Assembly (NCBI GenBank): GCA_025774935.1
Contig: JALGZK010000008.1
Span: 1 to 64,000 of the forward strand
Source of the DNA: a bacterium
GTDB lineage: Bacteria > Joyebacterota > Joyebacteria > Joyebacterales > Joyebacteraceae
Reading direction: 5' to 3'
DNA length: 64,000 nt
How positions within the stretch are numbered: the stretch's first letter is position 1; the number at the start of each line of letters is the position of its first letter. The notes beneath the pieces were generated by a model. The model was not told the DNA's origin, did no database searches, and worked only from the letters and a program-made list of their open reading frames with translations. Below are positions 1 to 64,000 of the stretch, one piece after another. A program made the position numbers and the translations under genes.

Positions 1-127
1 TGAGCGGGATCGAGAAACGGCGGTCGGCGGTCTGCTCGCCCTTCGCGAACGTGTAGAGGATGACGGCGATGATGACGGCCGCCACCTTGAGGTTGATGTT
101 GTTGACGATGCTGGACCGGAGGTTCAC
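1..127 (-). CDS. CdaR/YbbR-like membrane protein, N-terminal part only
   Basis: The reading frame runs off the left edge of the window, so only the first 42 codons are present. It starts at a GTG (127-125) preceded by a GGGGAG-type ribosome binding site ten bases upstream. The fragment begins VNLRSSIVNNINLKVAAVII and contains one hydrophobic segment (about residues 14-25) followed by a charged turn and RRFSIPL. This layout, N-N-x-N-L-K before a single membrane anchor and then the first extracytoplasmic beta-strand, is typical of YbbR-repeat proteins such as CdaR, which anchor near the cell wall and in other bacteria modulate the diadenylate cyclase CdaA. It follows the cell-wall amidase gene at 57 bases on the same strand. 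The family call rests on a short fragment. Confidence 0.5.
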   Translation of the reverse strand, partial: MNLRSSIVNNINLKVAAVIIAVILYTFAKGEQTADRRFSIPL

Positions 128-184
128 GTCTGACGGTCTCCCCGCAGCCCGCCGGCCCCGCACGACCGCTGCCCGGCGCGGCTG

Positions 185-1606
185 CTACCCCTGCACGACG
201 AGGACCTGGTCGACGTGGATCGTCGCGCCCTCGATGAGACCATTGTACTCCCTGAGCTGCTCGACGCTAAGCCCGTAACGCCGGGCGATGCTCCAGAGGG
301 TCTCGCCGGGAGCGACCTTGTGCGTCCCCGCCGCGACGCCCGGCTGAGGGGCCGGCACGTACCGGTCGAAGTAGGAGTCGACCGCGTTGGCGAGTCGGTG
401 CGCGTAGCGGGTCCGGTAGTCGGACTTCTTGAGCTTCTTCACGTCGCCCGAGTTCGTGAGGAACCCGACCTCGACCAGGACCGACGGCATCTGGAGGTTC
501 TTGAGCACGACGAACCCCGCCTGCTTCACGTGGCACGACGACGGCTCTTCCTTGCAGAGCTCGCGCGACACGAGCGACGCCAGGTCGTTCGACTTGTGCA
601 CGCTGTCGGTCATCTTCAGGTCGACCAGGATCGAGAGGACGTCCTCGTCGGCTTCGGGCGAGACGCCCCCGACGAGGTCAGCCGCGTTCTCCCGGCTAGC
701 CAGCTCCCGCGCCGCCTGGTCGCTCGCGCCGCGGGGCGAGACGAAGAAGACCTCGGATCCGTCGGCCTTCCTGTTGGGCGCGCTGTTGGCGTGGACGCTG
801 ATGAAGATGTCGCCGTTGTGCTTGCCCGCGAACGTCTTCCGCTTCCTGAGGCTCACGAAGTAGTCGCCCGTCCGCGTGAGGTGGACCTCGTACCCGTCGC
901 GTCTCTCGAGCTCCGCCTTGAGCTTCTTCGAGATGTCGAGGACGACGTCCTTCTCGCGGAGCTTCCCGTTCCCCACCGTGCCCGAGTCCTCGCCGCCGTG
1001 GCCGGGGTCGATGACGACGACCCGCGGCCGCGAGGCGCGCCGGACGGCGGCCTCGGCCGTCGCCGCGTTCGCGGTCTCCTGGATGGTGAGTCCGCCGGAG
1101 CTCCCGGACGGCGTGGTCGGCGGGGCCGGCGCGGGCTTCTCCCGGGACGGCTCCTCGCGGAAGACGTCGATCACGATGCGGTAGGGCTTGTCGAGGTAGG
1201 GCTTCAGGTAGAAGACGTTGTGCGGCCGCGCCTTCGGCAGGTCGACCACGACCTGGGCGCCCGACTTGAGCTGGTTCAGCCTGACCTGCGCGACCACGCC
1301 GTCACCGACTTCGGTCGAACGCGGCGTCTCCCCGATGCTCCCGTCGACGACCAGGACCACGATGCGGTCGTGCCCGGTGCGCACGCTCGTGGAGTACGTG
1401 CCCGCGTCCGAGAGGTCGATCACGATCCTCGACGCGTCGGGAGCGGTCCAGTGACGGACGGCGGTGATCGTGGGCGCTGCGTGCGCGGCGCCGCACGGGA
1501 GCGCGACCGGGATGAGGAGCGTCGCCGCGAGGGCGAGCGCGAGGAGGGCGGGAAACGCGAACGCCGCCGCGCGTGCGGGCCTCATCGGGCGAGCAGACTG
1601 TGCCAA
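185..1606 (-). CDS. N-acetylmuramoyl-L-alanine amidase (AMIN, Amidase_3, LysM)
   Basis: Periplasmic zinc amidase that cuts the amide bond between N-acetylmuramic acid and the stem peptide during cell separation or wall turnover. A signal peptide (MRPARAAAFAF then a hydrophobic run ending AHA) is followed by an AMIN domain (about residues 45-135 of the 473-residue product), a Pro/Ser linker, the Amidase_3 domain with VVVIDPGHGGEDSG, SVHAN and the glutamate of VLVEVGFLTN as zinc/catalytic signatures, and a C-terminal LysM motif (HKVAPGETLWSIARRYGLS). I chose the TTG at 1606 because GGAGG lies eight bases upstream; an ATG at 1585 also leaves the signal peptide intact but has no nearby ribosome site. 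The frame stays open to 1720. Domain order matches AmiC-like enzymes, but a C-terminal LysM is less usual in proteobacterial AmiC. Confidence 0.93.
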   Translation of the reverse strand: MAQSARPMRPARAAAFAFPALLALALAATLLIPVALPCGAAHAAPTITAVRHWTAPDASRIVIDLSDAGTYSTSVRTGHDRIVVLVVDGSIGETPRSTEVGDGVVAQVRLNQLKSGAQVVVDLPKARPHNVFYLKPYLDKPYRIVIDVFREEPSREKPAPAPPTTPSGSSGGLTIQETANAATAEAAVRRASRPRVVVIDPGHGGEDSGTVGNGKLREKDVVLDISKKLKAELERRDGYEVHLTRTGDYFVSLRKRKTFAGKHNGDIFISVHANSAPNRKADGSEVFFVSPRGASDQAARELASRENAADLVGGVSPEADEDVLSILVDLKMTDSVHKSNDLASLVSRELCKEEPSSCHVKQAGFVVLKNLQMPSVLVEVGFLTNSGDVKKLKKSDYRTRYAHRLANAVDSYFDRYVPAPQPGVAAGTHKVAPGETLWSIARRYGLSVEQLREYNGLIEGATIHVDQVLVVQG

Positions 1607-1735
1607 CAGGGATTCCTCCGACAGCGGTTCCCCCGCGACGAGCGTGACGGGGCCGAAACACTCGATGCCGCGGTCGGGGATGGATGATACAACGAACTCC
1701 CGCATTGCGCCAGCACGCAACGGGGAGTTTGGGAA

Positions 1736-3067
1736 CTAGATTCCGCCTCTCCTGGAGCGCCTCTTGGCCTCTTTGCCGGGGCGCTGGACGACCTTGACGG
1801 GATTCACGAGGTACTTCCTCGCGATCTTCATGACGTCCTTCCCGTCGATCGTCTCCATCTCCTCGAAGAACTCCTCCAGGAAGTCCGTCTCGAAGCCGGC
1901 CAGCGTGCCGACGGCGAGACGGGCTGACTTCTGCAGGTTGGTCTGCTCCTTCATCGTGACCATGCCCTTGAGGCGGGCCTTGGCCCGGTCGAGCTCCTCG
2001 ACGGGGACGGGCTCGTCGTGCACGTCCTGGACGACGCCCCCGATGATGTCGATCGCCTCGTCGATGTCCTCGCTCTGCGCGTAGATGACGATCGGGCTCT
2101 GCTCGAACCTCCCGGAAGCGGACGCCCCGGCGATGTCGGAGATGGCGGCGCCGTCCGGACCGAGCGCCTGGTAGACGCGCGAGGAAGTTCCGTTCCCGAG
2201 GACGGCCGCGAGAACCTCGAAGGCGACGTAGGCGTCGTCGAACATCTCGGGCCCGAGGAACCCGACGGTGACGAAGCCGGTCTTGCCCGCGCGGTAGTAC
2301 TCGATCTCCATCGGCTCGTCCCTCTCGACGCGGCCGAAGGTCTTCTGCTTCGCGTGCCCGCCCGGGTAGTCCGCGAACGCGTCGGTTATCTTGTCGACCG
2401 CGTGCTCCCGGTCGAAGTTCCCGACGACGGCAACGACCGAGTTCCCGCCGTGATAGCGCTCCTCGTGGAACGACACGACGTCCTGGCGCGTGATCGCGTC
2501 GATCCCGTCGGGAGTGCCGACCTCGCGATGACCGTAGGGGTGTCCCTTGTAGAGTGCCTCGTTGAGCTTGAAGAAGGTCGTCGCGAAGACGTCGTCCTTC
2601 TCGGCGATGAGCTTGTCGTGGATCATCCCCTGGACTTCGAGGAGGGGCTTGGAGTCGAAGGCCGGGTTCGTGACGACGTCGGCGAGGATGTCGACGGCGG
2701 CGTCGAACTGCTTGTCCGCGGCCGCGACGGAGACGATGATGTAGTCGGGGTTCGTGTGGACCGTGAGCCGCATCCCGAGCCCGTCGACCTCCTCGGAGAT
2801 CTCGAGGCCGGTCATGGTCTCGGTGCCGCGAGAGAGCATCTCGGCGGTGACGCTGGCGAGTCCGCGGCGGCCGGGGGGATCGTATTTGGAGCCCGCGTCG
2901 ATGGCCATGGTGACGGCGACGATGCGGTTCCACGAGTGCGGTGCGGTGACGAGGGTCAGGTCGTGCGGAAGGTCGTGAGTCTTGACGCCTGCGACGGACG
3001 CGGACGCGCACACGAGCACCACAAGCCCGACCGCTGTAACCGTCCTGTGTCGCAGCGCCATCTGCAT
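1736..3067 (-). CDS. M16-family peptidase-like protein lacking the zinc motif
   Basis: 443-residue exported protein of the M16 (pitrilysin / processing peptidase) fold: signal peptide MQMALRHRTVTAVGLVVLV, then an N-terminal M16 domain with the typical GSKYDPPGRRGLAS...GTETMTGLEISEEVDGLG stretch, and a C-terminal M16_C domain. Active members carry HxxEH at the position where this one reads A-S-V-T-A-E-M, so the metal site is missing. In two-gene M16 pairs one partner is normally non-catalytic, supplying an Arg/Tyr pair to substrate binding. ATG 3067 is favoured over a GTG at 3073 because AGGGAG then sits five bases upstream. The preceding gene is a second M16-like lipoprotein that is also non-catalytic by sequence. 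Confidence 0.88.
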   Translation of the reverse strand: MQMALRHRTVTAVGLVVLVCASASVAGVKTHDLPHDLTLVTAPHSWNRIVAVTMAIDAGSKYDPPGRRGLASVTAEMLSRGTETMTGLEISEEVDGLGMRLTVHTNPDYIIVSVAAADKQFDAAVDILADVVTNPAFDSKPLLEVQGMIHDKLIAEKDDVFATTFFKLNEALYKGHPYGHREVGTPDGIDAITRQDVVSFHEERYHGGNSVVAVVGNFDREHAVDKITDAFADYPGGHAKQKTFGRVERDEPMEIEYYRAGKTGFVTVGFLGPEMFDDAYVAFEVLAAVLGNGTSSRVYQALGPDGAAISDIAGASASGRFEQSPIVIYAQSEDIDEAIDIIGGVVQDVHDEPVPVEELDRAKARLKGMVTMKEQTNLQKSARLAVGTLAGFETDFLEEFFEEMETIDGKDVMKIARKYLVNPVKVVQRPGKEAKRRSRRGGI

Positions 3068-3116
3068 CGTCACTCCCTTCGTGCGGTCCGGATTTGGGAA
3101 GCCGGCTGCAAGAACA

Positions 3117-3144
3117 GGGACGCCCGCTCTCCTTCAGGGCGTCC
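3117..3144 (-). terminator. Hairpin between the two M16-like genes
   Basis: GGACGCCC (3118-3125) pairs with GGGCGTCC (3137-3144) around an 11-base loop, directly downstream of the stop of the M16-like lipoprotein gene. On the minus strand it is followed by CTGTTCTT, a weak U-tract, so it may terminate or attenuate before the next gene rather than stop transcription fully. Confidence 0.5.
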
Positions 3145-3147
3145 TCG

Positions 3148-4500
3148 CTAGTCCATCCACTCCGGCACGACCGCCACGGCCGCGTGGCTCGTCTCCGCGA
3201 AATACGTGGCCGCGAGCTGCTGCACGTCCTCGGTGGTCACGTCCGCGATCCTGTCTATGTACTCGTCGGCGTACTCTGCGCGTCCGCTCACCGACGTCCA
3301 GTATCCGTAGAACCCCGCGAGGCCCTCCGCGGTCTCTCTCATGAACAGGAGCTGGGACTCGTAGAACGCCTTCGCCTTCTCGAGCTCCTCCTGGTCGACC
3401 GGGTTCGCGGCCAGGCCGCGGAAGATCTCGACGGTCGCGTCGGCCGCCTCGCCCACGTTCTCGGGCGATAGCTCCATCACCACGAACATCGGGCTTCCCT
3501 GCCTCCGCGTGTACCAGCCCGCGGAGACGCCGCTCACCAGCCTCCGCTCCACCATGAGCTCGCGCTCGAGCCGGTCGCTCCGCCCGAGGCCGAGGACCGT
3601 CAGCAGCACGTCCATCTCGACGCTGCCTGGGTCGTGGATGCCGGGCGCCGGGAACCCCACGAGCTGATAGGCGCGGTGCACGTCCGCCTTCTCGACGAGC
3701 CTGACGTCGTCGGTCGGCCACGCCGGTTCCGCCACGGCCGGCTGCGCAGGCTCGCCGGCGGGAACGTCGGCGAAGAGACGTTCCACGCGCTGCGCCGTCT
3801 GCTCGGGATTGGCGTCACCCGCGACGACGATGAGGATGTTCTCCCCGACGTACCGCTCGGCGTGACGCGCGGCGAGCTCCTCCGGCGTGAACGACGACAC
3901 GGTCTCCGCTCTCCCCTGCGGGAGGCGCGCGTAAGGGTGCTCGCCGAGCATCTGCTCCAGGAAGACCCAGTTCACGCGATCGATCGGGCGGTCCTCCTGA
4001 CTCTCGATCTCGGAGAGGACCTGCTTCCTCACGCGGTCGACGCGCTCGGGTGTGAAGACTGGGTTCAGAAGACCGTCGGCGAGAACCTCGAGGGCGAGGT
4101 CGGTGTGCTCTGAGGGAAGCGTCACGGTGAACGTCGCGTAGTCCTGGGAGGGCGTGATGCTGATCCCTCCGCCGACGGCTTCGATCCGCCTCGTTATCTC
4201 GCCGGGCCCGTAGGTCGGAGTCTCGTCGAAGATCATACGCGCCACTAGCGAGGCCAGGCCGGCTTCGTCGACCGCGTCGTGGACTGCGCCGTTCGCGACC
4301 CACGCCTGCGCCGACACGACCGCGCCCGCCCTGTTCTCGGCGGTGATGACGGTGACGCCGTTCGAGAGTTCCTTGTAGACTCTTGTAGTGGTGACAGCAC
4401 GCTGACCGTCGTCGGAGCAACCTCCGACAAACAGAGCCGCCAGGGCGGCGGCCATACAGCCAAACACCAGAAGACGATGCTTCTTGGGGCGTCGAGTCAT
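3148..4500 (-). CDS. M16-family peptidase-like lipoprotein lacking the zinc motif
   Basis: 450-residue lipoprotein: MTRRPKKHRLLVFGC, hydrophobic stretch, then lipobox LFVGGC with Cys27 or so as the lipidated residue. It has two M16-type halves (about 40-230 and 235-430). The position of the HxxEH zinc motif reads GLASLVARMIFDE, so no catalytic His pair is present; downstream features (GPGEITRRIEAVGGGIS, and SGVSAGWY in the C-terminal half) are otherwise conserved. With the following gene it would form a two-subunit M16 complex, here with both subunits non-catalytic by sequence, so a chaperone or binding role is possible. A sigma-70-type promoter lies upstream. Confidence 0.88.
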   Translation of the reverse strand: MTRRPKKHRLLVFGCMAAALAALFVGGCSDDGQRAVTTTRVYKELSNGVTVITAENRAGAVVSAQAWVANGAVHDAVDEAGLASLVARMIFDETPTYGPGEITRRIEAVGGGISITPSQDYATFTVTLPSEHTDLALEVLADGLLNPVFTPERVDRVRKQVLSEIESQEDRPIDRVNWVFLEQMLGEHPYARLPQGRAETVSSFTPEELAARHAERYVGENILIVVAGDANPEQTAQRVERLFADVPAGEPAQPAVAEPAWPTDDVRLVEKADVHRAYQLVGFPAPGIHDPGSVEMDVLLTVLGLGRSDRLERELMVERRLVSGVSAGWYTRRQGSPMFVVMELSPENVGEAADATVEIFRGLAANPVDQEELEKAKAFYESQLLFMRETAEGLAGFYGYWTSVSGRAEYADEYIDRIADVTTEDVQQLAATYFAETSHAAVAVVPEWMD

Positions 4501-4565
4501 TTCGTCCGGTCACTCCACCGCGCTAGAGCGCGAACGTTGTCAGGGCTCTAAACCTTGGACACAAG

Positions 4566-4595
4566 ATACTAGGAAAACGTGTAAAGCGCAGTCAA
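4566..4595 (-). promoter_or_regulatory. Sigma-70-type promoter for the M16 gene pair
   Basis: On the minus strand TTGACT (4595-4590) and TAGTAT (4571-4566) are separated by 18 bases. The predicted start site would be about 60 bases before the ATG of the M16-like lipoprotein gene. Found by eye; no other strong match occurs in this 236-base gap between the sigma factor gene and the M16 genes. Confidence 0.55.
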
Positions 4596-4736
4596 GGTCA
4601 TTCGAAAGGGCCTCTGAGACGCTTCCGCCACCCGTAGAGACGCCCACCGGCCACGAGGTCGATGGGCGCCAGCTCGATCCGATTCCTGACTGCGGTCCAG
4701 CCTGTCCCGGCCCGGCTCCGGCCGGTCGGGCTCGGT

Positions 4737-5591
4737 CTAGTTCAGGTACGTGCGGAGTTCCTCGAGGCCGGGGGCGTCCCGGAGCTTCCCGAGGGCCTCT
4801 TCCTTGATCTGCCTGATCCGCTCGCGGGTCAGGCCCATCATCTGCCCGATCTCCTCGAGGGTGCACTTCCTCTTGCCGCCCAGCCCGAAGTAGTGCTCGA
4901 GGATGTTGCTCTCGCGGTCGGTCAGCTCGCCGAGAGCCGATCCGAGCTCGATCGCGAGCGACTCGTAGTGCAGCCCGTCGAGGGCGCTCTCGACCGCAGG
5001 GTCGGGCACCATGTCGCCGAGCTCGATGTCCTGGTCGCTGGAGAGCGGCGCGTCGAGCGAGAGGCTCCCGACCGAGAGCTTCCTGAGCTCCTCGATCTCA
5101 CGGACCTTGAGCTTCATCGCCGCCGCGAGTTCCTTGTCCGTCGGCTCGTGTCCCGTCTGCTGACGGATCCGCTCTACCGTCCTCCACATCCTCCGCACGG
5201 CGCCCGCCTTGTTGAGCGGGAGCCTCATGGCCCCGGACTGCTCGGCCATCCCCTTGAGGATCGCGTGCCTGATCCACCAGACGGCGTACGTGATGAACTT
5301 GCGGCCGCGCTCCGAATCGAACCGCTTCGCGGCCTCGATGAGACCGAGGTTCCCCTGGTTGATGATGTCCATGATCGGGGCGCCCGTCTTCCGGGCGTAG
5401 ACCTTGGCCACGCTCACGACGAACCTGAGGTTCGCCGTGATCAGCGCGTCGCGCGCCTTCTGGTCGCCTCGGAGGATCCTTCGCCCCAGCTCCTGCTCCT
5501 GTTCACGAGTCAGAAGCGGGGTCCGCGAGATCTCGCGGAGGTACCTCTCCAGGCTCTTGTCTTCTTCTGCTCCACTGCCGTAGTACGACAT
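4737..5591 (-). CDS. RNA polymerase sigma-70 factor, RpoD/SigA-like without region 1.1
   Basis: 284-residue sigma factor holding regions 1.2 (SLERYLREISRTPLL), 2 (NLRFVVSVAKVYA, GLIEAAKRFD, FITYAVWWIRHAI for the minus-10 contact), 3 and 4.2 (TLEEIGQMMGLTRERIRQIKEEAL helix-turn-helix for the minus-35 contact). The length and the absence of an acidic region 1.1 match group 2 or short primary sigma factors. The many minus-35/minus-10 boxes seen in this window are of the type such a factor would read. It follows a DegP-like protease gene by 82 bases on the same strand, so it may share that promoter. Whether it is the housekeeping factor or a stress-related group 2 factor cannot be settled from one window. 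Confidence 0.95.
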   Translation of the reverse strand: MSYYGSGAEEDKSLERYLREISRTPLLTREQEQELGRRILRGDQKARDALITANLRFVVSVAKVYARKTGAPIMDIINQGNLGLIEAAKRFDSERGRKFITYAVWWIRHAILKGMAEQSGAMRLPLNKAGAVRRMWRTVERIRQQTGHEPTDKELAAAMKLKVREIEELRKLSVGSLSLDAPLSSDQDIELGDMVPDPAVESALDGLHYESLAIELGSALGELTDRESNILEHYFGLGGKRKCTLEEIGQMMGLTRERIRQIKEEALGKLRDAPGLEELRTYLN

Positions 5592-5673
5592 CTCTACTCA
5601 CCACCCTCCGGGGGTACTGCCGCCCAGCCCGTTCCGCCGGCTGCATCGGAACCGAGCGCATCCCCCCACCTTG

Positions 5674-7215
5674 TTATTCCGGCCGGATCGCCACGAAGTA
5701 AGTGTAGGCGCCTCGCTGGACCATGAACGCTATCGCCCTGTCGTGATCCTCGAGGTCGTCCCTGATCCGCCGGAAGTCCCGGAGGCTACTAACTTCCCGG
5801 TCGCTGATACTGACTATCACGTCGCCGACGAGCAAACCTGCGTCGGCGGCAGGGCTTCCCATTTCGATGTCGACGACGAGGACCCCGCTCTCGGCCTCGA
5901 TGTCGAACTCACGAGTCATCTCGCGCACCGCGGGATCGTCTAGCGAGACGACCTCGATCCCGAGCCAGCGCGTTGCCTCTTCCTCGGGCTCCTCTTCGGG
6001 GACCGAACGCGCCGCGAGCGCGTCGGGCCGCTCCTGGAGCGTCGCGTAGAGCGTCCGCTCTCTCCCCTCCCGGACGACTTCCATGTCGATCTCTTCGCCC
6101 GGAGCGACGGCCGCGACGGCCATCCTGAACTGGGAGACGTCGGTCACCTTCACCCCGTCGAACTCGACCAGGACGTCGCCCGGCTCGAGCCCCGCCTCAT
6201 CGGCGGGCGTCCCGCTCTCGACACTCGCGATCAGGACCCCTTCGATGTCTCCGAGGTCCCGCGCCTCCGCGAGGTCGGGCGTGATCTCCTGGGGGATGAC
6301 CCCGAGGTACCCGCGGACGACCTTGCCCTCGCTGATGAGCGCCTCCGCAACGTGGCGCGCGAGGTTCACGGGGATCGCGAACCCGATCCCGTCGGCCGAC
6401 GGGTTGATGGCGCTGTTCACGCCGATGACCTCACCCTTGATGTTGACCAGAGGACCGCCGCTGTTCCCGTAGTTGATCGACGCGTCCGTCTGGATGAAGT
6501 TCTGATAGAGCGGCGCACCGCCCCTGATGTTGAGGTCGGTCCTGCCCATCGCGCTCACTACGCCGACGGTGACCGTCCCCTTGAGCTGAAGCGGGTTCCC
6601 GACCGCGATGGCCCAGTCGCCGACCCGGAGCGCGTCCGAGTCTCCGAGCCGCACCGTCGGCAGGTCGTCGCCCTCGATCCTGATCACGGCCACGTCGGTC
6701 GAGGGATCCTGTCCGACGACTTCGCCCTCGAACGACCTCCCGTCGTCGAGCGTGATCTCGATCTCGTCCGCTTGCTGCACGACGTGGTTGTTCGTCAGCA
6801 CGTACCCGCGTTCGTCGAAGATAAACCCGGAACCCGAGCTCGGGATCTCGAACTCGCGCCGCTCGTCCGGATCGCCGTAGCGCTCGCGGTACCAGCGGTC
6901 GCCGAAGAACTCGCGGAACATCTCCGCGAACGGGTCCTGCGACGAGCGAGTCACCGTCTGCTTGACGTCGACGCTCACCACCGCCGGCAACACCTCCTCC
7001 GCCACACTGACGAACGGGCTCTCGAACCCCGCCGCGATCGGAGACGACACCACCGCAACGCGCCCGGGCTCAGTCTCGCTCCCGGTCGGCGCGTCCTGCG
7101 CGATCGACGGCGGCTGCCATCCGTAGTTGGCCGTGATAAGAACGCCGAGGATCACTCCGGCAAGTATGAGGACGACTGCTCCTCCTATCCAACCTGCCGA
7201 GCTTCTCATCTCCAC
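5674..7215 (-). CDS. DegP/DegQ (HtrA) serine protease with two PDZ domains
   Basis: 513-residue envelope protease/chaperone for misfolded periplasmic proteins. An N-terminal membrane anchor (about residues 10-29) is followed by a trypsin-like domain with the complete triad His144 (TNNHVVQ), Asp174 (STDVAVI) and Ser252 (GNSGGPL), then PDZ1 (about 295-390, GYLGVIPQEI...GLEPGDVLVEFDGVKV) and PDZ2 (about 415-510, GLLVGDVIVSISDREV). The insert between residues 95 and 125 rich in Phe, Arg and Asp resembles the LA loop. The start is supported by a ribosome site (AGGAG) just upstream. Transcribed from the promoter at 7284-7313 and probably with the downstream sigma factor gene. Confidence 0.95.
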   Translation of the reverse strand: MEMRSSAGWIGGAVVLILAGVILGVLITANYGWQPPSIAQDAPTGSETEPGRVAVVSSPIAAGFESPFVSVAEEVLPAVVSVDVKQTVTRSSQDPFAEMFREFFGDRWYRERYGDPDERREFEIPSSGSGFIFDERGYVLTNNHVVQQADEIEITLDDGRSFEGEVVGQDPSTDVAVIRIEGDDLPTVRLGDSDALRVGDWAIAVGNPLQLKGTVTVGVVSAMGRTDLNIRGGAPLYQNFIQTDASINYGNSGGPLVNIKGEVIGVNSAINPSADGIGFAIPVNLARHVAEALISEGKVVRGYLGVIPQEITPDLAEARDLGDIEGVLIASVESGTPADEAGLEPGDVLVEFDGVKVTDVSQFRMAVAAVAPGEEIDMEVVREGRERTLYATLQERPDALAARSVPEEEPEEEATRWLGIEVVSLDDPAVREMTREFDIEAESGVLVVDIEMGSPAADAGLLVGDVIVSISDREVSSLRDFRRIRDDLEDHDRAIAFMVQRGAYTYFVAIRPE

Positions 7216-7283
7216 TGCTCCTTACTGACCGGCTTGCCTTGGTCCCGAAGGACCACTCCACACCTCAACCCCACCCCTCAGTA

Positions 7284-7313
7284 GTTATACTGATTAGACG
7301 CTCAATTATTCAA
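7284..7313 (-). promoter_or_regulatory. Sigma-70-type promoter for the DegP-like gene
   Basis: Minus-strand TTGAAT (7313-7308) and TATAAC (7289-7284), 18 bases apart, about 70 bases before the DegP-like start codon. Five of six minus-10 positions match the consensus. Confidence 0.6.
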
Positions 7314-7340
7314 GAGGGTTCATTCTTGACGAGCCCTCGG

Positions 7341-7679
7341 TCACTCGACCGGGCCGTCCTTGACGGACGCCTTGGCCTCCCTCTCGGCCTTGGCCTCCTC
7401 GATCTCCTTCTCCCACTTCTCGATGTCGAGCCGGAGGGCCTGGATCTGCTCCACGTTCCCGCGGATCTCCTCGTCGGTCGGGACGGCTTCCTGCTCGCCC
7501 TTCTCGAAGAAATCGAAGGTCCTCCCGCCGATCTCGCTCATCGTGTTGGCGATCTGGCGGTTCAGGCGGAGGATCTCGATCTTGGCCTTCCCGATGACCG
7601 TGAGCTCCTCGGCCTTATCCGAGGCGTGCATGTACCCCTCGACGATCGCACTCTTGACATCGTCCCAAAGGCTCGGCAT
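7341..7679 (-). CDS. Small coiled-coil protein of unknown function
   Basis: 112-residue protein beginning MPSLWDDVKSAIVEGYMHAS. It has no signal peptide or membrane segment. Residues 20-55 (KAEELTVIGKAKIEILRLNRQIAN) and 72-108 (highly charged, Glu/Lys-rich) are predicted long helices, so it probably forms a coiled-coil dimer. GGAGG eight bases before ATG 7679 fixes the start even though the frame stays open upstream to 7835. It resembles the many short uncharacterised coiled-coil proteins of FCB-type bacteria; no function can be assigned. It sits downstream of a convincing promoter and next to the divergently transcribed LpxH-like gene. Confidence 0.8.
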   Translation of the reverse strand: MPSLWDDVKSAIVEGYMHASDKAEELTVIGKAKIEILRLNRQIANTMSEIGGRTFDFFEKGEQEAVPTDEEIRGNVEQIQALRLDIEKWEKEIEEAKAEREAKASVKDGPVE

Positions 7680-7848
7680 CGCTTCGTTCCTCCTCGACTG
7701 CCGGGGTTTCGCTTGCCGCAGAGGCAGACCGGACCTATACTTACGCCCTTGTGGGAGGGTGGTGGCCTGGCTGCGCTGTGCTCCCGGGCAGACTTCGGGG
7801 TCAAGCAGGGTCCCGATGCGCCCGGTCGAACCCAAACGATAAGATGCA

Positions 7849-7877
7849 ACTCTATGAGCAACGATTCACCGGGTCAA
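7849..7877 (-). promoter_or_regulatory. Sigma-70-type promoter for the coiled-coil gene
   Basis: Minus-strand TTGACC (7877-7872) and TAGAGT (7854-7849) with a 17-base spacer. The transcript would carry a leader of about 160 bases. It lies in the 359-base gap between the coiled-coil gene and the divergent LpxH-like gene; I see no equally good promoter for the plus strand there. Confidence 0.55.
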
Positions 7878-8038
7878 GCGGATTTCGGGCCCAAGTATAG
7901 GGCCTTTTCTCGGGTCTCCCCCCACCCTTCCGAGCGTCGTCTCTCTACCCTTTCCGCGTTGACCCGGTGCCTTTCGACACGCCTTGTGACCCGGGGGTTT
8001 CACCCTCTCTTGCCTCCGATTACGGGAGATTCGACCGG

Positions 8039-8839
8039 ATGACCGAAGGTCCCGTCTACTTCCTCGCCGACGCCCATCTGGGCATCGAATCCGAGCCCCT
8101 CGAGGCCGCGAAGGAGCGTGACCTCCTCGATCTCCTCACTCACCTCCGCGGGCGGGCGTCCTTCCTCTATCTGCTCGGCGACCTCTTCGACTTCTGGTTC
8201 GAGTATCCGGGCGTGACACCGGGCGGGCATCGGAGCGTTGTCGAGGCTCTTTCGGAATTGTCCCGGTCCGGCACCACGGTCCGCTTTCTGGGGGGCAACC
8301 ACGACTACTGGGCCGGTCGGAAGTTCGAGGCGATGACGGGAGCCACGGTTCACCGTGACCCAATAACTCAGACGCACTTTGGAAGACGCTTGTTCATGGC
8401 CCACGGCGACGGGCTTCCGTCCGGCGACCTGGGCTACCGCATGCTCAAGGCGGTCATCAGGAACCCCGTCTCGATCGCTTCGTTCACGCTCGTCCCGCCC
8501 CGCGTCGGCGCCGCGATCGCGCGGTGGGCGTCCAACCTCTCCGAGATCACCGACGAGCGCATCGTCGTGGCGCTCGCACCCATGAAGGACTTCCTCGAGT
8601 CGAAGCTCGCCGAGGGCTTCGACGCCGCCGTCGTCGGCCACGTGCACCGCCAGGTCCACTGGCAGTCGGAATCGGGCGACGCGATCGTCGTCGGCGACTG
8701 GATGTGGAACCGCTCCGTCGTCGAGCTCTCAGACGGCGGGTTCCGGATGCTCCGCTGGTCCGAAAGCGCGCTCGTCGAGAGCGAGCCGTCGGAGGCGGTG
8801 TCCAGACCGCCCGAGGTGTCGTTCACGGACGCGTCCTGA
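8039..8839 (+). CDS. lpxH: UDP-2,3-diacylglucosamine hydrolase (LpxH-like metallophosphatase)
   Basis: 266-residue calcineurin-like phosphoesterase expected to cleave UDP-2,3-diacylglucosamine to lipid X in lipid A synthesis. All metal-binding signatures are visible in order: LADAHLG (usual SDLHL), LGDLFDFWFEY, GGNHDYW, MAHGDG and VVGHVHR. The GDLFDFWFEYP segment and total length fit LpxH rather than generic phosphoesterases. Start ATG 8039 has GGGAGA ten bases upstream; earlier in-frame codons (from 7967) have no ribosome site and add non-conserved sequence. Presence of this enzyme argues for an outer membrane with lipid A. It converges with the PorV-like gene. Confidence 0.87.
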   Translation: MTEGPVYFLADAHLGIESEPLEAAKERDLLDLLTHLRGRASFLYLLGDLFDFWFEYPGVTPGGHRSVVEALSELSRSGTTVRFLGGNHDYWAGRKFEAMTGATVHRDPITQTHFGRRLFMAHGDGLPSGDLGYRMLKAVIRNPVSIASFTLVPPRVGAAIARWASNLSEITDERIVVALAPMKDFLESKLAEGFDAAVVGHVHRQVHWQSESGDAIVVGDWMWNRSVVELSDGGFRMLRWSESALVESEPSEAVSRPPEVSFTDAS

Positions 8840-8852
8840 ACGAGGTCACGGG

Positions 8853-8870
8853 GCCGCGCCCACGCGCGGC
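8853..8870. terminator. GC-rich hairpin between convergent genes
   Basis: GCCGCGC (8853-8859) pairs perfectly with GCGCGGC (8864-8870) around a four-base loop between the stops of the LpxH-like and PorV-like genes. No U-tract on either strand, so termination is only a guess from position. Confidence 0.35.
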
Positions 8871-8897
8871 TCGTGTCTCCCTCCCCAGAAGCTCTCC

Positions 8898-9809
8898 CTA
8901 AAATGCGTACGCCAGTGAGAAGCGGTGGGTGTCTCCGAGGTCGGAGTAGAACGGCGTGTAGGCGTAGTCCAGCCGGAAGCTCTCGACGTTCGCGCCGAGG
9001 CCGACCGACACGTTCTGGTTGTCCCAGCCCGTGCGGTAGCCGAACCTGAGCGCGAACACCCGCGCGTACATGTACTCGAGACCGATGTGGAGCTTCGTCT
9101 TCCCGTCGCCCGGGACGACGAGGTCGGTCACAGCGAGGAACTCGCCCTTGAGCTGCTCCGCCGGGATGGAATACGCGAGTCCGGTCCTGAAGTTGAGCGG
9201 GATGTCGAACTTGTCCTCGAGGTACTTCATCTGCGTGCCGAGGTTCTGCACGACGGCGCCGATGCTCAGCCGCTCGAGGGACGGAACGCGGTAGGTCGCT
9301 CCCAGGTCGACGGCGAACCCCGACGCGGTCTCGTTGTCGATCTTCTCGTGCAGGTACTTGACACTCGCGCCGACGTCGAGGTAGTCGGTCAGCGTGCGGG
9401 CGTACGAGCCGGTGAGCGCGAAGTCGAAGACGCCGAAGTGCCCGATCGGCTCAGAGGTCGGGCCCTCGCGCCTCTCGAGGTCGTCCATGTAGAGACCCGT
9501 GAGGCCGATGCCGAACGCCTGGTGCTCGAAGCGCTGCGCCCCGCCCAGGAACTCGTAGCGGATGCCCTGGAACCACTCGCTGTGCTGGAACATCAGGTCG
9601 ATGTGCTCGACCTGCGCGAGCCCGGCCGGGTTCCAGTAGATGCTCGACACGTCGCCGCTCACCCCGACGTACGCGTCGCCCAGACCGATGGGACGGGCGC
9701 CGACGCCGAGCTTCAGAAACGCGAGACCGGTGCTTCCGTCCTCGGCGCGGACGGCCGCCGGCAGAAGGAGCAGCGTGATGCCCAGCAGTGTGATGATCGT
9801 GCGCTTCAT
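8898..9809 (-). CDS. PorV/PorQ family outer membrane beta-barrel protein
   Basis: 303-residue exported protein: signal peptide MKRTIITLLGITLLLLPAAVRA, then the hallmark start of the PorV/PorQ (UPF0164) family, G-A-R-P-I-G-L-G-D-A-Y-V and S-S-I-Y-W-N-P-A-G-L-A, followed by alternating barrel strands ending in a C-terminal aromatic residue (LAYAF). In Bacteroidetes PorV shuttles type IX secretion substrates, but the family is widespread in FCB and candidate phyla without a full type IX system, so only the fold is assigned. GAGGAGG eight bases before ATG 9809 fixes the start; the frame is open to 9920. A 12-base palindrome lies about 160 bases upstream. Confidence 0.87.
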   Translation of the reverse strand: MKRTIITLLGITLLLLPAAVRAEDGSTGLAFLKLGVGARPIGLGDAYVGVSGDVSSIYWNPAGLAQVEHIDLMFQHSEWFQGIRYEFLGGAQRFEHQAFGIGLTGLYMDDLERREGPTSEPIGHFGVFDFALTGSYARTLTDYLDVGASVKYLHEKIDNETASGFAVDLGATYRVPSLERLSIGAVVQNLGTQMKYLEDKFDIPLNFRTGLAYSIPAEQLKGEFLAVTDLVVPGDGKTKLHIGLEYMYARVFALRFGYRTGWDNQNVSVGLGANVESFRLDYAYTPFYSDLGDTHRFSLAYAF

Positions 9810-9966
9810 CAGGTCCTCCTCGAGAGAAGCCCTGCTCGCGGTGCCTCTCGCGGTTCCTTCCAGGTGTGCGTGCTCCAGAGCACGGGACGCGGCCGCCGGA
9901 CAACGAGACAGGCCGGCCACCCCCTCATGCGAGACGAGGCGTCCTTATGTAAAGACGTCCCACGCG

Positions 9967-9978
9967 TGAGTTTACTCA
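9967..9978. promoter_or_regulatory. Perfect 12-base palindrome, candidate operator
   Basis: TGAGTTTACTCA reads the same on both strands. It lies in the 680-base intergenic region between the divergent PorV-like gene and the duplicated-domain lipoprotein gene. Apart from this palindrome and the promoter at 10389-10417, I see no gene or RNA in this gap. Confidence 0.3.
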
Positions 9979-10388
9979 ACGCTTTCCGGAGCCGCAAGGA
10001 CGATTGTCGGAGGCGGGAGGGGCGAGGGATGCCTGCGGGGCGATGCTGCCGGATCCCCGCGCGACGCTCTCACGGGCGGGACGCGCCCGTCCGCGGGGAT
10101 TCGGTTGGTGCTGGGCGGAAGCAGGCCCGCCCCTTTTCGGGCCAGCCCCGCCCAGCTCCTAACCCCGTCCCGGCCAGAACGCCAGCGCTTGCCCCTATCT
10201 ATAACAAGCGACGTGCCAGTCGGCCCGTCGACCGCCCCGGGGCAGGCGCCGTCCTCCAACTCGAGCGCGTGTGAGGACTTGGAGCCGCTCTCGAATCCAG
10301 ATTCGCCGGGCCCGTCCAATCGGCCGGCGGGCGATGTCAACTTCGTCCACAGACCTGGCCGGAGGCCGGGCCCGCGCTGCCCGCTCAA

Positions 10389-10417
10389 TTGACGAACGGC
10401 ACCCAGTGTGCGATAAT
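10389..10417 (+). promoter_or_regulatory. Sigma-70-type promoter for the lipoprotein gene
   Basis: TTGACG (10389-10394) and GATAAT (10412-10417) with a 17-base spacer, five of six matches at each box. The predicted start site is about 66 bases before the ATG at 10490. Confidence 0.65.
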
Positions 10418-10489
10418 GCAGTGCATCCGTATTCTGCGGATTCAGTCCCCTCTGACCTCGCTCGGGACCCCGCACCCGTGGGAGGAACG

Positions 10490-11644
10490 ATGAAACACGC
10501 CCTCCGAAGGCTGGTACTCCTTGCCCTCGTCGCGCCCCTCCTCTCCTGCAGCTCGACGAGCGGCCCGGACGAATTCGAGTACACGGAGCGAACGACACCC
10601 GAGAACACGCTCGCGAGGCTCGTCGAGGCCTACGAGAAAATGGACGCGGACGTGTACCTCGACGGCCTCGCCGATGAGTTCATCTTCTTCCTGAGCGAGG
10701 AAGCGTGCGGGGCCGATCCGACGCTCCCCGAGTACTGGGGCCGACAGGAAGAGCAGGTGATCCACGAGAACATGTTCGGGCACGAGAGTCCCGTCGAGAG
10801 CGTGAGCCTCGTACTCACTCAGGTCGGCGACCCGATCGAGATTCCGGGGCCGGTCCCCGAAGACCCTAGTGCTTGGCAGTACAGCATGAACGTCGACCTC
10901 ACGGTGGAGACCGGGGATCGGATCATGTTCCACGCGGGCGTCGGCGCGATCTTCCTGATCCAGATCGACGACGAGGCGTCAGCGGGCGGACGGGAGCTCT
11001 GGGAGGTCGTCGAGTGGCAGGAGGTGCACGAGTTCTCGCGGAACCCGCGCGCCGAGACATCCTGGGGGGGCCTCAAGCACATCTTCCTGCACGGCTACAA
11101 CGTGCCGCCCGAGTACCCGGACCGGACGACTCCGGGTGGCGTCATCGAGAAGCTCCGGCTGGCGTACGTGAGCATGGACGCTGCGGCGTACCTGGACTGC
11201 CTTGCGGGTGACTTCGTCTTCCACACCGCTGAGGAGGACCAGAACGACCCACAGAACCCCCTTCCCGAGACATGGGGCTGGAGCGATGAGTACACGATCC
11301 ACGGCAACATGTTCGGGCCCGGAACCGACGTTGATCGCATCATCCTGGCTCTGACGAACGAGGACGTGACCCACGATCCGGGCACGGACCCCGAGGACCC
11401 TTCGGACGACACGTACGAGTACCTCGTCTCATCCGATCTTCGAGTCTACATCCCCATCACGGGAGACGATCTCATTCTCCTCGCGACCAGTGACCAGCGG
11501 TTCCTCCTCCGAGTCGACCCGGACGAGCAAGGAGCGGGAGGGGCTACGCTGTGGGAGATCGTCGAGTGGCGGGACGACGTGTACTACGGATCCAAACGAA
11601 GCGAGGAGCAAACCTGGGGCGCCATCAAGGGCCTGTTCCGTTAG
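10490..11644 (+). CDS. Lipoprotein with two tandem NTF2/SnoaL-like repeats
   Basis: 384-residue lipoprotein: MKHALRRLVLLALVAPLLSC with Cys20 as lipidation site. The mature part is an internal duplication. Repeat 1 (about residues 35-205) and repeat 2 (about 215-384) share the order T-P-x-N/G...L...Y-x-x-M-D-A-x-x-Y-L-D-x-L-A-x-D/E-F-x-F, then W-G...I-H-x-N-M-F-G, then L-W-E-x-V-E-W, and end in W-G-x-[LI]-K. This pattern fits the cone-shaped NTF2/SnoaL fold. Similar repeat lipoproteins are frequent in Eisenbacteria-like genomes; no function is known. The start has GGAGGAACG immediately upstream. Confidence 0.82.
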   Translation: MKHALRRLVLLALVAPLLSCSSTSGPDEFEYTERTTPENTLARLVEAYEKMDADVYLDGLADEFIFFLSEEACGADPTLPEYWGRQEEQVIHENMFGHESPVESVSLVLTQVGDPIEIPGPVPEDPSAWQYSMNVDLTVETGDRIMFHAGVGAIFLIQIDDEASAGGRELWEVVEWQEVHEFSRNPRAETSWGGLKHIFLHGYNVPPEYPDRTTPGGVIEKLRLAYVSMDAAAYLDCLAGDFVFHTAEEDQNDPQNPLPETWGWSDEYTIHGNMFGPGTDVDRIILALTNEDVTHDPGTDPEDPSDDTYEYLVSSDLRVYIPITGDDLILLATSDQRFLLRVDPDEQGAGGATLWEIVEWRDDVYYGSKRSEEQTWGAIKGLFR

Positions 11645-11666
11645 TAGAGCCCCCGCAACCGGACGC

Positions 11667-11696
11667 TTGCCGACCGGCCCGGCGCGCGGGTATCAT
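11667..11696 (+). promoter_or_regulatory. Sigma-70-type promoter for the CPBP protease gene
   Basis: TTGCCG (11667-11672) and TATCAT (11691-11696), spacer 18 bases. A short hairpin, CGCCAC / GTGGCG (11702-11717), lies at the predicted start site. Confidence 0.5.
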
Positions 11697-11771
11697 GTGG
11701 TCGCCACTGCCGTGGCGGCCGCTGCTTTTGAGATGGAAGCGCGTCGCGCGCGGCGCCTTCACGGAGGTCTC

Positions 11772-12833
11772 TTGAACCAGCCCGACGTCCCGCGTCGTCC
11801 CGAACCCGACCCGCCGGAGCACTCGCCGGACGCCGACGAGATCCTCCGGACACACGCCCACGCGTACCCGGTCCCGCCGGCGCCGCCGCAGAGGCGCTCG
11901 GGGATGAACCCGTACCTCAAGGCCATCCTCTACATCGTGGGGTACTTCGTCGTCGGAGTCGCGTTCTCGATGGTGGTCGCGGTCGTCGCCGGCACGCTCG
12001 TCGGGCTCGGGGTCGTGGAGATCCCGCTATTCGATGACGTGACTCCCCTCATGGACATGGAGTCGATCGTCGAGCTCATCGCGCCGTACCTCTTCCCGAT
12101 CGCGGTCGTGACGGGGTTCTACACGATCCTCTACACGCTGGCGTTCATGTGGATCGTCGACCGCAAACCGCTCACGGCCCTCGGGCTTTACCGGCGGCGC
12201 GGGTGGCTCTCCGACTTCGCAAAGGGTGGCGTCCTCGCGTTCCTGATCCTCGGGGTCATCTTCTCGTTCTCGCTCGTCACGGGACAGATCGTCGTCAGAG
12301 GGTTCGCGAGACCCGCCGCCGAGACGACCCCGATCGTGGCCTATCTCCTCGGCGCCATCGTCGCGTTCGTCATCGTCGGCCTCTACGAGGAGATCATGTT
12401 CCGCGGCTACATCCTCCAGACGCTCGCGACGCGTTCCGGGAGGGTCAGCGCCACCATCGTCTCCTCTATCATCTTCGCGGTCCTCCACGGCGCGAACCCG
12501 GGGGCGGACCCGTTCGGGATCTTCAACACGATCATCATCGGCGTCGTCCTGTGCGTCCTCTACTTCAGGACGGGGTCGCTCTGGATGCCCGTCGGGTTCC
12601 ACTTCGCGTGGAACTTCTCGCTCGGGTACCTCTACTCGATGCCGGTGAGCGGACTCCCGATCTACGGCATCCTCGACGTGATCGAGGTCGAGCCCGCGTC
12701 CCGCATCACCGGCGGGAGCTACGGCCCGGAAGCTGGTCTCGCCTGCACGGTCGCGCTCGCAATCTGGGGAGGTTGGCTCATCTGGAAGGGAACGGGCCGG
12801 AGGCACCAGGACGAGGACGGGGACGCGCCCTAG
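11772..12833 (+). CDS. CPBP (Abi/CAAX protease-like) intramembrane metalloprotease
   Basis: 353-residue integral membrane protein with a Pro-rich cytoplasmic N-terminus (about 45 residues) and seven or eight membrane segments. The CPBP signatures are complete: Glu-Glu in YEEIMFRGYIL, His in IFAVLHGANPG and HFAWN near the C-terminal end. The family includes CAAX prenyl proteases, bacteriocin self-immunity proteins and uncharacterised proteases; nothing nearby narrows this. The start is uncertain: TTG 11772 has GGAGGT only three to four bases upstream, and ATG 11733 in the same frame lacks a ribosome site. Confidence 0.88.
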   Translation: MNQPDVPRRPEPDPPEHSPDADEILRTHAHAYPVPPAPPQRRSGMNPYLKAILYIVGYFVVGVAFSMVVAVVAGTLVGLGVVEIPLFDDVTPLMDMESIVELIAPYLFPIAVVTGFYTILYTLAFMWIVDRKPLTALGLYRRRGWLSDFAKGGVLAFLILGVIFSFSLVTGQIVVRGFARPAAETTPIVAYLLGAIVAFVIVGLYEEIMFRGYILQTLATRSGRVSATIVSSIIFAVLHGANPGADPFGIFNTIIIGVVLCVLYFRTGSLWMPVGFHFAWNFSLGYLYSMPVSGLPIYGILDVIEVEPASRITGGSYGPEAGLACTVALAIWGGWLIWKGTGRRHQDEDGDAP

Positions 12834-12856
12834 AGGACATCGGCACGCGTGACGAA

Positions 12857-12888
12857 GACCGGGCGGAGCCTCGCGGCCCCGCCCGGTC
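12857..12888. terminator. Bidirectional terminator hairpin
   Basis: GACCGGGCGG (12857-12866) pairs with CCGCCCGGTC (12879-12888) around a 12-base loop, between the convergent CPBP gene and the secreted-protein gene. Very stable stem, weak U-tract (TCGTT) on the plus strand. Confidence 0.6.
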
Positions 12889-12914
12889 TCGTTGGTGGTC
12901 GGTCGAACGCCGCG

Positions 12915-13529
12915 CTACTCCACGACCTCGACGAATCCCTTGCAGTCGGTCGCCTCGGCGAGCGTGCGGATGTGATCCATGTCCTCGGCGACGCGCCCGG
13001 AGAGGCTGATCAGGGTCGCGTTCCCCGCGAGGATGTGGAGGTCGAACGAGTTGTTCTCGGCGTCCTCCTGCTCGACGGCGTCGTAGCCGCAGGCGGTGAC
13101 CTGACTCATCCCGGACTCGCCGGACATCGCCGCGAGCATCGGGTTCCCGACGAACGCGCGGAGCATCGCGAGCGCCGGCGAGTTCGCGGCTACCGTCATC
13201 TCGATGCTCGACTCGTTCGGCGGATGGTAGACCCTCGACATCACGAGCCCGGCGAACATGCTCGCCCCGATGAGCGAGGCGTCCATCCCCTCCGCCTCGT
13301 CCGCCGTCCACCCGTCGGGCGGATCTGGGAACTCCTGAAGGAGGAGATCGATGAGCCTCTGGTTGACGCCGATGAGCGCGGTTTGAAGCTGGGCGCTCGC
13401 CTCCTTGTAGTCATTGGCCGCGTAGGCCGAGCCGGCCTGCCCGATCGCGTCCGTGACCTCGTCGGCGAGCGCGAGCCCCGCCGCTAGGACGACGAGCGCG
13501 GCTGCTGCCACACACGTGAGAGTCCTCAT
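12915..13529 (-). CDS. Secreted protein of unknown function
   Basis: 204-residue protein with a clear signal peptide (MRTLTCVAAAALVVLAAGLALA). The mature N-terminus (DAIGQAGSAYAANDYKEASAQLQTAL) looks like a single TPR-type helix pair; the remainder includes a central segment with small hydrophobic residues (SLIGASMFAGLVM) and ends GFVEVVE. Two cysteines are present in the mature part. ATG 13529 has GGAGGT eight bases upstream, so the longer open frame to 13739 is not used. I do not recognise the family. Confidence 0.8.
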   Translation of the reverse strand: MRTLTCVAAAALVVLAAGLALADEVTDAIGQAGSAYAANDYKEASAQLQTALIGVNQRLIDLLLQEFPDPPDGWTADEAEGMDASLIGASMFAGLVMSRVYHPPNESSIEMTVAANSPALAMLRAFVGNPMLAAMSGESGMSQVTACGYDAVEQEDAENNSFDLHILAGNATLISLSGRVAEDMDHIRTLAEATDCKGFVEVVE

Positions 13530-13621
13530 CGAACCTGACCTCCTTCCCCGCCGGCCGCCCGGCGGATGCCTGTCGTTGTCCCCGGTCGTACTCATGGGAC
13601 GCCCGCGGTGCGGCAACCGGT

Positions 13622-14014
13622 TCAGAGCGCGCCGACGACGACCTGCCGCGAGCGGGGGCCGTCGAACTCGCAGAAGAAGATCCCCTGCCAGGTCCCGAGC
13701 ACGAGGTCGCCGTCCCGGACGAGCACGGTCTCCGAGCACCCGATGAGTGAGGACTTAATGTGCGCGTCGGAGTTCCCCTCGGCGTGGAAGAACGCCGGGG
13801 ACTCGGGGACGAGCTCGCTGAGCTTGCCGATGACGTCGCGCACGACGTCGGGGTCGGCGCTCTCGTTGATCGTGATCGCGGCCGTCGTGTGCGGGCAGTA
13901 GACGACGATCGCGCCGTCCTCGACGCCGAGATCGGCCACGATGCTCCGGACCTCCGCGGTGATGTCGACGAAGGTCGTCCTCGACCTCGTCCGGACGGAA
14001 AATGTCTTCGTCAT
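13622..14014 (-). CDS. yjbQ: YjbQ/UPF0047 family protein
   Basis: 130-residue cytosolic protein of the UPF0047 (secondary thiamine-phosphate synthase) family. The conserved core is visible: VYCPHTTAAITINE with the invariant His and Glu, HAEGNSDAHIKSSLIG with the second His cluster, and GTWQGIFFCEFDGPR at the C-terminus. E. coli YjbQ has weak thiamine-phosphate synthase activity, but the physiological role of the family is unsettled. Transcribed divergently from the copper ATPase gene; the 135-base gap shows no strong promoter by eye. Confidence 0.93.
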   Translation of the reverse strand: MTKTFSVRTRSRTTFVDITAEVRSIVADLGVEDGAIVVYCPHTTAAITINESADPDVVRDVIGKLSELVPESPAFFHAEGNSDAHIKSSLIGCSETVLVRDGDLVLGTWQGIFFCEFDGPRSRQVVVGAL

Positions 14015-14149
14015 GGTGTGGTTTCCGTGTAGGATGCGTGTAAGCGGCTTGCCTGCATACTACGGGCTGCCGCCCCGGACCGTCAAGGACGGTCGGCCGA
14101 CGGCCGGAGACCGTGCGACGTTTCACCGTCGCGGCATCCAAAGAAGAAG

Positions 14150-16624
<2,475 letters not shown>

Positions 16625-16661
16625 TGCGAACCTCTCCCCCACGACTTCCCGAGGAATCCCG

Positions 16662-16691
16662 TTGACGTCCCGCCCACGGAACGCCTATACA
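16662..16691 (+). promoter_or_regulatory. Sigma-70-type promoter for the lemA-htpX operon
   Basis: TTGACG (16662-16667) and TATACA (16686-16691), spacer 18 bases, within the 180-base gap after the copper ATPase gene. A second minus-10-like box (TACTATAG, near 16738) lies closer to lemA without an obvious minus-35 partner. Confidence 0.5.
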
Positions 16692-16804
16692 TGAGCGGGA
16701 GTCGCAGGCGCCTCCGAATACAACCCGAGTAACCGCATACTATAGACAGGGAGCGCGCCGAGAGGGCGCGCGACGGGAGCCCTACAAGAGGAAGGGAGCA
16801 GGCC

Positions 16805-17347
16805 ATGTGGTTGTTTCTCATCATCGTCGCCGTGATCGTCATCTGGTTGATCTCGGCGTATAACAGGCTCGTCGTTCTCAGGAACCGCATCGAGAACGCG
16901 TGGTCCCAGATCGACGTCCAGCTCAAGCGTCGGACGGATCTCATCCCGAACCTGGTCGAGACCGTCAAGGGCTACATGGAGCACGAGAAGGAAGTGTTCA
17001 CGAAGGTGACCGAGGCGAGGTCCGCCGTCATGAACGCGACGGGGGTCAAGGACCAGGCCGAGGCCAACAACATGCTCACCGGCGCGCTCAAGACCCTCTT
17101 CGCCGTCGCGGAGAACTACCCCGAGCTCAAGGCGAACGAGAACTTCATGATGCTCCAGGAGGAGCTCGCCGGTACCGAGAGCAAGATCGCGTACGCGAGG
17201 CAGGCCTACAACGACACCGTCCTCAAGTACGACAACATGCGGGAGAAGTTCCCGACGAACGTCGTGGCGAACATGTTCGGGTTCAAGGAGCGCGAGTACT
17301 TCGAAGTCCCCGAGGCCGACCGCGAGCCCGTCAAGGTCGAGTTCTAG
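16805..17347 (+). CDS. lemA: LemA family membrane protein
   Basis: 180-residue protein with one N-terminal membrane helix (residues 2-17) followed by the long helical LemA domain: [62 protein letters not shown] and [12 protein letters not shown]. LemA proteins have a cytoplasmic or periplasmic helical bundle of unsettled function and are very often encoded with HtpX-type proteases or DUF2207 proteins; both partners occur in this window. First gene of a four-gene operon (lemA, two small membrane proteins, htpX) with gaps of about 18 to 26 bases. GGAAGGAG precedes the start. Confidence 0.95.
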
Positions 17348-17373
17348 CCGAGGACCTCCGACGGAGATTAGAG

Positions 17374-17544
17374 ATGATTGCCGCTTACGTAGTGGTGAAG
17401 GTGTTGCTGGGGCTCGTCTACCTGTTCGCGGGACTCGCGCTCTTCTGGGGAAGAAAGAAGCTCCTCGAGGAAGGCAGACCGCCGAACCTCTGGCTCCCCG
17501 GAGCTCTCCTGATCATCGCCGGACTCACGACGATGTTCCTCTAG
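17374..17544 (+). CDS. Small two-helix membrane protein
   Basis: 56-residue protein beginning MIAAYVVVKVLLGLVYLFAG. Two hydrophobic helices (about 3-24 and 40-55) flank a short charged loop with RKKLLEEGRPPN. GGAG lies eight bases before ATG 17374, and the gene is between lemA and another small membrane gene with short gaps, which supports it being real although it overlaps longer frames. Function unknown; likely works with LemA or HtpX. Confidence 0.75.
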   Translation: MIAAYVVVKVLLGLVYLFAGLALFWGRKKLLEEGRPPNLWLPGALLIIAGLTTMFL

Positions 17545-17562
17545 TGGCGGGAAGGAGATGGA

Positions 17563-17757
17563 ATGGAGTTCCTCACGTTCGGCATGGGGTTCATCCTCTT
17601 GATCGTCGTCGTCATCCCCTTCTGGAAGATCTTCCAGAAGGCGGGCTTCGCGCCGGCGTTGAGCCTCGTGATGCTCATCCCGATCGTCAACATCGTAGCG
17701 CTCTACATGCTCGCGTTCTCGGAGTGGCGCGGCCCGTACGGCGGGTACCGGTCGTAG
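17563..17757 (+). CDS. Small membrane protein (PIVNIVALYML type)
   Basis: 64-residue protein with two membrane helices (about 4-22 and 33-52). The segment LIPIVNIVALYMLAFSEW is characteristic of a group of short DUF805- or DUF5684-like membrane proteins whose second helix begins I-P-x-V-N-I. It ends RGPYGGYRS. Located between the preceding small membrane gene (18 bases) and htpX (22 bases), in the same operon. No function known. Confidence 0.78.
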   Translation: MEFLTFGMGFILLIVVVIPFWKIFQKAGFAPALSLVMLIPIVNIVALYMLAFSEWRGPYGGYRS

Positions 17758-17779
17758 CGAGCGTACAGGGGCAGCATCC

Positions 17780-18664
17780 ATGTGGGAACAGATCACCGCG
17801 AACCAGGTGAAGTCCGGCTTCCTCGTCGGGTTCTTCGTCCTTTTCGTCATCTTCCTCGGCTGGATCTTCGGGGAGTACACGGGCTGGGGCTGGGGCGGCG
17901 CCGTCTTCGCGGGCGTGATCGCGTGCGTGGGCGCGCTCACGAGCTGGTACAACAGCGACAAGATGGTGCTCGCCATCAGCCGCGCGCGTCCCGTCGAGCA
18001 CACGGAGTACCCCCACCTCCACAACACCGTCCAGGGACTCGCGATCGCGGCCGGGATCCCCGAACCCAAGCTCTACATCATCGACGACACCGCGCCGAAC
18101 GCATTCGCGACCGGCAGGGACCCCGAGCACTCGGCGATAGCCGTCACGACCGGACTCCTCCAGAAGCTCAACAGGGTCGAGCTCGAGGGCGTCATCGGAC
18201 ACGAGATGTCGCACATCGCCGACCGCGACACGCTCCTTATGACGATTACGGTCATCCTCGTCGGGACCGTCGCGCTCGTGAGCGACTGGATGTTCCGGAG
18301 CTTCATCTGGGGCCGCAGGTCCAGGAGCCGCGAGTCGGGACAGGCGGGGGCGATCATCCTCGTCGTCGCGCTCGTGCTCGCGATCCTCTCCCCCCTGATC
18401 GCCCAAGTGATCAAGCTTGCGATCTCGCGGCGGCGGGAGTTTCTGGCCGACGCGAACGGGGCGCGGCTGACACGGTACCCCGAGGGACTCGCGAGCGCAC
18501 TTGAGAAGATCTCCGCTGACCCGGAGCCGCTCGAGGTCGCCAACAAGGCCACCGCGCACCTCTATATAGAGAACCCGCTCAAGGACGAGAAGCGCGCCAT
18601 GAACAAGCTCTTCTCGACGCACCCGCCGGTCGAGGAGCGGATCGCGATCCTCCGGTCGATGTAG
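17780..18664 (+). CDS. htpX: HtpX-like M48 membrane metalloprotease
   Basis: 294-residue membrane protease for membrane-protein quality control. Zinc motif HEMSH (His141, Glu142, His145) is followed by a membrane hairpin and the third-ligand region RRREFLADANGARLTRYPEGLASAL. Four hydrophobic segments are visible (two N-terminal, two between the zinc motif and the third ligand). The C-terminal FSTHPPVEERIAILR is typical of HtpX. Last gene of the lemA operon and directly followed by a strong terminator. Confidence 0.95.
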   Translation: MWEQITANQVKSGFLVGFFVLFVIFLGWIFGEYTGWGWGGAVFAGVIACVGALTSWYNSDKMVLAISRARPVEHTEYPHLHNTVQGLAIAAGIPEPKLYIIDDTAPNAFATGRDPEHSAIAVTTGLLQKLNRVELEGVIGHEMSHIADRDTLLMTITVILVGTVALVSDWMFRSFIWGRRSRSRESGQAGAIILVVALVLAILSPLIAQVIKLAISRRREFLADANGARLTRYPEGLASALEKISADPEPLEVANKATAHLYIENPLKDEKRAMNKLFSTHPPVEERIAILRSM

Positions 18665-18700
18665 GTCGCGGGCCGCTCGTGAGGCGGGACACAGGAACGA

Positions 18701-18730
18701 AAAAGGGGACGCCGACCGGCGTCCCCTTTC
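18701..18730. terminator. Strong bidirectional intrinsic terminator
   Basis: GGGGACGCC (18705-18713) pairs perfectly with GGCGTCCCC (18718-18726) around a GACC loop, flanked by AAAA on the left and TTT on the right, so each strand has an A-tract/U-tract arrangement. It separates the convergent htpX and polX genes. Confidence 0.88.
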
Positions 18731-18756
18731 TCATACCCTCGCGGCATCGCGCCGCC

Positions 18757-20469
18757 CTAGCTCTGCCCGAGCCACTTCCTGAGCGCCGCGAGCGTCAGGC
18801 AGTTCAGGACGTTCTTCTTCGTGAGCCAGCCGCGACGCGCCGTCCGTACGCCGAGCTCCATCATCCAGAGCTGGTCGACGTGGTGGGAGTCGGTCCCGAT
18901 CGCGACCGCGACGCCCATCTCCGCCGCGCGGCGGGAGTTCACGTCGTTCAGGTCGAGCCGCTCGTGGTAGGCGTTGATCTCGAGCGCGGTCCCCGTCTCG
19001 GCGGCGACCTCCATCACCCGCTCCATGTCGACCTCGTACGCGGGCCGCGTGCCGAGAAGGCGACCGGTCGGATGGCCGATGATGTCGACGTGCGGGTTCT
19101 CCATCGCGGAGACGATCCTCCCGGTGATCCTGTCGCGCGTCTGCGTGAACCCGCTGTGGACCGACGCCACGACGACGTCGAGCTTCTCGAGGACGCCGTC
19201 CGGGAAGTCGAGCGTCCCGTCCGACAGGATGTCGACCTCGGTCCCCGACAGCACCGTGATGCCCTTCACCTTCCTGTTGACAGCCGCGATCTCCCTGGCC
19301 TGCTTCCGGATGCGCTCGATCGACAGCCCGTGCGCGATGCCGAGCGAGCGGGTGTGGTCGTTGATCGAGACGTACTTGTAGCCCTCGGCCTTCGCCGCGC
19401 GCGCGACCTCCTCGATCGTCGAGTAGCCGTCGCTCCAGTTCGAGTGGACGTGGAGGTCGCCCCTTATGTGCTTCGTCTCGACGAGGTCCGGGAGGTCCTT
19501 CTCGAGCGCGGCCTCGACCTCTCCCCTGTCCTCGCGAAGCTCGGGCGGGATGAACTGGAGCCCGAGCCTCTTCATCACAGCCTCCTCCGAGCTCCCAGCG
19601 ACTCGGCGATCTCCTTTGAAGAGCCCGTACTCGTTGAGCTTGAGGCCCTTCTCCTGCGCGAGCCCGCGGAGCCGGACGTTGTGCGCCTTCGAGCCAGTGA
19701 AGTACATGAGCGCGGCGCCCGCGGAGTCCGGCGGCACGACGCGCAGGTCGACCTGCATCGCGCCTCCGACCCGGACGCTCGCCTTCGTCGAGCCGGCGGC
19801 GAGCACCTCCTCGACGCCGGGAAGCGAGGTGAACGCCTCGATGACCGCCTTCGGTCTCTTGCTGAACGCGAGGACGTCGATGTCGCCGATCGTCTCGCGG
19901 TAGCGCCGGACCGACCCGGCGAGGCTCACGTCCGCGACCCCGGTCGCCTCCTTGAGCGCCTCGACGATCTCCTCGGCGGTCGGGAGGATCGCGCCGAGCG
20001 TGAGGCGCCCCGAGCGCGACTCGTACGCGCGCACCCCGGCTTCGATCTTCTCGACCTTCTTCGCGCCCATCCCGGGGAGGTCGAGGATCTTCCGGCCGCG
20101 GAGCGCGCGCTTGAGGCCGTTCATCGACTTGACCTTGAGCTCCTTCCAGAGGAGCCCGATCGTCTTGGGCCCGAGGCCTGGGACCTGGAGGAGCTCGATG
20201 AGCCCCTTCGGAATGGTCTTCCTCTCCTCCTCGTACCGCTTGATCTTCCCGGTCCGGAGGTACTCCTCGATCTGCCCCGCCGTCCCCTTCCCGATCCCGG
20301 AGATGTCTAGGATCTCGCCGGACTCGACGAGGTCGGCGACATCGACCGCGAGGTCGCCGATGATGCGCGACGAGCGCCGGTACGAGCTCACTCGGAACGC
20401 GTTGTCGCCGCGGATCTCGAGGATGTCGGCGAGCGAGTCGAAGATGGCTGCGATCTCGCGGTTCTTCAT
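18757..20469 (-). CDS. polX: PolX-type DNA polymerase X with C-terminal PHP domain
   Basis: 570-residue repair enzyme. Residues 1-80 form the 8-kDa helix-hairpin-helix domain (ISGIGKGTAGQIEEYL), 85-160 a second HhH region (VPGLGPKTIGLLWKEL), 165-310 the nucleotidyltransferase core with GSVRRYRETIGDIDVLAFS holding the two metal-binding aspartates, and 330-570 the PHP domain (GDLHVHSNWSDG, INDHTRS, GTEVDI, IGHPTGR, IGTDSHH) for 3'-5' exonuclease or phosphoesterase activity in base-excision repair. Full family length. The last gene of a minus-strand run with RtcB and archease (39-base gap), which is unusual company for a DNA polymerase. Confidence 0.95.
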   Translation of the reverse strand: MKNREIAAIFDSLADILEIRGDNAFRVSSYRRSSRIIGDLAVDVADLVESGEILDISGIGKGTAGQIEEYLRTGKIKRYEEERKTIPKGLIELLQVPGLGPKTIGLLWKELKVKSMNGLKRALRGRKILDLPGMGAKKVEKIEAGVRAYESRSGRLTLGAILPTAEEIVEALKEATGVADVSLAGSVRRYRETIGDIDVLAFSKRPKAVIEAFTSLPGVEEVLAAGSTKASVRVGGAMQVDLRVVPPDSAGAALMYFTGSKAHNVRLRGLAQEKGLKLNEYGLFKGDRRVAGSSEEAVMKRLGLQFIPPELREDRGEVEAALEKDLPDLVETKHIRGDLHVHSNWSDGYSTIEEVARAAKAEGYKYVSINDHTRSLGIAHGLSIERIRKQAREIAAVNRKVKGITVLSGTEVDILSDGTLDFPDGVLEKLDVVVASVHSGFTQTRDRITGRIVSAMENPHVDIIGHPTGRLLGTRPAYEVDMERVMEVAAETGTALEINAYHERLDLNDVNSRRAAEMGVAVAIGTDSHHVDQLWMMELGVRTARRGWLTKKNVLNCLTLAALRKWLGQS

Positions 20470-20508
20470 CGTTGCTCCGTGCGGCGGTCAGCGCCCGGCC
20501 GCCGCGCG

Positions 20509-21960
20509 CTAGCCCTTCACCACGCCGAGCGGCCTCAGGCGGACGACCCTCTTCGCGATCCCCGCCCTCTCCATGACGTCGACCACCTCGGTCACGTCCT
20601 TGTACGCCTCGGGCATCTCCTCGGCGAGCGTGCGCTTGCCCTCGGCCATGACGAAGACCCCGCGCTCGGACATCTCCTGCTCGAGGTTCCTCCCCGCCGC
20701 CGCTCTCTTCGCCTTTGCACGCGACATGACGCGGCCGGCGCCGTGGCACGTGCTCCCGAACGTCTCGCGCATCGCAGCACCCGTGCCCACGCAGACGTAC
20801 GAGCACGTCCCCATGTCGCCGGGGACGAGCACCGGCTGCCCGACAGCGCGATACGCGTCGGGGACGTCCGCATGTCCCGCCGGGAATGCGCGCGTCGCCC
20901 CCTTCCGGTGGACGCAGAGCGTGACCTCGCGCCCCTCCCGGGTGTGCGTCTCGAGCTTCGCGATGTTGTGGCACACGTCGTAGAGGAGCCGGAGGCCGAG
21001 AGCGCTCTCGCTCGACTTGAGCACCTTAGCGACCGCCCGCTTCGTGAGCGCCATCATGACCTGGCGGTTCGCCCACGCGTAGTTCGCGGCGCACGCCATC
21101 GCCGCGAGGTAGCGCTTCCCCTCGGGCGACTCGACCGGGGCGCAGGCGAGCTGCCGGTCGGGAAGCTCGATCGCGTACTTCCGCACGGCCTTCTGCATCA
21201 CCTCGAGGTAGTCGTCGCAGATCTGGTACCCGAACCCGCGCGAGCCCGAGTGGATCTGAAACGCGACGCCTCCCTTCTCGAGCCCGAACGCGCTCGCGGT
21301 GTAGTCGTCGTAGATCTCGTCGATGACGTCGATCTCGAGGAAGTGGTTCCCGGACCCGAGCGTCCCGACCTGGTCGAGCCCGCGCTGGATCGCGCGCTTC
21401 CCGACCTTCGAGGGGTCCGCCATCCGGAGCCTGCCGCCTTCCTCGGTGTGGTCGAGGTCGGCGTCGGTCCCGAACCCCTTCTTCACGGCCCACGCCGCGC
21501 CCTCGACCATGAGGTCGTCGAGGTCCTTCCGCCCGAGCTTCCCGATGGCGCCGTGCGAGCCGAGCCCGCACGGGACGTCGCGGTAGAGCTGCTTCACGAG
21601 AGCGGGGATCCTGTCGCGGACGTCCCCGTGCGTGAGCTTAGAGGCGACGACGCGGACGCCGCAGTTGATGTCGTAGCCGACGCCGCCCGGGGAGATGACG
21701 CCGCCCTTCGCTGGATCGGTCGCCGCGACGCCGCCGATCGGGAACCCGTACCCCCAGTGGATGTCGGGCATCGCGAGCGACGCGCCGACGATGCCCTGAA
21801 GGTGCGCGACATTCGCGACCTGGTCGACGGCCTTCTCCTTCGCGATGTGCCGCATCAGTCGGTCGTCGGCGTAGACGCGGCCTGGTACGCGCATCCCTCG
21901 CGTCTTCGGGATCTCCCAGACGCAGTCGGAGACGCGACGCATCTCGTGGCTTCCGGCCAT
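20509..21960 (-). CDS. rtcB: RtcB RNA ligase
   Basis: 483-residue GTP- and Mn-dependent ligase that joins 2',3'-cyclic or 3'-phosphate RNA ends to 5'-OH ends. Conserved metal and guanylylation residues are visible: MPDIHWGYGFPIGGVAA, GGVGYDINCGVR, GTLGSGNHFLE, IHSGSRGFGYQI, the C-V-H-R-K-G-A-T-R-A-F-P segment, and the C-terminal STCHGAGRVMSR in which the His preceding G-A-G-R is the residue that is guanylylated in characterised RtcB. ATG 21960 has GGGAGAG about seven bases upstream and is preferred over an upstream GTG. The archease gene lies 60 bases upstream on the same strand; archease is the known activator of RtcB turnover. Confidence 0.96.
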   Translation of the reverse strand: MAGSHEMRRVSDCVWEIPKTRGMRVPGRVYADDRLMRHIAKEKAVDQVANVAHLQGIVGASLAMPDIHWGYGFPIGGVAATDPAKGGVISPGGVGYDINCGVRVVASKLTHGDVRDRIPALVKQLYRDVPCGLGSHGAIGKLGRKDLDDLMVEGAAWAVKKGFGTDADLDHTEEGGRLRMADPSKVGKRAIQRGLDQVGTLGSGNHFLEIDVIDEIYDDYTASAFGLEKGGVAFQIHSGSRGFGYQICDDYLEVMQKAVRKYAIELPDRQLACAPVESPEGKRYLAAMACAANYAWANRQVMMALTKRAVAKVLKSSESALGLRLLYDVCHNIAKLETHTREGREVTLCVHRKGATRAFPAGHADVPDAYRAVGQPVLVPGDMGTCSYVCVGTGAAMRETFGSTCHGAGRVMSRAKAKRAAAGRNLEQEMSERGVFVMAEGKRTLAEEMPEAYKDVTEVVDVMERAGIAKRVVRLRPLGVVKG

Positions 21961-22020
21961 CCGGCTCTCTCCCGCCACCCGTCTCACCCCCTCGGTCCCG
22001 CGCTCGTTCTGTGCGGCGCG

Positions 22021-22452
22021 CTACGTGTCGAAGATGACTCGCACGGACCAGACCGCGCCGTCCTCCTCGATCCTGAGGTCGTGGTAGGTCGGGGCCTTGA
22101 GCTCGGCCTTGACCGCGTGCCTCCCGGGATCGAACGCTTCGCCGGCGACGTGCGCGCGGATCACGCCCTCGTCCATGCCGACGATGTCGAACGAAGACAT
22201 GAGGACGCGCTCCGTCTCGAAGAGATAGAGGAGCTCCGAGAGCCATCGCACCATCATGTTCTGGAGGTCATCGGCGCGCGCCTCGACCCGGACCATTTCG
22301 CGCCACGTGTCGCCTACCGTGTCGAGGTCGCACACGAGGTCGAACATGCACGCGGCGGCCTTCTCGAACGCCGAGCGCTCGTCGCGGGCGGTGAGCTCCA
22401 TCCCCACGTCCGCCGTGTGCTCGATCTCGGTGTACTCGGGTCGTTCGGCCAT
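22021..22452 (-). CDS. Archease, RtcB-activating protein
   Basis: 143-residue protein starting MAERPEYTEIEHTADVGMEL. The family signature EHTADVG near the N-terminus, the LLYLFETE segment and the C-terminal APTYHDLRIEE...WSVRVIFDT with its terminal Asp are all present; these acidic residues bind the metal used to promote RtcB guanylylation. A longer start at 22473 exists, but conservation begins at ERPEY. It directly precedes rtcB, the expected partner, so the pair is a complete RNA repair or tRNA-splicing-type module. Confidence 0.94.
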   Translation of the reverse strand: MAERPEYTEIEHTADVGMELTARDERSAFEKAAACMFDLVCDLDTVGDTWREMVRVEARADDLQNMMVRWLSELLYLFETERVLMSSFDIVGMDEGVIRAHVAGEAFDPGRHAVKAELKAPTYHDLRIEEDGAVWSVRVIFDT

Positions 22453-22479
22453 GTGTCTCGCCCGTCCCGCCATCGCGGC

Positions 22480-24372
22480 CTAGCCGGCACCGCCTCCCCC
22501 ACCGCCGCCCCCACCTCCACCTCCGCCAGTGCCGCCACCGCCGGTGCCGCTCGCCGTGCTCATCGTGCTCCCGGCGACCGCGACCATGCTCGTCATTCCC
22601 TCGGACAGCCCCGCGATGCCGCCGAGCCCCTCGCTCATCCGCGCGGCCGAGCCCGCGTACCATGCCGCCGCGAACGGACGCCCGGCGGCGGCCTCCATCT
22701 GCGGAATGAACTTCTCGAGCTGCTTCAGGACCTCCTTGGCGACACCGAGCGTGACGGCGTACACCAGGAAGTGCTCCCAGAGGGCGAGCGCGCCGGGCGG
22801 CGCCTCCTCGAGTTGCGAGAAGTGGAGGAGGTACTTCTTGAGCGCCTTCCACTGCTTGAACTCGAGCGCGGCCTCCGGGCTCCGCCGCTTGATGAGCGAC
22901 GAGAGGACGATGGTCAGGATCGAGACGCCGAACGCGCCTATTCCCCAGAGGCTCTGAGTGATGATGACCGTCGCGATCGAGAGCCCCGCGAACAGGATCC
23001 CGACGACGAGCCCGACGATCGCCATCATCGAGCTCTTCTTCTCGAGAAGTCCCTCGGCTTCCGCCGAGCGCTTGACGCGCTTCTTCCACTTCTCGAACCA
23101 GCGGCGGAACGCGCTCGAGTGCTTCTGCGCGTCCTTCTTGAACGCGTCGAGCGAGAGCGTGTCGCCGACGACGGCCTCCGACGAGAACATGAAGATGAGG
23201 AGGCTCGCCTCGTGCGGGTCCACGCCCTCCAGGTCCTTGTTCGTCCACTCGAGCAGGTAATCGTACTCGGGCTTGCCGCCGAGCTTGTCGAGGAGCCCGC
23301 GGTCCTCGTTGTGGACCTCCTGGATCTTGAGGTACCCGCGGCGCGCGAGGTCCATGAGCGTCGCCACCATGTCGTCGGCGTTCACGAACCCGGAGCGGAC
23401 GAGGTAGCCGACCTCGGCGGGCGGGCGCTCGGACGGAAGCTCGCGGAAGTAGTCACCCTCGAACGGTGCGTCGTGCTCCTTCCCGAACCGCGAGAAGAGG
23501 AATGCCCACACGCCGAACGCGAGGACCGCGAGGACGCCGGCGAACCAGCCGCCGGCTCGCTTCCGCTGCTGCAGGCGCGCGTACTGCTGTCGGGCCTCCC
23601 TCCGCCTCCGGTTCGCGTCCTCGACCCACTCCGACTCCTCGCTGAACGCCCGGTCCCAGATCTCACCGCTCGCGCGGACGCCGGACGCCGGCACGAGCTC
23701 CGGCGGGAAGAGGACGCGCATCTCGACGAACTTGCGCGGCCTCAGGTTGTCGACGCGGAACGTGATCGTCTGAGCGTCGACGATCTCGTACTCGCTCGTG
23801 AGCTCCGTGTGGAGCCACGCGCGGACGGCGTCCCTGTCCGCGCCCGGCGGGAGGCGGATCGTACCGGTGACCTGCCGGACGCCTTTGTCCCAGTCGTCCC
23901 CGATGAGCTTCCAGTAGAGCTGGGCGTGGTCGTCGTACACCGTGACCGCGTCGTGGACGAAGTAGTGGATGACGAACGTCCGCTCCTCGTCGTCGGCGCG
24001 GTAGAACCACTTCCCGTAGACGGAGTCCCCCTCGTAGTCGTAGTCGACCCAGTAGGTTCCGGGCGGCCTGTCGTCGTCCAGCTCGCGGCGGGTGCCGAGC
24101 CTGTACGGCGTGTCCCCCTCGCCGATGACGAAGTCCGTGATGTCGACCCTGCCGCCTCCGGCGACCCTCGCCTTCTCCACCTTGTAGAAGGCGAACGTGA
24201 AGTCCCCGTCGAAGTCGAACGTGCGCCTCTCCATGAAGTGGAGGCTCCCGTCCATCTGCACGTCGACGCTGAGGTCGACGCGGGGTATCGTGTAGTCCTT
24301 CGCGAGCGCTGAGCACGACGTCAGGAGCGCCGCGGCGATGACGAGCGCGAGCGCCGTGAGCGTTCTTCTCAT
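22480..24372 (-). CDS. DUF2207 membrane protein with Gly-rich tail
   Basis: 630-residue envelope protein. The signal sequence (MRRTLTALALVIAAALLTSC) ends in a possible lipobox. The extracytoplasmic DUF2207 domain (about 25-270) starts with I-P-R-V-D-L-S-V-D-V-Q-x-D-G-S-L and contains the expected beta-sandwich strands. Membrane segments follow near 300 and 475-510, with a charged cytoplasmic region between. The C-terminus ends in a run of glycines with a few Thr residues, typical of this family (S/G-rich tails). DUF2207 proteins are often neighbours of lemA, found here 5 kb away. GGAGGT lies seven bases before ATG 24372; archease follows at 27 bases. Confidence 0.87.
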   Translation of the reverse strand: MRRTLTALALVIAAALLTSCSALAKDYTIPRVDLSVDVQMDGSLHFMERRTFDFDGDFTFAFYKVEKARVAGGGRVDITDFVIGEGDTPYRLGTRRELDDDRPPGTYWVDYDYEGDSVYGKWFYRADDEERTFVIHYFVHDAVTVYDDHAQLYWKLIGDDWDKGVRQVTGTIRLPPGADRDAVRAWLHTELTSEYEIVDAQTITFRVDNLRPRKFVEMRVLFPPELVPASGVRASGEIWDRAFSEESEWVEDANRRRREARQQYARLQQRKRAGGWFAGVLAVLAFGVWAFLFSRFGKEHDAPFEGDYFRELPSERPPAEVGYLVRSGFVNADDMVATLMDLARRGYLKIQEVHNEDRGLLDKLGGKPEYDYLLEWTNKDLEGVDPHEASLLIFMFSSEAVVGDTLSLDAFKKDAQKHSSAFRRWFEKWKKRVKRSAEAEGLLEKKSSMMAIVGLVVGILFAGLSIATVIITQSLWGIGAFGVSILTIVLSSLIKRRSPEAALEFKQWKALKKYLLHFSQLEEAPPGALALWEHFLVYAVTLGVAKEVLKQLEKFIPQMEAAAGRPFAAAWYAGSAARMSEGLGGIAGLSEGMTSMVAVAGSTMSTASGTGGGGTGGGGGGGGGGGGGAG

Positions 24373-24506
24373 CGTGACCTCCTCGTGGGTCTCCCGCAGT
24401 AACTGTTCGGTCGTTTCGCACCACGTTACCACTGTGCCGTCCGAGTTCAAGGGCGAGTTCGCGCCGCCTCGCATGCCGGCGCGGCCTCCGAGGACTCCGT
24501 CCACGC

Positions 24507-24538
24507 AAAAGGGGCCGCATCGGCACGAAGCGGCCCCT
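24507..24538 (-). terminator. Intrinsic terminator after the TldE-like gene
   Basis: On the minus strand GGGGCCGC pairs with GCGGCCCC (forward 24511-24518 and 24530-24537) and is followed by TTTT (24510-24507). It lies 46 bases after the stop of the TldE-like gene, separating it from the DUF2207-archease-rtcB-polX run. Confidence 0.82.
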
Positions 24539-24583
24539 CGACTCGCTCTATCCTGCACCCCGCGCCGCCGCGGGGAACCTCGC

Positions 24584-25939
24584 TTACCCCTTCGTCGCGA
24601 TCGGCACGTCCTTCATCAGGAGGTACGGGAAGTAGTGGCTCCCGAAGAACCCCAACCGCCCGACGAGCTCGACGTCGCTCGAGATCTCGAGGAGGTTGTC
24701 CCTGAGGAGCTTGTAGATGTTCCCCGAGACCATCGTGTCCTTCACGCGACCGGTGACCTTCCCGCCATCGACCTTGAGGCCGTACGCGACGTTCCCGGCG
24801 AAGTCGCCCGCGGTGAGGTTGCTCATGAGGATGCCCATGATGCGGTCGACGATGACGCCGTCGTGGATGCCCGCCACGAGCTCCTCGTGCGGCTTCTCCC
24901 CTCCCGCCATGACCCAGTTCGTGACCTCGGGAGCCGGGACCTTGCCCAGGTCCTTCGTGAGGACGAGCCTCTTCGCGCGGAGCGCGTTGCCGGTCCTCGG
25001 GAGGTCGAGCTTCTTCGCCGTCCGGAGGTCGGTGAGGAAGTTCCTGAGGACGCCGTTCTCGACCACGACGGTCGTCTGCATCGGCACGCCCTCGTCGTCG
25101 AACGGCGCCGTCTCGTAGCCACTCGCGAGGAGGCCGTCGTCCATGATCGTCACGCGCTCGTCGAAGACGGTCTCGCCGATCTTGCCCTGGAGCGGCGAGA
25201 TCCCCCGGTCGACGATCGAGCCGGAGACGCCGAGGTAGAGCGTCATGAACACGTCGGCCACGGCCCGCGGCGTGAACATGACCGTCGTCGATCCCGTCTT
25301 CGTTTCGACGTTCTTGCGCCCGAGCTTGAACTGCTGGATGACGTCGTGGACCAGCGCCTCCGGCTTGGCGTCGACGACCGTCGAACCGTAGTAGCCGCCG
25401 CCGTCGAGCATGTTCGTTCCCTCGATGAGCCGGCCGCCCAGGTAGTGCTTGTAGAGCGTGCGCTTGTACGTCGCGTCGAACCCCGCAGACGTCGCGACCC
25501 GGATCTCCTGAAGGTCGAGGAACGTGCCGCCCTCGGCGTTGATCTCGCCCTCGTAGTCGAGTATCTGCGCGATCTCGGCCTCGGTCTGCGAGATCGCGGT
25601 GTCGATGTCGAACTCCCTCACCTCTCCGCTCGCGGCGCAGACGTCCGGGAGCTCCGCCGCGCCCGCGAAGTCGAACGCGGCCTTCTCGCCGTGCGCCGAC
25701 GTCGCGATCGCGTCGTCGACGATGCGGTCGGTGTCCTCGAGCTTCGTGCTCGTCGCGAGCCCGACCTTCCCGTCCTTCACGAGCCTGAGCGCGGCCCCTC
25801 TCTCCTCCGTGCGCGAGACCCCCTTGAGCCTCCCGGTCTCGAAGTCGACCGACGTGCGGAGCGAGTTCAGGAAGAAGACCTCGCAGCCCGAGGCGCCCTT
25901 CGCCATCGCCTTCTCGATGATCTCCCTCACGTTACTCAC
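24584..25939 (-). CDS. pmbA: TldE/PmbA-like partner subunit of TldD protease
   Basis: 451-residue protein of the PmbA/TldD family without the zinc motif, hence the non-catalytic TldE-type partner. It begins MSNVREIIEKAMAKGASGCE, has the V-D-F-E-T-G-R-L-K-G-V-S...G-A-A-L-R-L-V region, and the C-terminal domain with FTPRAVADVFM in place of the catalytic helix. TldD/TldE form a heterodimer that degrades unfolded peptides and, in several species, trims RiPP precursors (microcin B17, for example). Overlaps tldD by eight bases, so translation is coupled. Confidence 0.93.
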   Translation of the reverse strand: MSNVREIIEKAMAKGASGCEVFFLNSLRTSVDFETGRLKGVSRTEERGAALRLVKDGKVGLATSTKLEDTDRIVDDAIATSAHGEKAAFDFAGAAELPDVCAASGEVREFDIDTAISQTEAEIAQILDYEGEINAEGGTFLDLQEIRVATSAGFDATYKRTLYKHYLGGRLIEGTNMLDGGGYYGSTVVDAKPEALVHDVIQQFKLGRKNVETKTGSTTVMFTPRAVADVFMTLYLGVSGSIVDRGISPLQGKIGETVFDERVTIMDDGLLASGYETAPFDDEGVPMQTTVVVENGVLRNFLTDLRTAKKLDLPRTGNALRAKRLVLTKDLGKVPAPEVTNWVMAGGEKPHEELVAGIHDGVIVDRIMGILMSNLTAGDFAGNVAYGLKVDGGKVTGRVKDTMVSGNIYKLLRDNLLEISSDVELVGRLGFFGSHYFPYLLMKDVPIATKG

Positions 25940-27302
25940 CTCCGATCACGACGTTCTGGATTCTGACGTGGGGCGACTCGTGGCTCGTCTGGAGCGGGAA
26001 CTGCCCCGCCTTGCCGCAGCCGCCCGGGCCGTCGTGCGGCCGCCGGTCATTCGCGATCATGTCGATGTTCTCCAGCGTGACGAAGACGTTCCCGGTGAGC
26101 GTCACGTCCCGAACCATCTCGGCGATCTTCCCGTCCCTGATCATGTAGGCGTTCGCCGCGGTGAACGTGAACATCTCGCCGTTCGTCTGTCCGCCCTGCG
26201 CGGAGATCGCGTAGACGCCGAGCTCGATGTCCGCGAGCATGTCCTCGAAGCTGCACGTCCCGTTCTCGATGCACGTGTTCCGCATGCGGCAGACCGGCTC
26301 GAACCGGTAGTCGATCGCGCGCGCGTTCCCGGTCGGCTGCTCCCCCATCTTCCCCGCGGTCTCGCGGGAGTGGAGACGCCCCACGAGCGCGCCCTCGCGG
26401 ATGAGGTAGGTCTTCTCCGTCGGGACGCCCTCGTCGTCGTAGACGAGGTAGCCGCGGAGCCCCTTGTCGAGTCCGGAGTCGTAGACGTTCAGGATCGGCC
26501 GCCCGAACTGGCGGCCGAGCGTCATGACCTCCTGGAGGTTCTTGTCCTCGTAGACGTTGTCGCCCTCCGAGAGGTGGCCGAAGGCCTCGTGGATGAACGT
26601 CCCGCCGAGCCTCGGGTCGAGGATGACGGTGTACTCGCCGCCCTTCACCTTCGGGGCGTCGAGCTTCCCGAGCGTGATCTCGGCGACCTCGTCGATCTTG
26701 CCCTCGAGGCCGAGGGCGACGCCGAAGTCGTCGCTCGACCCGAACGGAACACCGAAGTACTGAGAGTCGCCGTCCTTCGCGGCGATCGGCGCCACCACCC
26801 CTCCGAGGTCGATCCTCTCCTGGTAGACGAGGCTCCCCTCCGAGTTCGCGAACCAGAACTTGCGGTTCCGGTCGAAGTAACGGGTCGACGTGCTCACGAT
26901 GCGCTCGTCGTACCCGAGCGCCTGCTCGTTGTAGGCCTTCAGGATCTCGACCTTCTTCTCGAGCGGAACCTCGCGCGGGTCGTTCTTGAGATCGAGGAGG
27001 ACGTCGTCCCGCACGGGATCGACCGGCGCGAGCTCGCTCGTCTCCGCGCCCACGAGCTTCGCCTGGTCGATCGCGTTCTGCGCGAACTCCTCGATGCGGT
27101 CGAGGCTGTTGAACGACGCGAACCCCCATCCGCCCTTGTAGAGAGCCCGTACGTTCCCCCCGAAGTCGACCTTCCTCCCGAGGTCCTCGAGCCTGGGGCC
27201 GCTGAACGTGACCCTGGACTCCTCGGTCTCCTCGACGTGCGCCTCGAGGTAGTCGCACTGCGAGGCGAACTTCTTGACGACCTGTTCCAGTCGGTCCTTC
27301 AT
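25932..27302 (-). CDS. tldD: TldD-type zinc metalloprotease
   Basis: 456-residue catalytic subunit of the TldD/TldE peptidase. The zinc motif HExxxH is present as FIHEAFGHLSEGD, with the third-ligand Cys probably in SFEDMLADIELGVYAISAQGG or the preceding MRNTCIENGTCS stretch. Other family features include GVPTEKTYLIREG and the D-S-G-L-D-K-G-L-R-G-Y region. The gene is upstream of and overlaps the TldE gene. It is about 11 kb from the RiPP-like cluster; TldD/E is a known leader-peptide protease for some RiPPs, so a role there is possible but unproven. Confidence 0.94.
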   Translation of the reverse strand: MKDRLEQVVKKFASQCDYLEAHVEETEESRVTFSGPRLEDLGRKVDFGGNVRALYKGGWGFASFNSLDRIEEFAQNAIDQAKLVGAETSELAPVDPVRDDVLLDLKNDPREVPLEKKVEILKAYNEQALGYDERIVSTSTRYFDRNRKFWFANSEGSLVYQERIDLGGVVAPIAAKDGDSQYFGVPFGSSDDFGVALGLEGKIDEVAEITLGKLDAPKVKGGEYTVILDPRLGGTFIHEAFGHLSEGDNVYEDKNLQEVMTLGRQFGRPILNVYDSGLDKGLRGYLVYDDEGVPTEKTYLIREGALVGRLHSRETAGKMGEQPTGNARAIDYRFEPVCRMRNTCIENGTCSFEDMLADIELGVYAISAQGGQTNGEMFTFTAANAYMIRDGKIAEMVRDVTLTGNVFVTLENIDMIANDRRPHDGPGGCGKAGQFPLQTSHESPHVRIQNVVIGGE

Positions 27303-27336
27303 GACGTCTCCCTGTGTGTGACGGCGCCCGAGCGCG

Positions 27337-27756
27337 CTACTCGTCGATGATCTTGATCTCGTGCGTGATCGTGGTCGCCTTCGAGAGGACGTTCCCGAGC
27401 GTGCAGTACTTCTCCTCCGAGAGCTTCGCGGCCTTCTCGGCCTTGCCGCGGTCGATGTTCTTCCCGGTGATGACGTACTCGATGTGGATGCCGTCGTACC
27501 CGGACGGCGTGTCCTTGATCGGCCTCGCCTCGGCGTTCACCTCGAACGCGAGCACCTCCTGCCGCATCTTCTGGAGGATCTCGATGACGTTCATTCCGGC
27601 GCAGGCCGCGAGCGCCACGATCGGGAGCTCGGCCGGCCGGTACCCCTTACCCTCGCCGCCCCCCTTGACGCTCGCGTCGAACTTGATCTCGCGTCCCTCG
27701 CCGTCCCACCCGTCGAACTCGAACCCCTTCAACCACTTCACCTTCCCGACGAACAT
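27337..27756 (-). CDS. OsmC/Ohr-family peroxiredoxin-like protein
   Basis: 139-residue cytosolic protein starting MFVGKVKWLKGFEFDG. The two redox cysteines of the OsmC fold are present: one in VALAACAGMNVIEILQK and the other in EEKYCTLGNVLSKAT. The P-A-E-L-P-I-V-A-L-A-A-C and Y-C-T-L-G-N patterns match the YhfA-type OsmC subgroup. Acts against organic hydroperoxides or persulfides in characterised members. GAGGAG lies just before ATG 27756. Confidence 0.93.
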   Translation of the reverse strand: MFVGKVKWLKGFEFDGWDGEGREIKFDASVKGGGEGKGYRPAELPIVALAACAGMNVIEILQKMRQEVLAFEVNAEARPIKDTPSGYDGIHIEYVITGKNIDRGKAEKAAKLSEEKYCTLGNVLSKATTITHEIKIIDE

Positions 27757-27824
27757 GCTGCTCTCCTCTCTGTGATTCACCAGTGTGCCCGATGGTTGCG
27801 TCCGCGGTCGCGCCTGACGCAGTT

Positions 27825-27848
27825 CGGCCCGGGCGTCGCCCCGGGCCG
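27825..27848 (-). terminator. GC-rich hairpin after the barrel gene
   Basis: CGGCCCGGG (27825-27833) pairs perfectly with CCCGGGCCG (27840-27848), six-base loop, 14 bases past the stop of the outer membrane barrel gene. No clear U-tract. Confidence 0.5.
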
Positions 27849-27861
27849 GTCGTCCTTCTTC

Positions 27862-28530
27862 CTACAGCATCGGGATGCGGTACGCGAAGCTCAGCGCTAG
27901 GGTCAGGACGCTCCCGTCGATCGAGTCCTCCAGATCGACGGCCGCGAGTCCGATGTTGGCCTCGTCGAACTTCACCATCGCGTACTCGGCCCTGAACTCG
28001 ATGACCCACCGGTTCGACAGTACGTAGTCGACGCCCCCGTAGAAGAAGGGGCCAATCCCGGAGAGCCTGACGAAGAGGTCCGAGTCGGTCGGATCGTCTG
28101 TCTCGAGGGAGAGCTTGGCCCCGCCGATCCCGATGTACGGCTGCCACCGGTCCTCGTGGAGGAAGATGAAGCGGCCCCCCGCCCAGAAGATGTCGGTGTC
28201 CCAGTCCGTCCCGCCGGCGGAGTGGTTGCTCTGCGCCATGTGGGCCTCGATCGCGATGTTGTCGGAGAACCCGAACAGCACTCCGAACCCGAACCCCCAC
28301 CCGGTGTCGATGCTCTTCGACGAACCCTCCGGCCACTCCGGCGGGTTGTCCTGGTCGGAGTACCCGCTGCCGATCGGGAACGTGAGACGCGGGAAGTCGC
28401 CCGACATCTCGGCCCCCGCCCTCCCGGTGCGCGGGGCGGCGTCCGCGTCCGGCGCGAAGGAGGCCGCGATCGCCAGCGCGGCGACCGCAACGGCGACTGC
28501 GCGCGCGTGTGTCCTATCCGCTCGCTTCAT
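27862..28530 (-). CDS. Outer membrane beta-barrel protein (OmpW/Omp_b-brl-like)
   Basis: 222-residue exported protein: N-terminal signal region MKRADRTHARAVAVAVAALA ending DADA, then amphipathic strands typical of an eight-stranded barrel (GWGFGFGVLFGFSDNIAIEAHM, FIFLHEDRWQPYIGIGGAKL, FFYGGVDYVLSNRWVIEFRAEY), and a C-terminal strand LTLALSFAYRIPML. The length and G-F-x-x-G-V-D-Y-x-x-S pattern suggest an OmpW/OprF-N-like barrel. Its start overlaps the end of cutA by 17 bases, indicating coupled translation; a methionine six codons earlier is also possible. Confidence 0.8.
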   Translation of the reverse strand: MKRADRTHARAVAVAVAALAIAASFAPDADAAPRTGRAGAEMSGDFPRLTFPIGSGYSDQDNPPEWPEGSSKSIDTGWGFGFGVLFGFSDNIAIEAHMAQSNHSAGGTDWDTDIFWAGGRFIFLHEDRWQPYIGIGGAKLSLETDDPTDSDLFVRLSGIGPFFYGGVDYVLSNRWVIEFRAEYAMVKFDEANIGLAAVDLEDSIDGSVLTLALSFAYRIPML

Positions 28531-28837
28531 CCTCGATCCACTTCCCATATTCATCCGTTGTCCCCGCGATCTCGAGCACCACGATCTCCGGCACGTCGTA
28601 GGGGTGGTTCTCCACGAGGAAGTCCCTGAGCCTCTCCACGAGGTCGGTTCGCGTCTTGAACATGCAGAGCCACTCGACCGACGTGTCGATCGAGTCCTTC
28701 CACCAGTAGGTGCTCTCAATTGGCCCCGTGATCTGCCCGCAGGCGGCGAGCCTGGCCTCGACGGCGGCGCGGACGAGCTCGCGTGCCCTCTTGGGGCCGT
28801 CGATGGTCGTCTGGAGTTGAACGAGTGCGGCCGGCAC
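28514..28837 (-). CDS. cutA: CutA1 divalent-ion tolerance protein
   Basis: 107-residue trimeric PII-like protein. Conserved CutA1 elements are seen: VQLQTTIDGPKRARELVRAAVE, LAACGQITGPIESTYWW, EWLCMFKTRTDL and HPYDVPEIVVLEI. Linked to copper tolerance in E. coli, though its direct function is unclear. The downstream barrel gene overlaps its 3' end. Confidence 0.95.
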   Translation of the reverse strand: MPAALVQLQTTIDGPKRARELVRAAVEARLAACGQITGPIESTYWWKDSIDTSVEWLCMFKTRTDLVERLRDFLVENHPYDVPEIVVLEIAGTTDEYGKWIEDEASG

Positions 28838-28885
28838 GGTCGCGGCTCCCGGGCGTGTGTGGGGTCGATTCAGGGGGCTGGAACG

Positions 28886-28922
28886 ATGCGCCCGTCCCCC
28901 CCGAAGGGCGGTGCGGGCGCGT
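28886..28922 (-). terminator. Hairpin between purine permease and cutA
   Basis: GCGCCCG (28888-28894) pairs with CGGGCGC (28914-28920), with further GC pairing possible inside. Located in the 101-base gap after the permease stop. No U-tract. Confidence 0.4.
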
Positions 28923-28938
28923 CAGTGTCCGATTGCCT

Positions 28939-30264
28939 CTACAGGAAAATGTACCTCAGTACGAAGAGCCCTGCAAGGACATAGACCAGCCAGTGGACCG
29001 AGCGGGCCTTACCGGAGACGGCTTTGATGACCGCGTAGCCGATGAACCCGATCGCGAGCCCGTGGGCGATGCTGGAGGTGAGCGGCATCACGATGATCGT
29101 GAGGAACGCGGGGATCGCGTCCGAGTAGTCGTCCCAGTCGATCCTCGTCACGCACTTCATCATGAGGCAGCCGACGACGATGAGCGCGGGCGCGGTGACC
29201 GGGTGGAGGAGCGCGCCCGTCGCGCTCGCGTGGCCCCCGCCGAACATCTCCGCCAGCGGCGAGAAGAAGAGCGCGACCAGGAAGAGCGCGGCGGTCGCGA
29301 GGTTCGCGAGACCCGTCCGGCCTCCGGCCACGACGCCCGCGACGCTCTCGACGTAGCTCGTCGTCGTCGACGTCCCGACGGCGGCGCCGACCATCGTCCC
29401 GATCGAATCGGTCGCGAGCGCCTGGTTCACCCTGGGGAGCTTCCCTTCCTTCATGAACCCGGCGCGCTCGCCGACCCCGATGAGCGTGCCCACCGTGTCG
29501 AACATGTCGAAGAACAGGAGCACGAAGATCGGCGCCAGATACTCGACCCTGAGAGCCGCGAGCGGCCGCATCTTCAGGAACGTGGGCTCCATGCTCGGGA
29601 GCGCCAGGACCCCTGTGAACCGGATGAGCCCGGTCGCGAGCCCGGCGGCCCCCGTGACGAGGATCCCCCAGAAGATCGCGCCCCGCACCTTCGCCGCCAT
29701 GAGCGCCGACGTCACGAGGAGGCCGAAGAGCGCCAGCAGGACCGGGGGCTCCCTCAGGTTCCCGAGCGCCAGGTACGAGCCCGGATCCGCCTGGATGATC
29801 CCGGAGTCCTTGAGCCCGAGGAACGCGATGAAGACGCCGATCCCCGCAGCGGTCGCGTACTTCAGGGGCTGCGGGATCGCCGTCACGATCATCTCCCGCA
29901 CGCGCACGACCGTGAGGACGGTGAAGACGACCCCCGAGATGAACACGATCCCGAGCGCGACCTGCCACGGGACGCCCATCGCGCCGCAGATGGTGAAGCT
30001 GAAGTAGGCGTTCAGCCCCATCCCCGGAGCGAGCGCGATCGGGTAGTTCGCGAGGAACGCCATGAGTATGGTCGCGATCGCGGAGGCGACGCACGTCGCG
30101 GCCATGACGGAGCGGAAGTCCATCGCCGCGCCCCCTGGCGCCGACAGGAGTCCGGGGTTCACGAAGATGATGTAGGCCATCGCCATGAACGTCGTCGCGC
30201 CCGCGAGGAGTTCGGTCCGGACGGTCGTCCGGTTCTCGGTGAGCTTGAAGAGCCGTTCCAGCAT
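28939..30264 (-). CDS. NCS2/AzgA-type purine (adenine/hypoxanthine) permease
   Basis: 441-residue membrane transporter with about 13 hydrophobic segments. AzgA-subfamily signatures include the N-terminal RTELLAGATTFMAMAYIIFVNP, the A-P-G-M-G-L-N-A-Y-F-S-F segment and the D-M-F-D-T-V-G-T-L-I-G-V loop. Characterised members import adenine, guanine or hypoxanthine with protons. GGAGG lies six to seven bases before ATG 30264. No purine riboswitch was recognised in the leader. Confidence 0.93.
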   Translation of the reverse strand: MLERLFKLTENRTTVRTELLAGATTFMAMAYIIFVNPGLLSAPGGAAMDFRSVMAATCVASAIATILMAFLANYPIALAPGMGLNAYFSFTICGAMGVPWQVALGIVFISGVVFTVLTVVRVREMIVTAIPQPLKYATAAGIGVFIAFLGLKDSGIIQADPGSYLALGNLREPPVLLALFGLLVTSALMAAKVRGAIFWGILVTGAAGLATGLIRFTGVLALPSMEPTFLKMRPLAALRVEYLAPIFVLLFFDMFDTVGTLIGVGERAGFMKEGKLPRVNQALATDSIGTMVGAAVGTSTTTSYVESVAGVVAGGRTGLANLATAALFLVALFFSPLAEMFGGGHASATGALLHPVTAPALIVVGCLMMKCVTRIDWDDYSDAIPAFLTIIVMPLTSSIAHGLAIGFIGYAVIKAVSGKARSVHWLVYVLAGLFVLRYIFL

Positions 30265-30347
30265 GGCGTCCTCCGTCCTCAGCATGACAGGTGTCGTGCC
30301 TGGCGGTCGCAGCGCCTGCCGCGACGGCGCCCGCGGCGTTCGCGGGC

Positions 30348-30377
30348 AGTATATGGAGGACGGTGGCGTTCCGACAA
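30348..30377 (-). promoter_or_regulatory. Sigma-70-type promoter for the purine permease gene
   Basis: Minus-strand TTGTCG (30377-30372) and TATACT (30353-30348), spacer 18 bases. A perfect seven-pair hairpin, GCCCGCG/CGCGGGC (30329-30347), covers the predicted start of the transcript. Confidence 0.5.
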
Positions 30378-30389
30378 GTGGAAAGCGGA

Positions 30390-30420
30390 CGGCCCGCCGG
30401 TCGCTGGGCCGCCCGCCTAC
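30390..30420 (-). terminator. Hairpin downstream of the ZraP-like gene
   Basis: On the minus strand GGCGGCCC and GGGCCGTCC can pair across a loop of about ten bases, followed by GCTTTCC. It lies about 100 bases after the ZraP-like stop and before the permease promoter. Position fits a terminator, the U-tract is weak. Confidence 0.4.
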
Positions 30421-30521
30421 CGAGGGAGGGCGAATCGTCGTGATCCTGCTCGATCACCTCAAAGGGCGCCCGGAGTCACCGCGGTGCCAACGGCGGCTCC
30501 AGGCGCCAGGGGGTCCGATCC

Positions 30522-31283
30522 TTACATCGAATTCGGGTCGACGCCGGGGTGAATCTCGTGGATGTCGATGGAGCCGTGTTCCTCGTCGTCGTGGTCTTCT
30601 TCGTGATCCATGTCCATCTCATCGTCGATGTGCATCTCGATGATGTGCCTCGTGCCGGGCTCGCCCATCATGCCGCCCATGCCGCAGCCCATCTTGCCCA
30701 TCATCCTGTGGCCCATCATGCCGCCGCCCATGCCGCAGCCGCCCTTGCCGCCGGTGCCGCAACCCATCCGGCCGCCCATCATGCCGCCGCAGCCGCCGTG
30801 TCCCTTGCCGTGGCCCTTGCCGCCAGCCACGAGATCGCAGAGCTTCATGCAGAGACCGGCGTCGAAGATGGTCTTCTGGTCCTTGTCGAGGAGCCCGCGG
30901 ATCTCCTGGTGCTGCTTCAGGCGGAGTTTGACCCTGTCGGTGTGGACCTTCGCGAAGTCGTCGATCTTCTTCTCGATGGCCTTGAAGTCGGGCTCGTCCG
31001 CGGTGAGGAGCTCCGTCATCTCGATGTTCATCGCCTTCGCTCTGTTCGCGAGGGCGACCCTCTGCGCTTCGTACTTCTCCTTGATGGCGCCGATCTGCTC
31101 CTTCTGCTCGGCCGTGAACTCGGGCATCATGCCCTTGCCGCAACCACCCTTGCCGTAACCGCCCTTGCCGTCGACGACGCACATGCGCTTCTCGACGACG
31201 CGCTGGGCGACGGCAGGGGCCGCGACGAGCCCGGTGATCGCTACGGTCAGCACGACCGCGATGAGGATGCTCTTCGTTCTCAT
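30522..31283 (-). CDS. zraP: ZraP/Spy/CpxP-like periplasmic metal-binding protein
   Basis: 253-residue periplasmic protein: signal peptide MRTKSILIAVVLTVAITGLV ending AVAQ, a helical LTxxQ-type core (about 45-140; FTAEQKEQIGAIKEKYEAQR ... QHQEIRGLLDKDQKTIFDAG) and a long C-terminal tail extremely rich in Gly, Met, His and Cys (MMGGRMGCGTGGKGGCGMGG type repeats), then an acidic His/Asp/Glu end. The core fits the Spy/CpxP/ZraP chaperone family; the tail is much longer than in E. coli ZraP and looks like a metal-binding tail. A sigma-54 promoter at 31417-31432 and the adjacent ZraR/ZraS-like genes support the ZraP assignment. GGGAGAAGG precedes the start. Confidence 0.82.
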   Translation of the reverse strand: MRTKSILIAVVLTVAITGLVAAPAVAQRVVEKRMCVVDGKGGYGKGGCGKGMMPEFTAEQKEQIGAIKEKYEAQRVALANRAKAMNIEMTELLTADEPDFKAIEKKIDDFAKVHTDRVKLRLKQHQEIRGLLDKDQKTIFDAGLCMKLCDLVAGGKGHGKGHGGCGGMMGGRMGCGTGGKGGCGMGGGMMGHRMMGKMGCGMGGMMGEPGTRHIIEMHIDDEMDMDHEEDHDDEEHGSIDIHEIHPGVDPNSM

Positions 31284-31416
31284 GACCTTCTCCCTTACTG
31301 GTGGTCGGGTCCCCCGTCTCCCTACTCCTGCCCGACCCTTCTCACACTCTGTCTGATGGACGTCTTCTGTCTTCGATTCGGTGAACTCGTTCCGTCGTTC
31401 GCACACCCCCCATTCG

Positions 31417-31432
31417 AGCAACCGGTATGCCA
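31417..31432 (-). promoter_or_regulatory. Sigma-54 (-24/-12) promoter of the ZraP-like gene
   Basis: Minus strand reads TGGCATACCGGTTGCT: GG at -24 and GC at -12 with exactly ten bases between, and ten of twelve informative consensus positions match. It lies about 135 bases before the ZraP-like start, directly downstream of a gene for a sigma-54-dependent response regulator. The 331-base gap holds no gene. Confidence 0.8.
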
Positions 31433-31547
31433 GCTTCGGTCGCGCCCGTTCCGGTTTCTTGCGAGAGCGACAACGAGCGTCCGGACTTCACCTTACGCGA
31501 GCGTGCGGTGCCGCCGGGGGCCGCCGGTCGTCCTCGGACGCGGCCGC

Positions 31548-31587
31548 CGGTGCGCAGGTCGTTCCCAGAGACCACCAGCGGTGCGCA
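31548..31587 (-). promoter_or_regulatory. Direct repeats, candidate enhancer sites for the ZraR-like activator
   Basis: CGGTGCGCA occurs at 31548-31556 and again at 31579-31587, 31 bases apart (about three helical turns), 116-155 bases upstream of the -24/-12 element. This is the distance usual for NtrC-type upstream activator sites. The second copy lies just before the stop codon region of the regulator gene. Confidence 0.45.
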
Positions 31588-31614
31588 GATTCTTCACACC
31601 CCGCGCTGGCCTCG

Positions 31615-32955
31615 CTAGAGATCGATCCCGTACTCCTTGATCTTGTTCTGGAGGGTCCGCCTGGCGATCCCGAGGATCTCGGCCGCGCGCGTGCGGTTGC
31701 CTTCGGTCTGTTTGAGGGTCTTCACGATGATGTCGCGCTCGACCTCGCGGATGGTCTTGCCCTCCCCGATGCTGTCGGCGTCGCCCTCCCCTCCCGCCGC
31801 CCGAACCTTCGCAGGAAGATGCTCGGGGAAGACGGTCTCGCCGCGGGAGAGGACGATCGCGCGCTGGATGGCGTTCTCGAGCTCGCGGACGTTGCCCGGC
31901 CAGTCGTAGTTGAGGGCCAGGCGCATGGCCTTCGGTGACATCTTCTTGGGCTTCGTGCCCTGCGAGTGGAGCCTGAGGAAGTGCTCTACCAGAAGCGGGA
32001 CGTCCTCGGAGCGGTCGCGGAGGGGCGGAATCGTTATCGACACGACGTTCAGCCTGAAGAACAGGTCCTCTCGGAACCGGCCCTCGGCGACCTCAGCCTC
32101 GAGGTCCTTGTTGGTCGCGGCGACAACGCGGACGTCGACGGTGATGTCGTTCCCTCCGCCGACGTGCTGGAACGTGTGGTCCTGCAGGAACCGGAGGAGC
32201 TTCGCCTGGAGCGCCGACGACATGTCCCCGATCTCGTCGAGAAAGACCGTCCCGCCGGAGGCGAGCTCGAACCGTCCCTTCTTCTGGCGGACCGCGCCAG
32301 TGAACGCGCCGCGCTCGTGACCGAAGAGCTCGCTCTCGAGGAGCCCCTCGGGGATCGCGGAGCAGTTGACCGCGACGAACGGCTTGCGCGCTCGGTTCCC
32401 GGAACGGTGGATCTCCTGCGCGACGACCTCCTTGCCCGTCCCGCTCTCGCCGAGAAGGAGGACGCTCGCGTCGCTGTCCGCGACGCGGTGCGCGACCTCG
32501 ATGACCTCGCGGAACCCTTCGCTCGCGCCGATGACGCCCCTCGACGGCTCCGCTTCCTCCTCCGCGCTCTCGTCCGGGGCCGCCGACGCCTCGGCGAACC
32601 TCGCGATCACACGGCGCACCTCGTCGATGTCTATGGGCTTGGTGATGTAGTCGAACGCCCCGAGCTTGAGCGTCTTCACCGCCGTCTCGACCGACGCGTA
32701 CGCCGTCATCATCACGACCCCGGTCTGGGGCGCGAGCTCGACCATCTGCTCGAGCGCCTGGACTCCGTCGATCCCGGGCATCCGGATGTCCATGATCACC
32801 AGGTCGTGGTAGCCGGACCTGAGCTTCTCGACCGCGGACTCGCCGTCGGGAGCCGTCTCGATCTCGTGCCCGTCCTCCTCGAGCACGGCCGTCAGGAGCT
32901 GGCGCACGCTCGACTGGTCGTCGACGACGAGTATCCGGAGCCGTCCGGCTTCCAT
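31615..32955 (-). CDS. zraR: ZraR/NtrC-family sigma-54-dependent response regulator
   Basis: 446-residue activator. Receiver domain (residues 7-120) with Asp12/Asp13 and phospho-acceptor Asp56 (VIMDIRMPG); AAA+ domain (about 140-380) with Walker A GESGTGKE, intact GAFTGA loop (ERGAFTGAVRQKKG), Walker B GTVFLDEIGD and the R-finger region; C-terminal Fis helix-turn-helix (EGNRTRAAEILGIARRTLQNKIKEYG). It is translated from an ATG that shares one base with the stop of the kinase gene (TGATG). Expected to drive the sigma-54 promoter in front of the ZraP-like gene. Confidence 0.95.
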   Translation of the reverse strand: MEAGRLRILVVDDQSSVRQLLTAVLEEDGHEIETAPDGESAVEKLRSGYHDLVIMDIRMPGIDGVQALEQMVELAPQTGVVMMTAYASVETAVKTLKLGAFDYITKPIDIDEVRRVIARFAEASAAPDESAEEEAEPSRGVIGASEGFREVIEVAHRVADSDASVLLLGESGTGKEVVAQEIHRSGNRARKPFVAVNCSAIPEGLLESELFGHERGAFTGAVRQKKGRFELASGGTVFLDEIGDMSSALQAKLLRFLQDHTFQHVGGGNDITVDVRVVAATNKDLEAEVAEGRFREDLFFRLNVVSITIPPLRDRSEDVPLLVEHFLRLHSQGTKPKKMSPKAMRLALNYDWPGNVRELENAIQRAIVLSRGETVFPEHLPAKVRAAGGEGDADSIGEGKTIREVERDIIVKTLKQTEGNRTRAAEILGIARRTLQNKIKEYGIDL

Positions 32956-34739
32956 CAGGCCTCCTTCGGGGCTCCCGCGGAGGGGAGCCGGATCGTGAAC
33001 GTCGTGCCCTCGCCCTTCGCGCTCGACACGGAGATGTGCCCCCCGTTCCTCTCGACGATCCTCGAGACGATCGTGAGACCGAGCCCCGTCCCTTCCGGCT
33101 TCGTCGTGAAGAACGGGTCGTACAGCTTGCCGAGCTCCTCGTCGGTCATCCCCGCGCCGGTGTCGGAGACGGAAACCGCTACCTCGCCACCCGCGATCTT
33201 TGTCTCGACCGAGAGCCTGCCCCCGCCCGACATCGCCTCGATCGCGTTCAGGATGACGTTCAGGACCGCCTGCTTGATCTGCCCGGGGTCGACGAGGGCG
33301 TCGGGAAGCTCGCTCCCGAGCGCCGCGGCGAGTTCGACCTTCCGGAACTGCGCGTCCTCGGAGACGAGAGAGATCACCTCCCCGACGACGTCGTTGACGT
33401 CGGATGGTCTCCGGTCGGGCGCGACGGGCTTCGCGAAGTCGAGGAGCTCTTGGACGACGCGGTCGAGGCGCTCGACCTCCTCGATCATGATGTCGGCGTA
33501 TCGCTCTTCCTGCGAGCCGGGCGTGAACTTGCTGCGCAGGAACTGCGCGAACCCCTTGAGGGAGCTCAGGGGGTTGCGGACCTCGTGCGCGACGCCGGCC
33601 GCCAGACGGCCGAGCGAGGCCAGGTGCCGCTCGCGCTCGACCTCCTCCTTCAGGGCCTCCATCTCCCGCAGGTCCTGGAAGAGGACGACGGTCCCCGACC
33701 TCTCACCGTCCTCGTCGGTGAGCGACGACGCGGCGAGCGCCACTGGGATCGCGTCGCCCCGGCCGCCGATCCTCGCCTCGGTCTCGAACGTGTCGTCGGC
33801 GCCGCCCATCACGCCGTGGACGCCGGCGCGGTCGCCGTCCGCGTCGAACGTCACGACCTCGTCGAACGCCTTCCCCTCGACGTCGTCGCGGGCGAGCCCG
33901 AGCAGGGACCTCGCTCGGGTGTTCACCGTCACTACGCGCGCGTCGGAGTCCACCGAGACGAGCCCGCTTCCCATGCTCTCGATCACGTTCGTCGTGTACG
34001 AGCGCATGTTCGCCAGCGCGGTCCGCACCGAACGGTAGTGCGCCATCAGGAACAGGAAATAGATCGCGATCCCGCCGACCAGAAGGAGGATGCCCGACAT
34101 CATGAACGTGTGGTTCCTCGATGCGAGGAACGCGGCCTCGAGCTCGGACGCGTCGAGACCGACGACCATGAACAGGTCGACCGGGGCGCCAGGCGGGACC
34201 GGCGTGCTGAGGAGGCTCCTCAGACGCTCGTGGATGATCTCCTCGGCCTGGATCCGGAAGAGGGACGGCGGACGGAACCTCGGGCCGCGCCTCGGGAGAG
34301 CGCGGAGGAGGGACGCGTACTCGTGGACGTTTCGCCCGTCTTCCTCGGACACGATGCTCGCCATCCGCCGGTCCTCGGGCGCGGCCAGGAGGACCTCGCG
34401 ACCCGCCCAGATGGTGCCGACCCGCTCGGGATCGCTGTGCGAGACGATCGTTCCGTCCACGTCGACGATGCCGATGTGCGCGATCTCCTCGTGCTCCGCC
34501 GCCTGCTGGAGCATGAGGTCGAGCCGCGTGCGGTCCCAGTCGGGCGCCAGGAGGCTCGCCCGGAAGGCGCCCCCGAGCGACCCGATCGCGAGGCGCGCCT
34601 GCCGGCTGAGGACGTCCTCGACCTGCCGCCTCCCCCGCTCGATGTCGCGGAAGGACGTGAAGCCGACGACGAGGGCGACCATGATGATGCCAACGACGAT
34701 GGAGGTGATCGGAAGGTAGCTCGACCTCTTCGCGGGCAT
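32955..34739 (-). CDS. zraS: ZraS-like membrane sensor histidine kinase with PAS domain
   Basis: 594-residue kinase. Membrane helix 1 (about 12-30), a periplasmic sensor domain (31-235) with the ZraS-like segment I-V-D-V-D-G-T-I-V-S-H-S-D-P-E-R-V-G and VGLDASELEAAF, membrane helix 2 (about 240-262), a PAS domain (275-375), HisKA with AAGVAHEVRNPLSSLKGFAQ (phospho-His), and HATPase_c (NAIEAMSGGG, DTGAGM, GTGLGLTIV). E. coli ZraS has the same periplasmic motif but lacks the PAS domain. ATG 34739 has GGAG eight bases upstream. A promoter and an 18-base palindrome lie in the preceding gap. Confidence 0.93.
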   Translation of the reverse strand: MPAKRSSYLPITSIVVGIIMVALVVGFTSFRDIERGRRQVEDVLSRQARLAIGSLGGAFRASLLAPDWDRTRLDLMLQQAAEHEEIAHIGIVDVDGTIVSHSDPERVGTIWAGREVLLAAPEDRRMASIVSEEDGRNVHEYASLLRALPRRGPRFRPPSLFRIQAEEIIHERLRSLLSTPVPPGAPVDLFMVVGLDASELEAAFLASRNHTFMMSGILLLVGGIAIYFLFLMAHYRSVRTALANMRSYTTNVIESMGSGLVSVDSDARVVTVNTRARSLLGLARDDVEGKAFDEVVTFDADGDRAGVHGVMGGADDTFETEARIGGRGDAIPVALAASSLTDEDGERSGTVVLFQDLREMEALKEEVERERHLASLGRLAAGVAHEVRNPLSSLKGFAQFLRSKFTPGSQEERYADIMIEEVERLDRVVQELLDFAKPVAPDRRPSDVNDVVGEVISLVSEDAQFRKVELAAALGSELPDALVDPGQIKQAVLNVILNAIEAMSGGGRLSVETKIAGGEVAVSVSDTGAGMTDEELGKLYDPFFTTKPEGTGLGLTIVSRIVERNGGHISVSSAKGEGTTFTIRLPSAGAPKEA

Positions 34740-34762
34740 GCACGCGGCTCCGTGGCGGCGGA

Positions 34763-34780
34763 GACCCGCGGCCGCGGGTC
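34763..34780. promoter_or_regulatory. Perfect 18-base palindrome in the kinase leader
   Basis: GACCCGCGGCCGCGGGTC is identical on both strands. It lies 24-41 bases before the ZraS-like start and about 20-35 bases after the predicted transcription start, a position suited to a repressor operator or an RNA hairpin. Confidence 0.4.
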
Positions 34781-34805
34781 CCCTGACTGAACGGGCGTTC
34801 TCTTC

Positions 34806-34835
34806 ATTAGACACCACGCGGCGAGCCGAGAGCAA
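34806..34835 (-). promoter_or_regulatory. Sigma-70-type promoter for the zraS-zraR pair
   Basis: Minus-strand TTGCTC (34835-34830) and TCTAAT (34811-34806), spacer 18 bases, between the ABC permease stop and the kinase start. It makes the kinase/regulator pair independent of the upstream peptide-modification operon. Confidence 0.5.
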
Positions 34836-34883
34836 GAGCAAAGCCGGAAGGAGGAGCGAAGCCGGGCGCGGGTGTCGCGGGCG

Positions 34884-35744
34884 TCAGTACTCGCCGAGCG
34901 TGCCCGCGCGCCTCGCGTGGCGATATCCCCACCCGAGCGTGAGGAGCCCGGCCACGAGCGCGGCCGATGCCGTGAGACCGAGGAGGACGAGCGGACGGAC
35001 GAGGGACGCCGGGTCGTGGTATCCGGAGAGACCGGCGCGGGCGACGCGGAGGGCGTGCGTGGTGGGAATGAGGGCGGAGAGCCCCCGGAGCCACGGCGGG
35101 AGGATGTCGACTGGGAAGTAGACGCCGCCCAGGAGGCCGGCCGCCGCGCCGAACACCCACGAGACGGGCTCGCCTTCCTTGGAGACAAGGATGACTCCCG
35201 CTGAGACGAGCCCGAAGCCGCACATCGCCGCCGCGTAGAGCACGACGGCCGCCACCGCGGCCAGCGAGAGGCAGAGCCGAACATCGAGAACGGCCGAGGC
35301 GAGAGCCAGAAGCGCCGCTCCTCCCGCGCCTGCGATCGCGAGTTCGCCGAGCCCCGACAGAACCAGGAGCGCCGGGACCGGGACGCGCGACGTCACGAGG
35401 AGCTCGAGCGTACCCTGAAGCTGCTCCCTTCTCACGGTCGCGCGGAACGACGACAGCCCGGCGGCGGCGATGCCGTGGACGATGACGCCGACGATCACGA
35501 ACGACGTGTAGCTCGTCCCGTACCGGTCGAGGAACCCGCTGCCGGCGGCGTCGACGACGCGGCCCACGAACGAGAAAGTGACGAGCGAGAGGACGAGCGA
35601 CGCGAGCCCGAGCGAGAGCTTCGCCCGGTAGCTCGCGTAGGTCGCAGCGCTCCTGACGACGAACGCCCACGCGACGCGGAGGACGGCCGCGAGGGTGGAA
35701 CCTCTCCAGAGGGCGAGCGCGTCGCCGTGCCCGGCGGCGCTCAC
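34884..35744 (-). CDS. ABC-2-type exporter permease of the peptide cluster
   Basis: 286-residue membrane protein with six hydrophobic segments in the ABC-2 arrangement (SLGLASLVLSLVTFSFVGRV, FVIVGVIVHGIAAAGLSSF, a glycine/alanine-rich central pair, GEPVSWVFGAAAGLLGGVYF, and a C-terminal pair). The segment GVYFPVDILPPWLRGLSALIPTTHAL is the classic ABC-2 signature before the last helix. Start GTG 35744 overlaps the stop of the ATPase gene (GTGA), so the two subunits are translationally coupled. It probably exports the mature peptide product or confers self-protection. Last gene of the operon. Confidence 0.9.
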   Translation of the reverse strand: MSAAGHGDALALWRGSTLAAVLRVAWAFVVRSAATYASYRAKLSLGLASLVLSLVTFSFVGRVVDAAGSGFLDRYGTSYTSFVIVGVIVHGIAAAGLSSFRATVRREQLQGTLELLVTSRVPVPALLVLSGLGELAIAGAGGAALLALASAVLDVRLCLSLAAVAAVVLYAAAMCGFGLVSAGVILVSKEGEPVSWVFGAAAGLLGGVYFPVDILPPWLRGLSALIPTTHALRVARAGLSGYHDPASLVRPLVLLGLTASAALVAGLLTLGWGYRHARRAGTLGEY

Positions 35745-36406
35745 GACCGCATCCCGCTGCCGATGCGGACGACGCTGTCGCAGCTGGAAGCCTCGGCGAG
35801 ATCGTGCGTCGCGAGGAGGACCGTGCCGCCGCGCGCTGCCCATCGTGCGAACGCGCGCCGGAGGAGCGTCCGGCCATGCGCGTCGACCGACGCGAACGGT
35901 TCGTCGAGAACGAGGATCCGGGGCCGAGCGATCATCGCCCGCGCGACCGACAGCCGGGCGAGCGCTCCCCGCGACAGCCTCCTCGTGGGCACGCCGAGGC
36001 ACGCGACGAGTCCGAGCTCGTCGGCCACGCTCTCGATCGCGAGCGCGATCCTCTTTCTCGGGACGTTTTCGAGAGTCGCGAAGAAAGCGAGGTTGTGGCG
36101 CGCCGTGAGCCGCCAGTAGAACGACCGCTTGGTGCCGAGGGAGACGCCGATCATCCTGCGAACGTGCAGGGACTCCGAGACGACGTTGTGCCCCGCCACC
36201 ATCGCGAGACCCTCGGTCGGCTCCACGAGCGTCGCGACGATTTTGAGCGCGGTGGTCTTACCGGCGCCGTTCGGTCCGACGAGCGCCGAGGTCTCACCCG
36301 CACCGACGGATAGAGAGAAGGGCGCCAGCGCTTCGGCGGGGCGCCCGCTCTTGCGGTAGACCTTGCGGACGTCCTCGAGCCTGACCGCGTCGGCGCTGCG
36401 GCTCAC
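35741..36406 (-). CDS. ABC exporter ATP-binding subunit of the peptide cluster
   Basis: 221-residue ATPase: Walker A GPNGAGKTT, Q-loop region with GVSLGTKRSFYWRLTARHNL, signature motif degenerate as RLSRGALARLSVARAM (usual LSGGQ), Walker B RILVLDEPFASVD, and switch His in LLATHDLAEAS. It is of the ABC-2 (DrrA/CcmA-like) type and lacks the usual C-terminal extension, hence short. GTG 36406 overlaps the stop of the FG-GAP protein gene (GTGA). No C39 peptidase domain is fused to it, so leader removal must use another enzyme. Confidence 0.92.
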   Translation of the reverse strand: MSRSADAVRLEDVRKVYRKSGRPAEALAPFSLSVGAGETSALVGPNGAGKTTALKIVATLVEPTEGLAMVAGHNVVSESLHVRRMIGVSLGTKRSFYWRLTARHNLAFFATLENVPRKRIALAIESVADELGLVACLGVPTRRLSRGALARLSVARAMIARPRILVLDEPFASVDAHGRTLLRRAFARWAARGGTVLLATHDLAEASSCDSVVRIGSGMRS

Positions 36407-37824
36407 GAGCCCTCCCCGGCCGTGCGGACGGTCAACCCCGTCGACCAGACGCCCACCCGGCCCTCCCGGAGAGACGCGACCACGATCTCCAACCGCCCGT
36501 CGCCGTCGAGATCGACGACCGCCACGCCGCCCGAGCCTCCCGCACCGGGCAGGCCCAGCACGTCGACCACGGTCCCGTCCGCGCCGTCGACCACGAAGAC
36601 GCGGTCCTTCACGTACGCGACGAGCGCCGAGGCCGCCCCCCCGCCGCTCCCGTACCGCGGCAGTCCGACGGGAACGCACCGCTCGACGATCTTGCCGTCC
36701 ACGTCGAGCCGCCAGAGCTCGCTCCCGGTGCGCGGGTTCCACGCGTACAGGAACCCGTCGCTGCATCCGAAGACGAGCTCTCGCCCGGGCCCGTCCCGGA
36801 GGTCGGCGTCGGCCATGGCGATGACCGGCTCTCCCGTCCGCGCGAGCACCTCCTTCATGCCGCAGGGCACGTCGTTCCGGGCGACGTGCGCTGCGTGGGA
36901 CTCCGCGCCGAACGGCACCGTGCGCGCGAGCATCTCCCCGGTCGCTCCATCGAGAAGCACGACCGCCCCTGCGAAGCACCCGACCGCCACTTCGCGAGCG
37001 CCGTCGCCGAGAAGATCGGCGACCACCGGATCGCTGCTCGCGGCGCCTTCGGGGACGAGCGTCCCCTTCTCGCCGAGGACCGTCCGCCAGAGCGGCTCGC
37101 CCGAGGGGGCGAAGCACGCGAGGACGTTCATGTTCTCGACGACGAGCACCTCGTCGAGACCGTCACCGTCGACGTCCTCGAGCACCGGGCGGCTGAAGCC
37201 GTTGTCGAACCGGCCCTCGGCGGCCGCCGCCTCGTTCGTCCAGAGCTCGAGAGACCCGATGACGCCGGCCCCGGCGCCGTCGCGCATCCCCGCGCCGGAC
37301 AGCGCGACCAGCGTCTCGTTCCGCTCCTCCCCGACCGTACACACGACGTCCGGGACGCCGTCGCCGTCCAGGAGCCCGACGGCGATCTCGCCGGCGACCC
37401 CGGGCAACCGTTGCTCGGACATCACGTTCCCGCTCGCACCGTCGAGAACGAGGAGCTCGTCCCCGACCGCGGCCAGGATCTCCGCGCGCCCGTCCGCGTC
37501 GAGATCTGCGACGTCGACCACCGCGCGTGTTGCGAATTCCCTGCGCCAGATCTCGACGCCGTCCGCGCCCACGAGCACTAGATCGCTCGGTTCCTGCCTG
37601 CAGCGCCTGACGACGAGGAGATCGACGCCGTCCGAGGCGAACCGCCCCAGCGTGACGACGGTGACCCCGCGGGCGGGCAGCCCGAGGGGCGTCTCCCGCA
37701 CGAGCTCGCACGGCGGGAGCCGTAAGGACGAGGCCGCCGCGGCACTCCCCACGGGCGCACCGCCCGCCGCCCCCGCGGCGACCGCGACCGCCAGGACCGC
37801 CTGAACCAGTCTCGCGCGTCTCAT
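36403..37824 (-). CDS. Secreted FG-GAP/VCBS-type beta-propeller protein
   Basis: 473-residue exported protein. Signal peptide MRRARLVQAVLAVAVAAGAA. The mature part holds repeated calcium-loop motifs of the FG-GAP type: DLDADGRAEIL, DGDGVPDVV, DVDGDGLDEVL, and DLDGDGRLEIVV, plus related loops at GDGAREVAV and GPGRELVFG. The spacing (50-70 residues) indicates a seven-bladed propeller, and W-x-x-[ED]-[FL] (PQQ-like) patterns such as ELWRLDVDGKIV occur between them. GGAGGGAG precedes ATG 37824. It is 35 bases after the third peptide gene and overlaps the ABC ATPase gene, so it belongs to the RiPP-like operon; an extracellular binding, display or processing role is inference. Confidence 0.87.
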   Translation of the reverse strand: MRRARLVQAVLAVAVAAGAAGGAPVGSAAAASSLRLPPCELVRETPLGLPARGVTVVTLGRFASDGVDLLVVRRCRQEPSDLVLVGADGVEIWRREFATRAVVDVADLDADGRAEILAAVGDELLVLDGASGNVMSEQRLPGVAGEIAVGLLDGDGVPDVVCTVGEERNETLVALSGAGMRDGAGAGVIGSLELWTNEAAAAEGRFDNGFSRPVLEDVDGDGLDEVLVVENMNVLACFAPSGEPLWRTVLGEKGTLVPEGAASSDPVVADLLGDGAREVAVGCFAGAVVLLDGATGEMLARTVPFGAESHAAHVARNDVPCGMKEVLARTGEPVIAMADADLRDGPGRELVFGCSDGFLYAWNPRTGSELWRLDVDGKIVERCVPVGLPRYGSGGGAASALVAYVKDRVFVVDGADGTVVDVLGLPGAGGSGGVAVVDLDGDGRLEIVVASLREGRVGVWSTGLTVRTAGEGS

Positions 37825-37859
37825 GGTTCTCCCTCCTCCGCCGGCGCCGAGGGGCGGAC

Positions 37860-38030
37860 TCAGTAGTCGAGGTGACAGAGGTCGTCGGAAGCGCACCCGG
37901 TGACGTCGGACCCGCAGTAGTCGACCGCGCTGCATCCTCCCCAGTCGATGAAGACGCGGCAGATCTCCGTGCCCCCGGTCCGCCCGGCGCCGCGCCGCGC
38001 GACCCCGTTCACCTGCTCGAGATGTCTCAT
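37860..38030 (-). CDS. Putative RiPP precursor peptide 3 (Cys/Asp-rich)
   Basis: 56-residue peptide. Leader MRHLEQVNGVARRGAGRTGG is followed by a core from about residue 22 with five cysteines, Cys24, 33, 39, 46 and 52, each followed by Asp: C-x4-D29, C-x3-D37, C-x2-D42, C-x2-D49 (or x3 to D50) and C-x2-D55. It shares F-I-D-W-G-x-C and the C-terminal C-x-x-D-Y with peptide 2, and M-x-H-L-x-x-x-N-G at the start with both others. ATG 38030 has a purine-rich GAGAGGGGCGGG site upstream. It is too short for routine gene calling. Cys-x(2-4)-Asp pairs beside a radical SAM/SPASM maturase point to Cys-Asp thioether crosslinks; that is inference. Confidence 0.82.
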   Translation of the reverse strand: MRHLEQVNGVARRGAGRTGGTEICRVFIDWGGCSAVDYCGSDVTGCASDDLCHLDY

Positions 38031-38063
38031 GCGTCCCGCCCCTCTCCTGCCGTCCGTGCCGAC

Positions 38064-38237
38064 CTAGTAGTCGATCAGACAGATGTCGTCGTGGCTGCAG
38101 TCCGCGAAGTCGAACGCGCACTGATCGATGCTGTCGCAGTCGCCCCAGTCGATGAAGATGTAGCAGGCGAACGGGACGCTCGCCATCTGCGTCGTTCCCG
38201 TCTCCCGCCCCCCGTTCGCGAGCCTGAGATGCTTCAA
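38064..38237 (-). CDS. Putative RiPP precursor peptide 2 (Cys/Asp-rich)
   Basis: 57-residue peptide read from a TTG start at 38237, seven bases after a near-perfect GGAAGGAGGT ribosome site. Leader MKHLRLANGGRETGTTQMAS is followed by a core with Cys25, 34, 40, 47 and 53. Each has a downstream Asp: C-x4-D30, C-x3-D38, C-x2-D43, C-x2-D50 (x3 to D51) and C-x2-D56. The first nine residues are identical to peptide 1. The core has no lysine or arginine and is strongly acidic. The gene sits 38 bases after peptide 1 and 33 before peptide 3. Confidence 0.84.
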   Translation of the reverse strand: MKHLRLANGGRETGTTQMASVPFACYIFIDWGDCDSIDQCAFDFADCSHDDICLIDY

Positions 38238-38275
38238 CCGCACCACCTCCTTCCACTCATCGTCCCCCGCCGAAC

Positions 38276-38455
38276 TCACGTCGTGTCGACGATGCACCCG
38301 TCGTGACTGACGCAATCGCTCTCGAAGTCCAGCAACCAGCAGGTGTCCGACACCGCACATCCCGAGTAGTCGACCAGGCACAGGTCGCGCTTGGAGCGGC
38401 CGGCAGTCGGCCCGCCCCCCGGACCCCTGCCGTTCGCAAGCCTCAGGTGCTTCAC
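38276..38455 (-). CDS. Putative RiPP precursor peptide 1 (Cys/Asp-rich)
   Basis: 59-residue peptide read from GTG 38455, preceded by GGGAGGTGGGGAAC. Leader MKHLRLANGRGPGGGPTAGR is followed by a core with Cys26, 33, 39, 48 and 54 and the pairs C-x2-D29, C-x3-D37, C-x3-D43, C-x3-D52 and C-x2-D57; the C-terminus is D-T-T instead of D-Y. The core differs in sequence from peptides 2 and 3 while the five-cysteine, Asp-following layout is kept, the usual sign of a conserved modification acting on variable cores. It is the first gene after the maturase (41-base gap). Confidence 0.84.
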   Translation of the reverse strand: MKHLRLANGRGPGGGPTAGRSKRDLCLVDYSGCAVSDTCWLLDFESDCVSHDGCIVDTT

Positions 38456-38496
38456 GTTCCCCACCTCCCCTCCACGTTCTCCACCCCGGTTCCCTG

Positions 38497-41001
38497 TCAC
38501 CTCCGCGCACGTGACGTCCGCGACTCGCGCCCTGTCGCGATCTCCGGCCTGGCGCTTCCTCTGGCCGCCGCCGCGAGCGCGCTCCGCTGCTCGTCCGGAA
38601 GCGACGCGTAGATCCACATCGAGAGCTCGAAGATCCTCCGCTTGAGCCTGCACCGCGGGGAGTCCGGGCCGACCGCGTCCGGTCCGACGGCATCCGGCCC
38701 GGCGGCGTCCGCGCCGGCCGCCTCGAGGTCGTGCACGCAGGGGCCGCCGCAGAGGTGGACGGCCCAACAGCCGGCGCATACGTTCACTGCATCTCGGAAC
38801 CTGCGGAGGATGTTGCCGACCCTCTCGCGGTCCAGACCGCGCTCCACGTCCCCCACCGCGAACCCCGGGTTTCCGGCGAACCGGTGGCAGAACGAGAGGG
38901 CGCCGGAGGGATCGACCGAGACGTACCTCGTCCCCGCGCCGCAGGGCGTCCGCCGGCGCGCACCGGTCTCGAGTGCGAGTACCGTCTCGGTGAAGTTGCC
39001 CGTCGACGGCCGGTCCCCACGCGCGACGGCAGCGAGCTCTCCCTCCGCGAGCTCCTCGAACTCCAGCGCGAGTCGGTCAGCGAACTCCCGGCTCATCGCG
39101 GCGCCGCTCACTGGAGCGAAGTGGACGACGTACAACCCGAGACCGCGAAGGTGCTCCGCGATCTCCGCGAGCGGCCGCGAGTCCGGCGTGACCGTCGCCC
39201 GGGCGCCGACTCTCATCCCTACAGGGAGCTCCCTCAGGTTGCGGACGATCGTGTCGTACGATCCGGTGCCGTCACGGAAGACGCGATGGGCGTCGTGCTC
39301 CGCGGCACCCCCGTCGACGCTCACAAGAGCGCGCACGCCACTTCCGTGAAGGAACGAAGCGTTCTCCGGCGTAAGGAGCGTCCCGTTCGTCGTCATGTGG
39401 AAGGAGACGGAGCGGCCCTCGGCTCCCGCGCGCCGCCTCGCGTAGTCGACGATCTCTCCGATGAGCGCGGGCTCGAGGAGCGGCTCCCCGCCGAAGAACA
39501 CGATCGAGACGCGGGCCTCGCCCGCCGACTCGGAGAGAAGGAGGTCGACGGCGCGGAACGCAGTCGTCCTAGACATGCTCGAACCGTCGCGGGCTCCGGG
39601 CCTGCCCTCGCGCACGCGTCCCCCCGACGAGAGGTAGCAGTAGTCGCAGCTCAGGTTGCAGCTGTCGGTGAGGCCGAGGGCGACGGCGGTCAGACCGGAC
39701 GAGGCTCCGGCCGCGGCCCAGGCGTCGCACGGAGACCTGAGGTCCCCCGGACCGCTCCCCTTCGGCCACGGCTCCGGGCGCGCGAGCGCCCGGAGCTCAC
39801 CCAGGACCTCGCCCACGACGTTCTTCCCCGCGTTCATGTTGAGCACGCCGAGCCCGCCGGGATCAGAGCCGGCTCGGAGCCACTCGACAACGTCCAGGAC
39901 CGCGGCGTCGGCCTCGAAGAAGAGCCCCGAGTCGACGTCCAGCACGAGACCCCGACTGCGGACCTCGAACGCGTGGACCTTCCGGGCGAGCTCGGGAGGA
40001 ACGCGTGCGTCTCGGGTGGGCACGGCCGGCGCGGCGTTCCCCGAAGCGGCCGCGGTCACCGATACGCGTCGCGTGACCCATCCGAGCCTCTCCCTCGACT
40101 CGTCCCGCCGACGCTCGAGGTGGGAGGCGAGCCCCTCGGCCCCGAAGGCCAGCGCCGCCTCGGCCGCCATCGCGTAGTGACGGTCGATCTCGCCGGCGAC
40201 GAGCGCGAGCGTCGCCGCTCCCGCCTGCGAGAGGAGGACGTCCCCCACCCGGCTCGCGGGCGGCGGTTCTTCGAGGCGCGCCGCGGCGGCGAGCAGCCAC
40301 GACGGTACGGACCACCGTCCCGCCTCCAGGTCGGCCTCGAGATCCTCGAGGTCGTCCGCGAGCTGGTAGGCGGTGTGGAACCTGTCGATCACGCTCTCCA
40401 TCGCGGGAAGCGCGTCGTTCCTCCCGGACAGCGCGGCGACCGCAGCGGGGCACACCTTGAGCGGCGACATCCCACGGCCGAGCATCTCGAGCGTCGCGGG
40501 AAGCGCGCCCCCCGAGACCGCGTCCCGCCCCTCCGGTGACTCGAGGACCTCCTTCCGCCACTCGAGGCTGGCGAAATACTCGCGCAGATACCCCACGAGC
40601 GGCTCGACGAAGGAGAAGGCGAACGAGCCGTCCCCGCGGAAGAGCCTCCCGTACTCGAGCATGAAGAGGATCAGCGAGCGGTCGGAGAGACAGCAGTCCG
40701 ACGGCGAGGGCCGAGCGTCGCCGTCCATCTCGTCGTCCTGCGCGAGGAAGTGGGCCGCGCCGAACGCGTTCCCGAGTGCCATGGTCCTCGCGGCGTCGAG
40801 AGCGCCCTCGAACGGAAGGGCCTCCGCGAGGAAGAACGGAAGCCTGAGAACGAAGTTGTCCCTCGTGATCCCGCGCTCGAACGCCGGCGCCCCGGCGGAA
40901 CCGGAGAGCTCCGGCATGGCGGATCTGAAGCCGATCGCAACGCGGCGCAGTTCGGCGCGGTGGTCGATCGCCGACGAGATCGCTTCCGTGGTCGAGCGCA
41001 T
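38497..41001 (-). CDS. Isoprenoid-synthase-like / radical SAM-SPASM fusion, peptide maturase
   Basis: 834-residue protein with three parts. Residues 40-310 resemble a class I isoprenoid synthase helical domain, with two Asp-rich motifs, DDEMD (89-93, in FLAQDDEMDGD) and DDLED (216-220, in YQLADDLEDLEADL), at the expected spacing. Residues 338-415 (KVHAFEVRSRGLVLDVDSGL) match the N-terminal domain of SCIFF-type maturases. Residues 435-800 are radical SAM/SPASM: Cys448, 452 and 455 (CNLSCDYC) for the SAM cluster, GGEP at 504-507, and auxiliary-cluster cysteines 687, 705, 742, 745, 751, 755 and 784 around CAGCWAVHLCGGPC. An A/V-G-P-D repeat (about 766-780) interrupts the SPASM end. Expected to form thioether bonds in the three adjacent peptides. 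ATG 41001 has only a weak ribosome site. Confidence 0.9.
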   Translation of the reverse strand: MRSTTEAISSAIDHRAELRRVAIGFRSAMPELSGSAGAPAFERGITRDNFVLRLPFFLAEALPFEGALDAARTMALGNAFGAAHFLAQDDEMDGDARPSPSDCCLSDRSLILFMLEYGRLFRGDGSFAFSFVEPLVGYLREYFASLEWRKEVLESPEGRDAVSGGALPATLEMLGRGMSPLKVCPAAVAALSGRNDALPAMESVIDRFHTAYQLADDLEDLEADLEAGRWSVPSWLLAAAARLEEPPPASRVGDVLLSQAGAATLALVAGEIDRHYAMAAEAALAFGAEGLASHLERRRDESRERLGWVTRRVSVTAAASGNAAPAVPTRDARVPPELARKVHAFEVRSRGLVLDVDSGLFFEADAAVLDVVEWLRAGSDPGGLGVLNMNAGKNVVGEVLGELRALARPEPWPKGSGPGDLRSPCDAWAAAGASSGLTAVALGLTDSCNLSCDYCYLSSGGRVREGRPGARDGSSMSRTTAFRAVDLLLSESAGEARVSIVFFGGEPLLEPALIGEIVDYARRRAGAEGRSVSFHMTTNGTLLTPENASFLHGSGVRALVSVDGGAAEHDAHRVFRDGTGSYDTIVRNLRELPVGMRVGARATVTPDSRPLAEIAEHLRGLGLYVVHFAPVSGAAMSREFADRLALEFEELAEGELAAVARGDRPSTGNFTETVLALETGARRRTPCGAGTRYVSVDPSGALSFCHRFAGNPGFAVGDVERGLDRERVGNILRRFRDAVNVCAGCWAVHLCGGPCVHDLEAAGADAAGPDAVGPDAVGPDSPRCRLKRRIFELSMWIYASLPDEQRSALAAAARGSARPEIATGRESRTSRARR

Positions 41002-41074
41002 GGATGTCCCGAAGGGGATCGTGCCGGGGCGTTCAGCTGGTGGGGACTGGGAAGTGTCGTTTCTGGATGAGGAC

Positions 41075-41122
41075 CGGCCGGCAGGGCAGTTGCGGGAGAA
41101 TCATCTGCGTTCCTGCCGGCCG
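41075..41122. repeat. 11-base perfect inverted repeat in the maturase leader
   Basis: CGGCCGGCAGG (41075-41085) and CCTGCCGGCCG (41112-41122) are exact reverse complements separated by 26 bases. They lie between the predicted sigma-54 start site (about 41145) and the maturase start codon, so they could be a repressor operator or form a leader hairpin that limits translation. Confidence 0.6.
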
Positions 41123-41155
41123 TTGTGGGCCAGCTCCATCCCCAGAAAGGTGAGA

Positions 41156-41171
41156 AGCAAGACGCTGACCA
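41156..41171 (-). promoter_or_regulatory. Sigma-54-type (-24/-12) promoter of the RiPP-like operon
   Basis: Minus strand reads TGGTCAGCGTCTTGCT. GG (-24) and GC (-12) are ten bases apart and the TTGCT half is intact; nine of twelve informative consensus positions match. It lies 155 bases before the maturase start, and the adjacent upstream gene encodes a sigma-54 activator. A short hairpin CGCGG-AGAA-CCGCG (41195-41208) lies just upstream. Confidence 0.6.
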
Positions 41172-41224
41172 GAGTTGCTGCTTAGGATGGAGCCCGCGGA
41201 GAACCGCGTTGTGGTGCTGCTTGT

Positions 41225-41948
41225 GTGCGCGCCTTTCGGTGGGCGCTGACCGTATTCGAATCCTCTGTCTATGTTGGTTACAGCTCCGGTGCTGATCGAG
41301 CTGTGGAGTTCTCAGCCGAGCACGGGCGATGCGATACCGATGAGCAGGATCACGACCATTACCTTTATTCTCACTCTCGCCGCGCTCGGCATAACTGCTA
41401 CCTCTATGTCATCTCCCCTGTACTGCTCGAGGAGCCCTAGAGTCCGGAAGAGAGAAGCGAACCAAAGAGCGACCGGACTCGCCCCCCCTGCTTTGTTAAC
41501 ACCCTGGCCGCCTCTCCCTTCCATATTTAGTTGTCAACTACACCCCCCTCTACCGCATAGGTCGTGCCAGAAACGGGTGAATGAGTCCTCAGCCACTCGA
41601 AAATCGCTCAGTTCTAACTGCCACACCTACAGCAGGTTACAGAGGTGGCCCGAGATTCACTCAGGTTCGTGACCGGGCCTCATGGCAAAGATTCGACGGT
41701 AATTGAGGTGCCCATGTGGACAGCCACCGTAACTTGCTCATGTATAGGGAGTTGTGGAACCGTCGAGATTTTGACGCCTCGTCTGGTTTTGGACGCGCTG
41801 GAAGGCCTGACGAGGGGAGGGTCGGGGCGCCGCGGGGCTGCGCTGGAGGCGCCCCGCGGACACGAAAACGCCCCGGTCAAGCCCGGGGCCGCGTGGTGGG
41901 ATCTGGTGTGAACTCGGCGCAGCCGGCGCCGGGCCGGGGTCTCCGCCC
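41225..41948. other. Lower-GC intergenic region, no convincing gene
   Basis: About 720 bases with visibly lower GC than the flanks (about 41,250-41,650). Short frames occur on both strands but none has a ribosome site, a recognisable domain or neighbour support. A 13-base palindrome, TAGTTG-T-CAACTA (41528-41540), could be a regulator site, possibly an enhancer for the sigma-54 promoter about 360 bases downstream. Near 41,820-41,890 a GC-rich stretch with repeated CGCCCCG/CGGGGCG elements could act as the terminator of the activator gene. Confidence 0.4.
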
Positions 41949-44900
41949 CTACCCGAGACCGTACTTCTTCATCTTCGCGTGGAGGCCGGTCCTCGAGAGA
42001 CCGAGGACGTCGGCCGCCGCCTGCTTGTTCCAGCCGGTCCGGGAGAGCGCTTCCAGGATGCGGCTCTTCTCGAGCGCCTCGACCTCGTTCTTGAGCGAGC
42101 GGCGGTGCGGCTCTTCGTCGCCCAGGGTGATCTCATAGCGGTTCCGGAGCTCCGGGCTGATCTTGTCGATCCCGATCATCTCCCCGTCGGCGGCCAGCGC
42201 GACGCCGCGCCGCACTTCGTTCTCGAGCTCCCTCACGTTGTTCCCGCGCCAGTCGTACCGCTGGAAGATCTCGCGGACCTCGCGGCTGAACCCGGGGATG
42301 TGCTTCCCCTCGCGCTTCGCGTAGAGCTCGCGGAAGTGCTCCATGAGGACCGGGACGTCGTCCGGGCGGTCGCGGAGAGGCGGCACCTGGATCACGACCG
42401 CGCAGAGGCGGTAGAAGAGGTCGCGCCTGAACCGCCCGGCCTTGACCTCCTCCGCCAGGTCCTTGTTGCTCGCGGAGATGACGCGCGCGTCGCTCGTCCT
42501 CGTGACGCTCTCCCCCACCCGGCGGTACTCGCCGTTCTGGAGGAACCGGAGGAGCTTCACCTGGAGCTGCTGGCTCATCTCGCCGATCTCGTCGAGGAAG
42601 AGCGTTCCGCCGGCCGCGGCCTGCACGAGGCCCTCGCGGTCGCGGTCCGCGTCGGTGAACGCGCCCTTCACATGACCGAAGAGCTCGCTCTCCTGCAGGT
42701 TCGGAGGGATCGCACCCGCGTTCAGCGCGACGAACTTCCCCGTCCGGCTGCGGCCGTCGACGTGGACGGCGCGCGCGATGAGTTCCTTACCGGTCCCGGA
42801 CTCGCCGCGGATGACGATCGGGACGTGGCTGTCCTTTAGGCGGTCGATGCTCGAGAGGATGCGCAGCATCTCCGCGTCGCGGGTGATGAGGCCCGCGTGG
42901 TTCGGCGAGTCGCCGAGCTCCTGTGCGAGCTCCCCGTTCTCCCTCCACGCGACCGACTCGCCGACCCTGGAGAACGCGAGGCCGAGCATCCGCGACGCTG
43001 CGGCGACGAACTCGACGTCACTCTGCGTGAACGGCGCGGGCCGCTCGGACTTCATCCGGTCGGCGTAGAGCAGATAAGTCGTGCCGCGCGCACCGCTGAT
43101 CTCGGCGGGAATGAGGGCCACGGCGCCGACGCCCGGCGCGAAGTAGGCGTCCGCGGAGCGCGGGTCGCTCACGATGAGCGGCCTCGTGTGTCCGCGGTTC
43201 CCGACGGTCGTGCGCACGAAGCGGGTGACCTCGGCCACCCCGCGTCCCGTGCGGTCGACCGACGTGGCGACGGCGGGACCGGTCTCCTCCGTGAGCGAGT
43301 AGAGGACCAGGCGGTTGGCCGGGACCGACGCCGCGATCTCGTTCGCGAACTCGTTCAGGTCCTCCGGCTTCGGCTCGGTCGTCTCGAGGAACCGGTACCC
43401 CTCGGCGATCGTGGAGTAGCGTCCCTGGCGCGAGACGCCGGCCTCCTCGAGCTCCGCGTCGAGCTCCTTCAGGATGGCGTCGATCTCGGCGAGGCCCTCG
43501 CTGTCGTGGCTCACCTCCATCTTGAGGCGCGCCCGGTCGAGCCACGTCCTCGCCCGGTCGAGCTGGCCGCCACGCTGGAGTGCCTTGCCGCGCTCGAGCT
43601 CGCAGCGAGCCACCCAGTCGCCGGCGCCGATCCTCGTGAAGATGGCCTCGGCGGCGGAGAACCGCGCCTCGATCCTGTCCACGGGGAGGTCGCCCGGAGG
43701 CGACGAGTCGCGCATGCCGACGGCGTCGGCGAACGCGGTCTTGGCGGTCTGGAACGACTCGCCGGTCCTGCGAAGCATGTCCTCGGCGCGGTTCACGAGG
43801 ACCTCGGCGGCGGTCCGCTCGCCCTTGGCGTAGCAGATGCTCGCGAGGACCCTCAGGAACGCCCCCTCCTCGAGCCTGTCGCCCAGCTCGCGGGAGAGCT
43901 TCACGCCGTCCGAGCAGTCGCGCTCGGCGTCCTCGATCCTGCCGAGCGTGAGGAGCGCCTCGGCGCGCCTCCGGAGGACCTCCCCGACGACGTCGCCGTT
44001 CGAGGCGAGGCGGTACGCGCAGCCGAGCGCCCTGTCCAGCGTCGCGAGAGCCTGCTCGTACTCGCCCTGGTCCATCTCCAGCTCGCCGATGTACTCGAGC
44101 GCGAGCGCCTCAGCCCTGAGATACCCCTTCTCCCTCGCCACGCGGAGCGCGTTCTCGAAGAGCTCGCGCGCCCGGCCCGTTTCGCGGCGTACGCGGTACA
44201 CGTTCCCGAGCGCGGTCTTCGCGGCGACGAGTCCTCGGACGGCGCCGATCCGCGAGTACGTCTCCTTGGCCTCGGTGAGCATCTCCTCCGCTTCCGCCCA
44301 TCGAGACAGGCGGTAGAGCGTGATGCCCACGTTCGTCAGGCGATCGGCGATCGCCATCGAACGCCCCTGCTTCCGGTCGAGCTCGAGCGCGCTCTCGAGG
44401 TACTCGAGGGCGCCGTTCAGGTCGCCGGTACGCTTGGCGAGAATGCCGAGGTTGTTGTAGGCCGCAGCGAGGCCTGACTCGCTCGCGAGCCTCTTCTGGG
44501 AGACGAGATAGTCGGTGAAGTAGTCCCTGGCGGCCTCGGTGTTCCCGATCTCGGCGTTCGCGATGCCGAGCATCTTGCCTGCCTCAGCCAGAAGATGGCT
44601 GTCGGGACTGGTCCTGAGTGCGTCGTACGCCTTCTGAGCCGCGCGCAGCGCTTCTTCGTAGCGCCCGCTCTCGATCTCGATCCTCGCGAGGACGACGTTC
44701 GCCTCGGCCCACGACGTCGCTTCCTCGTCCTCGAGCTCCAGATCGTCGAGCTTCGCGCAGTGTGCTCTCGCCTTGACGTAGTTGCCGAGCCCCAGGTGGC
44801 ACTTCGCGATCCGGACGCAGAGCCCCGCTACCTCGTCGTCGGAGAGCGTGGAACCCAGCTCTTCGCCGGCGGCGCGGCTGAAGTACCCGAGCGCGTCCGT

Positions 44901-45041
44901 GTAGCTGTCGGACTCGAGATAGACGTCGCCGAGTCGGATCGCGGTCAGCGCGGCTTCCCGCGCGCTCCGCGACTCCATTGCTCGGCGAAACGCCTCGAGC
45001 ATCTCGCGTTCGGGCTTATCGTCCGGTCGTCGTTCAGCCAC
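41949..45041 (-). CDS. TPR-GAF-AAA+ sigma-54-dependent activator
   Basis: 1030-residue regulator. About 560 N-terminal residues form TPR repeats (for example ALEYLESALELDRKQGRS and EQALATLDRALGCAYRLA), a GAF-like domain spans about 575-720, the AAA+ sigma-54 domain about 725-965 (Walker A GESGTGKELIA near 746, Walker B GTLFLDEIGE), and a Fis helix-turn-helix the end (WNKQAAADVLGLSRTGLHAK). Two deviations: the sigma-54 contact loop is GAFTDA (793-798) rather than GAFTGA, and the segment normally W-P-G-N-V-R-E-L reads W-R-G-N-N-V-R-E-L with one extra residue. No receiver domain, so the signal is probably sensed by the TPR/GAF part. It lies next to the sigma-54 promoter of the peptide operon. 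GTG start with GAGG seven bases upstream. Confidence 0.93.
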   Translation of the reverse strand: MAERRPDDKPEREMLEAFRRAMESRSAREAALTAIRLGDVYLESDSYTDALGYFSRAAGEELGSTLSDDEVAGLCVRIAKCHLGLGNYVKARAHCAKLDDLELEDEEATSWAEANVVLARIEIESGRYEEALRAAQKAYDALRTSPDSHLLAEAGKMLGIANAEIGNTEAARDYFTDYLVSQKRLASESGLAAAYNNLGILAKRTGDLNGALEYLESALELDRKQGRSMAIADRLTNVGITLYRLSRWAEAEEMLTEAKETYSRIGAVRGLVAAKTALGNVYRVRRETGRARELFENALRVAREKGYLRAEALALEYIGELEMDQGEYEQALATLDRALGCAYRLASNGDVVGEVLRRRAEALLTLGRIEDAERDCSDGVKLSRELGDRLEEGAFLRVLASICYAKGERTAAEVLVNRAEDMLRRTGESFQTAKTAFADAVGMRDSSPPGDLPVDRIEARFSAAEAIFTRIGAGDWVARCELERGKALQRGGQLDRARTWLDRARLKMEVSHDSEGLAEIDAILKELDAELEEAGVSRQGRYSTIAEGYRFLETTEPKPEDLNEFANEIAASVPANRLVLYSLTEETGPAVATSVDRTGRGVAEVTRFVRTTVGNRGHTRPLIVSDPRSADAYFAPGVGAVALIPAEISGARGTTYLLYADRMKSERPAPFTQSDVEFVAAASRMLGLAFSRVGESVAWRENGELAQELGDSPNHAGLITRDAEMLRILSSIDRLKDSHVPIVIRGESGTGKELIARAVHVDGRSRTGKFVALNAGAIPPNLQESELFGHVKGAFTDADRDREGLVQAAAGGTLFLDEIGEMSQQLQVKLLRFLQNGEYRRVGESVTRTSDARVISASNKDLAEEVKAGRFRRDLFYRLCAVVIQVPPLRDRPDDVPVLMEHFRELYAKREGKHIPGFSREVREIFQRYDWRGNNVRELENEVRRGVALAADGEMIGIDKISPELRNRYEITLGDEEPHRRSLKNEVEALEKSRILEALSRTGWNKQAAADVLGLSRTGLHAKMKKYGLG

Positions 45042-45101
45042 TTGTCGGCCTCGCGTAGCAGGGATGAAACGCTTCGGCTCCCGACGCCCCTGCGCCGGCT
45101 G

Positions 45102-45455
45102 CTAGTACAGAGTGGCGAGAATGTACTTCAGGTGCGTGAACGCGAAGCGGAGCTGCGCGTACATCGACGCGAGCCTCAGCTTCCGTCCCGTGACGTTCCC
45201 GTCTCCTTCGCCCTCGCCGTCTTCCTCGGGAGGCTCAGGGACGTCGCCTTCGTCCTCGTCGCCCCCAGGGTTGTTGTGGCCCCAGCGATCGTCGTCGCCT
45301 TCGTCACCGTCGTCCCTGAGCGCGACCTGGCCGCATGCGCCAGAGCCGTTCCAGGAATTCCGGTATGCGCTCCTCGCCGAACTCGTCGTTGCCGTCAGCA
45401 AGACCAAGCCCAGCACGAGGACCACAAGCAGAGCAAGGGTGCGCCTCTTCATCAT
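45102..45455 (-). CDS. Small secreted acidic protein, unknown
   Basis: 117-residue protein with a signal peptide (MMKRRTLALLVVLVLGLVLL ending SSA). The middle (about 45-85) is almost wholly Asp, Glu, Gly and Pro (GDEDEGDVPEPPEEDGEGEG), followed by a basic/aromatic C-terminus (GRKLRLASMYAQLRFAFTHLKYI). GGAGGGACCCCG precedes the tandem ATG. It is 60 bases upstream of the TPR-type activator and both probably start at the promoter at 45609-45637. Not recognised; the L-R-L-A stretch recalls the precursor-peptide leaders but this may be chance. Confidence 0.72.
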   Translation of the reverse strand: MMKRRTLALLVVLVLGLVLLTATTSSARSAYRNSWNGSGACGQVALRDDGDEGDDDRWGHNNPGGDEDEGDVPEPPEEDGEGEGDGNVTGRKLRLASMYAQLRFAFTHLKYILATLY

Positions 45456-45608
45456 CGGGGTCCCTCCTTGTGGCCTGCCCTCTCGGGTCATCCTCCACGA
45501 TTCGAATCTGTGCCGCCGGGAGTTCGCGTCATAGATACTCGCCCGGCGGCGAGTGACGCTGGTACTAGGGGGGTATCCGGTGGGAAGGCCGGGGAGCCTT
45601 CCAACGTC

Positions 45609-45637
45609 ATTCTACCATTCAGGGGCAAATCCGTCAA
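45609..45637 (-). promoter_or_regulatory. Sigma-70-type promoter for the acidic protein and activator genes
   Basis: Minus-strand TTGACG (45637-45632) and TAGAAT (45614-45609) with a 17-base spacer; five of six positions match at each box, among the best promoters in the window. The leader would be about 147 bases long. Confidence 0.7.
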
Positions 45638-45678
45638 TATCCAACCCCGGGCGACTGAACTGCATAAATGATGCCCGG

Positions 45679-46455
45679 TCACGAACTGCCCTCCCCCATA
45701 GTACCCTTGACAAACCGCGTCATCGATTCCAGACACCGCTCGAAGATCGCGGCGCCCTTCGCGGCCGTGGCCGCCCCCGGATGCCCCTCTGCGCCGGTCC
45801 AGCCGTCTGCCGGCGGTCCCGTCCCCACACCCTCCGGATAGGCCCTGAACCGCTCTTCCTGCTCTTCCGCACCGCTCTCCGGAATCCGCTCCTTCCTCAC
45901 TCGTTCGGGGAACAGATGCAGAGCGAGGGACGTTTCGACCTCGCCCGCGTGCTCTACCCCTGTCTGATGAGTGAGAAGGTCCCCCGTTTCCACCCAATAT
46001 GGGAAGACGACGAAGACCTCGCAAACATTCGCTTCGAGGAGCGGGAGGGCGGCCTGCTTGATGGCCTCGTGGTGGGCGAACCCGTAGCCGTCTGTGGCGC
46101 ACCCGTGTGCGGTCACGAGGAAGAACCGGCGGAACCCGTATCTCGACCAGTCGGCCAGTAGGGACCCTAGCCCCTCGCGCAGCCCGTCGAAGGAGAACCC
46201 GGCCGTGCCTGGAACGAACCGGTCGCACGGGAGGTTCACGCCGTACTCGAGGGTCGGGGCGAGCGGGATGCCGGTCTCCCTCGCGATTCCCGCTGCGAAG
46301 GCCTCGGCGATGAGCGTGTCCGTTGAGAGTGGAAGATGGGGGCCGTGCTGCTCGCAGGTCCCGATCGGCAAGATGAGGGCGTCCGAACCCTCGAGCCAGG
46401 TCCGGACCTCCTGCCACGTCATGTCGGCGAGCTTCCTCGTCCGGTCGGGCACCAC
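45679..46455 (-). CDS. Creatininase-family amidohydrolase
   Basis: 258-residue metalloenzyme of the creatininase/MftE family. Metal-binding residues are visible in GTCEQHGPHLPLSTD (Glu, His, Asp), VTAHGCATDG (His) and VEHAGEVETSLAL (Glu). Family members include creatinine amidohydrolase, riboflavin-pathway FAPy deformylase and MftE, which cuts the mycofactocin precursor. It has an extra 25-residue acidic segment near 195-225. Encoded 20 bases after an ArsR-type regulator. Its start (GTG 46455 or 46452) is uncertain because the purine-rich stretch touches it. Proximity to a RiPP-like cluster makes a peptidase role worth considering. Confidence 0.9.
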   Translation of the reverse strand: MVPDRTRKLADMTWQEVRTWLEGSDALILPIGTCEQHGPHLPLSTDTLIAEAFAAGIARETGIPLAPTLEYGVNLPCDRFVPGTAGFSFDGLREGLGSLLADWSRYGFRRFFLVTAHGCATDGYGFAHHEAIKQAALPLLEANVCEVFVVFPYWVETGDLLTHQTGVEHAGEVETSLALHLFPERVRKERIPESGAEEQEERFRAYPEGVGTGPPADGWTGAEGHPGAATAAKGAAIFERCLESMTRFVKGTMGEGSS

Positions 46456-46475
46456 TCCCCCTAAGTCGCGTCCCG

Positions 46476-46940
46476 TCAGAGCAGGAAGTCGTCCATGTCA
46501 TCGTCGGCCGGCGGCCGCTCGACGACCGGGCGCTCCTCTTCTTCTGACCCGCGAGGAGCGCGTGGGGTTGGTTTCCGCGAGGAAGGTGCGGGTGGCCCGG
46601 AGGCGGTCCCCGGGCGCCGCGAGGCTCCGGATGCCCTCGGCGGCATCTCCCGGGGCGTCACCACGAGCCCCGTCCAACGCGCGGTCAGGTCGAGGAGCTC
46701 CCGGACCGACGGGTCTTCCGTCTCCCAGTTCGCCTGGTAGTAGACCCAGCGGCCCTCCCTCTCCTCGACGGCGAGCCCGGCCTCGCGGAGCCTCCTCAGA
46801 TGGTAGGAGACCTGCGGCTGCGAGAGCCCCAGCTGGGAGACGATCTCGGTGACGTTGCGCCGCCCGCCGAGAAGCACGACGAAGACCTGGAGGCGAGTCG
46901 GATCTCCGAGTTCGCGGAAGGCCTCGATCGCCTGCGTCAT
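46476..46940 (-). CDS. ArsR-family winged-helix regulator with charged C-terminal tail
   Basis: 154-residue DNA-binding protein: MTQAIEAFRELGDPTRLQVF start, recognition helix SQPQVSYHLRRLREAGLAVEEREG, wing RWVYYQA. No metal-binding ELCVCDL motif, so it is not a classical metal sensor. After about residue 95 the protein continues with a Pro/Arg/Glu-rich tail ending PPADDDMDDFLL, likely disordered. Upstream of and probably co-transcribed with the creatininase gene. Confidence 0.88.
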   Translation of the reverse strand: MTQAIEAFRELGDPTRLQVFVVLLGGRRNVTEIVSQLGLSQPQVSYHLRRLREAGLAVEEREGRWVYYQANWETEDPSVRELLDLTARWTGLVVTPREMPPRASGASRRPGTASGPPAPSSRKPTPRAPRGSEEEERPVVERPPADDDMDDFLL

Positions 46941-47114
46941 GGTAGCGGTCCCGTCACGCGCGGCTCCCGGAGGTTCGATGGAGGGCCATTCTCCGAAGTT
47001 CGTTCGGTGGAGGGCCGTCCGAAAGAAGGTCCTTCGAACCACGACCCCTCACCCACCGACAGTGCTAGCACCGCGCCCTCCCGCAGTCAAGCCCGGAGGC
47101 TCGCGGAACGCGTC

Positions 47115-47143
47115 TTCCTCCGAGCGGTCCGACCGGCTACAAT
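47115..47143 (+). promoter_or_regulatory. Candidate promoter for rlmN
   Basis: TACAAT (47138-47143) is a good minus-10 box; the minus-35 partner TTCCTC (47115-47120) at 17 bases is poor. Confidence 0.4.
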
Positions 47144-47185
47144 GGAACCGGACGCTCCGACGTCGTTCAGGATGGGAGAGCACGC

Positions 47186-48256
47186 GTGACGAAGCCTGCG
47201 AAGGACGCGCGACGCGACGGGCCGATCGATCTGCGGGGACTCACCCTCGACGAGATCGAAAAGGTCCTCGCGAAGCTCGGCGAGCCGAGGTACCGCGCCG
47301 ACCAGGTGGCGGCGTGGGTCTTCCAGCGTGGCGTTCGGACGTTCGACGAGATGACCGACCTCCCGCTGACGCTCAGGGAGAAGCTCGCAGGGGACTTCAA
47401 GCTCGCCGGAGCGGAGGTCGTGCGCCGGGAGTCGTCCGCGATCGACGGCACCGAGAAGTTCCTGCTCGAGTACGGCGACGGCTCGGCCGTCGAGGCCGTC
47501 ATCCTCAGGGACTCGGGCCGGACGACCGGGTGCATCTCGACCCAGATCGGGTGCCGATTCGGATGCAGCTTCTGCGCGACGGGCGCGATGGGGTTCGTCA
47601 GGAACCTGACCGCCGGAGAGATCGTCGAGCAGATCCTCGCCCTGCGGCGCAGCGTCGACCCCGAACGCGTGTCGAACCTCGTGTTCATGGGCATGGGCGA
47701 GCCGCTCGACAACTACGACGAGACCCTGAAGGCGATCCGGATCGCCAACGCGCCGTGGGGGCTCGGGATCGGCGCGCGGAAGATGACCGTCTCGACGGCG
47801 GGGATCGTCCCCGGCATCCGCAGGCTGGCCCAGGAGGACCTCCAGCTCAACCTCGCGGTCTCCCTCAACTCCCCGAAGCAGCGCCTCCGCTCCCAGATCA
47901 TGCCGATCGCCGAACGGTACTCCCTGAACGAGCTCATGGACGCCCTCGGCGACTACGCGCGCACCACGGGACGGCACGTAACCCTCGAATACCTGCTCCT
48001 CAAGGACATCAACGATTCCCCCGAAATGGCCGGGATGCTGGCGGACCTTGCCCGCAAACTGCCTTGCAAGGTCAACCTCATCTGCTATAATGAGACTGAG
48101 AAGTCAGCGTACGCACCCCCCTCTGATAAGACAGTTGAGCGGTTCCTCGCGCTCCTGAGGACTCGTTGCCCGACGGTGGTGAGGAGAGTCAGCCGCGGCA
48201 GCGACATCGCCGCCGGCTGCGGCCAGTTGGCCGTGCCGAAGAAGAGGTCGCGGTAG
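47186..48256 (+). CDS. rlmN: RlmN, radical SAM 23S rRNA / tRNA adenine C2-methyltransferase
   Basis: 356-residue enzyme that methylates C2 of A2503 in 23S rRNA and A37 in some tRNAs. Radical SAM motif CRFGCSFC (CxxxCxxC) with upstream T-G-C-I-S-T-Q-I-G, GMGEPLDNYDE, V-S-T-A-G-I-V-P-G-I, and the C-terminal catalytic Cys region RRVSRGSDIAAGCGQLA. N-terminal HhH-like segment (LTLDEIEKVLAKLGEPRYRADQ) for substrate binding. GTG start 47186 has GGGAGAG six bases upstream. Confidence 0.96.
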   Translation: MTKPAKDARRDGPIDLRGLTLDEIEKVLAKLGEPRYRADQVAAWVFQRGVRTFDEMTDLPLTLREKLAGDFKLAGAEVVRRESSAIDGTEKFLLEYGDGSAVEAVILRDSGRTTGCISTQIGCRFGCSFCATGAMGFVRNLTAGEIVEQILALRRSVDPERVSNLVFMGMGEPLDNYDETLKAIRIANAPWGLGIGARKMTVSTAGIVPGIRRLAQEDLQLNLAVSLNSPKQRLRSQIMPIAERYSLNELMDALGDYARTTGRHVTLEYLLLKDINDSPEMAGMLADLARKLPCKVNLICYNETEKSAYAPPSDKTVERFLALLRTRCPTVVRRVSRGSDIAAGCGQLAVPKKRSR

Positions 48257-48348
48257 GCGACCGTGAGGCGCGGAAGGCCGCGGGATCCGGCAGCGATCGA
48301 GAGCGACCGCGCGGGGGATGCTCAGTCCATCGATTGGCAGCAGGGGTT

Positions 48349-49143
48349 ATGGTCCTAACGAAATCAGCAGTCGTCACCGCAACGGCAGTGATCCTCGCAG
48401 TTTCGGCAACGTGTCTTCTCGCGGAAGAGCCTCCCGTCAGCCAGGACGACATATTCTCGGACCTCTCGGCGTTCGTCGAGAAGGTGGAGGGCGCGCTCCC
48501 CGCCGGGTGGCACGTCGTAGAGACCGACACGGGCGGGACGCCGATCGGCTGGACGGGAGAGAGCGCGGGGTTCTACGTGATGGTCGAGGACACCGCGACG
48601 CGGTTCTTCCACCCGAAGGGCTTCCACTATTTCTCGTTCTACCGTCTCTGGCTCATGCCGTCGGACTGGGAGGGCGAGATGAGGCGCACGCCGTACGTCT
48701 CCGATTCGAGCCCCGCCTACCTGCTCGGAGTCAGCGACAGCTTCCTCGCGCTCTACCACTCGGCCGGCGGAAACGTATGGGAGGACGGGCCGGGAGAGCT
48801 CTGCGAGGCGCTCGAACTCGACAGGATCTGCTACACCGACCTCACGAGACGGACCGTCGACCTCGAGATCGAGGAGAAGCTCAAGCAGAAGCTCGACGAA
48901 CTCCCGGACGCATCCACGTCGATCTCCCCGCGCCGCATCATCGGCCTCACGGGTGACGGTGCGAACCTCTACATAGAGTACCTCTTCTCACCCGACGACG
49001 AGCGCACGCCCGGGGAGCAGCTCGCGGCTCTGACCGACGCGCTCGCTGGGGACGTCTTTCTGTCGCTCCCCGAGATCGAGTCCCTCTATCTTCGGCGTTG
49101 CACGGCCGACACTTACACTGATACCATCGTCCATCGGAACTAG
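48349..49143 (+). CDS. Secreted protein of unknown function
   Basis: 264-residue exported protein: hydrophobic N-terminus MVLTKSAVVTATAVILAVSA followed by TCLLAEE, which could be a signal peptide with Cys22. The mature part has aromatic-rich strands (FYVMVEDTATRFFHPKGFHYFSFYRLW) and an acidic helix (LEIEEKLKQKLDELPD). The frame is open further upstream, but only ATG 48349 gives a signal sequence; AGGGG lies close to it. Family not recognised. Confidence 0.75.
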   Translation: MVLTKSAVVTATAVILAVSATCLLAEEPPVSQDDIFSDLSAFVEKVEGALPAGWHVVETDTGGTPIGWTGESAGFYVMVEDTATRFFHPKGFHYFSFYRLWLMPSDWEGEMRRTPYVSDSSPAYLLGVSDSFLALYHSAGGNVWEDGPGELCEALELDRICYTDLTRRTVDLEIEEKLKQKLDELPDASTSISPRRIIGLTGDGANLYIEYLFSPDDERTPGEQLAALTDALAGDVFLSLPEIESLYLRRCTADTYTDTIVHRN

Positions 49144-49239
49144 GCGAAACCCGTCTCCCCTTCCCGGTCGTCCTATTGGTGAGCTCTGCAACTGCGAGCG
49201 TCGCCGACGGCCGCTTCCTGCTGCTTGCGGAGGGTTTCC

Positions 49240-50430
49240 ATGTCTGCCCGGAGAGTCGCGCTTCTCGTCCTGATCGTCGTCACTGCAGCCTCCACCCACG
49301 TGTTCGCGCACGAGATCCCAGACGCGTTCCTCGAGGTCGACGCGTCCGACTTCACGAGCTTCTGCCTGGACGACGGGGGATGTATCGGCCCCGCCGGCAG
49401 GTACTACTACAACCGCGTCGACGGGATAAACTTCTACCTCGGCCTCCGCTACCGGTCCGACATGCACCTCCACCCCCGGGTCCTCGCGCTCTGGGGCTGG
49501 CCGTCGGCGCGGAGCGGCAGCATGTACCAGCTCGAGTTCGAGCAGCCCCTCATCGACCAGAACAGCCTGTCGTTCGGGGTCGGCTTCTACGACAAGACCA
49601 ACACGTCGCGGCAGGACGCGGAGCGGGTCCAGGACCTCGACAACAACCTCCGCGCCATGTTCGCCCGCCGCGACCTTCGCGACTACTTCACGTCGGAGGG
49701 CGGGAACTTCTTCGTGAACTACGTCGTGACGCCCCAGCTCAGGTTCCGTCTCGAGTTCAAGAGCGAGAACCTCTCGTCGCTCGACACGGCGCAGAGCGTC
49801 TGGTCGCTCTTCCGGAACGACGAGGACTGGCGCGAGAACCCGCCTCTCACGGTGGGCATCGAGAACGGGCAGCGCGAGTTCGAGGGCAAGATGAAGAGCT
49901 GGGTCGGGTCGTTCGAGTACGACACGCGGGACGAGTTCGAGTACTCGGGGTGGCGCCTCCGCGGGTACTACACGTACTCCGGCGAGAGGTCGGGCGGGGA
50001 CTACGACTTCCGGAGGATCGACTTCGACGTCATGCCTTACTGGCGCATCACCGAGACCCAGACCCTGACGCTCAAGGCGTGGTGGGGACTCGGCAGCGGC
50101 ACCGACTACCCGTCGCAGGAGATGTTCTACCTCGGCGGCATGGAGAACATGGCCGGATACGGTGACAAGGAGTTCTCCGGCAAGAACGTGTTCTGGGGTA
50201 GAGTCGAGTACGGCGTGCACGTCTGGGAGGAGTTCGAGGTCATCTACTACGGTGATCTCGGCGAAGCGTGGAACGGATCGACGGGTTTCGACTCGAGCGA
50301 GATCCTGTACGATCTCGGTATCGGGTTCAGGTGGGATTTCCCGGGACTCGGCGACTTCAGGATCGACGCGGCGCACGCGCTCGAGGACGGGCGCGACCTC
50401 CAGGTCGACTTCAGGCTGTACGTCTACTAG
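49240..50430 (+). CDS. Omp85/BamA-like outer membrane barrel protein
   Basis: 396-residue exported protein: signal peptide MSARRVALLVLIVVTAASTH ending VFAH, no POTRA domains, then a region of amphipathic strands and a C-terminal half like the Omp85/bacterial surface antigen barrel (TQTLTLKAWWGLGSG, FYLGGMENMAGYGDKEFSGK, RVEYGV, LGIGFRWDFP, DFRLYVY). The M-E-N-M-A-G-Y-G-D turn corresponds to the R/G-x-x-x-G-Y-x-x region of Omp85 proteins. The first half has a paired-cysteine motif, CLDDGGC. GGAGGG precedes ATG 49240. Might be a POTRA-less Omp85 relative that exports or displays a lipoprotein. Confidence 0.78.
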   Translation: MSARRVALLVLIVVTAASTHVFAHEIPDAFLEVDASDFTSFCLDDGGCIGPAGRYYYNRVDGINFYLGLRYRSDMHLHPRVLALWGWPSARSGSMYQLEFEQPLIDQNSLSFGVGFYDKTNTSRQDAERVQDLDNNLRAMFARRDLRDYFTSEGGNFFVNYVVTPQLRFRLEFKSENLSSLDTAQSVWSLFRNDEDWRENPPLTVGIENGQREFEGKMKSWVGSFEYDTRDEFEYSGWRLRGYYTYSGERSGGDYDFRRIDFDVMPYWRITETQTLTLKAWWGLGSGTDYPSQEMFYLGGMENMAGYGDKEFSGKNVFWGRVEYGVHVWEEFEVIYYGDLGEAWNGSTGFDSSEILYDLGIGFRWDFPGLGDFRIDAAHALEDGRDLQVDFRLYVY

Positions 50431-50598
50431 CTGAGGCGCCGACGAGGCGCGGAGAAACACATACATCCAGAGATGGCCGTCAGAGAACGGTCCCGTCGCG
50501 CGGGCGGACCGCGTCCCCTCTCGTGGGGATGCGTTCGTCCGCGTGAGTGTAGGAGGGGTCGCCCGGACGGTCGACGGAAGGCAAAGGGGGCAGGTCTC

Positions 50599-53142
50599 AT
50601 GAGAGTGCTCGCGGCGATACTCACGGCGGCCGTGGCGACGGCGCTTCTTCTGCCGGGAACCGCGCAGGCGGACGTCCTCGGCAACACGTGGCTCCGGGGC
50701 GCGAGCTCGGTCGCGCTCAACGACGACGCGACGGCGATCTTCCTGAACCCGGCGGGGCTCGCTCTGTACGGGGAGACCAGCGGCTACGGCTCGCTGTCGA
50801 CGGCCGGCGGCAACAGCGAGGGCGCGGCGTTCGCGTTCAAGGGCGGCGGCTTCGGGTTCGCCTGGAACAGGCAGTACATGTGGGAGCCGTACGGCGACTC
50901 GGAGAGCAACGGCTACCGTCTGACCGGCAAGATGGTCGACACCTACACGCTCGGGCTCGGGTTCGGAGAGGCCCGGAAGTGGGGACTCGGGTTCGACTAC
51001 CGGTGGTTCCGCCAGCGATACGGAGACTACGCGAAGTCGGGCACGTGGGACGTCGGGTTCATGTACCGCCCGTTCAACGGCCTGTCGCTCGGGTTCGCCG
51101 CGAGGAACCTGTCCGAGCCGACGCTCCCGACCAGCATGACCGGTTCCGCCGGGGGCGTCCGCGGCTGCGAGTGCGAGACGACGACGTCCTACGTCTCAGG
51201 CATCGCCATCCGGCCCTTCGGGAACCGCCTCACGATCATGGCCGACATGAGCGTGCCCCGGGACAACGGGTTCGACGACGCCGTCTACTCCGGCGGCATC
51301 GAGACCGAGATCATGAACGGCCTCGTCCTCAGGGCCTCGGTCCTCGACCACAAGATCGACGGCGAGCGCCAGGACGACTGGAGCGTCGGGCTCTGGCTGA
51401 ACGGTCTGCACTTCGGAGCCGGGTACAACAGCAAGAGCTTCACGGGCGCCACCGATCACATCAGCACCTACGAGGCGCTCGTCACGGCCGAGCGCATGCG
51501 AACCGTCATCAAGCCCACGGGCCAGATCGCGGAGATCAAGATCGCAGGCCAGCTCGCCGACGTCGCTCCTGGATGGAGTTTCTTCGGTGAGCCGAGGAGC
51601 AGCGCTCAGCGCATCGTCAGGAACATCAGGACGGCTGCCAACGAGAGCGGGGTGGAGTGCATCGTCGTCAGGATCGGGGACGTCGGGCGCCCGTTCCTCG
51701 GAGGACCCTCGGGACTCATCCAGGACATCCGCGATGAGCTCGAGTGGGCCCGCGACGTCAAGGGGAAGAAGATCGTCGCGTACTTCGAGTACTTCGTGGG
51801 CACGCAGGAGTACTACCTCGCCACCGTCGCCGATCAGATCGTCCTGAACCCGATCTCGGGACTCGAGGGTATCGGGAACTACGTGAACGTCCAGCGGTTC
51901 ACCGAGTCGACCGGGAAGCTCGGGATCGACTGGGACTTCATGTCCGCGGGGAAGTACAAGAGCACCTTCCACTCGATAGGGGCGGGTCCGCTGACCGACG
52001 AGCAGCGCGAGGAGGTCCAGTCGCTCGTCGACGCGAACTACGCGGTCGTCCTCTCGGGGCTCACCGAGGGACGGGGCATGAGCCTCACGGAGGCCGCCGG
52101 ACTGAGCGACGGCCGCATGCTCACCGCGCCACAGGCGCTGGAGGCCGGGCTCGTCGACCGGCTGGGGCACTACGAGGACGCCAAGACCGCGGCGAGGGAG
52201 CTCATAGGCGGGGAGATCCCCGACGATCCCGAGAAGATCGACGTCGTCGACGTCGGGAAGTGGAAGCACAAGACGTACGACTGGAACTACGGCCCGGTGG
52301 TCGCGGTGATCGGCGCCTACGGCAGCATCCACACTGGCAAGGGCGGGACCGATCCGATGTCCGGCGACCAGTCGATCGGCTCCCAGACGATGGTCAAGAC
52401 GCTCCGGCGCGCGCGGAAGGACTCGCGCGTCAAGGCCGTGATCTTCAGGGTCGACAGCGGCGGGGGCGGCGGTCTCGCGACCGACGAGATCCGACGGGAG
52501 ACGAAGAAGCTCGCCGAGAAGAAGCCGTTCATCGTCTCCATGGCAGACGTCGCCGGTTCGGGCGGCTACGGAATCTCCGTCGAGGGCGACAGGATCTTCG
52601 CCCAGCCGCCGACGATCACGGGGAGCATCGGCGTCGTCGCGATGAAGCCGATCCTCGAGGAGCTCTACAACAAGATCGACGCGACGAGCGAGACCTTCAA
52701 GCGCGGCGAGCACTCGGACCAGTGGTCACTCATGCGGGGAATGACGGAGGAAGAGCTCGAGATGGCGCGCGAGGTCATCGACTGGTTCTACGAGGACTTC
52801 CTCAAGAGCGTCGCCGAGGGTCGGGGCATGGAGGTGGACGAGCTTCGCGAGCTCGCGGAGGGCAGGGTCTACACCGGCACCCAGGCGCTCGAGGTCGGTC
52901 TCATCGACGAGCTCGGCGGGCTCTCGGCCGCGATCGACTACGCCTGCGAGACGATCGACGTCGAGAGGGAGAAGGCGGCGATCGTCTTCTACAGGAAGAA
53001 GAGCTCCTTCTGCGACATGATGATGTCTCAGGCAACGAGAACTCTGGGCCTGCACCGCTTTATCAGCATCGACGAGGGCGGGCTCGAGGACCTCTACCAG
53101 CTGGAGATGACGAACGACGTGCTGGACGCTCTGGTGGAGTAG
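50599..53142 (+). CDS. sppA: SppA-type signal peptide peptidase with extra N-terminal barrel-like domain
   Basis: 847-residue protein. Signal peptide MRVLAAILTAAVATALLLPG, then about 250 residues of outer-membrane-barrel-like strands beginning W-L-R-G-A-S-S-V-A-L-N-D-D-A-T-A-I-F-L-N-P-A-G-L (a PorV/FadL-like start). From about residue 300 it is a tandem S49 protease: half 1 with the general-base Lys454 in AGKYKSTF, half 2 with nucleophile Ser654 in VAGSGGYGIS, R-V-D-S-G-G-G-G-G-L-A and TGSIGVV. Both catalytic residues match E. coli SppA (Lys209, Ser409). E. coli SppA has no barrel domain, so this is an unusual fusion. Confidence 0.9.
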   Translation: MRVLAAILTAAVATALLLPGTAQADVLGNTWLRGASSVALNDDATAIFLNPAGLALYGETSGYGSLSTAGGNSEGAAFAFKGGGFGFAWNRQYMWEPYGDSESNGYRLTGKMVDTYTLGLGFGEARKWGLGFDYRWFRQRYGDYAKSGTWDVGFMYRPFNGLSLGFAARNLSEPTLPTSMTGSAGGVRGCECETTTSYVSGIAIRPFGNRLTIMADMSVPRDNGFDDAVYSGGIETEIMNGLVLRASVLDHKIDGERQDDWSVGLWLNGLHFGAGYNSKSFTGATDHISTYEALVTAERMRTVIKPTGQIAEIKIAGQLADVAPGWSFFGEPRSSAQRIVRNIRTAANESGVECIVVRIGDVGRPFLGGPSGLIQDIRDELEWARDVKGKKIVAYFEYFVGTQEYYLATVADQIVLNPISGLEGIGNYVNVQRFTESTGKLGIDWDFMSAGKYKSTFHSIGAGPLTDEQREEVQSLVDANYAVVLSGLTEGRGMSLTEAAGLSDGRMLTAPQALEAGLVDRLGHYEDAKTAARELIGGEIPDDPEKIDVVDVGKWKHKTYDWNYGPVVAVIGAYGSIHTGKGGTDPMSGDQSIGSQTMVKTLRRARKDSRVKAVIFRVDSGGGGGLATDEIRRETKKLAEKKPFIVSMADVAGSGGYGISVEGDRIFAQPPTITGSIGVVAMKPILEELYNKIDATSETFKRGEHSDQWSLMRGMTEEELEMAREVIDWFYEDFLKSVAEGRGMEVDELRELAEGRVYTGTQALEVGLIDELGGLSAAIDYACETIDVEREKAAIVFYRKKSSFCDMMMSQATRTLGLHRFISIDEGGLEDLYQLEMTNDVLDALVE

Positions 53143-53198
53143 ACGGGGCGTTCGATGGGGCGTCCCGCGACGAGTCGGGCGCGACGTGTGAGACGCGA

Positions 53199-53231
53199 GA
53201 GGGCCGTGGCGATGATGCCGCGGCCCTCTTC
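53199..53231. terminator. Bidirectional terminator hairpin
   Basis: GAGGGCCGTGGC (53199-53210) pairs with GCCGCGGCCCTC (53217-53228) with one G-U pair and a six-base loop, followed by TTC. Located between the convergent sppA and beta-helix genes. Confidence 0.72.
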
Positions 53232-53283
53232 ATGTGTCGTGCGACTGTCGCCGGCAAGCGAGCCCGACCTCGAGCACCGTCGG

Positions 53284-54549
53284 TTACCGGTACATGGACT
53301 TGATCACTCCCCACGAGGAGTCCGTCGCGATCCAGGTCGTGGCGCAGCCGAAGCCGCGCGCACCGATAAGCTCGCCCCATATGTTGTTCTCGGGGAGGCA
53401 CTGCGACGCGCCGTCTACAGTCACGTCCCCCATCGGGAGGCTGCAGAACATCGGGTCGACGAAGAGATTGTCGTAGTAGACACCGCACAGATCATCGCCG
53501 CCGGCGTTTCCGAAGATGTCCGAGCGCGTGATCGTCGGGATTCCAGCAGAAGCGGCGCAGTGGACTCCCTTCCCTTCGGTGCTGAAGGCGACGATCGTGT
53601 TCGTGATCTCGGCGCTCCCCGACGGCCCGCGGATGAAGAGGCCGCCTCCGAGCAGAGCGGCGTTCCTCACGAACGTGCAGTTCTGGAACACCGCCGGGGT
53701 CCCGTTGTCGCACCCGCCTCCCGCGTGATCCGCCGTGTTCCCGAAGAACGTGCAGTGCGAGAACGTAGGCGAGGCGCCGACGTCGGTGCTGACGCCGCCG
53801 CCCAGCTCCGTCGCGTGGTTCCTCAGGAAGAGCGTGCTCTCGAGCTCAGCGGCGCCACCATCGAAGAGGATACCGGCGCCCATCTCGGCGGTGTTGTCAT
53901 CGAACACGCAGTCGGTGAGCGTCGGGTCGCAGCCGGTCCCGGAGATCATCCCGCCACCGTAGTAGCTCTCGTTCCCGAAGAAGATGACCCGCGTCAGTTC
54001 CGGGGACGAGTCGTAGGCGACGCGGAGGCCGCCGCCCAGGTACTCAGACCAGCAGTTGGTGATGACGCAGTCCTCGAAAACCGGGAACGAAGAATCTACG
54101 ATGTTGACACCTCCCCCGGCGTGCGCCTCGCACGAGGAGATGCGGCAGTTCCTGACCGTCGGGGACGACCCGATGCACGTGATGCCTCCCCCTTCCGATC
54201 TGAACCCGTTCACGATGTCGAAGCCGTCTGCGACCGTGCCCGGCCCCTCGCCGTTCGAGAAGTCGAAGCCTCGCCCGGAGATCTCGCAGTCGATGACGAC
54301 GGCACCGCCTTCGGACATGGCCCGGAGGAGGAGCTCCTTTCCCCCGAATGTGAGGTTGCGGTTCTCGCCGCCTGTGTAGGTGCCCGGCGCTACGAGGATG
54401 GTGTCCCCCGGCGCCGCGGCATCGAGCCCGGCCTGAATGGTGAGGTAGTCGCCCCCGCCCGACCAGTCGACGGTGTGCGTCGTCGCGGGCGAGGTGGCGG
54501 GAAGCGCAAGACAGAAGGCGCCGAGGAGCACAGCGGTAGCGGCTCGCAT
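53284..54549 (-). CDS. Secreted right-handed parallel beta-helix protein
   Basis: 421-residue exported protein: signal peptide MRAATAVLLGAFCLALPATS, a DUF1565-type start (YLTIQAGLDAAAPGDTILVAPGTY), then many beta-helix coils with a C-x-F/I...N-x-A...G-G-G-[IV] rhythm (for example CTFFGNTADHAGGG, CVFDDNTAEMGAGI). The end, ASQCLPENNIWGELIGARGFGC, matches a C-terminal segment common in secreted beta-helix proteins of FCB-type candidate phyla. Possible surface or polysaccharide-binding role. GGGAGG precedes ATG 54549; the longer frame to 54660 has no signal sequence at its start. Confidence 0.88.
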   Translation of the reverse strand: MRAATAVLLGAFCLALPATSPATTHTVDWSGGGDYLTIQAGLDAAAPGDTILVAPGTYTGGENRNLTFGGKELLLRAMSEGGAVVIDCEISGRGFDFSNGEGPGTVADGFDIVNGFRSEGGGITCIGSSPTVRNCRISSCEAHAGGGVNIVDSSFPVFEDCVITNCWSEYLGGGLRVAYDSSPELTRVIFFGNESYYGGGMISGTGCDPTLTDCVFDDNTAEMGAGILFDGGAAELESTLFLRNHATELGGGVSTDVGASPTFSHCTFFGNTADHAGGGCDNGTPAVFQNCTFVRNAALLGGGLFIRGPSGSAEITNTIVAFSTEGKGVHCAASAGIPTITRSDIFGNAGGDDLCGVYYDNLFVDPMFCSLPMGDVTVDGASQCLPENNIWGELIGARGFGCATTWIATDSSWGVIKSMYR

Positions 54550-54746
54550 AGTGCCTCCCTCCCGCGGACACGGCATCCCGCCGTCCGCCGCGGCTGCGCC
54601 GAGAGACGGGTGTCGGCGGAGTTTCTGACCGCAGTTCATTGTACTCCCTGTGGCGGTCATTCGTCAAGAAGGGAGAGCCGAGATCGGGCTCTGATCCCTC
54701 CTGCGGCCCTCCTGATACCGGAGGAGAGCCGCCTCCCGGCCGCCGC

Positions 54747-54775
54747 TTGACTTGCCGCACACGCGCGCCTATCCT
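54747..54775 (+). promoter_or_regulatory. Sigma-70-type promoter for the Hdr/Nuo-like operon
   Basis: TTGACT (54747-54752) and TATCCT (54770-54775), 17-base spacer. The transcript would have a leader of about 375 bases before the first start codon, with a small hairpin GGAAGG/CCTTCC (54785-54803) at its 5' end. No riboswitch or small gene was recognised in the 606-base gap. Confidence 0.6.
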
Positions 54776-55155
54776 GTAGTCTACGGAAGGTAGCTGTCCT
54801 TCCTCAGGGGTGTTGCGCGCCTCCCGAAGCCACGCGCGCCTGCACGTTGAGCAGAAACCGGAGCTCCCCGCCGCTCTCGCCCCGACCAAGCCAGAGACAC
54901 GGAAGTGCAGATGGGACCGTCGTTCCCGGAAGGTGAGCGGCGGCGCCCTTGCGTATTTCCCGTTCGGCGTCTCACGACGGATCCACTCACAGCCGGCATC
55001 CTGTCGGCACGACCCCGACCGCAGCGTGACCGACTCACGAGCGGGCAGAGCGTCGTGTCGAGACGTTCTGTTCCGGGCGGACCCCACTTCCGCGGCAACC
55101 GCCGCCCCGCGGGAGCATCTTAAGGCATCGGAAGGACCCGCTCACCGGAGACCTC

Positions 55156-56088
55156 ATGGAGACCGACAGCCCTCATCCCGATCCGTATGTCCCCGAGAGG
55201 AACGAACCGCTCGTCGCGGGCGTGAGCAACAAGATCGGCTCCGTCCTCGTCGTCGGCTCCGGCATCTCCGGCATGCAGGCGGCGCTGGATCTCGCCGATG
55301 GCGGCTACTACGTCTACCTTCTCGACAGCGAGCCCGCGATCGGCGGCCTCATGTCGAAGCTCGACAAGACCTTCCCCACCAACGACTGCGCGATGTGCGT
55401 CATGAGCCCCAAGCTCGTGGACTGCGGTCGCCACCTCAACATCGAGCTCGTCACCTACGCTGATGTGAAGAACATCGACGGCGTTCCCGGCAACTACAAC
55501 GTCGAGATCGTCCGGAAGGCGAAGTCGGTCGACGAGGAGAAGTGCACCGGGTGCGGTGACTGCGTGACGGGCTGCCCGTCGCGGTACGTGGTCCGTCCCC
55601 CCGCCGAGGGCGCCCTCTACGAGCCGGAGACCACGGCGGACGAGAGAGATTTCATCGACCGGCTCCTCCGTGAGGAGGAGGACGTCGAGGGCAACCTCCT
55701 CTCGGTCCTCCAGGACGTGAGCGAGTACTCCCGCTACCTTCCCGAGCACGTCCTCAAGTACCTCTCGGACAAGACCGGGATCCCCCTGGCGAGGATGATC
55801 TCGGTCGCGACGTTCTACGACGCGTTCTCGCTGGAGCCCAGGGGCGAGCACACGATCTCGGTCTGCATGGGAACCGCATGTCACGTGAAGGGCTCGGGCC
55901 TCCTCCAGTCGAGGCTCGAGGACATCCTCCAGATCCAGAGCGGCGAGACCACGGCCGATGGCAAGTTCACACTCCAGACCGTGAGGTGCATCGGCTGCTG
56001 CGCTCTCGCGCCGGCCGTCCGCATCGACGAAGAGACCTTCGGGTTCGTGATGGTGCGCGGGCTCGAGAAGATACTCAACAGGTTCTAG
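55156..56088 (+). CDS. HdrA N-terminal FAD fragment fused to NuoE-like 2Fe-2S domain
   Basis: 310-residue fusion. Residues 25-145 are the FAD-binding start of an HdrA: VVGSGISGMQAALDLADGGY (GxGxxG), then KTFPTNDCAMCVMSPKLVDC, and a ferredoxin motif CTGCGDCVTGCP (Cys130, 133, 136, 140). Residues 185-310 are NuoE/HndA-like thioredoxin-fold 2Fe-2S, with Cys237, 242, 278 and 282 (CMGTAC, CIGCC). A full HdrA would continue after the ferredoxin motif; here that continuation is found instead in the middle of the third gene of the operon. Expected to feed electrons from NADH via NuoF. Confidence 0.88.
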   Translation: METDSPHPDPYVPERNEPLVAGVSNKIGSVLVVGSGISGMQAALDLADGGYYVYLLDSEPAIGGLMSKLDKTFPTNDCAMCVMSPKLVDCGRHLNIELVTYADVKNIDGVPGNYNVEIVRKAKSVDEEKCTGCGDCVTGCPSRYVVRPPAEGALYEPETTADERDFIDRLLREEEDVEGNLLSVLQDVSEYSRYLPEHVLKYLSDKTGIPLARMISVATFYDAFSLEPRGEHTISVCMGTACHVKGSGLLQSRLEDILQIQSGETTADGKFTLQTVRCIGCCALAPAVRIDEETFGFVMVRGLEKILNRF

Positions 56089-56091
56089 CGC

Positions 56092-57999
56092 ATGGCACGC
56101 ATCAACACACAGGCGGAGTTCGAGCGCGTCGCGAGGGAGGCCGCGGAGCGGTACTGGGGCCGAGGGCTCACGATCCGGATCGGCATGGCCTCGTGCGGGC
56201 TCGCGGCGGGGGCGGGCGCCCTCTACGACGTTGCCGCCGAGCGCGTGAAGGCGAACGGGAACGGTCTCGCCCTGACGAGGCTGGGATGCCGGGGAAGCTG
56301 CGTCACCGAGCCGATGGTCGACGTGGTCTCCCCGGACTTCCACCTGACCTTCGGGAACGTCACGAAGGCTGGGCTCGAGGCCATCATGGACGCCGCGGTG
56401 GCCGACGACTTCAGTTCGTTCGAGGACGCGGACGCCGTCTGGCAGGAGCGCGAGGAGCTCCGAACCGACGGGACGGTCTACCGCACCCGGCGAGGCACGC
56501 CGTCGCGAATCCCGGACATATCGGAAGTCCCTTTCTACACGCCTCAGCGGAAGATCATCACTCGGAACTGCGGCCTCATCGACCCCTTCAGCATCGAAGA
56601 GGCCCTGGCGAGGGACGGCTACGCCGCGCTCGTCAAGGTGCTCACGGAGAACGACCCGGCGGGTGTCATCAAGACCGTGACCGACTCGGGCCTCAGGGGA
56701 CGAGGCGGCGCCGGGTTCCCGACGGGCCGGAAGTGGGCGTTCGCGAGAGAGGCGGCCGGGGACGAGAAATACGTCTTCGTGAACGCGGACGAGGGCGACC
56801 CCGGTGCGTTCATGGACCGGTCGGTCCTCGAGAGCGATCCCCACGCCGTCCTCGAGGGCCTGGCCATCGGCGCGTTCGCCGTCGGGGCCTCCAAGGGCAT
56901 CATCTACGTCAGGGCCGAGTACCCGCTCGCGGTGCAGACCCTGAGGAACGCGATCGTCCAGGCCCGCGAGTACGGGTTCCTGGGAGAGAACATCCTCGGC
57001 TCGGACTTCAGCTTCGACGTCTCGCTCCGCATCGGAGCGGGCGCGTTCGTCTGCGGCGAGGAGACCGCGCTCATCGCCTCCGCCGAGGGCAGGGTCGGAG
57101 AGCCGAGGCCGCGTCCCCCCTACCCCGCGCAGTGCGGGTACAAGGGAGCGCCGACGGTCATCAACAACGTGAAGACCTGGTCGGCCGTCGCTCCGATCAT
57201 CCTGAACGGGGCGGAGTGGTTCGCCGAGGTCGGCTCGGAGAACAGCAAGGGCACGGCTGTCTTCTGCGTCACGGGCACGATCAAGAACACGGGGCTGGTC
57301 GAGGTCCCGATGGGCATGAGCCTGAACGACATCATCCACGACATCGGAGGAGGACCCGAGCGCGAGGGGGCCGAGCTCAAGGCCGTGCAGACCGGCGGGC
57401 CGTCCGGCGGCTGCCTGCCGAAGGAACAGTTCGACCTCAGGGTCGACTACGAGCAGCTCACCGAGGCCGGGTCGATGATGGGCTCGGGCGGGATGATCGT
57501 CGTCGACGACAGAACGTGCATGGTCAACCTCGCGAAGTTCTTCCTGAACTTCACGATGGACGAGTCGTGCGGGAAGTGCACGCCGTGTCGGGAGGGAACG
57601 CGGAGGATGTACGACCTCCTTGAGAAGATCACGTCGGGGAAAGGCACGGAGGAGGACGTCAGGCTCCTCGAGGAGCTCGCGGTCTACGTGAAGGACACGT
57701 CGCTCTGCGGTCTCGGGGCGACGGCGCCCAACCCCGTGCTCTCGACGCTGAGGTACTTCCAAGACGAGTACGACGCGCACATCAAGGAGCACCGGTGCCC
57801 CGCCGGGGAGTGCGAGGCCCTGATCAGCTTCCACGTGGTCCCCGACAAGTGCACGGTCTGCGGGGCGTGCGCGAAGGTCTGTCCGGTGAACGCGGTCCTC
57901 GAGGCCGGCGAGGCTCCCCCGACGATCGAGCAGGACGCGTGCACCAGGTGCCGCACGTGCTTCGAGGTGTGTCCTTCGGACGCCATCCGAATCGACTAG
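56092..57999 (+). CDS. NuoF-like NADH-oxidising flavoprotein subunit
   Basis: 635-residue FMN/NADH protein. N-terminal 2Fe-2S thioredoxin-like domain (about 20-100; MASCGLAAGAGAL, LGCRGSCVTEP), FMN/NADH domain with GLRGRGGAGFPTGRKW and NADEGDPGAFMDR, SLBB region, 4Fe-4S site ESCGKCTPCREG, and two C-terminal 4Fe-4S ferredoxin motifs (CTVCGACAKVCP, CTRCRTCFEVCP). The long version with extra clusters is typical of NuoF in bifurcating hydrogenases or formate dehydrogenases (HndC/HydB type). Only three bases after the previous stop. Confidence 0.95.
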   Translation: MARINTQAEFERVAREAAERYWGRGLTIRIGMASCGLAAGAGALYDVAAERVKANGNGLALTRLGCRGSCVTEPMVDVVSPDFHLTFGNVTKAGLEAIMDAAVADDFSSFEDADAVWQEREELRTDGTVYRTRRGTPSRIPDISEVPFYTPQRKIITRNCGLIDPFSIEEALARDGYAALVKVLTENDPAGVIKTVTDSGLRGRGGAGFPTGRKWAFAREAAGDEKYVFVNADEGDPGAFMDRSVLESDPHAVLEGLAIGAFAVGASKGIIYVRAEYPLAVQTLRNAIVQAREYGFLGENILGSDFSFDVSLRIGAGAFVCGEETALIASAEGRVGEPRPRPPYPAQCGYKGAPTVINNVKTWSAVAPIILNGAEWFAEVGSENSKGTAVFCVTGTIKNTGLVEVPMGMSLNDIIHDIGGGPEREGAELKAVQTGGPSGGCLPKEQFDLRVDYEQLTEAGSMMGSGGMIVVDDRTCMVNLAKFFLNFTMDESCGKCTPCREGTRRMYDLLEKITSGKGTEEDVRLLEELAVYVKDTSLCGLGATAPNPVLSTLRYFQDEYDAHIKEHRCPAGECEALISFHVVPDKCTVCGACAKVCPVNAVLEAGEAPPTIEQDACTRCRTCFEVCPSDAIRID

Positions 58000-58017
58000 C
58001 AGGAGCGACCGAGCGAC

Positions 58018-61000
58018 GTGAAGGAACACGAAGAAACCAGATGCTCAGAGCATGACGTGTGCGTGAACGCGGTGCGGATCACGCTCGACGGCGTGCCCAT
58101 GGAGGTGGAGCTCGGGACGACGATCCTCGCGGCGGCCACGTCGGCCGGCGTGACGATCCCCACGCTCTGCCACTACGGCGGGCTCGAGCCGGCGGGCGCC
58201 TGCCGCATCTGCGTCGTGGAGCTCAAGACCGAGCGGGGCAGCAGGCTCGTGCCGGCGTGCCACTACGCCATCGAGGCCCCCGCCGACATCTCCACGAGCT
58301 CTGAGCGCGTCGTCTCGTCGAGGAAGATGACGATCGAGCTCCTCCTCGCCCGCTGCCCGGAAGTGCCGGCACTCCAGGAGCTCGCCGCGGAGTACGGCGT
58401 CGAGACCACGCGCCTCCCGTCGGACGACGACGACTGCATTCTCTGCGGGCTCTGCGTGCGGACCTGCCGCGACCTCATGGACACCGAGGCGCTCTCGATG
58501 GTCGGGCGCGGGCACGGCCGCCGGGTCGCCCCGCCGTACGACAAGAAGTCGCTCGTCTGCATGAGCTGCGGCGCCTGCGCGTTCGTCTGTCCGACGAACA
58601 AGATCAAGATCGCCGATCTGTACGCCGGCAGGACCAGCGAGAACCTCTCGACCTACGACGAGAGGCTCGTTCCCGTCGGGAACATCCGCCTGAACTACTC
58701 GCAGCAGATCCCGAAGGTCCCGGTGATCGACCGCGAGAACTGCGTCCACTTCGTGACAGGCGCGTGCGGCGCGTGCGAGAAGATCTGCAACGTCGGCGCG
58801 ATCGACTACGACCAGGAGGACCGCGAGGAGACCCTGAACGTCGGCGCGGTAATCGTGACGCCGGGGTACGACTCGTACGACGCGTCCCAGAAGGGCGCGC
58901 TCGGCTACGGGCGCTACGAGAACGTCCTCACGAACCTCCAGTTCGAGCGGATCCTGAGCGCATCGGGTCCGTGCGAGGGCGAGATCCGGCGCCCCTCGGA
59001 CGGCGCGCATCCGAGGAAGGTCGCGTTCCTCCAGTGCGTCGGCTCGCGCGACACGAACGAGGAAGGGAAGCCGTACTGCTCGTCGATCTGCTGCATGGCC
59101 TCCATCAAGGAGGCGGTCATCGCGCGCGAGCACGACTCGAACGTCGAGCCCACCATCTTCTACATAGACATGCGAACGCAGGGCAAGGAGTTCGAGCGGT
59201 ACTTCGAGGGCGCCAGGAACGACCACGGCATCGTCTTCAAGAGGAGCAGCGTAGCGAAGCTCTACGAGAAGCCGGCCACGAAGAACCTCGTGGTCCGGCA
59301 CGTGGACGAGGAGACCGGCGAGATCGCTGAGGAGGAGTTCGACCTCGTCGTCCTCGCCGCTGGCCTCGTCGCGCACGAGAGCAACGCCGGTCTCGCCGAG
59401 AGCCTCAACATCACGCTCAACGAGCACGGGTTCTGCGAGGGACACACGTACCAGGTGCCGGGAAGCGGTGGTGGGAACGGCGGTGGGAACGGCGACGGGA
59501 CGGCCGGGCAGGGCGCCGGGGCGACCGCCGGGTCGGCCGCCGGCATCTTCACGGGCGGCGCCTTCACCGAGCCCCGATACATCCCGGAGGCCGTCGTCGA
59601 GGGGAGCTGCGCCGCCTCGGGCGCCGCGAGGCTACTCGCGGAGGCGCGCGGGACGCTCGCCAGGAAGAAGAAGTACCCGAAGCAGCTCGACGTCGCGAAG
59701 GCCGTGCCGCGCATCGGCGTGTTCATCTGCCGCTGCGGGATCAACATCGCGGGAACGGTCAACGTCCCGGACGTGGTCGCCTACTCCGCGACCCTCGGGA
59801 ACGTCGTCCACGCGTCCGAGTTCGTCTACTCGTGCTCGCAGGACTCGCTCGAGGTCATCAAGGAGACCGTCGCCGAGCACAAGCTGAACCGCGTGGTGGT
59901 CGCGTCGTGCACGCCGAGGACTCACGAGTACCTCTTCGCCGACACCATCCGCGAAGCGGGTCTCAACCGCTACTACTTCGAGCTCGCTTCGATCCGGGAA
60001 CACTGCTCCTGGGTCCACATGCAGGAGCCCGAGCTGGCGACGCAGAAGGCGAAGGAACTCGTGGAGATGATGGTGAGCAAGGTCCGGGGCGCGCGCCCCG
60101 TGAGCCTCGAATACTCGCCGGTCGTCCACCGCGGGCTCGTCATCGGGGGCGGCGTGAGCGGGATGAACGCCGCGCTGAGCCTCGCCGAGCAGGGCTACGA
60201 GGTCGACCTCGTCGAGAAGGAAGGGAAGCTCGGAGGTAACTACCTCAAGCACCGACGCCCGGTCTGGAACCTCTACTCCCCGACATACCTCGAGGACCTC
60301 GAGGCCGCCGTGCGGGCCAACTCGAACGTCACGCTCCACCTGAACTCGGAGGTGATCCTCTTCTCCGGGGTCGTCGGGAACTTCTACGCCGAGGTCTGCA
60401 ACCGCGAGACGGGAGAGGAGCACGAGATTAGCTGCGGCGCGGCCGTCGTCGCGACCGGCGCCGTCGAACGCGAGCCCGTGGAGTACGGATACGGCACCGA
60501 CGAGCGGATCATGACGCAGCTCGAGTTCGAGAGCCTGCTGGGCGGCGAGGACGAGCCCGCGCCGGACATCAAGAGCGTCGCCATGATCCAGTGCGTCGGC
60601 TCCCGCGAGGAACCGAACCTCTACTGCAGCAGGATCTGCTGCACGCAGGCCATCCAGAACGCGATGGAGCTCAAGCGGAGGAACCCCGACGCCACCGTCC
60701 ACATCATCTACCGCGACATCAGGACGTACGGGGTCCGCGAGGAGCTCTACCGCGAAGCCAGGGAGGCAGGCGTCCTCTTTCTGCGGTACGACGTCGACCG
60801 GAAGCCGGAGGTGACGACAGGCCCGGACGGTCTCAAGCTCAAGGTCTACGACCGGATATCCCGGCGCGAGGTCGAGCTCGGCCCGGACGCGGTCGTCCTC
60901 TCCACCGGCCTCGCCCCGAGACCCGACAGCGAGGAGCTCAGCAAGGTCCTCCGCGTACCGCTCACGCGGGACGGGTTCTTCCTCGAGGCGCACGCGAAGA

Positions 61001-61407
61001 TCCGCCCCGTCGACTTCACGTCCGAGGGGCTCTTCCTCGCGGGTCTCGCCCACTCGCCTCGCTTCACGAACGAGTGTGTGACGCAGAGCCTCGGCGCCTC
61101 GGCGCGGGCCGCGACGATCCTCTCGAAGGACAAGGTCGAGTCGAAGGCCGAGATCGTCGAGGTCAACCTCGCCCGCTGCTCAGGCTGTGCGCTCTGCGTC
61201 GGGATGTGCCCGTACGAGGCGAGGCAGCTCGACCCCGAGAGCGGGAAGGCCACCGTGAACGACATCCTGTGCCAGGGCTGCGGCGCCTGCGCGGGCATCT
61301 GCCCGAACAAGGCGACCGTCCAGCACCTGTACAGACAGACACAGATCATGCACATGCTTGAACCCGTCGGCGCGCAGGCGGGAACGGAGGCGGAGGCGTC
61401 GGAGTAA
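58018..61407 (+). CDS. NuoG-N-like module fused to HdrA C-half, Gly linker and a complete HdrA
   Basis: 1129 residues. 18-215: NuoG/HydA N-terminal 2Fe-2S and 4Fe-4S module (TLCHYGGLEPAGACRICVVE, CILCGLCVRTC, CMSCGACAFVCP). 220-545: second half of an HdrA (GACGACEKICNVGAIDY, LQCVGSRDTNEEGKPYCSSICC, IPEAVVEGSCAASGAA) interrupted by a Gly/Ala-rich linker (482-508). 560-1110: a whole HdrA, with GVFICRCGINIAGTVNV, FAD motif VIGGGVSGMNAALSLAEQ (710-715), QCVGSREE...YCSRICC, and C-terminal ferredoxin motifs CSGCALCVGMCP and CQGCGACAGICP. HdrA carries the bifurcating FAD of heterodisulfide-reductase-type complexes. GTG start 58018; GGAG precedes it. Confidence 0.92.
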   Translation: MKEHEETRCSEHDVCVNAVRITLDGVPMEVELGTTILAAATSAGVTIPTLCHYGGLEPAGACRICVVELKTERGSRLVPACHYAIEAPADISTSSERVVSSRKMTIELLLARCPEVPALQELAAEYGVETTRLPSDDDDCILCGLCVRTCRDLMDTEALSMVGRGHGRRVAPPYDKKSLVCMSCGACAFVCPTNKIKIADLYAGRTSENLSTYDERLVPVGNIRLNYSQQIPKVPVIDRENCVHFVTGACGACEKICNVGAIDYDQEDREETLNVGAVIVTPGYDSYDASQKGALGYGRYENVLTNLQFERILSASGPCEGEIRRPSDGAHPRKVAFLQCVGSRDTNEEGKPYCSSICCMASIKEAVIAREHDSNVEPTIFYIDMRTQGKEFERYFEGARNDHGIVFKRSSVAKLYEKPATKNLVVRHVDEETGEIAEEEFDLVVLAAGLVAHESNAGLAESLNITLNEHGFCEGHTYQVPGSGGGNGGGNGDGTAGQGAGATAGSAAGIFTGGAFTEPRYIPEAVVEGSCAASGAARLLAEARGTLARKKKYPKQLDVAKAVPRIGVFICRCGINIAGTVNVPDVVAYSATLGNVVHASEFVYSCSQDSLEVIKETVAEHKLNRVVVASCTPRTHEYLFADTIREAGLNRYYFELASIREHCSWVHMQEPELATQKAKELVEMMVSKVRGARPVSLEYSPVVHRGLVIGGGVSGMNAALSLAEQGYEVDLVEKEGKLGGNYLKHRRPVWNLYSPTYLEDLEAAVRANSNVTLHLNSEVILFSGVVGNFYAEVCNRETGEEHEISCGAAVVATGAVEREPVEYGYGTDERIMTQLEFESLLGGEDEPAPDIKSVAMIQCVGSREEPNLYCSRICCTQAIQNAMELKRRNPDATVHIIYRDIRTYGVREELYREAREAGVLFLRYDVDRKPEVTTGPDGLKLKVYDRISRREVELGPDAVVLSTGLAPRPDSEELSKVLRVPLTRDGFFLEAHAKIRPVDFTSEGLFLAGLAHSPRFTNECVTQSLGASARAATILSKDKVESKAEIVEVNLARCSGCALCVGMCPYEARQLDPESGKATVNDILCQGCGACAGICPNKATVQHLYRQTQIMHMLEPVGAQAGTEAEASE

Positions 61408-61441
61408 CGCGGCGCCACTCCCCTCCCCGAAAGGAGCAGAG

Positions 61442-61927
61442 GTGGAAGCGACGGTAGAAGGGAAGACACCGACGGAAGACGGCACCCCGACCACGAGCCA
61501 GGGCGCAGGGCCCTTCGAGCCCAAGATCATTGCGTTCGTGTGCAACTGGTGCACGTACGCCGCCGCGGACCTGGCGGGGACCTCGAGGATCCAGTACCCG
61601 CCGAACGTGAAGATCGTGCGGCTCATGTGCAGCGGCGCGATCGATCCGATCTACGTGCTCCGCGCGATCACGGGCGGGTTCGACGGGGTCCTGATCGGCG
61701 GATGCCATCCCGGCGACTGCCACTACCAGACTGGGAACTACAAGGCGCGCAGGCGCGTCACGATCCTGAAGGAGATCCTGAAGTCGGTCGGGTACGACGA
61801 AGAGAGGGTGTGGCTCCGCTGGATCTCCGCGAGCGAGGGAGGCGCGTTCGCCGCCACGGTGAGCGAGATGGTCGAGGCACTCAAGTCGCACGGCCCCAAC
61901 GTTCTCACGACCAACTGGAACAAGTAG
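61442..61927 (+). CDS. mvhD: MvhD-like 2Fe-2S subunit (hydrogenase-Hdr linker)
   Basis: 161-residue protein. After a 25-residue Thr/Glu-rich extension it reads IIAFVCNWCTYAAADLAG, VKIVRLMCSGAIDPIYVL, and GVLIGGCHPGDCHY, the cysteine pattern of MvhD/FlpD, the subunit that passes electrons to HdrA. GTG 61442 is chosen because AAGGAG lies six bases upstream; earlier codons overlap the HdrA gene. Its presence supports an HdrA-based electron-bifurcating complex. Confidence 0.93.
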   Translation: MEATVEGKTPTEDGTPTTSQGAGPFEPKIIAFVCNWCTYAAADLAGTSRIQYPPNVKIVRLMCSGAIDPIYVLRAITGGFDGVLIGGCHPGDCHYQTGNYKARRRVTILKEILKSVGYDEERVWLRWISASEGGAFAATVSEMVEALKSHGPNVLTTNWNK

Positions 61928-61933
61928 AGACCA

Positions 61934-63055
61934 ATGAAGAAGAGACTGAAGCTGGATTCGAACGGGCACGGGATGGAGGAGGCGCTGGGGCGCCTCGCGA
62001 GGCTCATGATCTCGACGGGAGGGGTGGACCGGGTCTTCATCCCGCAGCACGACGAGACGGGCGAGGCGGTCTACGCGACGCTCGTCGCCGACGTGGACGC
62101 CCTCAAGGACCCCGCGCCGCTCGTGCCGTACATCAACGGCAACAAGGGACGGGAGGCGGGTCTCTCCACGCCGAAGAACGGCGAGAACAAGACCGCCGTC
62201 TTCGTGCGTCCGTGCGAGGCCCGGGCGATCATCGAGCTCTCGAAGCTCATGCAGGCGCATCGGGAGAGCATGCTCCTGATCACGTCCGACTGCCCGGGGA
62301 CCCTCACGCTCGAGGACTACAAGCGCCTCCGCGAGGAGCACCCGGACCACCGCGAGGAGGTCGCGGCGTTCTACGCGCCGTTCCACGGAGGAGAGCGCCT
62401 CGAAGGACACGAGGTCCGCGAGTGCTGCACGTTCTGCGAGTCGCTCGCGCATCCCATGAGCGACATCCGCCTTCTCCTCGTCGGAGCGCCGGAAGGAACG
62501 GTCGTCGTCGAGGCCACGTCGGAGGCCGGCGAGCGGGTGCTCTCGAAGCTCGAGATGGAGGAAGCGGCGGAGGTCGACGAAGCCGTGCGGGAGAAGTTCA
62601 CCGAGGGTCAGAAGTCGCGCCACGCCGAGATGGAGGCACACTGGGACGAGGTGGTCCACTCGGTCGAGGACTTCATGCACCTCGTCCAGCACTGCCGCAG
62701 GTGCTACAACTGCCGGGCCGAGTGCCCGATCTGCTACTGCCGCGAGTGCGTGTTCCAGACGGCCACGTTCGAGGTGACGCCCGACGCGTTCGGGAGGCGA
62801 GCCGACCAGTACGGCGTCGTCAAGATGCCGCCCGACACGCTGGTCTTCCACCTGACGAGGATGAACCACATGGTGACGTCCTGCGTCTCCTGCGGTCAGT
62901 GCACCGAGGCCTGCCCTCAGAAGATCCCCGTGGGGAAGATCTTCTCCGCGGTGGGCAGGAGGGTTCAGGACGTCTTCGACTACAGGGCCGGCGCCGATAC
63001 GGCCGACGAACTGCCGCATGCAGTCTTCCGTGAGGACGAGCTCGAGCCGCGCTAG
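61934..63055 (+). CDS. FrhB/FdhB-like iron-sulfur flavoprotein subunit
   Basis: 373-residue cytosolic protein. Residues 1-200 have the FrhB/FdhB core, including VRPCEARAIIELSKLMQ, CPGTLT and CCTFCESLAHP. The C-terminal half has a cysteine-rich region, HCRRCYNCRAECPICYCRECVF (about 256-275), and CVSCGQCTEACP, indicating two or three Fe-S clusters. Relatives bind FAD and handle F420 or ferredoxin; in bacteria they usually accompany HdrA/MvhD as the ferredoxin- or formate-linked subunit. Six bases after mvhD. Confidence 0.86.
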   Translation: MKKRLKLDSNGHGMEEALGRLARLMISTGGVDRVFIPQHDETGEAVYATLVADVDALKDPAPLVPYINGNKGREAGLSTPKNGENKTAVFVRPCEARAIIELSKLMQAHRESMLLITSDCPGTLTLEDYKRLREEHPDHREEVAAFYAPFHGGERLEGHEVRECCTFCESLAHPMSDIRLLLVGAPEGTVVVEATSEAGERVLSKLEMEEAAEVDEAVREKFTEGQKSRHAEMEAHWDEVVHSVEDFMHLVQHCRRCYNCRAECPICYCRECVFQTATFEVTPDAFGRRADQYGVVKMPPDTLVFHLTRMNHMVTSCVSCGQCTEACPQKIPVGKIFSAVGRRVQDVFDYRAGADTADELPHAVFREDELEPR

Positions 63056-63084
63056 GCGCGCCGGGCTTCTCCTGGAGAATCGCG

Positions 63085-63804
63085 ATGGCAACAGAACTGA
63101 AAGAGAAGGACGTCACAGAGGCCGGCGACGACGGCATGGTCAGCATCTTCGTGATGGGCAAGGAGTACCGGGTGCCCGACGCGCTGACCATCATGAAGGC
63201 GACCGAGTACGCGGGCTACCGGTTCATCCGCGGCTGCGGGTGCCGGGGCGGCGCGTGCGGGGCGTGCGCGACCGTCTACCGGACGGGCGACGACTACCGG
63301 ATCAAGGTGGGGCTCGCGTGCCAGACGCTGATCGAGCCGGGGATGCACCTCACGCAGATCCCGTTCTATCCGGCGAACAAGGCGATCTACGACCTCGATC
63401 TGGCCGAGCCGACGGTCGAAGAGGTACTCAAGCACTACCCCGAGATCGCCAGGTGCCTCTGCTGCGAGGTCTGCACGCGGGCGTGCCCGCAGGACCTCGA
63501 GGTCATGTACTACATCCAAGCGGCGCTCCGGGGAGACGTGAAGGAAGTGTCCCGGCTCTCGTTCGAGTGCATCATGTGCGGGCTCTGTGTGTCTCGGTGT
63601 CCCGCCGAGCTCATGCACTACAACGTGGCCATCCTCTGCCGGAGGCTCTACGCGAGGTACGGCATGAAGAGGGCCGAGCACGTCGCTGAGCGCGTCCGCG
63701 AGATCGAGGAAGGGAAATACGACTCGGAACTCGACGAGCTGGTCGGGATGGACGAGAAGGACCTCGTGAAGGCCTACGAGGGCCGTGACTTCGAGGAAGC
63801 ATAA
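63085..63804 (+). CDS. SdhB/TfrB/HdrC-like iron-sulfur subunit
   Basis: 239-residue protein. Residues 18-80 are a 2Fe-2S ferredoxin domain (GCGCRGGACGACATVY; Cys pattern C-x-C...C-x-x-C). Residues 115-180 hold two cysteine motifs, CLCCEVCTRACP and CIMCGLCVSRCP, for 4Fe-4S clusters as in HdrC and fumarate reductase B subunits. A helical C-terminal extension of about 50 residues follows. Probably pairs with the flavoprotein that starts at 63816. Confidence 0.87.
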   Translation: MATELKEKDVTEAGDDGMVSIFVMGKEYRVPDALTIMKATEYAGYRFIRGCGCRGGACGACATVYRTGDDYRIKVGLACQTLIEPGMHLTQIPFYPANKAIYDLDLAEPTVEEVLKHYPEIARCLCCEVCTRACPQDLEVMYYIQAALRGDVKEVSRLSFECIMCGLCVSRCPAELMHYNVAILCRRLYARYGMKRAEHVAERVREIEEGKYDSELDELVGMDEKDLVKAYEGRDFEEA

Positions 63805-63815
63805 GGAGACGTGAC

Positions 63816-64000
63816 GTGCCGTATTCCAGGGAGATGATGGAGTCGGTCAGGAAGGTCGTGGAGACGCGCCCGGCCAGGATCGCCGAGGCGAAGGAGGGGA
63901 AGCACTTCCCCCGTCTCGGCCAGGACGACATCGAGGCCATCCTGAAGAAGTACCACCCGGACTACAGGGACGGGACGAAGCGGGAGGTCAGGGTCGGGGC
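63816..64000 (+). CDS. Start of a probable SdhA/FrdA-like flavoprotein (cut by window end)
   Basis: Begins at GTG 63816 with AAGGAG seven bases upstream, 11 bases after the SdhB-like gene. The first 61 codons give VPYSREMMESVRKVVETRPA, a charged helix and YHPDYRDGTKREVRVG. The K-Y-H-P-D-Y...V-G segment resembles the N-terminal extension seen in some fumarate-reductase-like flavoproteins of HdrA operons; the FAD motif would lie beyond the window. Assignment is mainly from position. Confidence 0.6.
   Translation, partial: MPYSREMMESVRKVVETRPARIAEAKEGKHFPRLGQDDIEAILKKYHPDYRDGTKREVRVG

Follow-up and report, generated by a model that had tools for sequence, protein, structure and literature searches.

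A candidate QhpC/QhpD-type peptide-maturation and export operon with a maturase fused to a predicted prenyltransferase-fold domain in Candidatus Effluviviacota

Introduction

The maturases QhpD, which serves quinohemoprotein amine dehydrogenase (QHNDH), and PapB both form thioethers between Cys and Asp or Glu (PMC7876137, PMC9413430). In the qhp operon, which runs QhpD-QhpC-QhpB-(QhpE)-QhpF, the maturase lies beside a small Cys/acidic peptide, QhpC, of the gamma-subunit family of QHNDH, and QhpE is a subtilisin-like leader protease. In the freyrasin system, PapA carries six CX3D units, and the enzyme PapB tolerates CXnD spacings from n = 0 to n = 6, a range that includes those of the peptides described here. 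The SCIFF maturases, such as CteB, have an RRE, radical SAM and SPASM layout, and SCIFF peptides hold six Cys in about 45 residues.

The window analysed in this work, that is, the whole stretch of 64,000 nucleotides, contains an operon of parallel design, with the order maturase-peptide-propeller-exporter. We read it, with a probability of about 0.62, as an operon of the QhpC/QhpD type for maturing and exporting peptides. These would serve an exported propeller, and the maturase would bind polyprenyl diphosphate through its N-terminal domain. A first-pass annotation of the same DNA had called the system undescribed; its RiPP reading proved right in the main, with gaps. The peptides and the N-terminal domain of the maturase match no Pfam/NCBIfam family, and a pattern scan did not find the fusion outside the phylum; nevertheless, the statement that no described family has this gene set needs qualifying, because the layout of the qhp operon is parallel.

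Operon structure and distribution

The operon consists of seven minus-strand genes (34884-41001), encoding the maturase, three Cys/Asp peptides, a propeller, an ABC ATPase and an ABC permease, with gaps of 44, 38, 33 and 35 bases, counted from the maturase side, followed by two 4-base overlaps. The seven-gene, same-strand arrangement of the first-pass annotation is thereby borne out, with propeller and exporter as parts of the set, while its extent to 41171 has to be shortened, since the maturase begins at 41001 and the remaining stretch is a non-coding leader. The maturase is present in 20/20 genomes of Candidatus Effluviviacota, a deep-sea bacterial phylum in whose description paper RiPPs are not mentioned. 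As peptide orthologues hold the same operon slot in 19 of the 20 genomes, these are real genes and not chance open reading frames, and related loci keep the small genes. The lone genome without peptides is a 57%-complete bin, its contig ending inside the maturase gene.

Wherever the locus extends far enough for its flanks to be read, the operon is bordered by a sigma-54 regulator on one side and by a two-component pair on the other. The regulator, a TPR/sigma-54 AAA/Fis protein (41949..45041, minus strand), stands immediately upstream in all such loci and probably controls the operon. The pair, a histidine kinase with an NtrC-type response regulator (31615..34841, minus strand), lies immediately downstream, is conserved there in the phylum and presumably has a role in the operon as well.

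Although the operon content had been rightly listed in the earlier annotation, its coordinates missed a conserved promoter, an RNA motif and a mini-ORF, all upstream and on the minus strand. A sigma-54-type -24/-12 promoter, TGGCACGACCTATGCG (41554..41569), is predicted from a consensus match, its aligned position being conserved in the phylum. It is followed by a structured RNA motif (41446..41522) with a covarying outer stem and a near-invariant GGGGCGAGTCCGGTCGCTCT hairpin, which occurs once per genome, at the operon locus and nowhere else, and gave only chance-level matches in Rfam. Next comes a mini-ORF of 26 aa, MPSAARVRIKVMVVILLIGIASPVLG (41312..41392), with a codon-like substitution pattern and a conserved hydrophobic C-terminus, the length of this hydrophobic mini-protein ranging from 24 to 26 aa in the phylum. 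Between it and the maturase lies a conserved leader hairpin, GGCCGGCAGG...CCTGCCGGCC (41074..41121). A second leader structure, considered for 41105-41190 alone, was no better than shuffles (z -0.57). Transcription would probably start at the sigma-54 promoter and proceed through the structured leader RNA.

Precursor peptides

Peptide A (38276..38452, minus strand) has a TTG/GTG-type start, where the GTG at 38455 would be codon one of 59 aa, read MKHL..., and the starts of the type-A peptides are preceded by a Shine-Dalgarno-like GGAG/GAGG. Peptide B (38064..38237, minus strand) starts with TTG, with an alternative GTG at 38243, and has the same leader, MKHLRLANG, while peptide C (37860..38030, minus strand) is a B-like paralogue confined to two genera, g1 and g2. 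The three peptides claimed for this locus are therefore present, but the number does not hold elsewhere: three are found in g1 and g2 only, two (A and B) in most genera and type A alone in g6. The leader and Cys/Asp core previously described were confirmed, except that each core has five Cys and not six. In peptide A these are spaced CX2D, CX3D, CX3D, CX3D and CX2D, and in peptide B, with the core CYIFIDWGDC...CLIDY, CX4D, CX3D, CX2D, CX3D and CX2D. All five Cys and all five Asp are invariant in A, B and C alike, so that the pattern is kept in relatives, and for 181 of the 189 core Cys an Asp follows at +3 to +5, where 2000 shuffles gave 74 on average and never more than 96. Within genera, peptide dN/dS was 0.05-0.58. 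The peptides matched no Pfam or NCBIfam family, hmmscan against the QhpC gamma-subunit family PF08992 included, and no copies were found in the genomes of the phylum outside those of the operon.

The leader resembles those of QhpC (MKHLIPAN, MKHFTPAN, MKHLTPAN, MKHLKPIN), the pattern MKH[LF]xxxN being present on a small peptide beside the maturase, though only a short stretch matches, with an hhalign probability of 10.6 and E 0.0029 in a single comparison. The likeness to qhp comprises a maturase homologous over 440 aa, an MKHLxxAN leader, a small Cys/acidic peptide, a propeller gene following it and, behind that, an ABC exporter. The differences are that here two or three shorter peptides occur, each with five CXnD units, that an ABC-2 exporter pair is present, that a prenyltransferase-fold domain is fused to the maturase and that no relationship between the propeller and QhpB could be detected. 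Neither a leader protease of the subtilisin-like QhpE type nor QhpG was found within 34884-41001. QHNDH itself was ruled out as the identity of the operon: its alpha diheme subunit (PF09098) was found in 0/20 genomes of the phylum, with a positive control in Thermus composti, and the peptides lack a QhpC-family match. As regards PapA-PapB, the CXnD repeats and the leader Asn are shared, while PapA has six CX3D units against five of mixed spacing here, and the operon and domain architectures differ.

The radical SAM maturase

The fused maturase (38497..41001, minus strand, 834 aa) comprises a trans-prenyltransferase-fold domain, an RRE-like region, a radical SAM domain and a SPASM domain. The last three (aa 341-762, 38716..39981, minus strand) are QhpD/PapB-like, with the core motif CNLSCDYC and the SPASM pattern C-X13-G-X4-C ... 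CX2CX5CX3C ... C. The best-scoring family for this radical SAM core was PapB (NF047865; 257 bits, E 2.5e-76), below its curated cut-off of 340 bits, followed by the QhpD model TIGR03906 (251.8 bits, E 1.1e-74), with a curated cut-off of 453 bits which was reached in 0/20 genomes. The SCIFF model TIGR03974 gave 166.9 bits, under its cut-off of 425, and the exporter and propeller further set the operon apart from SCIFF systems. The alignment with QhpD takes in the RRE, radical SAM and SPASM regions in full, at 31% identity over 440 aa, and the CteB structure 5wgg, with the same layout, aligned at E 2.9e-42. Judged by scores of 252 and 257 bits against 167, QhpD and PapB are nearer to the maturase than the SCIFF enzymes are. 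The assignment to thioether-forming enzymes of RRE-radical SAM-SPASM type made in the first-pass annotation can therefore be kept, whereas SCIFF-type cannot; the fusion it named involves an N-terminal prenyltransferase-fold domain which it had not identified. In a tree of the radical SAM core, the Effluviviacota enzymes were monophyletic (100/100) and adjoined QhpD (82/90), a placement which is weak because outgroups were few and branches long. No CXnD peptide was found beside the closest plasmid radical SAM proteins, from Streptomyces and Bradyrhizobium.

The mark of the ranthipeptide class, a radical SAM/SPASM enzyme accompanied by precursors with CXnD/E motifs, is present, and the homology of the enzyme together with the invariant Cys/Asp pairs argues strongly for Cys-Asp cross-linking of the peptides. 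That they instead bind a metal or cluster, or are otherwise modified, for example as alpha-carbon sactionines, seems improbable: both Cys and Asp can coordinate metals, and sactionine makers such as RumMC are among the radical SAM/SPASM families scoring against the maturase, but the two best-scoring families target Asp/Glu and each Cys has an invariant Asp of its own.

The N-terminal domain

The N-terminal domain (aa 1-316, 40054..41001, minus strand) gave no Pfam or NCBIfam match above cut-off, polyprenyl synthase PF00348 scoring below it, and fold prediction was therefore needed. The AlphaFold2 model (pLDDT 86) has a predicted class I isoprenoid synthase, or trans-prenyltransferase, fold, with polyprenyl synthases throughout the list of PDB matches (4jyx: Z 22.3, 275 residues aligned, rmsd 3.2). 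Trans-polyprenyl synthases and relatives such as MoeN5 (5b00) share with it the fold and the Asp-rich metal motifs, here D89xxxD93 and D216DxxD220xxxD224. These motifs are invariant in 17 sequences, save that in the first the second Asp varies and the first and last do not; the DDxxD of the second, with Lys182, is invariant across genera at 36-53% identity. Unlike those enzymes, the domain sits within a radical SAM enzyme and lacks the IPP-site motifs GGKR and RRG, as seen on alignment with the genome's own two ordinary polyprenyl synthases.

With the IPP-binding residues missing and the score below the Pfam cut-off, prenyl chemistry catalysed by this domain is put no higher than possible. Only a little short of an even chance is given to a degenerate isoprenoid-synthase fold, retained as a scaffold, dimerisation or membrane-contact module without prenyl chemistry, as the loss of GGKR and RRG, the varying second Asp and the two ordinary synthases already in the genome would suggest. 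Nevertheless, the invariance of these other Asp residues and of Lys182 across genera is what would be expected of a diphosphate/Mg site that has been kept. A pattern scan of 84,980 species found no such fusion outside Effluviviacota, although distant ones may have been missed, as the scan recovered 17/19 other known members; in the open-access literature no paper describing a prenyltransferase-fold/radical SAM maturase fusion was found.

Propeller and exporter

The propeller gene (36403..37824, minus strand) encodes a predicted exported 8-bladed beta-propeller with a signal peptide and FG-GAP/PQQ repeats, in which C237, C283, C354 and H310 are invariant, and a hydrophobic signal segment upstream was seen in the relatives read. 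It occupies the slot that QhpB has in the qhp order, but its identification as QhpB was unsupported (profile probability 0.2), the fold matches being generic BamB/WD40 propellers. The exporter is formed by a DrrA/CcmA-like ATPase (35741..36406, minus strand) and a DrrB-like ABC-2 type permease (34884..35744, minus strand).

With the same cross-links, the peptides might act outside the cell as a secreted ranthipeptide, either bacteriocin or signal. The propeller would then be an immunity, sensor or delivery protein, and the flanking two-component pair would sense the peptides. Precursors and maturase of ranthipeptide type, a drug-exporter-like ABC pair, the sCache domain of the adjoining sensor kinase and the several peptides encoded would all suit such a role. 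Typical bacteriocins, however, are patchy and fast-changing, whereas this locus is universal, single, syntenic and under purifying selection across the phylum, with nearly unvarying cores; moreover, no protease-type exporter is present. On balance, a secreted ranthipeptide is considered unlikely.

Proposed mechanism

In the QhpC/QhpD-type reading, which we prefer, the RRE of the fused maturase would hold the MKHLxxAN leader while the radical SAM/SPASM part joins each of the five Cys to the Asp 3-5 residues downstream, each thioether costing two hydrogens, to give a compact polycyclic core. The peptides would then cross the inner membrane via the ABC-2 exporter and, on the evidence of gene order, may dock on the Sec-exported propeller as ligands or small subunits, like the gamma subunit of QHNDH. 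In the least certain step, the conserved Asp/Mg motifs of the N-terminal domain would probably bind an allylic polyprenyl diphosphate. This would serve to prenylate the peptide or, alternatively, to keep the enzyme close to its substrate or to the membrane. The fullest version, in which one enzyme both forms the five Cys-Asp thioethers and prenylates, yielding a lipidated, exported polycyclic subunit as a core trait of the phylum, is regarded as rather doubtful.

Implications

In this operon, RiPP-style thioether chemistry would be a trait that a whole candidate phylum shares and has kept by vertical descent, and not a patchy natural product. Leader, enzyme and gene order tie it to the gamma subunit of the tryptophylquinone dehydrogenase, so that it becomes possible to test how QhpC-type cross-linked subunits arose and how widely they are used. 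In addition, the same locus contains a conserved mini-protein and a structured RNA that is not yet listed, which opens its regulation to study at once. A radical SAM maturase fused to an isoprenoid-synthase fold, unreported as far as checked, would represent a new enzyme architecture.

Organization of the operon and its precursor peptides

The genome that carries the operon (3.24 Mb, 96% complete) was compared with its relatives in a set of 20 genomes, one family and eight genera, of a phylum taken to be Candidatus Effluviviacota, which has been described from cold seeps (PMC11323493). On the minus strand, the maturase (41001-38497) is followed by the short peptides A (38452-38276, the GTG start codon itself, from the translation, being 38453-38455), B (38237-38064) and C (38030-37860), the propeller (37824-36403), the ABC ATPase (36406-35741) and the ABC permease (35744-34884). 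The first five genes are separated by 44, 38, 33 and 35 bases, and the last three overlap by 4 bases at each of their two junctions. As far as each contig reaches, all members of the phylum have the same types of neighbour around the operon, with a TPR-sigma-54 activator on the upstream side and, downstream, a histidine kinase together with an NtrC-type regulator. In genome G016 (loci L042 and L013) the operon region has a second copy on other contigs, 93.5% identical, reflecting either a recent duplication or a strain mixture; this genome has peptide A without B.

Peptides A and B occupy the same slot after the maturase in relatives, as does C in genera g1 and g2 (tblastn), and genus g6 holds type A only. 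Peptides are present in 19 of the 20 genomes, where a profile built from 11 of them found elsewhere only operon copies; the sole genome without them is 57% complete and its contig ends inside the maturase. The peptides are genes; their dN/dS values are 0.05-0.58.

Across 17 A, 15 B and 4 C sequences, the core keeps five Cys and five Asp without exception. Some adjacent residues are fixed as well, namely DY in A and, in B, CYI, DWG and a DY at the C-terminus. When the types are aligned jointly, the invariant columns comprise the leader Asn and the ten core Cys and Asp. The divergent A of locus L042, where Ser replaces the leader Asn, lies outside this alignment. An Asp stands at +3 to +5 for 181 of the 189 core Cys, against a mean of 74 and a maximum of 96 in 2000 shuffles, a test in which related sequences are not independent; single peptides of the window alone gave p 0.005-0.03. 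The CXnD spacings are mostly n = 2-4. Type A of genera g4 and g5 (loci L034-L038 and L040) has a sixth core Cys (GCGC), without its own Asp at +3 to +5.

The radical SAM maturase and the qhp operon

From about residue 341 the maturase consists of RRE, radical SAM and SPASM regions, all spanned by the alignment with CteB (5wgg, E 2.9e-42). Among NCBIfam models PapB scored best (257 bits), followed by QhpD (252), one for nif11-type maturases (210) and that of SCIFF maturases (167); none of these scores reached the cut-off of its model. The sequence reads CNLSCDYC at the radical SAM motif, and the SPASM cysteines (C-X13-G-X4-C, CX2CX5CX3C, C) are kept in the alignment. PapB forms Cys-Asp thioethers in CX3D motifs, tolerating CXnD with n = 0-6, and a leader Asn has been proposed to bind its RRE (PMC9413430). 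QhpD installs three Cys-to-Asp/Glu thioethers in QhpC (PMC7876137).

The QhpD of Paracoccus pantotrophus shares 31% identity over 440 residues, RRE included, and the peptide leaders (MKHLRLAN and close variants) resemble those of QhpC (MKHLIPAN, MKHFTPAN, MKHLTPAN, MKHLKPIN). Since this leader match, short on its own, and the QhpD homology occur together, the sequences point to shared descent of the two peptide-enzyme pairs. The order of maturase, peptides, propeller and ABC exporter is also qhp-like, the qhp order on Paracoccus and Pseudomonas plasmids being alpha subunit, QhpD, QhpC, beta propeller, S8 protease and ABC transporter. However, the parts defining a quinohemoprotein amine dehydrogenase (QHNDH) are missing here: the alpha subunit was found in none of the 20 genomes, with the positive control detected, the peptides had no QhpC-family match, the operon, unlike qhp, holds no protease, and the propeller was not detectably QhpB in profile comparison. 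The operon is thus not a QHNDH, although it would work like the QhpC/QhpD pair.

The N-terminal domain and its predicted prenyltransferase fold

For residues 1-316 of the maturase, neither Pfam nor NCBIfam gave a match that scored above its cut-off. The AlphaFold2 model (17 sequences; pLDDT 86, pTM 0.86) was closest to solved polyprenyl and geranylgeranyl diphosphate synthases, with a Foldseek E of 2.7e-4 against octaprenyl synthase 3wjo and, by VIA-align against 4jyx, a Z of 22.3 over 275 residues (rmsd 3.2). As an independent line, a sequence profile of the domain was searched against PDB chains, and prenyl synthases made up 20 of its 22 weak matches (best E 0.0067). Asp89, Asp93, Asp216, Asp217, Asp220, Asp224 and Lys182 are invariant, and both Asp motifs align with the two ordinary polyprenyl synthases of the genome; in the same alignment the domain lacks both IPP-site motifs, GGKR and RRG. 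The domain may therefore hold a prenyltransferase-like diphosphate-binding site without chain elongation.

No report of such a fusion to a radical SAM maturase was found in open-access text, and a pattern scan of 84,980 species saw it only in this phylum; as the scan recovered 17 of 19 other known members, more distant fusions are possible.

The upstream region

The interval between activator and maturase (0.9-1.2 kb) holds a putative promoter, an RNA motif, a mini-ORF and a leader hairpin (GGCCGGCAGG...CCTGCCGGCC). The promoter, sigma-54-type by consensus match (TGGCACNNNNNNTGC, 41554-41569, minus strand), precedes the start of the window's maturase by about 550-570 bases, and its TGGCAC-N6-TGC is conserved at the aligned position across the phylum. 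The structured RNA motif (77 nt, 41446-41522, minus strand; also in L024-L042), without an Rfam match, has an outer stem that covaries (two-sided changes in 6 of 21 pairs; z -3.19) and a near-invariant core/hairpin, GGGGCGAGTCCGGTCGCTCTTTGG. There is one copy per genome at the operon locus (20/20), and two in g6, where the operon is duplicated. In L038 (genome G015) the hairpin, otherwise invariant, has three changes (GAGAGCGGTCGGTC) that disrupt one stem pair; either a mistake in the assembly or decay of this copy could account for them. The hydrophobic mini-ORF (41312-41392, minus strand; 24-26 aa, MPSAARV...VILLIGIASPVLG) ends in (V)ILLIGIASP(F/V)LG; third codon positions vary in 15 of 19 cases, against 5 for first and 5 for second positions, a substitution pattern of the coding type, and the mini-ORF is conserved. 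Its product is possibly a small membrane subunit or a signal.

Propeller, exporter and proposed role

The propeller has a WD40/BamB-like fold, with eight blades as judged from matches to 8-bladed structures, and a hydrophobic signal segment precedes it in the relatives read. Three Cys and one His of the propeller are invariant, which suggests that it has a site for a metal or a covalent bond. The two exporter genes encode an ABC-2 pair of the DrrA/DrrB-like kind.

In the proposed mechanism, the leader would most likely be bound by the RRE of the maturase, whose radical SAM part would install five Cys-Asp thioethers per peptide; the ABC pair would then export the peptide, which would dock onto the exported propeller. 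A possible prenylation, suggested by the kept Asp/Lys site, would be the boldest step. We favour a structural or cofactor-like role for the peptides over that of a bacteriocin, because of their universality, synteny and slow change.
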